Source of the DNA: Treponemataceae bacterium
GTDB lineage: Bacteria > Spirochaetota > Spirochaetia > Treponematales > Treponemataceae
Direction of reading: 5' to 3'
Assembly (NCBI GenBank): GCA_024680915.1
Contig: JAILBN010000002.1
Span: 1 to 39,688 of the forward strand
DNA: 39,688 nt
The translations under genes were made by a program, and so were the position numbers. Below the pieces are notes generated by a model. It made no database searches. It saw only the letters and a list, made by a program, of their open reading frames with translations, and was not told the DNA's origin. Positions 1 to 39,688 of the stretch are shown in pieces; the first letter of the stretch is position 1; each line of letters starts with the position of its first letter.

Positions 1-257
1 ACTCGATAAGCTGTGCAGCTTGTCTGCGCAGCGTCTGGACCTTGCAACGGCTTTATCAAAATAAAGACGTTACGACTCGATAAGCTGCGTAGCTTGTCTG
101 CGCAGCGTCTGGACCTTGCAACGGCTTTATCAAAATAAAGACGTTACGACTCGATAAGCTGTGCAGCTTGTCTGCGCAGCGTCTGGACCTTGCAACGGCT
201 TTATCAAAATAAAGACGTTACGACTCGATAAGCTGCGTAGCTTGTCTGCGCAGCGTC
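1..257. repeat. Tandem array of 74-bp repeats, two alternating variants
   Basis: Units start at 1, 75, 149 and 223, exactly 74 bases apart; the fourth stops after 35 bases, at 257. The left edge is cut by the window. Copies 1 and 3 read AAGCTGTGCAGCTT near the start, while copies 2 and 4 read AAGCTGCGTAGCTT; otherwise the overlapping parts look identical. The true period may therefore be a 148-bp dimer. Each full unit holds a second hairpin (46-71 in copy 1): arms AACG/CGTT and CTTTAT/ATAAAG around the loop CAAA, with one G-A mismatch. The length is not a multiple of three, so the array is probably non-coding. Confidence 0.95.
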
Positions 258-310
258 CCGCGCTGTGTCTCGCACAGAAACCTCTGTTTTTAGGAATGGC
301 GGTTTTTTTT
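258..310 (+). terminator. Terminator-like hairpins with T8 tract after the repeat array
   Basis: CCGC (258-261) can pair with GCGG (299-302). Between them lie a CTGTG/CACAG hairpin (263-277) and a CCT/AGG pair (281-294). Eight T follow at 303-310. This would end a transcript crossing the repeat array and insulate the transporter operon. The stems are short, so the call is moderate. Confidence 0.4.
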
Positions 311-421
311 GTCTCCATCGGCTTGACTTGTGACTGGAAACTGCAGCCGGCAGCTTTTAAAAAAAACTACACAATATTTGAAATTTCCAGACGATTTTAT
401 TTGTATTTTATTGAAAAAAAT

Positions 422-436
422 TATATTTTATACAAT
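422..436 (+). promoter_or_regulatory. Possible -10 region next to the permease start
   Basis: TATATT at 422-427 lies 9 bases before the ATG at 437. A weak -35 (TTGTAT, 401-406) is 15 bases upstream. There is no Shine-Dalgarno sequence. If this promoter is used the transcript would be essentially leaderless, as at uvrA. Confidence 0.3.
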
Positions 437-1114
437 ATGAGTCAACGTCTCTTGGCATTACTTGCGGATTCCTTCTGGAAGATCCTTTTACCGGGTCTTA
501 CCATGACTATTCCGCTTACATTGATATCCTTCTCTATCTCGCTGATAATCGCCATCCTGACAGCCTTGGTCCAATATTCCCGGGTAAAGATACTGAAGGA
601 TCTGGCCAGGTTCTACATATGGGTTGTAAGGGGAACCCCTATCCTGGTTCAGCTTTATGTGGTTTTTTACGGTCTTCCCCGGTTGGGCATCATGCTGGAG
701 CCTTTCCCCGCGGCCGTAATTGTATTTTCACTGAATGAAGGCGCCTATTCTGCCGAGACCATGAGAGCCGCCCTGGAGTCTATCCCCAAGGGGCAGCTGG
801 AGGCCGGCTACTGTGTGGGCATGAACTACTGGCAGGTAATGAGGAGAATCGTTCTGCCCCAGGCCTTCAGGACGGCTTTCCCTCCTCTTTCCAATTCTCT
901 TATCGCTATGGTAAAGGAGACTTCCCTGGCGGCTAATATAACCGTAACCGAAATGTTTATGGCCACCCAGCGTATTGTTGCGAGGACCTACGAGCCCTTG
1001 GCTCTCTATATAGAAGTTGCCCTTATTTATCTGGTCATATCTACTGTTCTGACTAAGTTCCAGCGCATGGGTGAGAAGAAGCTCAATGTCTTTGAGGATC
1101 CTTTGAGGAGATAG
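437..1114 (+). CDS. Polar amino-acid ABC transporter permease (HisM/GlnP type)
   Basis: This 225-residue inner-membrane protein has the start and length of HisM/GlnP-family permeases. An N-terminal segment rich in L, I and T leads into several transmembrane helices. The conserved ABC-permease (EAA) loop appears as EAGYCVGMNYWQVMRRIVLPQA at about residues 131-152, in pieces EAGYCVGM and RIVLPQA; it contacts the ATPase encoded next. The RGTPILVQL motif near residue 70 is typical of amino-acid permeases. The ATG at 437 was chosen because the reading frame upstream runs through the non-coding repeat array. No ribosome-binding site is visible. The gene is first in a three-gene operon; the ATPase ATG follows the stop by one base. 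Substrate is not readable beyond polar amino acids. Confidence 0.9.
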   Translation: MSQRLLALLADSFWKILLPGLTMTIPLTLISFSISLIIAILTALVQYSRVKILKDLARFYIWVVRGTPILVQLYVVFYGLPRLGIMLEPFPAAVIVFSLNEGAYSAETMRAALESIPKGQLEAGYCVGMNYWQVMRRIVLPQAFRTAFPPLSNSLIAMVKETSLAANITVTEMFMATQRIVARTYEPLALYIEVALIYLVISTVLTKFQRMGEKKLNVFEDPLRR

Positions 1115-1115
1115 T

Positions 1116-1853
1116 ATGCTTAAAGTAAGAAATCTGCATAAAACTTTCAATGATACACAGGTTCTCAAGGGCATAGATCTGGACGTGGACAAGGGAGATG
1201 TTATCGCTGTCATAGGGCCCAGCGGCTCCGGAAAAACCACTCTTCTACGCTGCCTTAATTTCCTGGAGAAGGCAGAGGAGGGTAGTCTTGAATTTGACAA
1301 TAAAAGCTATAATCTCTCTGAGATCTCTAAAAAGGATATTCTTGCCATAAGACAGAAAACCGGCTTTGTTTTTCAGAATTTCAACCTTTTCAGGAACAAG
1401 AACGTGCTGAAGAACGTCACAGAAGGACTCACCACCGTCAGGAAAATCAAGAAAGAAGAGGCTTATGGGATTGCCCTTGCCGTGCTGAAAAAAGTCGGTA
1501 TGGAAAATAGGCTTGACTCCTATCCCTATCAGATAAGTGGTGGTCAGCAGCAGAGGGTAGCCATAGCCCGGGCCCTGGCTACGAATCCCCAGATAATTTA
1601 TTTCGATGAACCAACGTCGGCCTTGGATCCTGAGCTGATAGGGGAGGTTCTGGCTGTCATTAAGAAGCTGGCTGACGAGGGAATGACCATGATTGTGGTC
1701 ACCCATGAATTGAACTTCGCGAAAAATGTCTCCAATAAGGTTATATTTATGGAAGACGGAAAAATAGTAGAAAGTAATTCTACAAAGGAATTTTTTGAGA
1801 ATCCAAAAATGGAGAGAACCAGGGAATTCCTCAACACATTCACTAATAAATAA
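1116..1853 (+). CDS. Polar amino-acid ABC transporter ATP-binding protein (GlnQ/HisP type)
   Basis: A 245-residue ABC ATPase that powers uptake through the permease encoded just upstream. Walker A GPSGSGKTT is at residues 34-42, the Q-loop glutamine at 87, the signature SGGQQQR at 141-147, Walker B IIYFDEP at 160-166, and the H-loop histidine at 197 in VVTHE. All catalytic elements are intact and the length is normal for GlnQ/HisP. The Shine-Dalgarno sequence GAGGAG lies inside the end of the permease gene, so the two are probably translationally linked. The binding-protein gene follows 10 bases later. Confidence 0.95.
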   Translation: MLKVRNLHKTFNDTQVLKGIDLDVDKGDVIAVIGPSGSGKTTLLRCLNFLEKAEEGSLEFDNKSYNLSEISKKDILAIRQKTGFVFQNFNLFRNKNVLKNVTEGLTTVRKIKKEEAYGIALAVLKKVGMENRLDSYPYQISGGQQQRVAIARALATNPQIIYFDEPTSALDPELIGEVLAVIKKLADEGMTMIVVTHELNFAKNVSNKVIFMEDGKIVESNSTKEFFENPKMERTREFLNTFTNK

Positions 1854-1863
1854 GGAGTTGATT

Positions 1864-2649
1864 ATGAAGAGAGTATTCATCACAGCTGTATTAGTAGCGG
1901 CGGCTTTTCTTACCTTGTCTTGTTCAAAGAAGTCTGAGAAGGATCTTCTCGCTCAGATTCAAGAGAAAAAAGAAATCGTAATTGCGACGGAAGGTTCTTG
2001 GGCCCCTTGGACTTATCATGATGAGGCCAACCAGCTGGTAGGTTTTGATGTGGAGGCAGGAAAGCTGATAGCAGAAAAACTCGGCGTGAAAGCCAAGTTC
2101 GTTGAGGTTGACTGGGACGGTATTTTTGCAGGATTGGATGCTGAACGCTATGACATTTCATGTAATGGAATTGAGATTACGGATGAAAGAAGTCTTAAAT
2201 ATGACTTTTCCGATCCCTATGCCTATACCCACACTGCCCTTATCGTAAGAGCTGACAACACTGATATCAAATCTTACCAGGATCTGAAGGGTAAAACCAC
2301 GACAAATTCCATCGGTTCGACTTATGAAGCTCTCGCTAAGAAATATGGGGCTGAGGTAATCACGATTGATTCTTTCAGCGAGACCCTTGAATTGGTGGAG
2401 CATGGTCGTGCTCAGGCCACATTAAACGATAATGCCACTTTCTACTACTACAACAAGGTGCAGCCCGACAACAAATTCAAGGTGGCTGCAATGACAGAGG
2501 ATGCAAGTCGGATTGCCATACCTATGAGAAAAACAGAGAAGACAGAAAGTCTGAGGCTGGCTATAAACAAGGCTATCCAAGAGCTTAAGGAGTCAGGAGA
2601 ACTGGCCCGTATCGCAGAGAAATACTTCGGTACCGATATTACGAAATAA
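1864..2649 (+). CDS. Amino-acid ABC transporter substrate-binding lipoprotein
   Basis: The product (261 residues) starts with a lipoprotein signal: positive KR, a hydrophobic stretch and LTLSC with the lipidated cysteine at residue 20. The mature part is a family-3 periplasmic binding protein; visible landmarks are EGSWAPWTY, GFDVEAGKLIAEKLG, the WDGIFAGLDAERYD segment and the closing LRLAINKAI region. It should capture the amino acid outside the inner membrane and hand it to the permease. The ATG at 1864 has a good AAGGAG site 6 bases upstream; an in-frame upstream ATG at 1795 lies inside the ATPase gene and was rejected. Exact ligand unknown. Confidence 0.92.
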   Translation: MKRVFITAVLVAAAFLTLSCSKKSEKDLLAQIQEKKEIVIATEGSWAPWTYHDEANQLVGFDVEAGKLIAEKLGVKAKFVEVDWDGIFAGLDAERYDISCNGIEITDERSLKYDFSDPYAYTHTALIVRADNTDIKSYQDLKGKTTTNSIGSTYEALAKKYGAEVITIDSFSETLELVEHGRAQATLNDNATFYYYNKVQPDNKFKVAAMTEDASRIAIPMRKTEKTESLRLAINKAIQELKESGELARIAEKYFGTDITK

Positions 2650-2683
2650 AGGTTTTGATACTGAATAATACATGAAGAAAGGT

Positions 2684-2735
2684 CCCTTGGCTGAGTCCAG
2701 TTTGAAGTGCACTTCAGTTCAGGGGCTTTTTTATG
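2684..2735 (+). terminator. Probable intrinsic terminator of the ABC transporter operon
   Basis: CCCT (2684-2687) and CTGAG can pair with TTCAG and AGGG (2721-2724); the loop contains the palindrome GAAGTGCACTTC. Six T follow at 2727-2732. Its position just after the binding-protein gene and before the convergent azlD fits. Confidence 0.55.
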
Positions 2736-2766
2736 CTCCTTTGTGTTAAACTGGCTTGGAGGGAAA

Positions 2767-3090
2767 TCATCCCCAGAGCTTCATCACGCAGTCTGCGGCG
2801 AATACTGCCCCGGAAGCGCACAAGGCAACGACGATAAGGCTTTTTTCAAACCAAGCCAGAATAAGAGCCGTGACACAGCCGGCCAGGGCGGTGAGTATAT
2901 TCCCTGTGGAGTAGAAAATGGCTGGAAAGGTCATAGCGCCTAGGACTGAATAAGGAATGTAGTACAAAAAAGACTGGATGAATCTGCTTTGGATTTTTTT
3001 TCTGAAAAGAACGAAGGGAATCATCCTTACCAGATATGTGACACCTGCCATGACCGCAAGGTATTCAAGAAAAAGTAAAGTATTCTCCAT
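2767..3090 (-). CDS. azlD: AzlD-family branched-chain amino-acid export subunit
   Basis: A 107-residue membrane protein with about four hydrophobic helices and the AzlD hallmark TYLVRMIPFVLFRKK near residues 18-32. AzlD works with AzlC in exporting branched-chain amino acids and analogues across the inner membrane. It follows azlC with a gap of three bases, so the two are one transcription unit. Length is normal for the family. Recognition rests on the motif and the pairing with AzlC. Confidence 0.85.
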   Translation of the reverse strand: MENTLLFLEYLAVMAGVTYLVRMIPFVLFRKKIQSRFIQSFLYYIPYSVLGAMTFPAIFYSTGNILTALAGCVTALILAWFEKSLIVVALCASGAVFAADCVMKLWG

Positions 3091-3093
3091 TTG

Positions 3094-3855
3094 TCAGACC
3101 TCTCTTCCTCTTTCTGCTCCAGCTTCTTGCTCCTGCTGTGTCCCTTCTTTGTTTATAGGCTTAAGAAGTGCGAACAGAGCACTTGATGTCACTGCGCAAA
3201 TGATAATCACGAAGCCTGATGATATTTTGTTCAGGATCGGCAGGTAGCGGAAAAGTACGCTCATAGCACAGGATACGATTATGACTCCCATTACGGGAAG
3301 GCTTTTTTTTGCAGCCGGAATGATGATGGCTATGAACATTCCATAAATGGCGATTCCCAGAGCGTTGGTTACTGCCACTGGAAGAATGTTGCCCGCCGCC
3401 GCTCCTAAAAGTGTTCCCAAGGACCAGCCAATGTAGGGGATAACAGCAAGCCCGTACATATAACGTCTTCCTATATTCCTGTCCTTTGCGGAAGCCACTG
3501 CGAAAATCTCATCGGTCATGAAAAAGGAGATTAGGAAGCGGTCTCCATTTTTTATGGTCTTGTCTGCCTTCTGTGACAGCGATATGGACATAAGGGAATA
3601 ACGAAGGTTGATTACAAGCTGGGTAAGGGCTATCTCTATGAAGGGAAGCTGCTGGACTATTATAGGTACCCCGGCCAGTTGCCCGGCGGAGGTAAGGTTA
3701 GTCATGGAAATAAGCAGGGTCTGCCATATTTTCAGGCCGCTGCCAACGGCGAAGATGCCGAAGGCAAAGGATACGGAGAGGTATCCCAGACCTATGGGAA
3801 TACCGTCTTTTAAGCCGTTCCTGAAGCTGTAACCCGTATAAGTACTGGAGTTCAT
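3094..3855 (-). CDS. azlC: AzlC-family branched-chain amino-acid exporter
   Basis: The 253-residue product shows the AzlC signature GLKDGIPIGLGYLSVSFAFG near residues 14-33, and several transmembrane helices. With AzlD it forms an inner-membrane exporter for branched-chain or related amino acids. The C-terminal tail is hydrophilic and rich in Q and E. No Shine-Dalgarno sequence precedes the ATG; a -10-like TATACT lies 7 bases upstream (3868-3863), so translation may be leaderless. Export of branched-chain amino acids would fit with thrA and ilvH further along, but no direct link is visible. Confidence 0.88.
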   Translation of the reverse strand: MNSSTYTGYSFRNGLKDGIPIGLGYLSVSFAFGIFAVGSGLKIWQTLLISMTNLTSAGQLAGVPIIVQQLPFIEIALTQLVINLRYSLMSISLSQKADKTIKNGDRFLISFFMTDEIFAVASAKDRNIGRRYMYGLAVIPYIGWSLGTLLGAAAGNILPVAVTNALGIAIYGMFIAIIIPAAKKSLPVMGVIIVSCAMSVLFRYLPILNKISSGFVIIICAVTSSALFALLKPINKEGTQQEQEAGAERGREV

Positions 3856-3862
3856 GGCGAGG

Positions 3863-3891
3863 AGTATATCACAAAGAGGGGCTCTTGAGAA
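3863..3891 (-). promoter_or_regulatory. Candidate azlCD promoter with palindrome in the spacer
   Basis: On the minus strand TTCTCA (3891-3886), a 17-base spacer and TATACT (3868-3863) form a promoter. The spacer holds AAGAG-CCC-CTCTT (3874-3886), a possible operator. The predicted start of transcription falls at or next to the azlC ATG. Confidence 0.4.
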
Positions 3892-3904
3892 AGCACCTGA
3901 AAGA

Positions 3905-4870
3905 TTACATTGGTGACTGGGTTACGATTGAGCCGTCGTCCCGGAATTCTAGGCTGCAGAACTTTACGTTGCGTTTCTGGTTGACTCCGTTGGAAAGCTC
4001 GCAGTCGTGGTAGAAAAGGTACCACTTGCCCTTGAATTCCAAGATAGAGTGGTGGGTTGTCCATCCTAAGGGAGGTGTAAGTACTATTCCTCCGTAGGTG
4101 TAGGGGCCGTATACCTTGTCTGACGTTGCCCAGGCAATGAAGTGGGTGTCGCCGGTTGAGTAGGTGAAGTAGTATTTTCCGTTGCGCTTGAAAAGCCAGG
4201 GAGCCTCAAAATATCTGCGGTCATGATCACCGCCCTTAAGAGGCTGACCTTTCTCATCGACTATTACCAGATCCTTCGGTTCCTCAGCGAACTGCTTTAA
4301 ATCCTTTGACATTTTGGCGATTTTGGGACATACAGCAGGAGTATCACCCTCCGGCTCCTTGTTCTTCTCATCGTATACATTGTTGCGGTATTTATCCAGC
4401 TGGCCGCCCCAGATACCTCCGAAAGCTGTGTAATACTCGCCGTTATCGTCCTTGAATATACAGGGGTCTATACTGTAGCTGCCCTTTATAGGTTCATCCT
4501 CAGGAGTGAATGGACCTTCCGGCTTGTCAGAGGTGGCGATTCCCAGCCTGAAGAAGTTCTTTTTATCTCTTGCAGGGAAGATGAGGTAGTATTTACCGTC
4601 TTTTTCCGCGCAGTCAGGAGCCCATAGCTGGCTTGAAACCCATTTTACATCGTCTTGATGAAGGGCAAGACCACAGTCTCTGGGAAGTGTCTCCGTATCG
4701 GGCATCTCAAAAATATGGTAATCCTCCATCTGATACTGGTCGCCGTTGTCATTGGACTCTACGTCTATTCCTTTGTCATGGGATGGATAAATATATATTT
4801 TGCCGTTGAAAACATGGGCTGATGGATCTGCTGTATAAATATGGGTTATGAGTGGTTTCTTTTCTAGCAT
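3905..4870 (-). CDS. Glycoside hydrolase family 43 (xylosidase/arabinofuranosidase type)
   Basis: A 321-residue single-domain five-bladed beta-propeller enzyme. The three GH43 acidic residues are visible: D15 in YTADPSAH (base), D135 in SIDPCIFKDD (pKa modulator) and E222 in YFEAPWLFKRNGKYY (acid). GH43 enzymes cleave arabinose or xylose units from hemicellulose and pectin side chains; which one cannot be told here. There is no signal peptide, so it should act in the cytoplasm on imported oligosaccharides. The ATG has a good AGGAGA site 7-8 bases upstream. Upstream sits a palindrome that contains the -10 box, so the gene is probably repressor controlled. Confidence 0.9.
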   Translation of the reverse strand: MLEKKPLITHIYTADPSAHVFNGKIYIYPSHDKGIDVESNDNGDQYQMEDYHIFEMPDTETLPRDCGLALHQDDVKWVSSQLWAPDCAEKDGKYYLIFPARDKKNFFRLGIATSDKPEGPFTPEDEPIKGSYSIDPCIFKDDNGEYYTAFGGIWGGQLDKYRNNVYDEKNKEPEGDTPAVCPKIAKMSKDLKQFAEEPKDLVIVDEKGQPLKGGDHDRRYFEAPWLFKRNGKYYFTYSTGDTHFIAWATSDKVYGPYTYGGIVLTPPLGWTTHHSILEFKGKWYLFYHDCELSNGVNQKRNVKFCSLEFRDDGSIVTQSPM

Positions 4871-4921
4871 AATGGACTTCTCCTATTGAATAGAATGATA
4901 ACATAGAATAAAAAAGTGCAA

Positions 4922-4941
4922 TATCAGTAATTATACTGATA
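4922..4941 (-). promoter_or_regulatory. Palindromic operator overlapping the GH43 -10 box
   Basis: TATCAGTA-ATTA-TACTGATA is a perfect inverted repeat with 8-base arms. Read on the minus strand it contains TATAAT (4935-4930) about 60 bases before the GH43 ATG. No good -35 is visible, which suggests activator help or strict control. The half TATC(A/T)GTATAATT recurs at the esterase promoter (6418-6430). Confidence 0.65.
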
Positions 4942-5029
4942 AAATGTAGAAAGTTTTTTGTTTATGTGAGATGTTTCCCAGGCCTTCTTCGACTTTTCGA
5001 AAAAAAGTTTTCAGCCCACAATGCTTCCG

Positions 5030-5038
5030 AAAAAAAAA
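5030..5038 (-). terminator. Possible T-tract terminator after argC
   Basis: On the minus strand nine T follow GGCCG, about 35 bases beyond the argC stop. A second T7 run and the ACTTTT/AAAAGT inverted repeat lie further down (4993-5010). The hairpin before the first tract is poor, so this is tentative. Otherwise the 202 bases between argC and GH43 hold only the GH43 promoter region. Confidence 0.3.
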
Positions 5039-5072
5039 CGGCCACTTCTTTATACATATCCAAGAATCTGTT

Positions 5073-6023
5073 TTAAGCTTTTAGACCTGTGGTCTCGTCT
5101 ATTCCCATCATTATATTCATACACTGTACCGCGGCTCCTGATGCTCCCTTTCCCAGATTGTCGAAGCGGCTGGTGATGATTATGCGGTCATCGTTTCCGT
5201 ATACGAAAATCTGCATGGTGTTTGTGCCTGTCATGGTATTGGCCGGGATGAAGGGTTCTGGCAGGATTCCTTCTCCCATTAAGGGGGCAACCTTGACGAA
5301 GTGGGTGTCTTGGTACCAGTCTTGGAAAAGCTTCTGCAGGTCTGAAGCAGTGACCTTTTTTGTCAGAAGCCTTGTGTGAAGAGGAACCGTGACTGTCATA
5401 CCTGAGTAGTAATCGCATACGTAGGGATTGAAGACGGGCTCGAAGTCAAGTCCGCTTATTTTCTTCATCTCAGGGAGGTGCTTATGTGTCTGGGTAAGGG
5501 CATAGAGCCTTGGTGACTTAAGCTGCCAGTCTCTGTCTGGAGCTTCGTATTGGGCCACGGCTTTTTTGCCCGCTCCTGAGTAGCCGGATACTGCGTGTAT
5601 TACGACCGGGTAGTCTGCCGGCATTATTCCGCTTTTTACAAGAGGGTATCCGATGGCATTGAAGCCGCTGGCATAACATCCAGGAACGGCGACCCGGTTT
5701 GAGCCTTCTATTTTTTTCCTGAAATCAGGAGAAAGCTCAGGAAAGCCGTATGCCCAGGCATCGTTTGTCCTGTGGGCTGTTGAAGCATCTATTATGCGGG
5801 TCGTGGGGCTTGTGCAAAGCTCTGCGGACTCTATTGCCGCTGCGTCCGGCAGGCAGAGGAAGGTGAAATCGCTCTCATTGATGAGCTTCCGGCGTTCAGC
5901 TTTATCCTTGCGTTTATCTTCGTCTATCTGGAGTAATTCTATGTCCTTGCGGCCCTCGAATCTCTCGAAAATCTTGAGTCCTGTGGTTCCTTCTTTTCCG
6001 TCTATAAATACTTTGTAAGCCAT
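5073..6023 (-). CDS. argC: N-acetyl-gamma-glutamyl-phosphate reductase, short (type 2) form
   Basis: This 316-residue enzyme reduces N-acetyl-glutamyl-phosphate to the semialdehyde with NADPH, the third step of arginine synthesis. The NADP-binding start reads FIDGKEGTTGLKIFERF (residues 6-22), and the catalytic cysteine is C116 in AVPGCYASG. Length matches the short AGPR type 2 class. The start at 6023 is set by AAGGA six bases upstream; an in-frame ATG at 6047 falls inside the palindromic repeat array and was rejected. No other arginine gene is nearby, so argC stands alone here. The last repeat unit supplies the ribosome-binding site, which links the array to argC expression. Confidence 0.93.
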   Translation of the reverse strand: MAYKVFIDGKEGTTGLKIFERFEGRKDIELLQIDEDKRKDKAERRKLINESDFTFLCLPDAAAIESAELCTSPTTRIIDASTAHRTNDAWAYGFPELSPDFRKKIEGSNRVAVPGCYASGFNAIGYPLVKSGIMPADYPVVIHAVSGYSGAGKKAVAQYEAPDRDWQLKSPRLYALTQTHKHLPEMKKISGLDFEPVFNPYVCDYYSGMTVTVPLHTRLLTKKVTASDLQKLFQDWYQDTHFVKVAPLMGEGILPEPFIPANTMTGTNTMQIFVYGNDDRIIITSRFDNLGKGASGAAVQCMNIMMGIDETTGLKA

Positions 6024-6030
6024 GTTTTTT

Positions 6031-6131
6031 CCTTTTAGGGATTTCATCCCTGAGACCTTTTAGGGATTTCATCCCTAAGACCTTTTAGGGATTTCATCCC
6101 TAAGACCTTTTTAGGGATTTCATCCCTAAGA
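6031..6131. repeat. Four tandem 25-26-bp palindromic repeats in the argC leader
   Basis: Units at 6031-6055, 6056-6080, 6081-6105 (25 bases each) and 6106-6131 (26 bases). The core of three units is TTAGGGAT-TTC-ATCCCTAA, a perfect 8-base inverted repeat; the argC-proximal unit has one change (CTGA for CTAA). On the minus strand each unit ends in AAAAGG, and the one nearest argC provides its ribosome-binding site. These could be stacked operators or a chain of RNA hairpins in the leader. Confidence 0.95.
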
Positions 6132-6138
6132 CTAATAT

Positions 6139-6190
6139 GTGGGAGAGGACAAACCCCCTACTTCCGAAGCGCGGTTTTTTCCTCTCCCAC
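6139..6190. other. Long hairpin upstream of argC
   Basis: GTGGGAGAGGA (6139-6149) and TCCTCTCCCAC (6180-6190) are perfect 11-base inverted arms. Inside, AAACC and GGTTT can add five more pairs. It lies between argC (minus) and the esterase (plus), and has no T tract outside the stem on either strand. Confidence 0.7.
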
Positions 6191-6400
6191 GCCCTCTTCT
6201 TTTTCCGGCACGGTTTAAAGTTGAGCTTTCTAAAGCTGGCGGTCGTGAAAGGCCCTTACAAGTTCTGCCATCCGCAAGCTTCTGTCAGAACTCGCCGGCT
6301 TTTTTTGCCGCCAGTTTGTAAGCACTCTTCGTCGACACTGGCGCAGCCGGCATTTCTGTGTGGAACAGGGGCTGTGCCTTTTCCTTAACTATACTGTTTA
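6191..6400. other. Non-coding stretch rich in inverted repeats
   Basis: No convincing gene. Inverted repeats include AGCTTT-CT-AAAGCT, AGTTCTG/CAGAACT (6260-6295 region) followed by CGCCGGC and seven T, and GCCAGT/ACTGGC (about 6310-6345). The T7 after CAGAACT could end a plus-strand transcript, so a small RNA is possible, but no promoter for it was identified. Confidence 0.35.
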
Positions 6401-6429
6401 TTGCGGTTCTTTTTCAATATCTGTATAAT
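6401..6429 (+). promoter_or_regulatory. Promoter of the esterase gene
   Basis: TTGCGG (6401-6406), a 17-base spacer and a perfect TATAAT (6424-6429). Transcription should start near 6436, giving a leader of about 42 bases with AGGAG before the ATG. The -10 box is embedded in TATCTGTATAATT (6418-6430), which resembles the GH43 operator. Confidence 0.75.
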
Positions 6430-6477
6430 TCAGCCTAGGTAGCCCTTCTTGTTTTAACGATAAAGTCAGGAGTTTTT

Positions 6478-8157
6478 ATGAAATACGTGTTCTGTGAAAA
6501 TAATGAGTCTGGAGTAATTAAAGTTTCTGCTGATTCCTTGTACGGAAAATCTGGAATCAGCGGTATGACCGATTCTAAGTTCGGCTTCGTAATTGAGCGT
6601 AACCGAAATAATAATTCAAGTCTAAGGATACCTGAGATTAATTCTGGTTTTATACCTGCTCCTTTTTTCAATAACGGAGAGGTCTCTGAGATTTGCCAGG
6701 ATTCTTACGGATGCTTCGTTAAGGCGAAGTACGACGGGGTTTATCCTCTTTCCTTCAGAATAGATGTGCATAAAGAAGGAGTGGTATTCGTTACTATTAA
6801 GGTCTTCGCTGCAGAGGATACAGATTCTTTTATGATTTTTTCCAATAACCGTCAGCTTGTTTTCAAGGGTTCCCTGAAAAAAGGTTCCTCTTTGGTGAAG
6901 ACTTTCCCTGTGATGATTTGCCCTATTATTCCCCGTAATTACACGGAGAGTGCTGACACGACTGCAGTTACTATAACTGTCATAGGCAAAGGGGTTCATA
7001 TCCAGTCTTTGGAGACAGTCCGCCGCTCAAGTCCTGTCTTGTGGATAGCCGGAGACTCAACCGTAACTAACCAGTGTTGTGAGTATCCTTACCTGGGGGG
7101 GAATTCCTATGCAGGCTGGGGACAGATGCTGCAATTTTTTGTGGGAAATGACTATTCTGTCTCTAATCATGCCCATTCCGGGCTTACTCTGGAAAGCTAC
7201 CGTTCTGAAGGCCATTACGATATTCTTCTCAGCAGGGTGAGCAAAAAGGATATAGTGCTTTTCCAGTTCGGCCACAACGATCAGAAGCTGGCCCATCTTA
7301 CGGCTGAGGGAGGCTACAGGGAGCGTTATGAGGCTTATATAGCCGAGGTCCGTCGGCTTGGGGGAATTCCTGTTATTGTTACTCCTCTTGCCCGTAACAC
7401 ATGGAAGGGCGATGGGGAGAGCTATAACGACCTGCTTGCGGCCTATAATGATGTGTGCTTTAAGATCGGCAGGGAGCTTGATGTCCCTGTGGTTTCTCTC
7501 CATGATGCCGCTATGGCTTTTATCGTGAAAAAGGGTCGGGATGGAGTGAAAAAATATTTCTTCCCCTCTGATTATACCCATACCAATGATTATGGTGCCT
7601 TCTTCTTTGCCGGTATCGTTTATAGTGAGCTGGTCCGGCTTGGTGTGCTGGAGGAGGGGATACGCTCGGCTTTCATCAATACTGAAGAGCCTTCTTGGGT
7701 GGCTCCTGATAAGCTTGACATGCCTCTTCTTCCGGAAGAGCTTACCTCTCAGAATAATGCCGGGGCTTCTGGTGAGGATCCCTTCTCAGGGGAGACAGAC
7801 CTTGATAAAGTCATTACCAGGGCTGAAAGTCTTGGCTTAGTGATAAAGACGATGAAGTTCTTCCCTGTCAATGTCTATAATGATGTGTTTACGGATGTGG
7901 TGGGACACGAGCCCTATGCGGGTACTGTGGAGTGCGCTGTTCAGAATGGTATTATCCCAAAGAGTGACATTGATGCAAAGCTCTTCCGCCCGAAGGACAG
8001 TGTTACCGGTGAGGAGTTTTTGGAATTCGCCGCTAATGGCTACAGAAGCCGCCAGCCGGGGAAAGTGGATGCTCTTCCTGCTGCAGAAAAGCTTAGAAAA
8101 AAAGATGTGGTGCTGAAAAAAGAGGCTTTGGAGCTTCTTCGTGGGTTGAAAGTGTAA
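6478..8157 (+). CDS. CE12-like SGNH esterase (rhamnogalacturonan acetylesterase type) with C-terminal SLH-like domain
   Basis: The 559-residue product has three parts. Residues 1-180 form a beta-rich domain like that found before CE12 catalytic domains. Residues 186-390 are an SGNH hydrolase: nucleophile S194 in IAGDST, N267 in FQFGHND, and the D365/H368 pair in DYTHTN. Such enzymes remove acetyl groups from pectin rhamnogalacturonan. Residues 466-522 look like an S-layer homology domain (FTDVVGHEPY, GIIPKSD, FRPKDSVTGEEF). No signal peptide is present, which is odd for an SLH protein. Start chosen by AGGAG five bases upstream; the promoter at 6401 is strong. Together with GH43 it suggests a plant cell-wall sugar pathway. 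Confidence 0.85.
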   Translation: MKYVFCENNESGVIKVSADSLYGKSGISGMTDSKFGFVIERNRNNNSSLRIPEINSGFIPAPFFNNGEVSEICQDSYGCFVKAKYDGVYPLSFRIDVHKEGVVFVTIKVFAAEDTDSFMIFSNNRQLVFKGSLKKGSSLVKTFPVMICPIIPRNYTESADTTAVTITVIGKGVHIQSLETVRRSSPVLWIAGDSTVTNQCCEYPYLGGNSYAGWGQMLQFFVGNDYSVSNHAHSGLTLESYRSEGHYDILLSRVSKKDIVLFQFGHNDQKLAHLTAEGGYRERYEAYIAEVRRLGGIPVIVTPLARNTWKGDGESYNDLLAAYNDVCFKIGRELDVPVVSLHDAAMAFIVKKGRDGVKKYFFPSDYTHTNDYGAFFFAGIVYSELVRLGVLEEGIRSAFINTEEPSWVAPDKLDMPLLPEELTSQNNAGASGEDPFSGETDLDKVITRAESLGLVIKTMKFFPVNVYNDVFTDVVGHEPYAGTVECAVQNGIIPKSDIDAKLFRPKDSVTGEEFLEFAANGYRSRQPGKVDALPAAEKLRKKDVVLKKEALELLRGLKV

Positions 8158-8168
8158 GCGGGTATTAT

Positions 8169-8199
8169 GCCCCTGTTTTCTGTGCAGTGAAACAGGGGC
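8169..8199. other. Stable hairpin after the esterase gene
   Basis: GCCCCTGTTT (8169-8178) and AAACAGGGGC (8190-8199) are perfect 10-base inverted arms. No T tract follows on either strand, so it may protect the 3' end of the message or act as an unusual terminator. Confidence 0.6.
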
Positions 8200-8276
8200 A
8201 ACAAGGGTGTTAGTTTCTGCAGAGTATATGAGTCTGTGCAGATGGAACTGTGGCTTTTTCAGTGGAATTCAGACAA

Positions 8277-8708
8277 ATGACAGGACATAAAGAACTTAAA
8301 TGTAAGATTTATCCCTTTGGGACTTTAGATAATTTAAGGTTTGTCGTTATATGTACTTTTTATGACGGAAAGTATGTGCTTAGCTATCATCGAAAACATG
8401 AATCATGGGAAACTCAGGGCGGGCATATTGAAGACGGGGAATCGCCCTATGAAGCCGCTTGCAGGGAGTTGTACGAGGAAAGCGGAATCACGGACACCGA
8501 ACTTATACCTGTATGTGATTACAATGCGATAGATTCGGAAGGAACTTCAAACGGAAGGGTCTATGCCGCTCAGATTCGTCATTTGGAAGAACTGCCTCAA
8601 AGCGAGATGAGTTCTGTAAAAGTTTTTGATACTTTACCGGATAATCTGACCTATCCGCTTGTAACGCCTGTTTTGTTTTTTGAATCAGAAAAAAGATTGG
8701 GGTGTTGA
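8277..8708 (+). CDS. Nudix hydrolase
   Basis: A 143-residue hydrolase with a complete Nudix box at about residues 48-70: G, five residues, E, seven residues, then REL-YEESGI. Nudix enzymes cleave nucleoside diphosphates linked to another group, using a divalent metal bound by the box glutamates. The sequence before it, LDNLRFVVICTF, and SYHRKHESWETQGGH match a common clostridial and spirochaetal subgroup of unknown substrate. The start is uncertain: ATG 8277 gives the usual length, while an in-frame GTG at 8250 would add nine residues. Neither has a clear ribosome-binding site. It is the only gene between the esterase and the isomerase, with no evident functional tie. Confidence 0.88.
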   Translation: MTGHKELKCKIYPFGTLDNLRFVVICTFYDGKYVLSYHRKHESWETQGGHIEDGESPYEAACRELYEESGITDTELIPVCDYNAIDSEGTSNGRVYAAQIRHLEELPQSEMSSVKVFDTLPDNLTYPLVTPVLFFESEKRLGC

Positions 8709-8864
8709 GCGGGTTGCGTCTGCGACCTCCGGACGGCAATATTTAACAGGTGAGTCGATGACCGACGGGTATTCTTAAGGAGGTCCCCCTTAAGCCGTGC
8801 CGGAGCGCTACGGGCATAGCTCTCCGCGAGACTCACTAGGAACAGCCCAGAGGACTGTTCCTAG
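8707..8864. other. Structured intergenic element with nested inverted repeats
   Basis: Inverted repeats: GGTTGC-GTCT-GCGACC (8712-8727); CTCCGGACGGC (8727-8737) with GCCGTGCCGGAG (8794-8805, one bulge); GTGAGTC (8750-8756) with GACTCAC (8830-8836); CTTAAGG/CCTTAAG (8774-8794); GGAG and GCTA with TAGC and CTCC (8802-8825); CTAGGAACAG/CTGTTCCTAG (8836-8864). Some of these exclude each other, so alternative folds are possible. The last hairpin lies just beyond the isomerase stop and could end that message, though it lacks a T tract. No known RNA family was recognised. Confidence 0.55.
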
Positions 8865-8874
8865 CAGCTCCCTA

Positions 8875-10371
8875 TTATGCGAATGGGTTTTCTGTTGCGT
8901 ACAGTGTGCCTGCTGGCTTGTTGTAGGCAATGTCCTCAATACCAAGATACTGGAATACTGTGAACAAAGCTTTTCCTACATGGCCGAAAGCAACTGCTCC
9001 GTGGTGAGGATATCTCTTTGCGATAAGAACGTGGCGGTAGAAGCGGCCCATTTCTGGGATAGCGAATACACCGATTCCTCCGAAAGAGCGTGTTGCCACT
9101 GGAAGAACCTCGCCCTGAGCGATGTAAGCCTGGAGCTTTGTGTCCGGGCGTGTCTGAAGTCTGAAGAATGTGATGTCTCCGGCTGCGATATCGCCTTCCA
9201 ATGTTCCGCGTGTGAAGTCTGGCTCGCTGCCCTTTGGCTCGAGCAGACGGTGCTGGATAAGCTGGTATTTTACACCAGGCTTGCTGGATGGTGCCAGGCG
9301 GCAGAATGGAGTGTTACCGCAGTGGAAGCCCATGAATGTATCTGTGAGCTTATAGTTGTATGCGAACTTGCCCTTGATCTCTGAATCGTACATATCTGCT
9401 GGAACAGAGTTGTTGATATCCAGGAGTGTGACAGGCTCACCTGTAACACAGGTACCGATGTACTCAGAGAGTGCACCGAAGATATCTACTTCACAGGCAA
9501 CAGGGATTCCTCTTGAAGCCAGGCGGCTGTTGACGTAGCATGGCTCGAAGCCGAAGGATTCTGGGAATGCGGGCCAGCATTTGTCTGCGAATACAACGTA
9601 GTCGCGGGCTCCCTTGTTCTGCTCTGCCCAGTCAAGTAGTGTGAGCTCGAACTGTGCCATGCGTGGCAGGAAGTCAGGATAGTTGTTTCCTGAGGTTCCA
9701 AGCTCTGCGGCCATTTCTTTGACAACGTCAGGAATGCGCTTGTCGTCTGCGTGCTTCTTGTAAGCGACGAGAAGATCAAGCTCTGAGTTCTCCTGGATTT
9801 CTACGCCGATGTCGTAAAGACCCTTGATAGGTGCGTTACAGGCGAAGAAGTCCTGAGGACGTGGACCGAATGTGATGATTTTCAGGTGAGAAAGACCGAT
9901 GAGGGCGCGGGCTACAGGGATGAAATCCTTCATCATTGCAGCTACATCCTCTGCTGTTCCTACTGGATACTCAGGGATTACTGCGTCAAGGTGACGGAGT
10001 CCCAGGTTGTATGAGCAGTTGAGCATACCGCAGTATGCGTCACCACGTCCGTCGATAAGGCTGTCGCCTTTTTCTTCGGCTGCGGCTGCGTACATTACAG
10101 GACCGTCGAAGTTCTTTGCGATGAGTGTCTCTGGTGTCTCAGGACCGAAGTTTCCAAGGAATACGCAGAGGGCGTTACATCCAGCTTTCTTAACATCCTC
10201 GATAGCCTTGAGCATGTCGAGTTCGTTTTCTACAGTAACTTTTGATTCATACAGATCGCCTCCGTATGCCTTGACAATGGCTGCTCTTCTTGATTCGGAA
10301 AGAGAAATGATAAAGCAGTCGCGGCTGACGGCAATAATGCCGAGCTTTACATCAGGAATGTTTTTTAACAT
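8875..10371 (-). CDS. L-fucose/L-arabinose isomerase-family protein
   Basis: A 498-residue cytoplasmic enzyme of the FucI/AraA superfamily, which interconvert aldoses and ketoses using a divalent metal. Candidate ligands are E in ACEVDIFGALSEYIG, D in LLDINNS, H in GFHCGNTP and the C-terminal histidines in YPHHGAVAFGH. The N-terminal Rossmann-like halves read GIIAVSRDCF and CNALCVFLGNFGPE. Fucose or arabinose isomerisation would fit a pectin side-chain pathway with the nearby GH43 and esterase, but the substrate cannot be read. The ATG at 10371 has GGGAG six bases before it; an in-frame ATG nine codons upstream lacks support. No kinase or aldolase gene follows, so the rest of the pathway is elsewhere. 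Confidence 0.85.
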   Translation of the reverse strand: MLKNIPDVKLGIIAVSRDCFIISLSESRRAAIVKAYGGDLYESKVTVENELDMLKAIEDVKKAGCNALCVFLGNFGPETPETLIAKNFDGPVMYAAAAEEKGDSLIDGRGDAYCGMLNCSYNLGLRHLDAVIPEYPVGTAEDVAAMMKDFIPVARALIGLSHLKIITFGPRPQDFFACNAPIKGLYDIGVEIQENSELDLLVAYKKHADDKRIPDVVKEMAAELGTSGNNYPDFLPRMAQFELTLLDWAEQNKGARDYVVFADKCWPAFPESFGFEPCYVNSRLASRGIPVACEVDIFGALSEYIGTCVTGEPVTLLDINNSVPADMYDSEIKGKFAYNYKLTDTFMGFHCGNTPFCRLAPSSKPGVKYQLIQHRLLEPKGSEPDFTRGTLEGDIAAGDITFFRLQTRPDTKLQAYIAQGEVLPVATRSFGGIGVFAIPEMGRFYRHVLIAKRYPHHGAVAFGHVGKALFTVFQYLGIEDIAYNKPAGTLYATENPFA

Positions 10372-10383
10372 CGTGAGCTCCCT

Positions 10384-10434
10384 TGTTTGTGTAAACAAAC
10401 ATATTTAATTAATACCGCATCTTTAAGATGTGGT
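10384..10434 (-). promoter_or_regulatory. Operator-like palindromes in the isomerase leader
   Basis: TTGTTT-GTGT-AAACAA lies just upstream of the ribosome-binding site. A 21-base palindrome at 10414-10434 has arms ACCGCATCTT and AAGATGTGGT (one G-T mismatch) around a central T. Both sit between the probable promoter and the ATG, where a sugar-responsive regulator or an RNA hairpin could act. Confidence 0.5.
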
Positions 10435-10483
10435 TTTCTAGCCTATCTTCAGTTAGATACCCCTAACAAAGATATATGTATGA

Positions 10484-10511
10484 ATTTTATACCATAGTCG
10501 CCATAAGTCAA
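10484..10511 (-). promoter_or_regulatory. Candidate promoter of the isomerase gene
   Basis: On the minus strand TTGACT (10511-10506), 16 bases, TAAAAT (10489-10484). It would give a leader of about 105 bases crossing the palindromes at 10384-10434. Confidence 0.45.
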
Positions 10512-10562
10512 GCAGATATTTTCCCTAAGGTAATTATTTTTTACATCTGGTTTATATTTCCC

Positions 10563-10702
10563 GTGGCTTTTAGGGTGTCCGGGGTGTTGCGGGGCAGAAA
10601 CTGAAGAATGTGCCCCGCTCGTGGGGGCAGCGTAAGCCACCGGTAGCAAGCGTTAGCTTGCGGAAGGAGGCTGGAGCGCAGGGGGCGTCTGCCCCCCCTC
10701 CT
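10563..10702. other. GC-rich structured intergenic element
   Basis: A GC-rich block inside an AT-rich gap. Pairs: GTGGCTT (10563-10569) with AAGCCAC (10634-10640), enclosing CGGGGCA/TGCCCCG (10590-10617); GCAAGC-GTTA-GCTTGC (10646-10661); AGGAGG (10665-10670) with CCTCCT (10697-10702), enclosing GGGGGC-GTCT-GCCCCC (10681-10696). The last hairpin and its flanks GAGCG and TCC resemble the hairpin at 8707-8730. No gene is visible. It lies upstream of both thrA and the isomerase gene. Confidence 0.6.
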
Positions 10703-10753
10703 GCTGAATTTTATCACGAATAAATGAATATTTATACAATTTTTATGCAGAAT

Positions 10754-10783
10754 TTGTCGAATTTATGCTTTTTTCTATAGTAT
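10754..10783 (+). promoter_or_regulatory. Candidate thrA promoter
   Basis: TTGTCG (10754-10759), 18 bases, TAGTAT (10778-10783). Transcription would start near 10790, giving a leader of about 90 bases that includes the short reading frame at 10813 and a GCGGTC/GGCCGC stem. Confidence 0.45.
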
Positions 10784-10812
10784 AAAAGATTTTTTTTTGG
10801 TAACATAAAATC

Positions 10813-10881
10813 ATGCGGTCTTTTTTGAGAGGTGCGAAGATGCACTGTGGCCGCTTTCTTTATATGTATAGAGGTTTATGA
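10813..10881 (+). CDS. Possible 22-codon leader peptide before thrA
   Basis: An ATG at 10813 opens a short frame ending in TGA at 10879-10881, overlapping the thrA start. The peptide begins MRSFLRGAKMH and contains no run of threonine or isoleucine codons, so classic attenuation is not indicated. It has no ribosome-binding site of its own. It spans a possible stem of GCGGTC (10815-10820) with GGCCGC (about 10848-10853). It could couple translation to thrA, or be chance. Confidence 0.2.
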   Translation: MRSFLRGAKMHCGRFLYMYRGL

Positions 10882-13361
10882 TGATTACCCTGAAATTCGG
10901 CGGAACGTCCATGGGAAATGCCGGACGTATTTTGGATTCTGCCGCTATCATGAAAGGTCGTGCTGAGCAAGAGCGCATAAGCGTTGTAGTTTCTGCCGTC
11001 GCCGGTGTTTCGAATCGTTTGCAGGAAAGTATCGACAAGACTGTTGAGGGGGCATCCCCCAATGAATATTGTACCACCCTCAGGAATATACACAAAGAGA
11101 TATGCGATGAGCTGGGAAAGAAGCTCGAAGCCTTCGACAGCAATAATGTAATGGCTTCTCTTGAGGATGTTTTCGTCGAGTATGAGAGGCTGCTCAACGC
11201 TGTGTCCGCCTTCGGAGAGTGTCCTCTTTCAGTGCACTGCCGCATAATGGGTACTGGTGAGCGTTTGTCTGCTCCTATTGTGGCTGCGGTCCTTGCCGCC
11301 ATGGGGGAGAGTGTCTGTCTTTTCGACTCAAGGAATTATATTTTCACCACCGGTAACCAGGCCGAGGGAGACCCCGACTATGGCCGTACCATGACGGCTT
11401 TCGCCGGTATCCGGGATGGCAAGGTAGGGCGCTCATCACGGATTCTTCTTTTCCCTGGTTTTATCTGCACCTGGAAGGACGGTCACATGGGCCTTCTTGG
11501 CCGCAACGGCTCCGATTTCTCCGCAGCCCTGGTGGGCGTAGGTCTGGGCTCTTCTAAGGTGGAGTTCTGGACTGACGTGGACGGAATCTTCACTGCTGAT
11601 CCCCGTATCGTTCCTGATGCCATCATGGTCAACGATATGAGCTACGAGGAGGCTATGGAGCTTTCTTTCTTCGGTTCCAAGGTCCTCCATCCAAAGACTC
11701 TTGCTCCTCTTGCCGCGAAGGGAATTGAGGCATGGAGCCTTAACACTATGAATCCTTCCTCCCGTGGTACCCGCATAACCTCAGGCTCCTTCGAGGCTTC
11801 CGGCCCTATCCGGGGTATCTCCTGCCTCAAGAACACTGCCATGATAAGCGTTTCCGGCTCGGGCATGAAGGGCAAGTCCGGTATGGCCGCCCGCATATTC
11901 GCGGCTGTCTCCCGGGCCGGCATTTCCATGCTGCTTATCACCCAGTCCAGCTCTGAGTACACCATCAGCTTCTGTGTGAACCAGAAGGATGCCCATACTG
12001 TGCAGGAAATCCTGGGCAGCGAGTTCGAGCTCGAGCTTAGGGAGAATATAATAAACCTCATCGAGATGCAGGAGAACTGCGCCATCGTTTCTATCGTCGG
12101 TGATGGTATGAAGCATAAGAGGGGCATAGCCGGAAAGTTCTTCGACGCGATGGCTTCTCAGGATATAAGCATACTTGCCATTGCCCAGGGCTCCTCCGAG
12201 CGTTCTATCTCCGTAGTAATAAATGGTGAGAACGGGGACACTGCGGTCCGCATTGCCCACCGCTTCTGCTTCAATACTGCCCAGACCATAGAGGTCTTTG
12301 CCTTCGGAGCTGGTAATATAGGTGGCACTCTCCTCGATCAGATAAAGGCTCAGCAGAGGGATCTTCTTTCTCAGGGAGTGGATATAAAGGTTATGGCCAT
12401 AGCCAATATAGACGGCATGATAATGAGCGACAACGGTCTTTCGCTTTCTGACTGGCGTGGAGATATAAAGAAGAACGGCAAACCCACTAATCTTGATGAG
12501 ATTCTTACCTTCGTAAAAAGGGTAAAGCCCTTGAATCCTATTTTCGTGGATTGCACCGCTTCCTACGATCTGCCTGAGCGTTACCTTGATATACTGAATG
12601 CGGGAATGCATATAGCAACCCCCAACAAGAGGGCCAACTCCATGAGCATGCAGTTCTATAAGGACCTGCGTGCCACCGCAAACAAGATGCACAGGCGTTT
12701 CCTCTACGAGACCAATGTCGGTGCCGGACTTCCTATTATCGACACTCTGCAGAACCTTTTCAAATCCGGTGACAAGCTCACAGGCTTCTACGGAATCATG
12801 TCGGGCTCTCTTTCATATATTTTCGGCCGGCTTGATGAGGGTGTATCCTTCAGTCAGGCGGTCCTTGAGGCGAAAGAGAAGCGTTTTACTGAGCCTGACC
12901 CCCGTGATGACCTTGGCGGTCTTGATGTGGCAAGAAAAGCTCTTATCATAGCCCGCGAGGCAGGCTTCGAGATTGAGCTTGACGATGTGGTCATAAACAA
13001 GGTTTTCCCGGACAGCTTCGATGATACAGGCTCTACTGAGGACTTCCTGAAAAGACTTCCTGAGCTTGACTCCTTCTTTGCGGATAAAATAGAAAAGCTT
13101 AAGAAGGAAGGCAAGGTTCTCCGCATGGGAGCTACCATAGAGAACGGTAAGTGCAGCGTAGGAATGATGGAGGTCGGGGAGGATCATCCTCTCTTCGTGA
13201 TAAAGGGCGGAGAGAATGCCTTCGTATTCCATACTGCCCGTTATACTCCGATTCCTATGACAATCCGCGGATACGGTGCTGGCGCCGGGGTTACGGCCGC
13301 CGGTGTATTCGGTGACATCCTGCGCACAGTGTCCTGGAACCCAGAAACGATAATTAAATAA
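10878..13361 (+). CDS. thrA: Bifunctional aspartokinase / homoserine dehydrogenase
   Basis: A 827-residue fusion catalysing the first and third steps from aspartate to threonine. The kinase begins with KFGGTSMG (residues 6-13). Two ACT domains follow around residues 320-465 (MISVSGSGMKGKSG and AIVSIVGDGMKHKRG), where threonine feedback is expected from the family. The dehydrogenase has the NAD(P) motif GAGNIGG near 478 and the catalytic segment DPRDDLGGLDVARK near 673. Length is like E. coli ThrA (about 820). Two ATGs are adjacent; GAGG is 3 bases from the first and 6 from the second (10881), so the second may be the real start. The ilvH-like gene follows within 12 bases. Confidence 0.96.
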   Translation: MMITLKFGGTSMGNAGRILDSAAIMKGRAEQERISVVVSAVAGVSNRLQESIDKTVEGASPNEYCTTLRNIHKEICDELGKKLEAFDSNNVMASLEDVFVEYERLLNAVSAFGECPLSVHCRIMGTGERLSAPIVAAVLAAMGESVCLFDSRNYIFTTGNQAEGDPDYGRTMTAFAGIRDGKVGRSSRILLFPGFICTWKDGHMGLLGRNGSDFSAALVGVGLGSSKVEFWTDVDGIFTADPRIVPDAIMVNDMSYEEAMELSFFGSKVLHPKTLAPLAAKGIEAWSLNTMNPSSRGTRITSGSFEASGPIRGISCLKNTAMISVSGSGMKGKSGMAARIFAAVSRAGISMLLITQSSSEYTISFCVNQKDAHTVQEILGSEFELELRENIINLIEMQENCAIVSIVGDGMKHKRGIAGKFFDAMASQDISILAIAQGSSERSISVVINGENGDTAVRIAHRFCFNTAQTIEVFAFGAGNIGGTLLDQIKAQQRDLLSQGVDIKVMAIANIDGMIMSDNGLSLSDWRGDIKKNGKPTNLDEILTFVKRVKPLNPIFVDCTASYDLPERYLDILNAGMHIATPNKRANSMSMQFYKDLRATANKMHRRFLYETNVGAGLPIIDTLQNLFKSGDKLTGFYGIMSGSLSYIFGRLDEGVSFSQAVLEAKEKRFTEPDPRDDLGGLDVARKALIIAREAGFEIELDDVVINKVFPDSFDDTGSTEDFLKRLPELDSFFADKIEKLKKEGKVLRMGATIENGKCSVGMMEVGEDHPLFVIKGGENAFVFHTARYTPIPMTIRGYGAGAGVTAAGVFGDILRTVSWNPETIIK

Positions 13362-13373
13362 GTGGGAGGTGAG

Positions 13374-13940
13374 ATGAAACGACTTTCGGAAAGCCCTATG
13401 CAACGATACGTTTTATCTGTTCTTGTCGAGAACCATGCCGGTGTACTGAGCCGGGTCTCTGGGCTTTTCAGCCGCAGGGGCTACAATATAGACAGCCTTA
13501 CTGTTGGTGTCACCTCCCATGCGGGTCAGTCCCGTATGACTATTGTGGTTCAGGGGGATGATCATACCCTGAACCAGATAATAAAGCAGCTTTCCAAGCT
13601 GGAAGAGGTCATCACCATAGAGCACTGTGACACTTCTGCCACTGTCCTTCGGGAGACAGCCCTTATAAAGGTTTCCGCTCCCGGTGAGTCCCGCATCGGA
13701 GTCATCGAGACGGCCAATATCTTCAGGGCCCATGTGGTTGACGTGGGCTTCGACACTCTGATAATCGAGGCTACGGGCAGCGAGGACAAAATAGCCAGCC
13801 TTATAAGACTTCTGGAGCCCTTCGGTATCCGTGAGCTTGTGAGAACGGGACTCACAGCCATGGACAGGGGTGGAAAGCTCCTGGGCCTTCCGGGGGCGGG
13901 CCAGACTGTCTCAGGCGGGGCGGATAGCACCGGGGAATAA
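13374..13940 (+). CDS. ilvH: Acetolactate synthase small (regulatory) subunit
   Basis: A 188-residue protein with an N-terminal ACT domain reading YVLSVLVENHAGVLSRV and RRGYNIDSLTVG, diagnostic for IlvN/IlvH. The C-terminal half (about residues 95-165) matches the ALS small-subunit domain. It binds valine and controls the large subunit in branched-chain amino-acid synthesis. The ATG at 13374 was chosen for GGAGG four bases upstream; a GTG at 13362 is in frame but unsupported. No large subunit (ilvB) lies beside it. Co-transcription with thrA joins threonine supply with isoleucine synthesis. The symbol is by family; ilvN would serve as well. Confidence 0.92.
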   Translation: MKRLSESPMQRYVLSVLVENHAGVLSRVSGLFSRRGYNIDSLTVGVTSHAGQSRMTIVVQGDDHTLNQIIKQLSKLEEVITIEHCDTSATVLRETALIKVSAPGESRIGVIETANIFRAHVVDVGFDTLIIEATGSEDKIASLIRLLEPFGIRELVRTGLTAMDRGGKLLGLPGAGQTVSGGADSTGE

Positions 13941-13972
13941 GCTCCTGGATTTTTGAGGTCAGCGGTTTCCGA

Positions 13973-13986
13973 AGACCAGTCGGTCT
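13973..13986. other. Palindrome between ilvH and uvrA
   Basis: AGACC-AGTC-GGTCT is a perfect inverted repeat just before the uvrA -35 box. It could be an operator for uvrA or the stem of a weak ilvH terminator; no T tract follows. Confidence 0.35.
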
Positions 13987-13988
13987 AC

Positions 13989-14017
13989 TTGCTTAAAGCT
14001 TTTAAAACTTGTAGAAT
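13989..14017 (+). promoter_or_regulatory. Promoter of uvrA, giving a near-leaderless message
   Basis: TTGCTT (13989-13994), 17 bases, TAGAAT (14012-14017). The ATG is only 9 bases beyond the -10 box, so transcription should begin within a few bases of the start codon. No Shine-Dalgarno sequence is present. Confidence 0.6.
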
Positions 14018-14026
14018 GTATAGTAT

Positions 14027-16882
14027 ATGAATGCCTCTGATAAGCTTGTAATCCGCGGTGCCCGTGAGCACAATCTTAAGAATATAGATCTTGATCTGCC
14101 CCGGGATAAACTGATTGTCGTGTCCGGTCTTTCCGGTTCCGGTAAGAGTTCTCTTGCCTTTGACACCATATTCGCTGAAGGTCAGCGGCGCTATGTGGAA
14201 AGTCTTTCCGCCTATGCCCGTCAGTTTTTGGGCAGGATGGACAAGCCCGACCTTGATTTCATAGAGGGGCTTTCCCCTGCCATTTCCATAGAACAGAAAA
14301 CCACTCATAAAAACCCCCGCTCCACAGTGGGGACTGTAACCGAGATCTATGACTACTACAGGCTTCTCTATGCCCGTATAGGCCATGCCCACTGTCCCAA
14401 CTGCGGGCGGGAGATAAGGGAGCAGTCCACCGACCAGATAATAGATACCATTATGGGCTGGCCAGAGGGCACCAAGATACAGATTCTTTCCCCAGTGATC
14501 CACGGCAAGAAGGGTGAGCACCAGAAAATAGTGGATGACGCCGTAAAGGCAGGCTTTCAAAGAGCCCGTATCGACGGCCTTATGATAGAGCTTTCCGACG
14601 GGGTCAAGCTGGACAAGCAGAAAAAACACTCCATAGATCTTGTGGTGGACAGAATCAAGCTTAATTCTGAGGTCCGCCGCCGTCTTGCGGATTCCGTGGA
14701 GTCTGCCCTGAACTATGCCAATGGAATAGTGGTGGTGCTCCGTTCCCTGCCTGCAGAGGAGGGGGGAGGTGAGAGCGAGGTCTTCTTTTCCCAGAAAAAC
14801 TCCTGCCCTGACTGTGGTATCTCCATACCGGAGCTGCAGCCCCGGCTTTTTTCCTTCAACAATCCCTTCGGAGCCTGCCCTGAGTGTACGGGTCTTGGAG
14901 AGAAGCAGGAATTCGACCTTGACCTGATCATACCTGACAAGGAGCTGTCTTTGAACGACGGTGCCCTGCATGGCTTCAACATAGACTCCAACTGGAACAG
15001 AAGCCGCTTCGAGGCTATCTCCAAGCAGTTCGGTCTTCCCTTGGACAAGCCCGTGAAAAGCCTTACTAAAAAGCAGATGGACTTGCTGGTGAACGGAAGC
15101 GAAGAGCAGGTCAAATTCAAATACGTAAGGTCAGATGGTACGGGAACCTCAGAATTCGTGCAGAAATGGCCGGGCCTTATTCCGGAGCTGAAGCGCCGCT
15201 ATGCGGAATCTTTCTCTGATTCCCAGAGGGAGAACTTCGAGAAGCTTATGTCCCACCGGGTCTGTACCTGCTGTAACGGCCGCCGTCTTAAAAAAGAGGC
15301 CTTGGGCGTTACTGTGGGCGGAAAGAACATTTTCGAGCTTTGTCAGCTTTCTGTGGTGGAGTCTCTTAAATTCTTTGATGATTTGAAGATTACTGAAACA
15401 GAAGCTAAGATAGCCGAGCAGATACTTAAAGAAATAAGAGGCCGGCTGGGCTTTCTTAAGAATGTAGGCCTTCAGTACCTTACCCTGGAGCGACAGGCGG
15501 CCACCCTCTCCGGCGGCGAGGCTCAGCGAATCCGCCTGGCCACCCAGATAGGCTCAAGCCTTGTGGGTGTCCTCTATATACTTGACGAGCCTTCCATAGG
15601 CCTTCATCAGCGGGATAACCAGCGTCTTATAGATACACTTACCTACCTCCGGGATTTGGGCAACACCCTTATCGTGGTTGAGCATGACGAGCAGACCCTC
15701 CGTACCGCAGACTGGATAGTGGATTTAGGACCTGGTGCCGGAGTCCACGGAGGAAATGTCATCGCTTCTGGAACGCCAGAGGAGGTTATGAAGGTTAAGG
15801 AGAGCATCACCGGCCAGTACCTGGCAGGTACTCTTAAGATGGATATTCCCAAGGAAAGACGCAAGGGTAACGGCCTTTTCATAAAGCTTGAGGGCTGCAC
15901 CGAGCATAACCTGAAGAACATAAGCGTGAAATTTCCCCTTGGGGCCTTCACCTGCATAACCGGTGTGTCCGGCTCTGGAAAATCCACTCTTTTAAGCGAT
16001 GTCTTCTGGCCGGCGGCCAGTAACAGAATTATGCGGTCAAAGCTGCCGGAGGGAGCCTACAAAAAAATATCCGGCCTGGAGAATATCGACAAGATAATCA
16101 ATATAGATCAGACGCCTATAGGACGCACGCCCCGGTCAAACCCGGCCACCTACGTGGGAGTTTTCAACGACATAAGGGATCTTTTCGCCAGTCTTCCTGA
16201 CGCCAAGGCCAAGGGCTACAAGCCCGGCCGCTTCAGCTTCAACGTGAAGGGAGGGCGCTGCGAGAACTGTCTGGGAGCCGGAACCATCACCATAGAGATG
16301 AATTTCCTTCCTGATGTATATGTCTGCTGTGACGTCTGCCACGGCCGTCGTTTCAACCAGGAGACCCTGGAGGTAAAATACAAGGGAAAGAGCATTGATG
16401 ACGTCCTTAAAATGACCATAGAGGAGGCTGCCTCCTTCTTCGGCCATATCCCCCACATAGCCCATAAGCTTGAGACCCTGGTATCTGTGGGGCTTGGCTA
16501 TATACAGCTTGGACAGTCTGCCCTGACTCTCTCCGGCGGAGAGGCTCAGAGGGTCAAGCTTGCCAATGAGCTTTCCCGCCGTTCCACTGGCAAGACACTT
16601 TATATACTGGATGAACCCACCACGGGTCTCCATTTCGCTGATGTCAAGCAGCTTATGGAGGTAATAGGCCGTTTAGTGGATCAGGGCAACACAGTGGTCA
16701 TGATAGAGCACAACCTGGACGTGATACTGCAGGCCGATTACATAGTTGATTTAGGGCCTGAGGGCGGCTCCGGCGGAGGACAGATCATCGCGGAGGGGAC
16801 ACCCGAGCAAGTTTCTCTAGTAGAAAAATCTTATACAGGTTATTATATTAAGGACAAACTTTTTCAAGAAAAATGTAAGTGA
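14027..16882 (+). CDS. uvrA: Excinuclease ABC subunit A
   Basis: The 951-residue UvrA dimer, with UvrB, finds DNA damage in nucleotide excision repair. Both ABC ATPase halves are intact: Walker A GLSGSGKS at residues 34-41 and GVSGSGKST near 645, signatures LSGGEAQR in each half, and Walker B regions YILDEPSIGLH and YILDEPTTGLH. Zinc-binding cysteines appear as CPNC, CPDC with CPEC, and CENC with CDVC. Length and N-terminal sequence (RGAREHNLKNI) are canonical, so the ATG at 14027 is secure despite the missing ribosome-binding site. The lptD-like gene overlaps its stop codon. No SOS-type box was recognised. Confidence 0.98.
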   Translation: MNASDKLVIRGAREHNLKNIDLDLPRDKLIVVSGLSGSGKSSLAFDTIFAEGQRRYVESLSAYARQFLGRMDKPDLDFIEGLSPAISIEQKTTHKNPRSTVGTVTEIYDYYRLLYARIGHAHCPNCGREIREQSTDQIIDTIMGWPEGTKIQILSPVIHGKKGEHQKIVDDAVKAGFQRARIDGLMIELSDGVKLDKQKKHSIDLVVDRIKLNSEVRRRLADSVESALNYANGIVVVLRSLPAEEGGGESEVFFSQKNSCPDCGISIPELQPRLFSFNNPFGACPECTGLGEKQEFDLDLIIPDKELSLNDGALHGFNIDSNWNRSRFEAISKQFGLPLDKPVKSLTKKQMDLLVNGSEEQVKFKYVRSDGTGTSEFVQKWPGLIPELKRRYAESFSDSQRENFEKLMSHRVCTCCNGRRLKKEALGVTVGGKNIFELCQLSVVESLKFFDDLKITETEAKIAEQILKEIRGRLGFLKNVGLQYLTLERQAATLSGGEAQRIRLATQIGSSLVGVLYILDEPSIGLHQRDNQRLIDTLTYLRDLGNTLIVVEHDEQTLRTADWIVDLGPGAGVHGGNVIASGTPEEVMKVKESITGQYLAGTLKMDIPKERRKGNGLFIKLEGCTEHNLKNISVKFPLGAFTCITGVSGSGKSTLLSDVFWPAASNRIMRSKLPEGAYKKISGLENIDKIINIDQTPIGRTPRSNPATYVGVFNDIRDLFASLPDAKAKGYKPGRFSFNVKGGRCENCLGAGTITIEMNFLPDVYVCCDVCHGRRFNQETLEVKYKGKSIDDVLKMTIEEAASFFGHIPHIAHKLETLVSVGLGYIQLGQSALTLSGGEAQRVKLANELSRRSTGKTLYILDEPTTGLHFADVKQLMEVIGRLVDQGNTVVMIEHNLDVILQADYIVDLGPEGGSGGGQIIAEGTPEQVSLVEKSYTGYYIKDKLFQEKCK

Positions 16883-19800
16883 TGATTAGAAAGCTCTGTT
16901 ATAAAAAAATTCTATTTTTTCTTGCCCTTCTTTTTACAGGGCTTTCTCTATTCTGTCAGGAAATAGAAGGCACGGAGCAGGCAGCTGAGGGAGACCCTGC
17001 TGCTCTCTCAAAGAAAGAGCCTGCCGTGGTCAAGATTATCTCAGCAAGAAAAACGGAATATAAGAAAGACGCTTCTGATGATTCTGATCTTATCCTTTTC
17101 ACAGGCGATGTTTCTCTTTCCGTGACTCAGGGGTCTTCTGTCCTTTCTATAGAAGCGGATACAGTTACCTTCAACCGCTCAAAGTCTCTTCTCTATGCGG
17201 AAGGCTCGGTGAAATTCGGAACAAAAGGTGGGGCTTCCGCCTCGGATTCTGATATCATGACAGCCTCCTCCCTTCTGCTGAATACCGAAACTCAGGAAGG
17301 TTTCTTCAATGCCGGTAAAATTGTTCAGGGAAATTCCGGGGCTATTAACCTTTCTTCCGGTACTAAGCTTATCATTTCATCTGATCTTTTCGTCAAGGGA
17401 AATTCCGGGACTGTCACCTTTAAGGATGGTATCCTTACCTTTTGTGATGAAGAGGACCCCCACTGGAAGATAAAGGCCTCCAGAATATGGCTTCTGCCCG
17501 GTAATGAGTTCGGTTTCCTTAATGCCCTTCTTTATATAGGGCATATTCCTGTAATGTACTTTCCCTTCTTCTACTATCCTAAGGATGAGATGATCTTCAA
17601 TCCCACCTTCAGCTATGATCCCAGGAAGGGATATTCAATTCAGACGACCACATACCTCATAGGCAGGAAGAAGCTTGCAAACTCATCCTCTGATAATGAT
17701 ATATCAAACTTCCTGAAGCCCACCGAGCTTAAGAAACAGGTAAGGGAAGGGCTTTTCTTAAGGAATCTCGACCAAAAAGATACGGCTCCCAGCTCATTTC
17801 TTAAAGTCATGGCTGATTTTTACAGTAATCTAGGATATCTTGCCGGTGTCCAGGGAGTTTTCAAGCCTTCTGATGTAATCTCGGATATATCATTCGCCAC
17901 TTATATGGGGTGGTCAACATCGATATTCCCAGCAGCAGATTCGAAATATACGACTTTCTATAATAGCAAGGAATATTCTGATTCCTCCTGGTTCTTCGGG
18001 ACGGAGTTCCCCTTCCGTTTCTACGTCGATTTCAGCATGAAAATGAATTTCTCTCCGTTCTCTCTGAACATATCCCTGCCTTTGTACTCCGATCCATATT
18101 TTAAGTCGGATTTCCTGAACAGAAACGAGGATATGGACTGGATAGATTTTCTGATAAATAATCCTGTGATGAATGGGAAATCTAAATCCTCATCATCATC
18201 GTCTTCTTCTGATGCTTACAGCTGGTCTGTCTCAGGCTCTGTCTCCACACCGTCTTTTGTTAAGAATCTGAATCCTTACATAAAGGACTTATCTGTAAAG
18301 GAGCTTTCTTCCAAAATAAATTTCAGTACCAAGAATAATTCTGATCTCAGATATCCTTTTTCTACTGTCAGTCCTGAAAGGTCCTTTTTTTATCCATCCA
18401 CGGCCTATCCGTTCAAAATCACCCTCTCTCTTTCCGGTTCCCTGCTTTCCAGCTCTGATTCGGCTTCCAGACCGCAGACAAACAGTGAATATACCTATTT
18501 TCTTCCGGACGAGCTTGACGATTCTAAAAAAGCCGATGAGGATGAGGGGACAGAGGAGCCTTCGGGCGATTCTCTTGAGGATGCCACTGGGGAGGCTCCT
18601 GCTGCCGGTAATGACGATGTCAGTGATGCCATGCCGGAAGAGCCGGTTCTGGAAGAAATTCCTGAATATATGCTTAGGAATCAGGGCGGTCTGAATTTGG
18701 CCAAGTCGTCAAAGCAGGTCTTCTCTTATGGCATTACATATTCCTTGAATCCATCTTTCTCAACAGAAAGCCATTTCTCCGCTGATAGTTTCTCAATCCC
18801 GGAAGAAGTGAAATTCTCAGACACGGATACTTTCTTCGTTTCCTTCAAGTCTCCCCTTGCCTTTGATGGTAATGTCTCTTGGGGAGGTAATGTCCTTTCC
18901 CTTAGGGAGAGTCTTAGCTTCTCCCCTGTTTATCAGGGCCATCCCGTGATATCGGAGACAAAGTATCCTGACGGCAGCTCCGGCAGAAACAATATGCTGC
19001 TTTCGGACTACAGGGCCCGTAAGCTTGATCTTACCAGTAGTACATCTCTGTCTTTCCTGCCCTTTTCGGCTTTCAACCTTTTCTCCCAGTCTTCCCTTTC
19101 CTGGAGAAACAGTATGAAAATTATCCGCACGGAATTCTCAGGAACAGCAGATGAACCGGATTGGGATTACAATCCGCCAGAGTGGGATGCGGAATCTTTC
19201 ACTCAGAACAGCCTGAATCTTGTCATCGCCGCCTCCGAGCTTTCGAATATGTTTTCCCAATCCCTGTCCATGGATTTGAATCTCCCCCCTCTGCTGGGGT
19301 CCTTCAGCTGGTCTCTTAGCCTTAAACAGCCGTATTGTACAAACATTTCCTTGTCCGGCGGCTATAGTGAAGAAAGCTCCGACAGTGGCGAATGGGTTCC
19401 TTCTCCTCTGAATCAAAGTTCTAGCTGGGCCTTCTTCGATAATGCTTTGTCTATAAGCCAAAGCTTCATATACAACATAGAGGAATCATATGTCTCCAGG
19501 TTTTCTCTCGGCCTGACCTGGAAGAAGCTTCAGTTCAACTTCAATATGAATCATTCTTATCCTTATACCCTGGAGGAGACTGGGTGGGAGCCAGGCCAGG
19601 ATAAGGTATTCCAGGCTGAGGATATGAAAATCTCCTATTCCTGGAACGATGCTGTCTTCTATGCATGGAAAGACAGGATATCTTTCTCCCCTAAGCTTTC
19701 GACCCAGCTTTCTTTGAATCTTGTGAGACCGACGGAAAGTTCTTTCTCCCTTACGGCTTCCTTTGATTTTAATATAAACGAGGTTTTTGATATGTCCTTC

Positions 19801-20169
19801 TCTGCCAGCAGCAGAAATTCCTCCGTTTTTAAATACGTCCAGAATCTCTCCTCCATAGATGTAGAGATTCCTGGAGAGAAAAATCTATTCGTTGATTTGT
19901 TTGATTCCTTTGCCTTCTGGGATGATGATCTACGGAAAAAATCCGCCTTTAAGCTGCAGAGCCTTTCTATAAAGATGAATCATGATCTTCATGACTGGAA
20001 GCTTTCAGCGGAGCTGTCTGTTTCTCCTCGGCTTATACGTGATACCAAGCCCTATCGCTTCGAATTCGACCCCTATTTCAAGCTTTCTGTGGTATGGAAG
20101 CCTCTTTCGACCATGACCACCACGATCGTAGATGAGTACGGAGAGTTTGTCCTTAATCCTGAGAAATGA
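16882..20169 (+). CDS. LptD/OstA-like outer-membrane protein
   Basis: A 1095-residue secreted protein. Residues 1-25 form a signal peptide ending near LSLFCQ. Residues about 50-200 match the OstA/LptA-like beta-jellyroll domain (LFTGDVSLSV, IEADTVTFNRSKSLLYAEG). The motif GHIPVMYFPFFYYPKDE is typical of the LptD barrel entrance. The rest alternates polar and aromatic residues like a large outer-membrane barrel. LptD inserts LPS in diderms; treponemes usually lack LPS, so the cargo is unclear. An acidic, low-complexity loop lies at about residues 545-600 and a run of eight serines near 440. The ATG overlaps the uvrA stop as TGATG, implying coupled translation. Confidence 0.8.
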   Translation: MIRKLCYKKILFFLALLFTGLSLFCQEIEGTEQAAEGDPAALSKKEPAVVKIISARKTEYKKDASDDSDLILFTGDVSLSVTQGSSVLSIEADTVTFNRSKSLLYAEGSVKFGTKGGASASDSDIMTASSLLLNTETQEGFFNAGKIVQGNSGAINLSSGTKLIISSDLFVKGNSGTVTFKDGILTFCDEEDPHWKIKASRIWLLPGNEFGFLNALLYIGHIPVMYFPFFYYPKDEMIFNPTFSYDPRKGYSIQTTTYLIGRKKLANSSSDNDISNFLKPTELKKQVREGLFLRNLDQKDTAPSSFLKVMADFYSNLGYLAGVQGVFKPSDVISDISFATYMGWSTSIFPAADSKYTTFYNSKEYSDSSWFFGTEFPFRFYVDFSMKMNFSPFSLNISLPLYSDPYFKSDFLNRNEDMDWIDFLINNPVMNGKSKSSSSSSSSDAYSWSVSGSVSTPSFVKNLNPYIKDLSVKELSSKINFSTKNNSDLRYPFSTVSPERSFFYPSTAYPFKITLSLSGSLLSSSDSASRPQTNSEYTYFLPDELDDSKKADEDEGTEEPSGDSLEDATGEAPAAGNDDVSDAMPEEPVLEEIPEYMLRNQGGLNLAKSSKQVFSYGITYSLNPSFSTESHFSADSFSIPEEVKFSDTDTFFVSFKSPLAFDGNVSWGGNVLSLRESLSFSPVYQGHPVISETKYPDGSSGRNNMLLSDYRARKLDLTSSTSLSFLPFSAFNLFSQSSLSWRNSMKIIRTEFSGTADEPDWDYNPPEWDAESFTQNSLNLVIAASELSNMFSQSLSMDLNLPPLLGSFSWSLSLKQPYCTNISLSGGYSEESSDSGEWVPSPLNQSSSWAFFDNALSISQSFIYNIEESYVSRFSLGLTWKKLQFNFNMNHSYPYTLEETGWEPGQDKVFQAEDMKISYSWNDAVFYAWKDRISFSPKLSTQLSLNLVRPTESSFSLTASFDFNINEVFDMSFSASSRNSSVFKYVQNLSSIDVEIPGEKNLFVDLFDSFAFWDDDLRKKSAFKLQSLSIKMNHDLHDWKLSAELSVSPRLIRDTKPYRFEFDPYFKLSVVWKPLSTMTTTIVDEYGEFVLNPEK

Positions 20170-20222
20170 TCACTCCTACGGGGCTCTGTCTTCCTTCCTT
20201 GTGTAGTGAGAAAACCCTGATA

Positions 20223-20252
20223 TTGACGGAACGATAAAAATACCGTTACAAT
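20223..20252 (+). promoter_or_regulatory. Promoter of the phoH operon
   Basis: TTGACG (20223-20228), 18 bases, TACAAT (20247-20252). The start of transcription should be near 20259, just before AGAGG and the GTG start. An ACGG/CCGT inverted repeat lies across the spacer. Confidence 0.65.
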
Positions 20253-20270
20253 CTTATAAAAAGAGGTTTA

Positions 20271-21239
20271 GTGGAAACATCATATACGATAGTAGTGCCG
20301 GATATTGAACAACTTGCCAGGTTATGCGGCACGAATGACAGTAATCTACATCTCATAGAGAAATTTCTTGGTGTTCCGATTTATACTAGGGGTAATGAGC
20401 TTTCTGTGGAAAGTTCAGATCCTTCTGTAATGAATCGCTTCCGGCATGTGATAGACAGGGTTCTTGATGAGATGACCGAAAGCAGGGACGATGATCCCAA
20501 CCTTGTGACATCAGTTATTACACGGCTTATACCTCCGGAAGATAATGCGGAGCCGGACGAAGCTTTTTTTTCGGCCGCTTGCATACGTATTCCCGGAGCT
20601 GTTAAGTCCGTTTATCCTAAATCATACAACCAGGCGGAACTGATACAATCCATGCGGAGAAACAATGTGGTTCTTTGTACGGGGCCTGCTGGTTCTGGAA
20701 AGACCTTTCTTGCCGTGGCGGAGGCCTTGAACCAGCTTCTTTCCGGCAATGTCTCCCGCCTGGTGCTTACTCGTCCCGTCGTTGAGGCTGGCGAGAGTCT
20801 TGGCTTTCTGCCGGGCGATTTCGAACAGAAGATATCGCCTTATCTAAAGCCGCTTTTTGATGCCATTGAGTATCTTCTGCCACGGGGAATGCCGGAAAAG
20901 CTTGCGGAAGCCGGAGCTATAGAGATTGCTCCCCTTGCTTATATGAGGGGCAGGACTCTCAATAACAGCATTCTTATTCTTGATGAAGCCCAGAATACGA
21001 CGAGGGAGCAGATGAAGCTCTTCCTCACGAGGATGGGCGAGGGGTCGAAGGCTTTTGTGACCGGCGACATAACACAGATAGATCTTCCTTCCAGGATTCC
21101 TTCAGGTTTGATTCATGCTTGCCGTGTTTTGCAGAATATAGAGGGAATAAAGATAATGCAGATGTGTGGAAGCGACATTGTAAGGAATCCCCTGGTCAGG
21201 AAAATCGTTCAGGCATACGAAAATGACGAAGAAAAATGA
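20271..21239 (+). CDS. phoH: PhoH-family ATPase/helicase-like protein
   Basis: A 322-residue cytoplasmic protein with the PhoH P-loop domain: Walker A GPAGSGKT near residue 139 and Walker B ILILDEAQN near 234, plus LTRPVVEAGESLGFLPGD and GDITQIDLP typical of the family. PhoH proteins are linked to RNA metabolism and commonly sit beside YbeY, as here with pgpH between. The N-terminal region (residues 1-110) is the usual small KH-like part. The start is GTG with AGAGG four bases upstream; no ATG is available. It begins a tightly packed operon and overlaps pgpH by 17 bases. Confidence 0.93.
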   Translation: METSYTIVVPDIEQLARLCGTNDSNLHLIEKFLGVPIYTRGNELSVESSDPSVMNRFRHVIDRVLDEMTESRDDDPNLVTSVITRLIPPEDNAEPDEAFFSAACIRIPGAVKSVYPKSYNQAELIQSMRRNNVVLCTGPAGSGKTFLAVAEALNQLLSGNVSRLVLTRPVVEAGESLGFLPGDFEQKISPYLKPLFDAIEYLLPRGMPEKLAEAGAIEIAPLAYMRGRTLNNSILILDEAQNTTREQMKLFLTRMGEGSKAFVTGDITQIDLPSRIPSGLIHACRVLQNIEGIKIMQMCGSDIVRNPLVRKIVQAYENDEEK

Positions 21240-22923
21240 GAAAAAAGAAGAAAAGATAATGAAAAGCTTCTATAAGGAGCTTCGTGAGAATTCAAGCAGG
21301 ATAATAGTGATCCTCTGTTGGTTCGTCGCGTCTCTTCTTATTGCTTTCGTTCAGGTCTCCACATCTGAGACTGTGCTTTCTTTTTCAATGGATGATTTTA
21401 AAGTAGGTCAGATTTCTGACAGGACTATAGTTGCGGAGAGGGATCTTCCTGCAGATCTTGCCTTTCCTTTTGAGGTTACGAAAGGTGAGATGATTATAGA
21501 GCGCGGCTTCCCCATCTCGGAGACGGCTCTGAACAAGCTCCGTAAAATGGCGGAGACCCCTGCCTATATCGATTCCAGTGCTTTCTGGGATGCCGTCCTT
21601 TACCTTCTTTTCCTTGTTCCTCTTATCTTTTTCCTCTATTCCCCTGCTGTCCTGGGTTACAAGCAGAAAAAGCGCGAGCAGATTTTTATAGCCTCCAGCC
21701 TTTGTTTTGTATTCGCTTTCGCAGTTTTTATGCCGCTTTTTTTCAACATCCACAATATGTTTTATTTCGCCATCGCCCTTCCTGGAGTTTTCTTGGCAAT
21801 AATGATAACCGTGATGTTCGGGCATATGAGCGCACTTTTTTACTCGATAATCACATTCTTCCTGGTACTTTTCTCTGCCTCCTATAATGTGGTGCCTGCT
21901 ATATTCGAGTTCGCCTCCAGCCTTTTCGCTGTTTATATAGTCAGAAGGATCAAGCACCGCTTTGATATGGTGATAGCCTCTCTTGTCCTGGTCATAGTCA
22001 ATATAGTCATACAATTCCTTTTGACTGTCATTTTCGGCGGAAAGTATGCCCAGCTGCCTTTGGCGCTCACAGGTGTCGCCCTTAACGGCTTCCTTTCCTG
22101 CATCCTTGCCCTTGGGTTCATAACTCCCTTCGAGATTCTGCTCAACACGGCTTCTGTCTTCCGTCTTCTGGATCTTTCCGATCTTAACACTCCTATAATG
22201 AGGAGGCTCCTTCTTGCGGCCCCGGGAACCTACAACCACTCAATGATGGTAGCAACCCTTGCGGAAAGCGCGTGTACCGAAATCGGCGCTAATCCTCTTC
22301 TTGCCCGTGTAGGAGCCTATTATCACGATTTAGGTAAAATCGACCAACCGGAATATTTTGTCGAGAATCAGAGCGGCAATAACAAGCATGATGACATCAA
22401 TCCCCGCCTTTCTGTTTCCGTTATCCGGAGCCATGTGAAGAAGGGTGTTGAGAAGGCAAGGCAGCTCAGACTGCCTGAGGAAGTGATCGATATCATAGCG
22501 GAGCATCACGGAAACAGCCTTATCGCCTATTTCTATAGTGAGGCTAAAAAACAGGATGATCAGACTTCTCCTGAGGATTATTCTTATGGAGGAAATCCTC
22601 CTTCCTCAAAAGAGGCTGCCGTCGTCATGCTGGCGGATACTGTGGAGGCTGCATGCCGCACCTTGGAGAAGCCTTCAGTATCTCGTCTTGAGAAATTCGT
22701 CCATACCCTTGTAATGGGAAAATTCGAGCATGGACAACTTGATAAAGCAAATTTGACTTTCAGGGATTTGAATGCGATAGAAGCATCTTTTGTGACGATT
22801 CTTGCAGGTTATTATCATACAAGAATTGAGTATCCGGATCAGAAGGATCCGGATACCCTTCCAGAAAAGCAGGAGACAAAAGCGATCCCTAAGTCGACAG
22901 AAGGAGAAGAGAATGAGAAATAA
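21223..22923 (+). CDS. pgpH: 7TM-HD membrane phosphodiesterase (PgpH/YqfF family)
   Basis: A 566-residue inner-membrane protein with one N-terminal helix (about 26-45), a short extracytoplasmic segment, several further helices (about 125-310) and a C-terminal HD domain. HD residues are seen in YNHSMM, YYHDLGKIDQP, NKHDDINP and AEHHG. PgpH hydrolyses the second messenger c-di-AMP in Gram-positives. The segment between the first two helices is only about 75 residues, much shorter than in Listeria or Bacillus. An alternative ATG at 21259 would remove 12 lysine-rich residues. The gene overlaps phoH upstream and ybeY downstream (11 bases). Confidence 0.88.
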   Translation: MTKKNEKKEEKIMKSFYKELRENSSRIIVILCWFVASLLIAFVQVSTSETVLSFSMDDFKVGQISDRTIVAERDLPADLAFPFEVTKGEMIIERGFPISETALNKLRKMAETPAYIDSSAFWDAVLYLLFLVPLIFFLYSPAVLGYKQKKREQIFIASSLCFVFAFAVFMPLFFNIHNMFYFAIALPGVFLAIMITVMFGHMSALFYSIITFFLVLFSASYNVVPAIFEFASSLFAVYIVRRIKHRFDMVIASLVLVIVNIVIQFLLTVIFGGKYAQLPLALTGVALNGFLSCILALGFITPFEILLNTASVFRLLDLSDLNTPIMRRLLLAAPGTYNHSMMVATLAESACTEIGANPLLARVGAYYHDLGKIDQPEYFVENQSGNNKHDDINPRLSVSVIRSHVKKGVEKARQLRLPEEVIDIIAEHHGNSLIAYFYSEAKKQDDQTSPEDYSYGGNPPSSKEAAVVMLADTVEAACRTLEKPSVSRLEKFVHTLVMGKFEHGQLDKANLTFRDLNAIEASFVTILAGYYHTRIEYPDQKDPDTLPEKQETKAIPKSTEGEENEK

Positions 22924-23419
22924 AATCCTCGTGGATTTTGAAGAGGGCATGGATCCTCCGGCTTGGATAGATAAGGTCGCTCCCTTTGCAGACAAGGTTC
23001 TGGAAAAACTGGATAAGAATGACTGGGAGGTTTCTTTCTTTTTTTGCAGCCTTCCATTTATTCAGAGGCTGAACAAGGAATACCGTTCCATAGATTCTGC
23101 TACGGATATCCTTTCTTTTGAGGAAGGTTCTGAATACCAGGATGAGGAAGGAAAAACCGTATTTGCGGCAGGAGATATCGCTATATGTATTGATGTTTTT
23201 GTGAAAAATGCCTTAGAATTCGGGGTGTCTGCTGACGAAGAGCTAAAGCGCCTCATTATTCATGGCTTGATGCATCTCTCCGGTATGGACCATGGAGAAG
23301 CGCATATAGGAAAGGATCGGACCTTTGAGGGAGGAAGTGAAGAGGACAGGAAGATGCTTGTTCTTCAGGAAGATTTCGTGGAATACTTTGCTTCTGAGTC
23401 ATTGATAGATAGTAAGTAA
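22913..23419 (+). CDS. ybeY: Endoribonuclease/rRNA maturation factor YbeY
   Basis: A 168-residue metal-dependent RNase needed for 16S rRNA 3'-end maturation and ribosome quality control. The zinc-binding signature HGLMHLSGMDH is complete, near residues 118-128. TDILSFEEG and GDIAICID are the other conserved blocks. The start was set by AGGAG six bases upstream of ATG 22913, overlapping the end of pgpH. In-frame starts further upstream lie inside pgpH and were rejected. PhoH and YbeY are frequent partners, so the operon suggests a common role in RNA turnover. Confidence 0.96.
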   Translation: MRNKILVDFEEGMDPPAWIDKVAPFADKVLEKLDKNDWEVSFFFCSLPFIQRLNKEYRSIDSATDILSFEEGSEYQDEEGKTVFAAGDIAICIDVFVKNALEFGVSADEELKRLIIHGLMHLSGMDHGEAHIGKDRTFEGGSEEDRKMLVLQEDFVEYFASESLIDSK

Positions 23420-23425
23420 CATTAG

Positions 23426-23464
23426 GGATGTGAGGTTGTTTTTTTTGTATTGATCTTCACATCC
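23426..23464. other. Inverted repeat between ybeY and tlyC
   Basis: GGATGTGA (23426-23433) and TCACATCC (23457-23464) are perfect 8-base arms around a 23-base loop that contains T8. It may be an RNA processing or partial termination site inside the operon. Confidence 0.5.
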
Positions 23465-23484
23465 AAAAGGATTTTGTTTGATTT

Positions 23485-24279
23485 ATGAGTTTTATGGGAA
23501 GACTTTTTAAGAAGAAAAAAGAGGAGGATCCTCATTCGGCTGTGGTAGTCAGAGCCGATGCGGATGCAGTTAATGAAGAAAAGCGGGATATGATCCGTGG
23601 TGTCGAGGATTTGTCCGAGACTTCGGTGAAAGAAATTATGATACCCCGTATAGATGTTGATTTTATCTCTGCTGATGTGCCCCAGGACGAGCTTCTTGAG
23701 ATAATAGCGGAAAGCGGGCATTCCCGTTTCCCTATTTACAGTGAGTCAATTGATAATGTTATAGGTGTTCTTTATGTGAAGGATCTCATCATGACCTTTG
23801 CCCGTCATGAGACTGTCAATCTTTCGAAAATCATAAGAAAACCATTTTTTGTTCCTGAGACGAAGAAAATAGATACTCTTCTGCGTGAATTCAGAAGACG
23901 GCATATACATATAGCCATAGCAATCGATGAATACGGTGGTGTCTCCGGTATCGTCTGTATGGAGGATATAATAGAGGAGATAGTAGGCGATATCCAGGAT
24001 GAGTTTGACAACGAACAGGAAGATATCCTTTCTGTAGGTGATGATATATGGCTTTGTGATGCCAGAGTCAACCTCGATGACCTGAACGAGAAACTTGGGT
24101 CGGACCTTCCCAATGAGGAATTCGATACTCTGGGTGGTTTCGTCTTTGATTTGTTCGGAAAAATTCCTGCTAAGTTCGAGAAATCATCTTGGAAGAATTT
24201 TGACTTCGTAGTTCAGGATATGGAAGGCCACCGCGTGAATCAGATAAAGGTTATAAAAAGGAAAGAAGAGAGTGAGTAG
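23485..24279 (+). CDS. tlyC: TlyC/CorC-family CBS-domain protein
   Basis: A 264-residue soluble protein with two CBS domains (about residues 45-170; VKEIMIPRIDVDFI and the EYGGVSGIVCMEDIIEEIVGDI block) and a C-terminal CorC_HlyC domain (about 180-262, FDTLGGFVFDLFGKIP). The family binds nucleotides and is tied to magnesium or cobalt handling; spirochaete members are often named hemolysin TlyC, without good proof. The DUF21 membrane domain is absent, so this is the short CorC form. No ribosome-binding site precedes ATG 23485; a second ATG three codons later is possible. The next gene starts before this one ends. Confidence 0.9.
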   Translation: MSFMGRLFKKKKEEDPHSAVVVRADADAVNEEKRDMIRGVEDLSETSVKEIMIPRIDVDFISADVPQDELLEIIAESGHSRFPIYSESIDNVIGVLYVKDLIMTFARHETVNLSKIIRKPFFVPETKKIDTLLREFRRRHIHIAIAIDEYGGVSGIVCMEDIIEEIVGDIQDEFDNEQEDILSVGDDIWLCDARVNLDDLNEKLGSDLPNEEFDTLGGFVFDLFGKIPAKFEKSSWKNFDFVVQDMEGHRVNQIKVIKRKEESE

Positions 24280-26284
24280 AGCTGTCAGGAAGATTGCGTT
24301 TTTCTCTTTGTTCTTCTTCTGTGTGTCAGGGGCATTCTCTTCCTCTGCCCAGTCTTGCTACAAGGCAGGGCAGGAGCAGCAGGAATTGAAGAACTGGTAT
24401 GAGGCTGTGGAGTGCTATCTGGAGGCTGTTCATATCAATCCTTCCTACGGAGATGCTTATTTTGCTCTTTCCCAGTGTTCCTACGAAATGGAGGAATACC
24501 AGCTTGCCCTGACTTATCTCGATATGGCGGCAAAGTATATAAGGAATAAGGCCGAGCTTCTGAACCTGCGCGGTTTTATTTATATAAGCCTGGGGATGAT
24601 TCCGGAGGCTAAGGAAGCCTTCGAGAAAGTACTGGAGAGTTATCCCAACAATGTTCAGGCCAGGTTCGGCCTTGCTGAGCTGGAGATTCTGGACGGCCGT
24701 GTCGCTGGTGCTGAGAAGCAGTTTTTACAAGCACTCCAGAGACAGCCCTTCGATTATAAAGTTCTCGTTTCTCTCGCTCTGGTTTCCGATTCCCTTGGTA
24801 AAACTTCTGAAGCAAGGAATTATGTGAACCGGGCCCTTCAGTATTATAGTGGAAACGCTGAAGTTTATTATCTCGCGGCCTACCTTGCGAAAAAACAGGG
24901 GGATTCCGATACTGCCGAGGAGTATGTCCGTTCTGCGATAAAGCTTGACGATTCCTACATCGATGCTTATAAACTCCTCACTTCAATACTTTATGATGAA
25001 AAGAGATACGAGGAAGTCCTGGAGTTATGTTCTTTCCTTATCAGCAAGGACAGAGCAGACAGCGATTCATGGTACATGAGGGGACTTTCCCTTGCAGCTT
25101 TGGACAGAATTCCGGAGGCTCTCACTGCATTAGGCACAGGTTTGGAGATAAATCCTGATGATGAGATTATGAGGGCGGAGCTTGAGCTTCTTGTATGTGA
25201 AAATACAAAAGTCGAGGATTCCAGACGTTTTGAGTGGGCTGCCTACCATCTGAAAAGAGCAAAAGAATATACCGACAAATATTTTTCAGTCCAGGCTGCC
25301 TATGAATACCAGCGCTGCCTCCGGCTTAATCCGATGGATATCGATTCCCGTAAGGCTTATGCGGAGCTTATGCTGTCATCCGGTTATCCGGAGGCCTATC
25401 TTTCCAATCTGGAGTTCATACAAGAGCAGGGAGCTGGAAACATTGTCATAGATGATATAGTAGAGGGCTACCGTTCTCTTCTTTATGACACGATCTCTTC
25501 CCGTTGGACCGTGGATCCTTTCTATCTTGATAAATCCCGCTGGAAAATAGGCTTTTACTATGTGAAGCCTTTCTCTGAAAGTATACATAGCGATGCAAGC
25601 AGAATAACGACTCTTATGATAGGCGATGTCTTCTCCGTTTCTTCTGCAGTAACCACTAAGGCTGATCCTGTCAGCGTTGCGAATTTTACGGAAGCCTTCC
25701 AAAGGGCTAGGAAAAGCGGATATGATTATTTCTGCCTGGTGGAGACTCTTGAGACCGACAGGGAGATAACCATAAGCTGCAATATGTATTCGGGCCGCAC
25801 AGGAAATGCTGCTGGTAAATGGACTGTCTACAGGACTGGCAACAGCCGTTTTTCCAATGCCGTCCAGAAAATCCGTCAGTCCATACTCAATTCCATGCCT
25901 TATTATGCTAAGATTATCGCCAGAAATGGTGCCGATATCCTTATCGATGCCGGTCGTATGGATGGCGTTGAGAACGATCAGGTTTGGACTGTCTTCGAGC
26001 CTGAGAAGATACGTACTGCGGATTTCGGACTGGGGCTGCTCTATGCTCAGAAGGATATTCTGGGAACTGTGCTTATAACCAATGCGGGTGAGGATATTTC
26101 TGAAGGTGATTATTCCCAGCTGGGCTTCTATGATCTGATGAATGTAGGTGATATAGTCCTGCTTATACCTCATGAGGAAGAAGGTGGTGAGAATCAAGGG
26201 GAGACCGAAGACGGAGTGGTGGTCAAGCAGGACCAGGTCTCCAATAATCCTGAGCTGGTAAGGATGCTAAGAATTATCAGGTAG
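24272..26284 (+). CDS. Secreted TPR-repeat protein of unknown function
   Basis: A 670-residue protein with a signal peptide (residues 1-27, ending SSSAQS). Residues about 28-300 contain seven to eight tetratricopeptide repeats, with motifs such as YEAVECYLEAVHINPSYGDAY and ALTALGTGLEINPDD. Such repeats bind other proteins, so a periplasmic scaffold role is likely. Residues 330-480 hold a further helical part. The C-terminal third (about 540-640) is a different, beta-rich domain with DILIDAGRMDGVENDQVWTVF. The start is GTG, overlapping the tlyC stop by 8 bases. The last 18 bases overlap the convergent gene. Confidence 0.8.
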   Translation: MSRAVRKIAFFSLFFFCVSGAFSSSAQSCYKAGQEQQELKNWYEAVECYLEAVHINPSYGDAYFALSQCSYEMEEYQLALTYLDMAAKYIRNKAELLNLRGFIYISLGMIPEAKEAFEKVLESYPNNVQARFGLAELEILDGRVAGAEKQFLQALQRQPFDYKVLVSLALVSDSLGKTSEARNYVNRALQYYSGNAEVYYLAAYLAKKQGDSDTAEEYVRSAIKLDDSYIDAYKLLTSILYDEKRYEEVLELCSFLISKDRADSDSWYMRGLSLAALDRIPEALTALGTGLEINPDDEIMRAELELLVCENTKVEDSRRFEWAAYHLKRAKEYTDKYFSVQAAYEYQRCLRLNPMDIDSRKAYAELMLSSGYPEAYLSNLEFIQEQGAGNIVIDDIVEGYRSLLYDTISSRWTVDPFYLDKSRWKIGFYYVKPFSESIHSDASRITTLMIGDVFSVSSAVTTKADPVSVANFTEAFQRARKSGYDYFCLVETLETDREITISCNMYSGRTGNAAGKWTVYRTGNSRFSNAVQKIRQSILNSMPYYAKIIARNGADILIDAGRMDGVENDQVWTVFEPEKIRTADFGLGLLYAQKDILGTVLITNAGEDISEGDYSQLGFYDLMNVGDIVLLIPHEEEGGENQGETEDGVVVKQDQVSNNPELVRMLRIIR

Positions 26285-27187
26285 CTGGTAATAATCCAGG
26301 GAGTACTGGATCCATCGTCTCGATATAGCATCCAGTTCAGGGTATGTTTTCTGGGCCCACATGAAATAGCTGAGCGCGTCCCTGTATTTTTCTTGGAAGA
26401 AAAGAGTCTGACCCGTGTAAATCTGAGCCTTTGCGGTTATATAGTCGCTCTTGTTGGTTTGAAGGAATTTCTTGAGCTCATTTTCCGCAGAGCTCCATTC
26501 GTTCCTTGAGAAAAAGGTGTCTATTATATTGAACAGGGTGTACTCGTCTCCTGTAACATTCTCGTCCTGGTCATCAGCAAAAATGTAGGGTTTCACTTTT
26601 CCTTTCGTCACCGCATTCAGACCGAAGCGGGAGGCTTCTTCCAAAGTTTCTGCCTCTATGCTCTCGGAATCCAGGACATCATCTTTGAACAAATGCAGGT
26701 AGGGAAGAGGAGTCTCCCTTATTACGCCTGTCTGGGGGGCTGAGTCTTCATCCCTCATGGATATGTTCTCAGGGATGGAGGTTTCGGAGGCAGCAGCTGC
26801 CCCTGCGGCATAGACTGTGGCGTTGACCGTTGGTATTATCAGGTCATAGAGGGTTCCGTCAGTGTAACGTGCTGTGATAGTATAATACCAGCTGTATATA
26901 CCACAGGATGTGTCTGTGTAGGAGCTTTTGTCCGTCGTCAGTGTGGCCAGCTGCATGGAGCTTGTGAGCTGGGTTCCAGAGGAAAAAGCCTGTCTGCTTC
27001 TGAATATGATAAGAGCGTCTGTGTTTTTCATAGCATCAGCTGCCGGCAGTTTCCACGTTATCTCTATATTCTGCCCGGAAGGCAGGGCTGTTATATCTGT
27101 TACCATGGGGCGGCTGCTTTGTGCTGCTGCATGGAAAAATAGTAGAGTGAAAAGAATAATGGACGACACTTGTTTTGAATGTTTCAT
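26267..27187 (-). CDS. Secreted protein with fibronectin-III-like start and TPR-like end
   Basis: A 306-residue protein not assigned to a named family. Residues 1-23 are a signal peptide (FTLLFFHAAAQSS). Residues 28-125 resemble a fibronectin type III fold (ITALPSGQNIEITWKLP and SWYYTITARYTDGT). The C-terminal 100 residues are helical and read like tetratricopeptide units (SAENELKKFL, YRDALSYFMWAQKTYP). The ATG at 27187 lies directly before the signal peptide; an ATG at 27211 would add eight residues. No Shine-Dalgarno sequence; a -10-like GATATT lies 6 bases upstream. Its tail overlaps the convergent TPR gene, and its upstream region is shared with the Cas2-like gene. Confidence 0.7.
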   Translation of the reverse strand: MKHSKQVSSIILFTLLFFHAAAQSSRPMVTDITALPSGQNIEITWKLPAADAMKNTDALIIFRSRQAFSSGTQLTSSMQLATLTTDKSSYTDTSCGIYSWYYTITARYTDGTLYDLIIPTVNATVYAAGAAAASETSIPENISMRDEDSAPQTGVIRETPLPYLHLFKDDVLDSESIEAETLEEASRFGLNAVTKGKVKPYIFADDQDENVTGDEYTLFNIIDTFFSRNEWSSAENELKKFLQTNKSDYITAKAQIYTGQTLFFQEKYRDALSYFMWAQKTYPELDAISRRWIQYSLDYYQLPDNS

Positions 27188-27193
27188 ACTGTA

Positions 27194-27244
27194 AATATCG
27201 GACAAAAACAACGGTTTGACAAGATATTGTCTTTATTTTATGCT
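27194..27244. promoter_or_regulatory. Divergent promoters with overlapping -35 boxes
   Basis: Plus strand: TTGACA (27216-27221), 17 bases, TATGCT (27239-27244), with the ATG at 27251. Minus strand: TTGTCA (27222-27217), 17 bases, GATATT (27199-27194), with the ATG at 27187. Both -10 boxes are six bases from their start codons, so both messages may be leaderless. The two -35 boxes share five bases. Confidence 0.55.
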
Positions 27245-27250
27245 TATTGT

Positions 27251-27553
27251 ATGTTCGTTTCTGTTGTTGTCGATCCCGGCAGTGTCGAGTCCTCACGGGC
27301 TGTGACTTCAGTCCTCATGGAATATGGCTTTAGGAAGGTCCAGAGGGCATGTTGGGAGCATGTCACATTGCCGGAGAAAAAACTAAATCTTCTGAAGAAA
27401 GATATAGACCGGGTCACAGATTATTACGATTCTGTCCGTATGTATCAGTATCCGGTGCAGGGTTTGCTTGCTGTAACAGAGATGTCCCGAAAAAAGTGGA
27501 AAAGATGCTTTTTACGGCCGAACAATGAGGAAGCGGAAAGTACCGAGGAATAA
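27251..27553 (+). CDS. Stand-alone Cas2-like protein
   Basis: A 100-residue protein resembling Cas2. It begins MFVSVVVDPG, with an aspartate (D8) at the end of the first strand as in Cas2, followed by YGFRKVQRACWEHV (residues 25-38) and DSVRMYQYP (60-68), which match the helix-strand and last-strand blocks of that family. A basic WKRCFLR and acidic tail end it. Cas2 normally helps insert CRISPR spacers; no cas1 or CRISPR array is in this window, so the role is unknown. Related small ferredoxin-fold proteins include VapD toxins. The ATG at 27251 was chosen because the frame upstream is non-coding, and the promoter ends six bases before it. Confidence 0.6.
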   Translation: MFVSVVVDPGSVESSRAVTSVLMEYGFRKVQRACWEHVTLPEKKLNLLKKDIDRVTDYYDSVRMYQYPVQGLLAVTEMSRKKWKRCFLRPNNEEAESTEE

Positions 27554-27572
27554 AAAGCCTCAGGCAGCTTTA

Positions 27573-27588
27573 CCTTGAAGTATCAAGG
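27573..27588. other. Small hairpin between the Cas2-like gene and prfB
   Basis: CCTTGA-AGTA-TCAAGG is a perfect inverted repeat. CCTTGAAGT occurs again at about 27598, so the left arm is duplicated. No T tract follows. Confidence 0.4.
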
Positions 27589-27670
27589 ACAACGCTTCCT
27601 TGAAGTGACTAGCTGGGTTTTAAGTCAGTAAGACTTGATGATTTGTTAGATGTCAGGATAGGAGAATAGA

Positions 27671-28802
27671 ATGCTTGAAGATTATAAAATGCCTATAGAG
27701 GCTCTGAAAGAAGATATCATGAATGTTTGGGGGCGTCTTTGACGTCGCTGCGATAGAGAAAAAAATAGCTGACAAAGAGATTTTGACTGGAGCTCCCGAC
27801 TTTTGGGACGATCCCAAAAAGGCCGAGAAGGTCCTGTCAGAGATCAAGATGCTCCGTAACCGGATTGAGCCCTGGAAAGAGCTTATAAAGACCATGGATG
27901 ACATAGAGGCGACCTATGAGCTGGCCGAGGAAAGCCGTGATGCGGAGCTGGAGGAGGAGGTTTCCAAGGAATATGAAGCTGCGAAGGCTAAATTTGAGAA
28001 ACAAAGTATCCTGAACCTTCTTTCCGATGAGGTGGACAAGAATGATGCCTTCCTTACAATACATGCGGGAGCAGGCGGTACGGAAGCCTGTGACTGGGCT
28101 CAGATGCTCTGCCGCATGTATATGCGCTGGGCGGAGCGTCGCGGTTACAAAGTGGAGACCGTGGATGAGCTGGAAGCTGAAGGCGGCTTGAAATCTGTGA
28201 CCCTTCAGATTTCTGGTGAATATGTCTACGGATATCTTAAATGTGAAGCCGGCGTCCATCGCCTTGTACGCATAAGTCCCTTCGATGCCAATGCCCGCCG
28301 TCATACTTCCTTCTCTTCTGTTTATGTCTTTCCTGTGCTTGATGATAGTATCGAGGTGGAGATTCGTCCTGAGGATCTTCGTGTAGATACCTATCGTTCT
28401 GGTGGAGCCGGCGGTCAGCACGTCAACAAAACTGATTCAGCCGTCCGTTTTACCCATATTCCTACCGGAATAGTCGTCGCCTGCCAGACAGAACGCAGCC
28501 AGATAATGAACCGCCAGACCGCCATGAGTATGTTGAAGGCCCGCTTGTATGAGTATTACAAGGCCGAGAAGGAAAAAGAGAATTCCAAGTTCGCCCAGGA
28601 GAAAAAGGATATTTCCTGGGGAAATCAGATACGTTCCTATGTGTTCCAGCCCTATACAATGGTCAAGGATCATCGTACTAAATATGAGGTGGGCAATATT
28701 CAGTCCGTTATGGACGGTAATATAGACCCCTTCCTTGAGGCTTTTCTTTCTGCAAAATGGAAAGGACTTCCGATGGGTGATGACGGAGACGATGAGGTTT
28801 GA
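27671..28802 (+). CDS. prfB: Peptide chain release factor 2, programmed +1 frameshift
   Basis: RF2 recognises UGA and UAA stops and triggers release. The 376-residue product joins 27671-27739 to 27741-28802. The first frame runs 23 codons and ends at CTT TGA C (27737-27743), preceded by GGGGG (27729-27733): the standard shift site in which low RF2 lets the ribosome slip +1 past its own UGA. The main frame has the GGQ peptidyl-release motif at about residues 247-249 and the SPF discriminator (RISPFDANARRHTSF). The start is supported by AGGAG six bases upstream. The next gene's TTG start overlaps the stop codon. Confidence 0.97.
27729..27743 (+). promoter_or_regulatory. prfB +1 frameshift signal
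   Basis: GGGGG-CGT-CTT-TGA-C places a Shine-Dalgarno-like stretch three bases before the slippery CTT and the in-frame UGA. This is the layout known from E. coli prfB and gives autoregulation of RF2. Confidence 0.95.
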
Positions 28803-30232
28803 AGCCACGTAAGGCTTTTTGCCTTTTCCTTACAGCTTTCCTGACCCTTATTCCTTTTCATGCAGAGGAGTGGGTTCTCGCTATCTCTGCATTCGATGGG
28901 GATAAATCTTTCTCCACCATTATTCCTCAGCTTATTATGGCGGAAATACCAGATGGTCTTGTGCGCTTGGTTACCTCAGGGGAAATGGTGGAGAATAAGA
29001 AAAAGACTATCCTTGAGGAACGTCGTAAGCTTCAGAATTCCATGCAGGAGAAAATAAAAGCCAGGGATGCTGTCCTTTTCAGTGACAAGCCTGCTCTTCA
29101 GAAAAAAAGCGATATCTTGAGTTACGAGCGGGAGATTCTTACCCTCCAGGATCAGATTTTTCAGAATATAGAGGAATATCAGCTAAGGGATTATGAACCG
29201 GAGCCTGTGGAAGCTTCCGTGACCTTCTGGCAGAAGAACCGGGAAGCTCTTTTCTCTCTTCCCTCCAACGGAAAGGTGACAGGAGTGGACGGCCTTATTA
29301 CAGGTACTATAACGCGTTATGCTGATTTTATACATGTGAGGGCAGAGCTTAGTCTTTATCCCGGGGGAATCAAGGCCGGAAGCTTTGAGAGTGCGGCAAC
29401 AACAAAAGAGATGAACCTTCTGGCCTCCGAGATTGCTGCCGGTATCTTGGACACGATAGTGAATACGACTCCTGTCTCCATAGCCATCAATGTACAGCTG
29501 GAGGAGGGGGACTCAAGTCCTGCTACCGTCCGTGTGGATGGAAATAAAATCTCTTCATACCTAGGGACCGATACGAACAGAAGAACCTATCAGCAGGGAG
29601 TGCATGAAATCTCGGTTTCTGCTCCAGGCTATAAGGATTCGACTTTTTTCTATGATTTCTCAGATGATACATCCTTCAATGTGACGGTCAAGCTTGAAAA
29701 AGCAGAGAATATAAAGCTGACCCTGAATATACCTGATATTTCCGGTACTATTTCCCATTCTGCCATCAATGACGGGGGGAGTCCTGCCCAGGTTTACGTG
29801 AACGGGCTTCCTGTCATGGGTGAGGTAAGGTCCGGAGACGGCGTTTCCGGATTCTTTTTCGTGGACCGGCCTGATGTTTCCCAAGGTTCTCTTTCTGGTC
29901 GTGAGTACAATTTAGACCTTGCTGTCCGTGAATCGAATCCCAACGATATAATTGAAAAAAGCCGCCGGAATATGTATACTGCATTCGGTCTGTTTTTAAT
30001 CTCTCTTCCTTTTTCTTTTATGGCCAATGGAAAGCTGGAGAGTGTGATGAACGCTTCTAAGAATGGTTCTGTGACAGAAGATATTAGAGAAAAAATAAAA
30101 ATAGACAGGATTTTGTCTTATGTCTCCATAGGGGCTTCTGTCGCGTTAGGAGTCAACTGGGGCATCAGATTAGGCGGATATATTATGGCTGCTAATTCTC
30201 TTCTGCCAGAAATAATCATCCCGGAGGAATAA
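28799..30232 (+). CDS. Secreted PEGA-domain protein
   Basis: A 477-residue envelope protein. Residues 1-23 are a signal peptide (FCLFLTAFLTLIPFHAEE). Residues 65-130 are charged and helical, probably a coiled coil (NKKKTILEERRKLQNS). A PEGA-like beta domain spans about 225-300 (VRVDGNKISSYLGT, GVHEISVSAPGYKDS). Near the C-terminus two hydrophobic segments (about 395-415 and 440-465) may anchor it in a membrane. The start is TTG 28799, overlapping the prfB stop; no ATG lies before the signal peptide. It precedes ftsY by two bases. PEGA domains are common in bacterial surface proteins; function unknown. Confidence 0.7.
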   Translation: MKPRKAFCLFLTAFLTLIPFHAEEWVLAISAFDGDKSFSTIIPQLIMAEIPDGLVRLVTSGEMVENKKKTILEERRKLQNSMQEKIKARDAVLFSDKPALQKKSDILSYEREILTLQDQIFQNIEEYQLRDYEPEPVEASVTFWQKNREALFSLPSNGKVTGVDGLITGTITRYADFIHVRAELSLYPGGIKAGSFESAATTKEMNLLASEIAAGILDTIVNTTPVSIAINVQLEEGDSSPATVRVDGNKISSYLGTDTNRRTYQQGVHEISVSAPGYKDSTFFYDFSDDTSFNVTVKLEKAENIKLTLNIPDISGTISHSAINDGGSPAQVYVNGLPVMGEVRSGDGVSGFFFVDRPDVSQGSLSGREYNLDLAVRESNPNDIIEKSRRNMYTAFGLFLISLPFSFMANGKLESVMNASKNGSVTEDIREKIKIDRILSYVSIGASVALGVNWGIRLGGYIMAANSLLPEIIIPEE

Positions 30233-30233
30233 A

Positions 30234-31106
30234 ATGGCTAAGTCTGGACTTGCCCAAAAACTTGGAAGACTCTTTGGTCTGTATAAAAATAAAAACGAGG
30301 ATTTTTTCGATGAGCTTACAGATTCTCTTATAGAAGGGGATATCGGGGCTAAGACAGCTTTTGAGATAACAGAGGTTCTGGAGAAAAAATGCCGTGAAAA
30401 GCATCTTTCAGAGGAAGAGGCGATAAAGAAAGAGCTTAAGGAGCTTCTCCTTTCCTTCATCAAGACGGTGGAGCTTAAACCCAGAAAAGAAGATGTGTCT
30501 ATCTTTATGTTCCTTGGAGTGAACGGAGCCGGGAAAACCACCTCTGCAGCCAAGCTTGCCCGTTATTATACCAATGCAGGACATTCTGTGGTTCTTGCGG
30601 CTGCAGATACTTACCGTGCGGCAGCGATAGAACAACTCTCTTATCACGGAGAGAAACTGGGGATCCGTGTCGTATCTCATCAGCATGGAGCGGATCCTTC
30701 TGCTGTTGTTTTTGATGCGGCTGCTGCTGCGGCGGCAAAGGGCGGGGCTCTTGTCATTGCTGATACCGCCGGTCGTCTCCACAACAAGGAGAACCTGGTC
30801 CGTGAGCTGCAGAAAATAGATAGGATAGCTGCTCAGAAGGCTTCTGCCGGTGCTTACAAAAAGCTTATCGTTCTTGATGCTACCACAGGCCAGAATGCTA
30901 TGCGTCAGGCTGAGGTTTTTAATGAGGCTGTCGGTGTCGATGCCGCCGTTCTGACTAAATACGATTCCACTGCCAAGGGAGGAATCGCCGTCTCCTTGGG
31001 TCGCGAGCTGGGGATACCCGTCGCTTTCGTATGCACGGGAGAGAAATATGATGATATAGAGCCCTTCTCCCCAGAGAAATATGTAGACGAATTCCTGGAA
31101 GGCTGA
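30234..31106 (+). CDS. ftsY: Signal recognition particle receptor FtsY
   Basis: A 290-residue SRP GTPase receptor that brings membrane-protein-making ribosomes to the translocon. The N domain covers residues 1-85. The G domain has GVNGAGKTT (95-103), DTYRAAAIEQL (125-135), DTAGR (177-181) and TKYDSTAKGG, where most relatives have TKLDGTAKGG. The acidic A domain of E. coli FtsY is missing, as in many compact FtsY proteins. GGAGG six bases upstream fixes the ATG. Its neighbours are secreted or membrane proteins and the Lol-type transporter, giving the locus an envelope-biogenesis theme. Confidence 0.96.
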   Translation: MAKSGLAQKLGRLFGLYKNKNEDFFDELTDSLIEGDIGAKTAFEITEVLEKKCREKHLSEEEAIKKELKELLLSFIKTVELKPRKEDVSIFMFLGVNGAGKTTSAAKLARYYTNAGHSVVLAAADTYRAAAIEQLSYHGEKLGIRVVSHQHGADPSAVVFDAAAAAAAKGGALVIADTAGRLHNKENLVRELQKIDRIAAQKASAGAYKKLIVLDATTGQNAMRQAEVFNEAVGVDAAVLTKYDSTAKGGIAVSLGRELGIPVAFVCTGEKYDDIEPFSPEKYVDEFLEG

Positions 31107-31108
31107 TT

Positions 31109-31834
31109 ATGACGGTGAAATACCGCTTCCTTGTCCTTCTTTTTCTTTTCTCTGCCCCTCTTGTTCAGGCGGATACTTTTACCCAGGGACAGACAGGGCA
31201 GCTTCGCTCTTTTGTCACTGATGAGGAGACTTATGGTTTTTCCTCTGATGCCACTAATCTGCAATCCATATACGTGGTCAGCGAGGACGGCATAACTCTC
31301 CGTATGTATGACGATCAGAACCGTATAGAACGGGAGACACGGTGGAACAAAGACTATTCCAAGATTGACTCTGTCTTTGAATATACTTATTCAGGGACAA
31401 AAATGACTCCTTCGTCAAAAATAGAGAAATATCCTTCACAGTCAAAAGAAATTGAAATACAATATAATGATACGGGTATTGAGGAAAAACGTGTGGTCTA
31501 TAAGACGGAAGGTACCCGCAGGGAAGTGGTGGAGACAGTAACCTGGGAGTATGATTCCAAAGGCAGAATTGCTGAGGAGAAGCACCTTTCAGGAGGGACG
31601 TCTCCTTCCGAGGATAAGTACGCTTATCTCTATAACGATAACGATCTTCCCCCCGATTATTATGTTTATAAGGACGGCGTTCTTCTGGAGAAGACAGCTT
31701 ATGTCTCCGACACAGAATACTGGTCTGTGGTATATTTCGGGAATTATGAGGTATGGACTCGCTATGTCTATGGAGAGAAGAAGGAAGAATTGTATAAACT
31801 TGACGGTGTCATTCAGCGCAGGAGTTCGTTTTGA
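31109..31834 (+). CDS. Secreted protein of unknown function
   Basis: Not assigned to a family. The 241-residue product has a signal peptide (residues 1-21, FLVLLFLFSAPLVQA). The mature part contains short repeated strands such as YDDQNRIERETRWN, YDSKGRIAEEKH and YNDNDLPPDYYVYKDG, like the YD/RHS or MORN-type beta repeats of bacterial surface proteins. It starts two bases after the ftsY stop. Its C-terminal codons hold AGGAG, the ribosome-binding site of the following permease, so expression is linked to the Lol-type exporter. A periplasmic partner of that exporter is a reasonable guess only. Confidence 0.65.
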   Translation: MTVKYRFLVLLFLFSAPLVQADTFTQGQTGQLRSFVTDEETYGFSSDATNLQSIYVVSEDGITLRMYDDQNRIERETRWNKDYSKIDSVFEYTYSGTKMTPSSKIEKYPSQSKEIEIQYNDTGIEEKRVVYKTEGTRREVVETVTWEYDSKGRIAEEKHLSGGTSPSEDKYAYLYNDNDLPPDYYVYKDGVLLEKTAYVSDTEYWSVVYFGNYEVWTRYVYGEKKEELYKLDGVIQRRSSF

Positions 31835-33129
31835 GTTCAAACAAAAGATTGCCCTGGATTTTTTTTATTTCCCGCCGCTTTGCTAAAGTCGACAGCAGGG
31901 GAAGGGCTGCCGCCTCCGGAGTCCTTGCGTCCTTGGGTATAGGTGCTGGGGTGGCTGTTCTTATAGTCATAGTTTCTGTCATGAATGGATTCCAGGCCGG
32001 TTATATAAAAAGTATTATGGAGATAAGCTCCTTCCATATACGAGCCGTACCCGAGACACCTCCTGAGGATGAGAAGGCTTTTCTGAAAGAAATTTTGGGA
32101 ACAGATGGAGTCTTGACTGCTGTTCCCATGTATGAGGCTCAGAGCCTGGTGGTAGGGAAAAACGGCAGGCAACAGTCTGCCCTGATAAGGGGCCTCCCTT
32201 GGTATATTTTTGCTTCTGATAAGGGTTTCGCAGAGCAGATAACGGTATCTGCCGGCCGGTTCGATATAAAAGAAGAAATGACCTGTGTCCTGGGCAGCTC
32301 CATAGCAAGAAAGCTGAGCGTAAGACCTGGTGATGAGGTGAATCTTCTCGCTCTTTCTGGAGGAGAGGAGACAGAACTTTTCTCTGGCGACAGAAAGCTG
32401 AAGGTCACTGGTATATTCAGCTGCGGCTATGCAGATATAAACTCTTCTTTTATTTTCATCTCCCTTGATACTGCCGCTGAGATTCTTGGGCTGGATTCAG
32501 CCCATTTCTACGGAATAAAGCTGAAGGACTCCGAGACTGACCAACGCTGCCTTTCCATTCTTGAGAATAAATTCCCCGGTGTGGGTTTTGAATCCTGGCG
32601 CAGCTACAACAGATCCTTTTTCGGTGCCTTGAAAATAGAGAAAAATGTCCTGATGATGCTGGCCTTCCTTATCTTCGTCGTGGTCGGAGTAAATATTTTC
32701 AACTCTATGAGGCGTATGGTATATGAGCATCATGAGGAGACTGCTGTTCTTTCTGCCCTTGGGGCTAAGAAGAAAGAGATACAGCTTGTTTTTATCCTGC
32801 AAGGAATGACCACGGGACTTTATGGAGCCATTCCAGGTCTTTTCGCCGGTCTTGCGATCTGTGCCAAAATGAAAGATGTCTTTGTTCTTTTTTCTAATGC
32901 AGCTTATAATGTCCAGCTGTTTTTCTATATGCTTTTCAATCCCCAGGCAGCGTATGCTCTGAAGACAAACAGTATGTTCCTCTTCTATTCAAAGATACCT
33001 GCTGTAGTAGTCTTTTCGGAAGTAGCGTATATAACTTTGTTCGGAATAGCAGCGTCCCTTCTTGCTTCTTGGTTCGCCAGCAGGAATGCGCTTAAAGTCT
33101 CTGTAGCGGAGGTCCTCCACGATGAGTAG
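31831..33129 (+). CDS. LolC/LolE-type lipoprotein exporter permease 1
   Basis: A 432-residue FtsX-like permease. One helix lies near the N-terminus (ASLGIGAGVAVLIVIVSVMNGF, about 32-52, with FISRRFAKVDSRG before it), then a periplasmic domain (about 55-270) and three helices at 275-415. LolC/E proteins pull lipoproteins from the inner membrane for delivery to the outer one; LolCDE is the closest known family. The start is TTG, backed by AGGAG six bases upstream. The end overlaps the LolD-type ATPase by 8 bases. A second, divergent permease follows, so the complex is likely a heterodimer plus two ATPase copies. Confidence 0.85.
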   Translation: MSSNKRLPWIFFISRRFAKVDSRGRAAASGVLASLGIGAGVAVLIVIVSVMNGFQAGYIKSIMEISSFHIRAVPETPPEDEKAFLKEILGTDGVLTAVPMYEAQSLVVGKNGRQQSALIRGLPWYIFASDKGFAEQITVSAGRFDIKEEMTCVLGSSIARKLSVRPGDEVNLLALSGGEETELFSGDRKLKVTGIFSCGYADINSSFIFISLDTAAEILGLDSAHFYGIKLKDSETDQRCLSILENKFPGVGFESWRSYNRSFFGALKIEKNVLMMLAFLIFVVVGVNIFNSMRRMVYEHHEETAVLSALGAKKKEIQLVFILQGMTTGLYGAIPGLFAGLAICAKMKDVFVLFSNAAYNVQLFFYMLFNPQAAYALKTNSMFLFYSKIPAVVVFSEVAYITLFGIAASLLASWFASRNALKVSVAEVLHDE

Positions 33130-33817
33130 AGAAGGAAAAAAATGTGTGGTAAAAATCAAAGGTCTTACAAAGACCTTTTCTTCAGATGGAATAAAGCCTC
33201 TGACTATACTGAACGGGCTTGATATGACCGTTTGGGAAGGAAGCAAGACCGTCATATGCGGAGCCAGCGGAAGTGGGAAAAGCACCTTGCTCAATATAAT
33301 AGGCGGCTTGGAGTCTGTCTCTTCAGGAACTGTGGTGGCCGGAGATTATAATGTCAGCCTTCTTTCTGAAAAGGAGCTTACAGAATACAGATCAAAATAC
33401 CTGGGGCTTATTTTCCAGTTCCATTATCTTTTAAAAGATTTCACTGCCTTGGAGAACGTGATGCTTCCCTCCTATATGAGCGGGGTCTCCAAGAAGGCCG
33501 CCAAGGAAAGGGCAGCCCAGCTGCTCTGCGATGTAGGGCTGAAAGACCGCATGGAGCATCTTCCCTCCCAGCTGTCCGGCGGGGAGAGGCAGAGAGCCGC
33601 CGTGGCAAGGGCTCTTATAAACGATCCTTCTCTGATTCTTGCTGATGAGCCCACTGGAAACCTTGACCCGGAGAATGCGGCCCTTATATCGGATCTCCTT
33701 TTCAATATGGTCGATAAGTATCACAAGACCCTTCTGCTGGTGACCCATGATATGGGCCTTGCCTCCCGCGGCGACATCCGCTGCTGTATAAAAGAGGGGA
33801 AGCTGTCCGTCCTATGA
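33122..33817 (+). CDS. lolD: LolD-type ABC transporter ATPase
   Basis: A 231-residue ATPase of the LolD/MacB class. Walker [10 protein letters not shown] at residues 47-55, signature LSGGERQR at 151-158, Walker B LILADEP at 171-177, and H-loop in LLVTHD near 206. It should energise the two flanking permeases for lipoprotein release from the inner membrane; spirochaetes have very many lipoproteins. Its start overlaps the first permease by 8 bases and its stop overlaps the second as ATGA, so the three are translated together. Confidence 0.9.
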
Positions 33818-35136
33818 AAGCAACTTCCGTCCTTATGCTTTTCGGCCGGATAATAAAGCCGAAGGAAAAAGCCTCCTCCAACGCAAGAAAAAGTCTTATG
33901 GGAGCTATAGCCTGTATAGCCTTGAGCCTTATTCCCCTGGTCGTCGTCATCACTGTCTCTGACGGAATGATCGAAGGAATTACCGGCAGGGTCATAGGGC
34001 TTTCAAGTTTCCATATGCAGGTAACACAGACAACGACTTTTAAAAGCACGGAAGAGAATTTTGAGGTTCTTGAGAATGTCGCCGGGCAAGTCAGGGAGCT
34101 TCCTGGAGTAGTATCCACTTTCATTGAGAGAAGCGGTTCTGTGCTGGCGGCTGGAAAGAAAGGGCGGAGCGGGGCTTCCCTGCGGGCTGTGGAAGAGACT
34201 TTTTTCACGGATAACCAGGCTTTCTCGCAATATGTGGATGTAATTGACGGTACAGCCTCTTTTCCTACCGCCAACAGCGCCGTGGTCGGCAAAAAAATCG
34301 CCGAGACCATAGGACTCGGAGTAGGTGATACTATACGTATCATCTCCGGCAGGACCGGAACGGACGGAAAAGTCACTCCAAAGGTAAAGACCTTCAAGGT
34401 CAGCGGAATTGTTTCCAGCGGCTATCAGGAAATTGATGCTCTTTGGGTTTTCATCCCCTTGGAGACAGGCTTCAGCTTCTTGTCTTCGGCGGCTTCCCAG
34501 ATTTTCGTGGGAGTTGAGACAAGCGATGCTTTCTCGGATACGCTTTATCAAGTTGTCTATGATATCTATTCTTTTCTTCCTTCTGAGTTTACAATATACA
34601 CGTGGAAGGATTTGAACTCCACCCAGTATGAGAGCTATGCATCGACAAGGATACTCCTTGTATTCATAATGGTTCTTATCGTTCTGGTGGCTTCTGTCAA
34701 TATCTCATCCGCCTTGGTTATGCTTGTGCTGGAGAGACGGAAAGAGACCGCCGTGTTGAAAAGCCTGGGAGCCTCTCCTGCAGGTATTTCCGTGGCCTAT
34801 CTTCTTACCGGGGCTGTGTCCGGCGGGGTAGGAACCCTTCTGGGAATTCCTCTGGGGGTGGTTTCTGCTCTGAAAATAAACGAAATAATGAAGTTTTGTG
34901 AGAATTTGGTTAACGTAATCGGAAGATTTATATATATTATAAGTGCAGGAAGAGAGTATGTTCCCATACGTCTTATGGATCCTGCATATTATCTGGAAGA
35001 GATACCTGTAAAGATTCCCTTTCCAGAATTGTTTTTGATAGCCCTTTCTGCCGTTGTGCTTTCTGCTCTTGTTTCCATTATCCCTGCGGTGCATGCGGGG
35101 CGGGAGAAGCCTTTGAATATACTCCGCAAGGTGTGA
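33814..35136 (+). CDS. LolC/LolE-type lipoprotein exporter permease 2
   Basis: A 440-residue FtsX-like permease with the same layout as the first: an N-terminal helix (ACIALSLIPLVVVITVSDGM), a periplasmic domain (about 50-265) and three C-terminal helices, the first reading RILLVFIMVLIVLVASVNI. The motif RRKETAVLKSLGAS is the family's coupling loop to the ATPase. It is clearly different in sequence from permease 1, so the exporter is of the LolC plus LolE kind rather than a LolF homodimer. The ATG overlaps the lolD stop (ATGA). It ends the operon 32 bases before mcsA. Confidence 0.85.
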   Translation: MKATSVLMLFGRIIKPKEKASSNARKSLMGAIACIALSLIPLVVVITVSDGMIEGITGRVIGLSSFHMQVTQTTTFKSTEENFEVLENVAGQVRELPGVVSTFIERSGSVLAAGKKGRSGASLRAVEETFFTDNQAFSQYVDVIDGTASFPTANSAVVGKKIAETIGLGVGDTIRIISGRTGTDGKVTPKVKTFKVSGIVSSGYQEIDALWVFIPLETGFSFLSSAASQIFVGVETSDAFSDTLYQVVYDIYSFLPSEFTIYTWKDLNSTQYESYASTRILLVFIMVLIVLVASVNISSALVMLVLERRKETAVLKSLGASPAGISVAYLLTGAVSGGVGTLLGIPLGVVSALKINEIMKFCENLVNVIGRFIYIISAGREYVPIRLMDPAYYLEEIPVKIPFPELFLIALSAVVLSALVSIIPAVHAGREKPLNILRKV

Positions 35137-35168
35137 CGGCAGTTGTTCTTTTTTATGGTGATTAGTTT

Positions 35169-35639
35169 ATGAAATGTGATATTTGTGGAATACGCGATGC
35201 AGTAATGTTCATACAGGAGGTGACTCCTACTTCTACCCGGGAGCTTCATCTTTGTGCGGAATGTGCCGCTGAGAAACACATAAGCACTGAAGGTGGACGA
35301 CTTGACGTATCTCTTGGGAAAATATTCCCTATGCGCCCTGAGAACAGGCTTTGCCGCATCTGCGGACTTTCCCTTGCCGATCTTCGTAAATACAGAAGGG
35401 CAGGCTGCCCGAACTGTTATAAGGATTTTGCCTCTGAGATAAATGCAATGCTTTTCGGGTCCAAAAAAAATGAAGCTTATAAGGGTTCTTTGCCCAGGCG
35501 TATTGCAGGCTTCCGCTCCAAGCTTGAGGACAGGGCTGTCCTTGAGAATAGTTTGAGTGAGTCTGTCGCCCGTGAGGATTATGAGAAAGCAGCCGTTTAT
35601 CGTGACAGGCTCAGGGAGTTGGACCGGCTTGATGACTGA
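35169..35639 (+). CDS. mcsA: McsA-like zinc-finger/UVR-motif protein
   Basis: A 156-residue protein with four CxxC pairs (C3/C6, C29/C32, C62/C65, C80/C83), enough for two zinc sites, and a C-terminal UVR motif (about 120-156, EDYEKAAVYRDRLRELDR). In Firmicutes McsA activates the protein arginine kinase McsB and links it to CtsR and ClpC. No ctsR gene is seen here. The ATG has only GGTGA seven bases upstream. The mcsB start overlaps its stop codon by 8 bases. All metal ligands are intact, in contrast with the eroded McsB. Confidence 0.9.
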   Translation: MKCDICGIRDAVMFIQEVTPTSTRELHLCAECAAEKHISTEGGRLDVSLGKIFPMRPENRLCRICGLSLADLRKYRRAGCPNCYKDFASEINAMLFGSKKNEAYKGSLPRRIAGFRSKLEDRAVLENSLSESVAREDYEKAAVYRDRLRELDRLDD

Positions 35640-36732
35640 TATAACCGCTACCGAACAGCAGAATTCCTGGTTCGCCGATGATGGCATGGATACAGATGTG
35701 GTTCTTTCGACCAGGGTTCGTCTTGCCAGAAATCTTTCTGATTTCCCCTTTCCTGAGTTCATAAAAAATGATTCCGATGAAAGAGTAAGGGCAATTCTAT
35801 TTGATGCCTTCTCCCGTTCTCCTGATGCCGACATGTACCAGACTCTTTCTGTAAGGAACTTAGAGCAGTTGGGAGGTATGATTCTTGTGGAAAGGGGTGT
35901 GCTTCCCCCCGGGGCCGCAGAGAATCCTTCCACGGGAATAATAGTCCGTTCTGATGGAAGAATTTCTGGTACTGTAAACTATCATGATCATCTCCATCTT
36001 TCTTCCTTTGTTTCTGGCTTTGATCCGGCTGCGGCTTGTGCCCTGGTGAGCAGTGTAGATGAGGAGCTCCAGAAATACGTTCAGTTCGCCGGCAACTTAG
36101 AATTCGGTTATTTCACCAGCCGCTTGCGGGATGCCGGCACGGGGATGAAAACATCCGTTATGATACATATCCCCTCCATCGTCTATCAGAATCTGCATCA
36201 CACCCTTTTCAAGACTCTTGTGGAAAGTGGCTTTGATATATATGCCTGCTATGCCGTGGCACCTGTGGGTAACACTAAAACATTGGGAGCCTGGTACAGA
36301 CTTTGTACCGATTCCTGCTTCCCGTTGAGCGAGACGGACCAGATAGCCTCCGTGACACAGGCTGTACGCAATATAATAAATGTGGAGCGTAATGCCAGGA
36401 AAGACATTCTTGCTGATAGGCCCACTATGGCTAAAGATATTGTTTACAGAGCGATAGCCGCTATAAAATACAGCCGTTATGTGTCATTCCGGGAGGGAGT
36501 GGAGCTGGTTTCCTCCCTTAAATGGGGTGTAAGCCTCGGTCTTATTGACGGTTTCTCCGATGGGGATCTTTATTCTTTGCTTTATCGTATCCAATCGGCT
36601 CATCTTCTTTTTATTGCCCGTCAGGAAGGCTTGTCTTTTGAGAAAGATGTAATATCTAATAACCAGAAAGCTGACAGACTTCGTTCAATAATTCTTCAGG
36701 AAGCAGTTTCTCAGGTGCATTTCCTTGTCTAG
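35632..36732 (+). CDS. mcsB: McsB-family protein, catalytically degenerate phosphagen-kinase fold
   Basis: A 366-residue homologue of the protein arginine kinase McsB, which marks proteins with phospho-arginine for ClpCP. The nucleotide-binding start is kept (LSTRVRLARNLSDFPFP, residues 25-41). The catalytic blocks are not: the INEEDHIR block reads VNYHDHLHL (115-123), so the glutamates are Y117 and H118. The loop with the catalytic cysteine (TSCPTNLGTG in relatives) reads TSRLRDAGTG (162-171), without cysteine. The GIYGEGTEA loop reads CYAVAPVGNTK (206-216), lacking its glutamate. The last pArg-binding part is also changed (NNQKADRLR). It may be a pseudokinase adaptor. Start at 35632 follows from overlap with mcsA. 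Confidence 0.82.
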   Translation: MTDITATEQQNSWFADDGMDTDVVLSTRVRLARNLSDFPFPEFIKNDSDERVRAILFDAFSRSPDADMYQTLSVRNLEQLGGMILVERGVLPPGAAENPSTGIIVRSDGRISGTVNYHDHLHLSSFVSGFDPAAACALVSSVDEELQKYVQFAGNLEFGYFTSRLRDAGTGMKTSVMIHIPSIVYQNLHHTLFKTLVESGFDIYACYAVAPVGNTKTLGAWYRLCTDSCFPLSETDQIASVTQAVRNIINVERNARKDILADRPTMAKDIVYRAIAAIKYSRYVSFREGVELVSSLKWGVSLGLIDGFSDGDLYSLLYRIQSAHLLFIARQEGLSFEKDVISNNQKADRLRSIILQEAVSQVHFLV

Positions 36733-36786
36733 ATTAGTAATGTGCGAGTCTTTTTTATCTGATATTTTTATACGGGAGTTTGATAT

Positions 36787-39408
36787 ATGATAAAAGGTTT
36801 TTCCCCTCGTGCCCAGAAGCTTCTTTCCGTTTCGGCAGTTGCGGAAGTACGCCGATTTAAGGGACTGCAGATTCAGCCGGAGCATGTCATGCTGGCTATG
36901 ATCAAACTGGCTGAAGGTGTGGGCTATGAGACCATGAACCAGCTTTACGTGAATATCCTTATGTTCCAGCTTGCTTTGGAGCAGGCTGTGAGCAACTATG
37001 ATGATTCTGTTAAGTCAGGCTTTTCTTCTAATGCTGAGGTTATTCCCAGCCGCAGGTTAAAAACCCTTCTTGATATGGCTGCCGTTGAGTCCCGTTCCAT
37101 GAGGTGTGAATATGTGGGCACGGAGCATATTTTTCTTGCTGCTTTAAGGGAGGAGAACAGCGTCACCGCTCGTTTCTTCCAGTCTATACCGGTCACGGTG
37201 GATGTTGCCCGTAAAATGGTGCTTAAGGCGGAGGAGGTTGTGGATACTTCTGCTTTGCAGACAAGTCCGTCTGCCTCCAATGCAGAGGCTGGAAGCTCCA
37301 AGGGTGCCCAGATGCCGGGTAACGATTCCTCCGGCAAGCAGAAGCAAAAGGCTTCCTTGCTTAAGGAGTTCAGCCGGGATCTGACGGAGAACGCCCGTTC
37401 TGGGCTCTGCGACCCGGTTATAGGTCGTGAGAGGGAAATACAAAGGGTCATCCAGATTCTTTGCCGCCGCAACAAGAATAATCCGGTTCTTATAGGTGAA
37501 CCTGGTGTCGGCAAAACCGCGATTGTAGAAGGACTCGCGCAGCGTATCGTCGCGGAACAGGTTCCTGGCTGCCTTGTGAACAAGCGTGTCCTGGTCCTTG
37601 ATCTGGCCCTGGTCATTGCGGGAACAAAATACCGCGGTGAGTTCGAGGAAAGAATAAAAGGCATAGTCAAGGAAATAGCAGAGCAGAAAAATATAATACT
37701 TTTCATAGATGAGCTTCACACTTTGATTGGGGCTGGTGGCGCGGAAGGCTCTATGGACGCTTCCAACATGCTTAAGCCGGCTCTTGCCCGCGGCGAGCTT
37801 CAGTGTATCGGAGCCACCACCATAAAGGAATACCGAAAATATTTCGAGAAGGATGCGGCCCTTGAGAGAAGGTTCCAGATGGTCATGGTCAACGAGCCTG
37901 ATGATGCTGATACCCTGGCCATCCTTTACGGGATAAAGCCTAAATATGAGGAATTCCATCATGTGAAATATGCGGAGGGTGTTCTGGAGCTTGTAGTCCG
38001 CTTTGCCCGCCGCTATATAACAGAGCGTTTCTTGCCGGATAAAGCGATTGACCTTCTTGACGAAGCAGGCGCCATGAAGAAGATAGAGGCTGACGAGAGA
38101 CCTGCGGAGCTTGCTGAGCTTGAGCAGCAGATAGCCCTTCTTACAGAAGAGAAGCAGCTCATGGAGCAGAGCCAGAACTACGAGCGTTGTGCGGAAGTCC
38201 GGGATGAAGTCCGTATCCTCCGTATGAAGGCTGAGCAGCTTGAGAAAAATAATGTGACCACTGTTATCACCGAGAAAAATACTGTCACTCCGGCAGATAT
38301 CTGTACTGTGGTTTCCACAATGACCGGTATCCCCATGGATCAGCTGGATACGGCAGAGACAGAACGCTTGCTTGATATGGAGAAGGAGATTCATAAGACC
38401 GTCATCGCTCAGGATGAGGCAGTCTCCCTTATCTCCTCCGCTGTAAGGCGGGCAAGGGCAGGAGTATCATCTTTTAAGCGGCCTCAAGGCTCTTTCATAT
38501 TTCTTGGTCCTACAGGCGTGGGTAAAACGCTTCTTGCAAAAACTCTTGCCACCTTCCTTTTCGGCTCTGAAGAAGCTCTTATCAGGGTTGATATGAGCGA
38601 CTTCATGGAGAAGCATACTGCCAGCCGTCTTGTGGGTGCGCCGCCGGGTTACGTGGGCTACGAGGAGGGCGGAGTCCTTACTGAGAAGGTGCGTCGAAAG
38701 CCCTACTGCGTGGTGCTCCTTGACGAGATAGAGAAGGCTCACCCTGATATCTTCAACCTGCTTCTTCAGGTTCTGGAGGAGGGAGAGCTCCGCGACAATC
38801 TGGGCCATACAGTGAGCTTCAGGAACGCTGTAATAATAATGACCAGCAATGCCGGTGTGCGCCGTATATCCAACGAGAACAGCCTTGGCTTTTCTTCCAA
38901 TTCCAGTGGAATAATGTCCTACGACTCAATCAAGGCCGATGCCATGAACGAGCTTAAGCGCATCCTTAACCCTGAATTGCTGAACCGTATAGATGATGTG
39001 GTGGTTTTCAACGCCCTTTCAGAGGAAGAAGTCTCTGCTATCCTTGATTTGCAGATAGACGAGTTCAGAAAACGCATTGCCGAGAAAGGCCTTGATATTG
39101 AGCTTAAGCCTTCCGCAAGACGATATTTTATCGAGAACGGCTATGATCCGGCCTTCGGTGCGCGTCCGATGAGGCGGCTTATCCAGCGTGAGCTGGAGGA
39201 TGCGACAGCCACTCTGATTTTGCAGGGCAAATGCAAAAAAGGAAGCATTCTTGTTGCCGAAGCGAAAAACGATAAGCTTGTGCTTGGCGTGAAGGCGGAA
39301 GCGGATAAAGAGCATGGCGCGACAAGTTCGGTGGCTGCGAAAAAGTCAGATAAAAAGCGTGCGACCGGCAAAAAATCCAGAACAGCGAAAGTTTCTGCGG
39401 AAAAATAG
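36787..39408 (+). CDS. clpC: ATP-dependent Clp protease ATP-binding subunit ClpC
   Basis: A 873-residue AAA+ unfoldase that feeds proteins to ClpP. Domains in order: N-terminal double repeat (1-145), a linker rich in S, G and K (150-190), AAA1 with GEPGVGKT near 237 and Walker B IILFIDELH, a middle domain with a UVR-like helix (YERCAEVRDEVRILR, about 460-475) typical of ClpC, AAA2 with GPTGVGKT near 574 and VVLLDEIEKAHPD, and a C-terminal D2-small domain. The tail is long and lysine-rich (KKSDKKRATGKKSRTAK). A GGGAG site lies eight bases before the ATG. It follows mcsA-mcsB as in Firmicutes. Confidence 0.95.
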   Translation: MIKGFSPRAQKLLSVSAVAEVRRFKGLQIQPEHVMLAMIKLAEGVGYETMNQLYVNILMFQLALEQAVSNYDDSVKSGFSSNAEVIPSRRLKTLLDMAAVESRSMRCEYVGTEHIFLAALREENSVTARFFQSIPVTVDVARKMVLKAEEVVDTSALQTSPSASNAEAGSSKGAQMPGNDSSGKQKQKASLLKEFSRDLTENARSGLCDPVIGREREIQRVIQILCRRNKNNPVLIGEPGVGKTAIVEGLAQRIVAEQVPGCLVNKRVLVLDLALVIAGTKYRGEFEERIKGIVKEIAEQKNIILFIDELHTLIGAGGAEGSMDASNMLKPALARGELQCIGATTIKEYRKYFEKDAALERRFQMVMVNEPDDADTLAILYGIKPKYEEFHHVKYAEGVLELVVRFARRYITERFLPDKAIDLLDEAGAMKKIEADERPAELAELEQQIALLTEEKQLMEQSQNYERCAEVRDEVRILRMKAEQLEKNNVTTVITEKNTVTPADICTVVSTMTGIPMDQLDTAETERLLDMEKEIHKTVIAQDEAVSLISSAVRRARAGVSSFKRPQGSFIFLGPTGVGKTLLAKTLATFLFGSEEALIRVDMSDFMEKHTASRLVGAPPGYVGYEEGGVLTEKVRRKPYCVVLLDEIEKAHPDIFNLLLQVLEEGELRDNLGHTVSFRNAVIIMTSNAGVRRISNENSLGFSSNSSGIMSYDSIKADAMNELKRILNPELLNRIDDVVVFNALSEEEVSAILDLQIDEFRKRIAEKGLDIELKPSARRYFIENGYDPAFGARPMRRLIQRELEDATATLILQGKCKKGSILVAEAKNDKLVLGVKAEADKEHGATSSVAAKKSDKKRATGKKSRTAKVSAEK

Positions 39409-39492
39409 GCCGAAAGTCTGTGGAAAAGGCAACGATGCTCTAGAACAGCAAAAAATCATCTAGAAGAATACTTGAATAAAACAAAAAAAAGA

Positions 39493-39536
39493 TTGACAAA
39501 AGAACAGAATATATCATTTAGTAATTTAAAAGGAGG
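39493..39536 (+). promoter_or_regulatory. Promoter and strong ribosome-binding site for the last gene
   Basis: TTGACA (39493-39498) with a weak -10, either CATTTA (16-base spacer) or TTTAGT (18-base spacer). AGGAGG at 39531-39536 lies five bases before the ATG at 39542. An inverted pair of TCTAGA sites (about 39439-39466) sits upstream, after clpC, and may help end that transcript. Confidence 0.45.
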
Positions 39537-39541
39537 TTGCA

Positions 39542-39688
39542 ATGATTGCAAAGAAGAAAGTTTTTTTTATTGCATCAGAATCTTTCCTTATAGAATTGTC
39601 AGGTATGTTGTATTCATATAATAAATTAAAAAATTGTAGAGATATTCAGGAACAATACGATCTTTTGTTATTAAAGTGTCGTTTGATA
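39542..39688 (+). CDS. Partial gene, product unknown
   Basis: An open frame of 49 codons runs off the right edge of the window. It begins MIAKKKVFFIASESFLIELS and is lysine-, isoleucine- and leucine-rich. The KKVFFIASESF start is faintly like the first strand of a response-regulator receiver domain, but the usual acidic pair is absent, so no function is given. The ribosome-binding site is excellent, and base composition is clearly more AT-rich than in clpC next door. Confidence 0.6.
   Translation, partial: MIAKKKVFFIASESFLIELSGMLYSYNKLKNCRDIQEQYDLLLLKCRLI

Follow-up and report, generated by a model that had tools for sequence, protein, structure and literature searches.

A McsB homologue of Treponemataceae that lacks the kinase active site and is probably kept as a ClpC adaptor

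The McsB homologue encoded between mcsA and clpC in a Treponemataceae bacterium, here called McsB*, has lost all the catalytic residues of McsB, a kinase that ordinarily marks damaged proteins for degradation. We interpret it as a McsB-derived pseudokinase that is kept as an McsA-bound, phosphorylation-independent adaptor of ClpCP, and we give this reading, in which the function is inferred from sequence, a probability of about two in three. McsB* is homologous to McsB and sited with McsA and ClpC, yet judged by the defining residues it is not a protein arginine kinase. A sequence-only reading of the window (the whole stretch of 39,688 nucleotides that was analysed) had also proposed a pseudokinase, acting as an adaptor or phospho-arginine (pArg) reader for ClpC without making the mark. 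Its pseudokinase proposal is supported by the loss of all catalytic residues, by the single copy found in the genome and by the clade-wide pattern of loss. As for the non-marking partner of ClpC, the adaptor gains indirect support from gene order, McsA co-occurrence, gene fusions, selection and a Bacillus subtilis mutant, while the pArg reader is not supported.

Locus and Predicted Structure

The locus consists of three genes:

35169-35639, forward strand: mcsA homologue, 156 aa, with four CxxC zinc pairs and a C-terminal UVR motif (NF053706, E-value 2.5e-20)
35632-36732, forward strand: mcsB-like gene of the putative pseudokinase McsB*, 366 aa, identified by PF00217, NCBIfam, an AlphaFold2 model and PDB matches
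36787-39408, forward strand: clpC, encoding an AAA+ unfoldase of 873 aa

The coordinates, frame and residues that had been given for the middle ORF proved accurate. The 3′ end of mcsA, which scores below the NF053706 cut-off, overlaps the start of the McsB* gene by 8 bases (ATGACTGA, 35632-35639), and 54 bases separate the end of the McsB* gene from clpC; the gene thus sits in the operon with mcsA and clpC by which McsB is recognised. The protein belongs to the ATP:guanido phosphotransferase superfamily, with a PF00217 match of 101 bits (cut-off 22.4). Its scores for the NCBIfam McsB equivalogs are too low (178.6 versus 500 for NF053707 and 204.2 versus 385 for NF002194). Upstream, at 30234-35136 of the window, lie an ftsY-like gene and a LolCDE-type lipoprotein transporter, with two permeases flanking the ATPase.

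An AlphaFold2 model of McsB*, made with 45 family members, has a pLDDT of 90.9, with low confidence at residues 212-214 in the lid loop. It aligns with McsB 6fh1 (chain 6fh1_B) at a Z-score of 40.9 and an rmsd of 2.3 over 336 residues in both domains, and with two other McsB structures, 6tv6 (Z 40.9) and 8gqd of Staphylococcus aureus (Z 31.6). Foldseek searches with the model gave an E-value of 2e-28 and TM-scores of 0.84-0.86. Both the kinase domain and the helical C-terminal domain of McsB are present in the model; the matches to eukaryotic phosphagen kinases fall in the kinase domain, at about residues 17-260. The fold, as modelled, is intact, and the chemistry is the missing part.

Loss of the Active Site

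Residues were assigned by alignment to B. subtilis McsB and Geobacillus McsB. The B. subtilis reference was checked over residues 11-322 against a printed alignment. Five segments of McsB* are relevant:

35707-35733, forward strand: STRVRLARN segment; R28, R30 and R33 correspond to R29, R31 and R34, all retained
35977-35997, forward strand: NYHDHLH in place of NEEDHIR; E120/E121 replaced by Y117/H118 and R125 by H122
36106-36150, forward strand: GYFTSRLRDAGTGMK in place of GYLTSCPTNVGTGLR; C167 replaced by R164 and R176 by K173
36238-36285, forward strand: lid loop IYACYAVAPVGNTKTL in place of VRGIYGEGSEAV; R207 replaced by Y204 and E212 by V209
36667-36702, forward strand: KADRLRSIILQE, counterpart of the pArg-receiving RDxxRA motif; R337 replaced by A347

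The three altered catalytic loops described by the sequence-only reading are borne out by the alignment, in which none of E120, E121, C167 and E212 remains. Its remark that the STRVRLARN start, the McsB fold and the operon with McsA and ClpC are still there is also correct. The loss is wider than that reading had it. Among the active-site arginines R29, R34, R125, R176 and R207, the first two are retained (as R28 and R33) and the other three are replaced (by H122, K173 and Y204). D122 and H123 are retained as D119 and H120. The pArg-receiving R337-D338-x-x-R341 reads A347-D348-x-x-R351, so that D338 and R341 are both kept. The lid loop (YACYAVAPVGNTK) is longer than that of B. subtilis McsB and has no acidic residue. 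Assembly error can be dismissed, because two independent assemblies from the same genus (L094 and L122) carry identical Y117/H118/H122/R164/K173, and E120, E121, C167 and E212 are also absent from the complete isolate genomes of T. ruminis RU1 and T. parvum ATCC 700773.

A second, intact mcsB elsewhere in the genome had been suggested as a check. Searches of the 95.7%-complete genome with PF00217, P0001 and NF053707 found no second intact mcsB or arginine-kinase homologue and gave one match only, and single-contig relatives such as G010, G020 and G033 have one PF00217/McsB match each. Such absence calls need care, as the B. subtilis control genome gave no PF00217 or CtsR match in the genome search. 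B. subtilis is known to have both a PF00217 protein and CtsR. CtsR was not found in the source genome, which is a weak result given that it was missed in the control as well.

Distribution and Order of Loss

The 226 loci compared come from a phylum survey, a class survey and fetched loci, and some hold the same gene twice. Judging by the named genomes, the relatives belong to Treponema and other Treponemataceae. None of the 100 non-redundant family members (family counts leave out L047 and L034), none of the 12 sequences of other families in the order and none of the 60 counted from the rest of the class has C167 (0/172 for the class in total). This Cys is present in 24 of 36 sequences from other classes of the phylum, among which L128 and L136 keep all seven tested residues. 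Within the family, 80 of the 100 members keep none of E120, E121, C167 and E212, 18 keep one and two keep two. The comparison with other spirochaete McsB proteins, proposed by the earlier reading, thus shows C167 to be missing from every class sequence counted.

A tree built without the tested columns recovers the family as a single clade (SH-aLRT 99). This clade is nested in a larger group (92) that takes in all but two rows of the class, together with one long-branch row from another class. Mapping the residues on the tree requires five changes for C167 and 13-19 for the other six sites, although some long or unresolved deep branches make the precise count of losses uncertain. The pattern is consistent with the Cys having been lost early on and the remaining tested residues repeatedly thereafter.

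Several loci depart from the common pattern. L047, at a contig start in G034, is a very divergent, truncated McsB-like fragment from the family of the source (18% identity); it has a Cys at the C167 position, while the other catalytic residues are absent. In two Treponemataceae loci, L025 and L125, E121 and the aligned E212 are kept and C167 is absent; their products may be intermediates with residual activity. At L170 (G150, genus g88), from a spirochaete of another class, McsB is degenerate too, reading NSNEHLE and having no Cys; McsA is present and no clpC adjoins. This is perhaps a separate loss. McsA and McsB are both absent from some family genomes (G025, G028 and others), one of which is a single contig of 1.1 Mb.

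Selection on the Protein

In 21 active-type McsB sequences 39 columns are invariant, and within the family no two of these columns vary more than E120 and E121; the active-type set was picked by E121, R125, C167 and R176, whose invariance is therefore by construction, and E120 was not used. The other 34 invariant columns (C167, R125 and R176 left out) are retained in the family at a median of 93%. Chance variation can therefore be dismissed as the source of the change at E120 and E121. Compared with its two nearest relatives, McsB* has a pN of 0.08-0.13, like McsA and ClpC, with synonymous sites so near saturation that no firm dN/dS ratios follow. As read from these columns, constraint is gone from catalysis and not from the protein.

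At five positions the family has switched to another fixed residue (I236 to Q, F323 to H, R346 to Q, E150 to Q and L318 to R). Three of these are in the C-terminal domain, where Q356 is fixed in the family, which suggests a re-tuned contact surface.

McsA, ClpC and ClpP

The order mcsA-mcsB-clpC is found at 207 of the 226 loci, and most exceptions only lack an adjoining ClpC or end too early. At L037 and L038, from family f3 of the same order as the source, a single open frame encodes both McsA and McsB, a natural fusion. Of 59 relatives, all 46 with a McsB gene have McsA, and zinc-finger McsA occurs in none of the 13 without one, where three weak McsA matches are UVR motifs only. In S. aureus, the loop of McsB that McsA contacts immediately precedes the catalytic Cys (PMC12467219). 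The stretch of McsB* before the Cys position matches this contact loop, and is conserved in the family (F in 98, A in 89, G in 100, L in 95 and T in 86 of 100 members). The source genome has two copies of ClpP.

Proposed Role and Alternatives

We propose that McsB* descends vertically from an active McsB and has lost the arginine-kinase chemistry. McsA, translated just ahead of it, would bind the conserved loop preceding the former Cys167, and the McsA-McsB* complex would dock on the N-terminal domain of ClpC. There it could present damaged or regulatory proteins, or free ClpC from its resting state, with protein contact replacing the pArg mark. Evidence against this model comes from B. subtilis, where stimulation of ClpC by McsB is reported to require kinase activity (PMC5506225), so a lineage that lost the kinase would have had to replace this step, perhaps, like MecA, by binding the pArg pockets directly. 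Evidence in its favour comes from the kinase-inactive B. subtilis McsB C167S, in which MgsR is degraded faster than in the deletion (half-life 12.3 versus 17.7 min), an effect that the authors read as kinase-independent adaptor action, while pointing for MgsR to ClpX, not ClpC (PMC7235348). C167S is a single artificial change, whereas in McsB* the entire active site has been lost, naturally and throughout a clade.

The main rival to this adaptor is a nucleotide-sensing pseudokinase, in which occupancy by ATP or ADP would switch the binding of McsA or ClpC without phosphotransfer. It owes this rank to the continued conservation of R28, R33 and the basic K173. McsB* also retains R30 and the NxxDH core, and the conservation extends through the family: the R29 position is kept in 95 of 100 members, the R34 position in 99, R125 in 71, and N119, D122 and H123 in 99, with Lys at the R176 position in 88. 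With R28, R33 and this Lys so highly conserved, nucleotide or anion binding, and a low or different activity, may persist in McsB*. Conversely, the source genus has mostly His at R125 and Tyr or Phe at R207, and R125K, R176K and R207K each abolish the activity of B. subtilis McsB (PMC7235348), so that K173 alone is expected to harm an active enzyme. On balance we regard nucleotide sensing as unlikely, at perhaps a third of the weight that we give to the adaptor.

That McsB* reads phospho-arginine, binding clients marked by another kinase and delivering them to ClpC, we consider improbable. D338 and R341 of the RDxxRA motif are kept, and the N-terminal domain of ClpC has S6 (T7 in B. subtilis), E32, S88 (T81) and E113 (E106) at the pArg-pocket positions, with R8, R90 and K92 kept as well. 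However, the pArg pockets of ClpC also hold its resting state and bind MecA (PMC12583610), and because the same pockets hold the resting state, their residues do not decide pArg use. Against a reader stands the finding of no other arginine kinase homologue in the genome. R337, which is essential in B. subtilis, is Ala in McsB* and is missing almost throughout the phylum, even where the kinase residues are intact. The sole LMWPc phosphatase of the source genome (L228) has the motif CHGNICRS, and in these enzymes Ile at the key position indicates phosphotyrosine and Thr phospho-arginine (PMC8001253). Among the 30 genomes searched, the YwlE-type CTGNTCRS (CTGNTCRSPMAE) was found in G070 (L257) and G093 (L249), the same two genomes whose McsB is fully intact, with all seven tested residues kept.

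Slightly less probable still is a kinase that remains active through rearranged chemistry, for instance by way of C206 or towards another target residue. C206 (36247-36249) lies two residues past the lost R207 position and is conserved in all seven genus members; in principle it could be a displaced catalytic residue, and it is the sole candidate. The folded C271A mutant of arginine kinase (1sd0) is among the structural matches, and the fold is thus independent of the Cys. Both catalytic Glu are lost as well, however, and the search of the McsB* sequence for a displaced Glu or Cys yielded a lid loop that is not conserved and has no acid, and C206, which occurs in just 39 of 100 family members. 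Finally, a pseudogene in decay, or a neutral leftover carried by the operon, with which the lost catalytic residues and relaxed active-site columns would agree, is rejected on the strong purifying selection, the stop-free frame in all relatives, the retention of the gene across the order and the conservation of the 34 other invariant residues.

Returning to the adaptor, we tentatively extend it, at somewhat less than even odds, to the whole treponeme-holding class, which would run a pArg-free McsAB-ClpC system with the adaptor split from the kinase. R319, H324 and Q356 of the C-terminal domain, which are fixed specifically in the family and lie close, in sequence, to the former pArg site, would then form a new surface for ClpC or clients.

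Relation to Known Systems and Implications

With the McsB kinases of Bacillus, Geobacillus and Staphylococcus (6tv6, 6fh1, 8gqd), McsB* shares the full-length two-domain fold, the N-terminal arginine motif, the NxxDH core, the GTG loop and the mcsA/clpC operon. It differs from them in that both Glu, the Cys, R125, R176 (Lys), R207 and R337 are replaced, and in scoring below the NCBIfam cut-offs. MecA-type ClpC adaptors resemble McsB* in the proposed contact with ClpC without modification. MecA does not have the phosphagen-kinase fold, and it gave no match to McsB* in the searches made. It binds both pArg sites of ClpC and the tip of the M-domain (PMC12583610). Bacterial Ser/Thr pseudokinase families likewise have a kinase fold without catalytic residues, but theirs is the Ser/Thr kinase fold and that of McsB* the phosphagen-kinase fold, and spirochaetes are unmentioned there (PMC12599244). 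The literature searched, the coverage of which was incomplete, yielded no account of a McsB clade that is kinase-dead by nature, or of a spirochaete McsB.

In Bacillus McsB the adaptor and kinase activities are hard to separate (PMC5506225). The lineage described here appears to have split the adaptor from the kinase role long ago and to have kept the protein. Annotations as 'protein arginine kinase', and pArg signalling inferred from a treponeme mcsB, are therefore likely wrong. Intact McsB (in other classes), Cys-less forms and complete loss make up a graded series, so the order of events is testable on real proteins.
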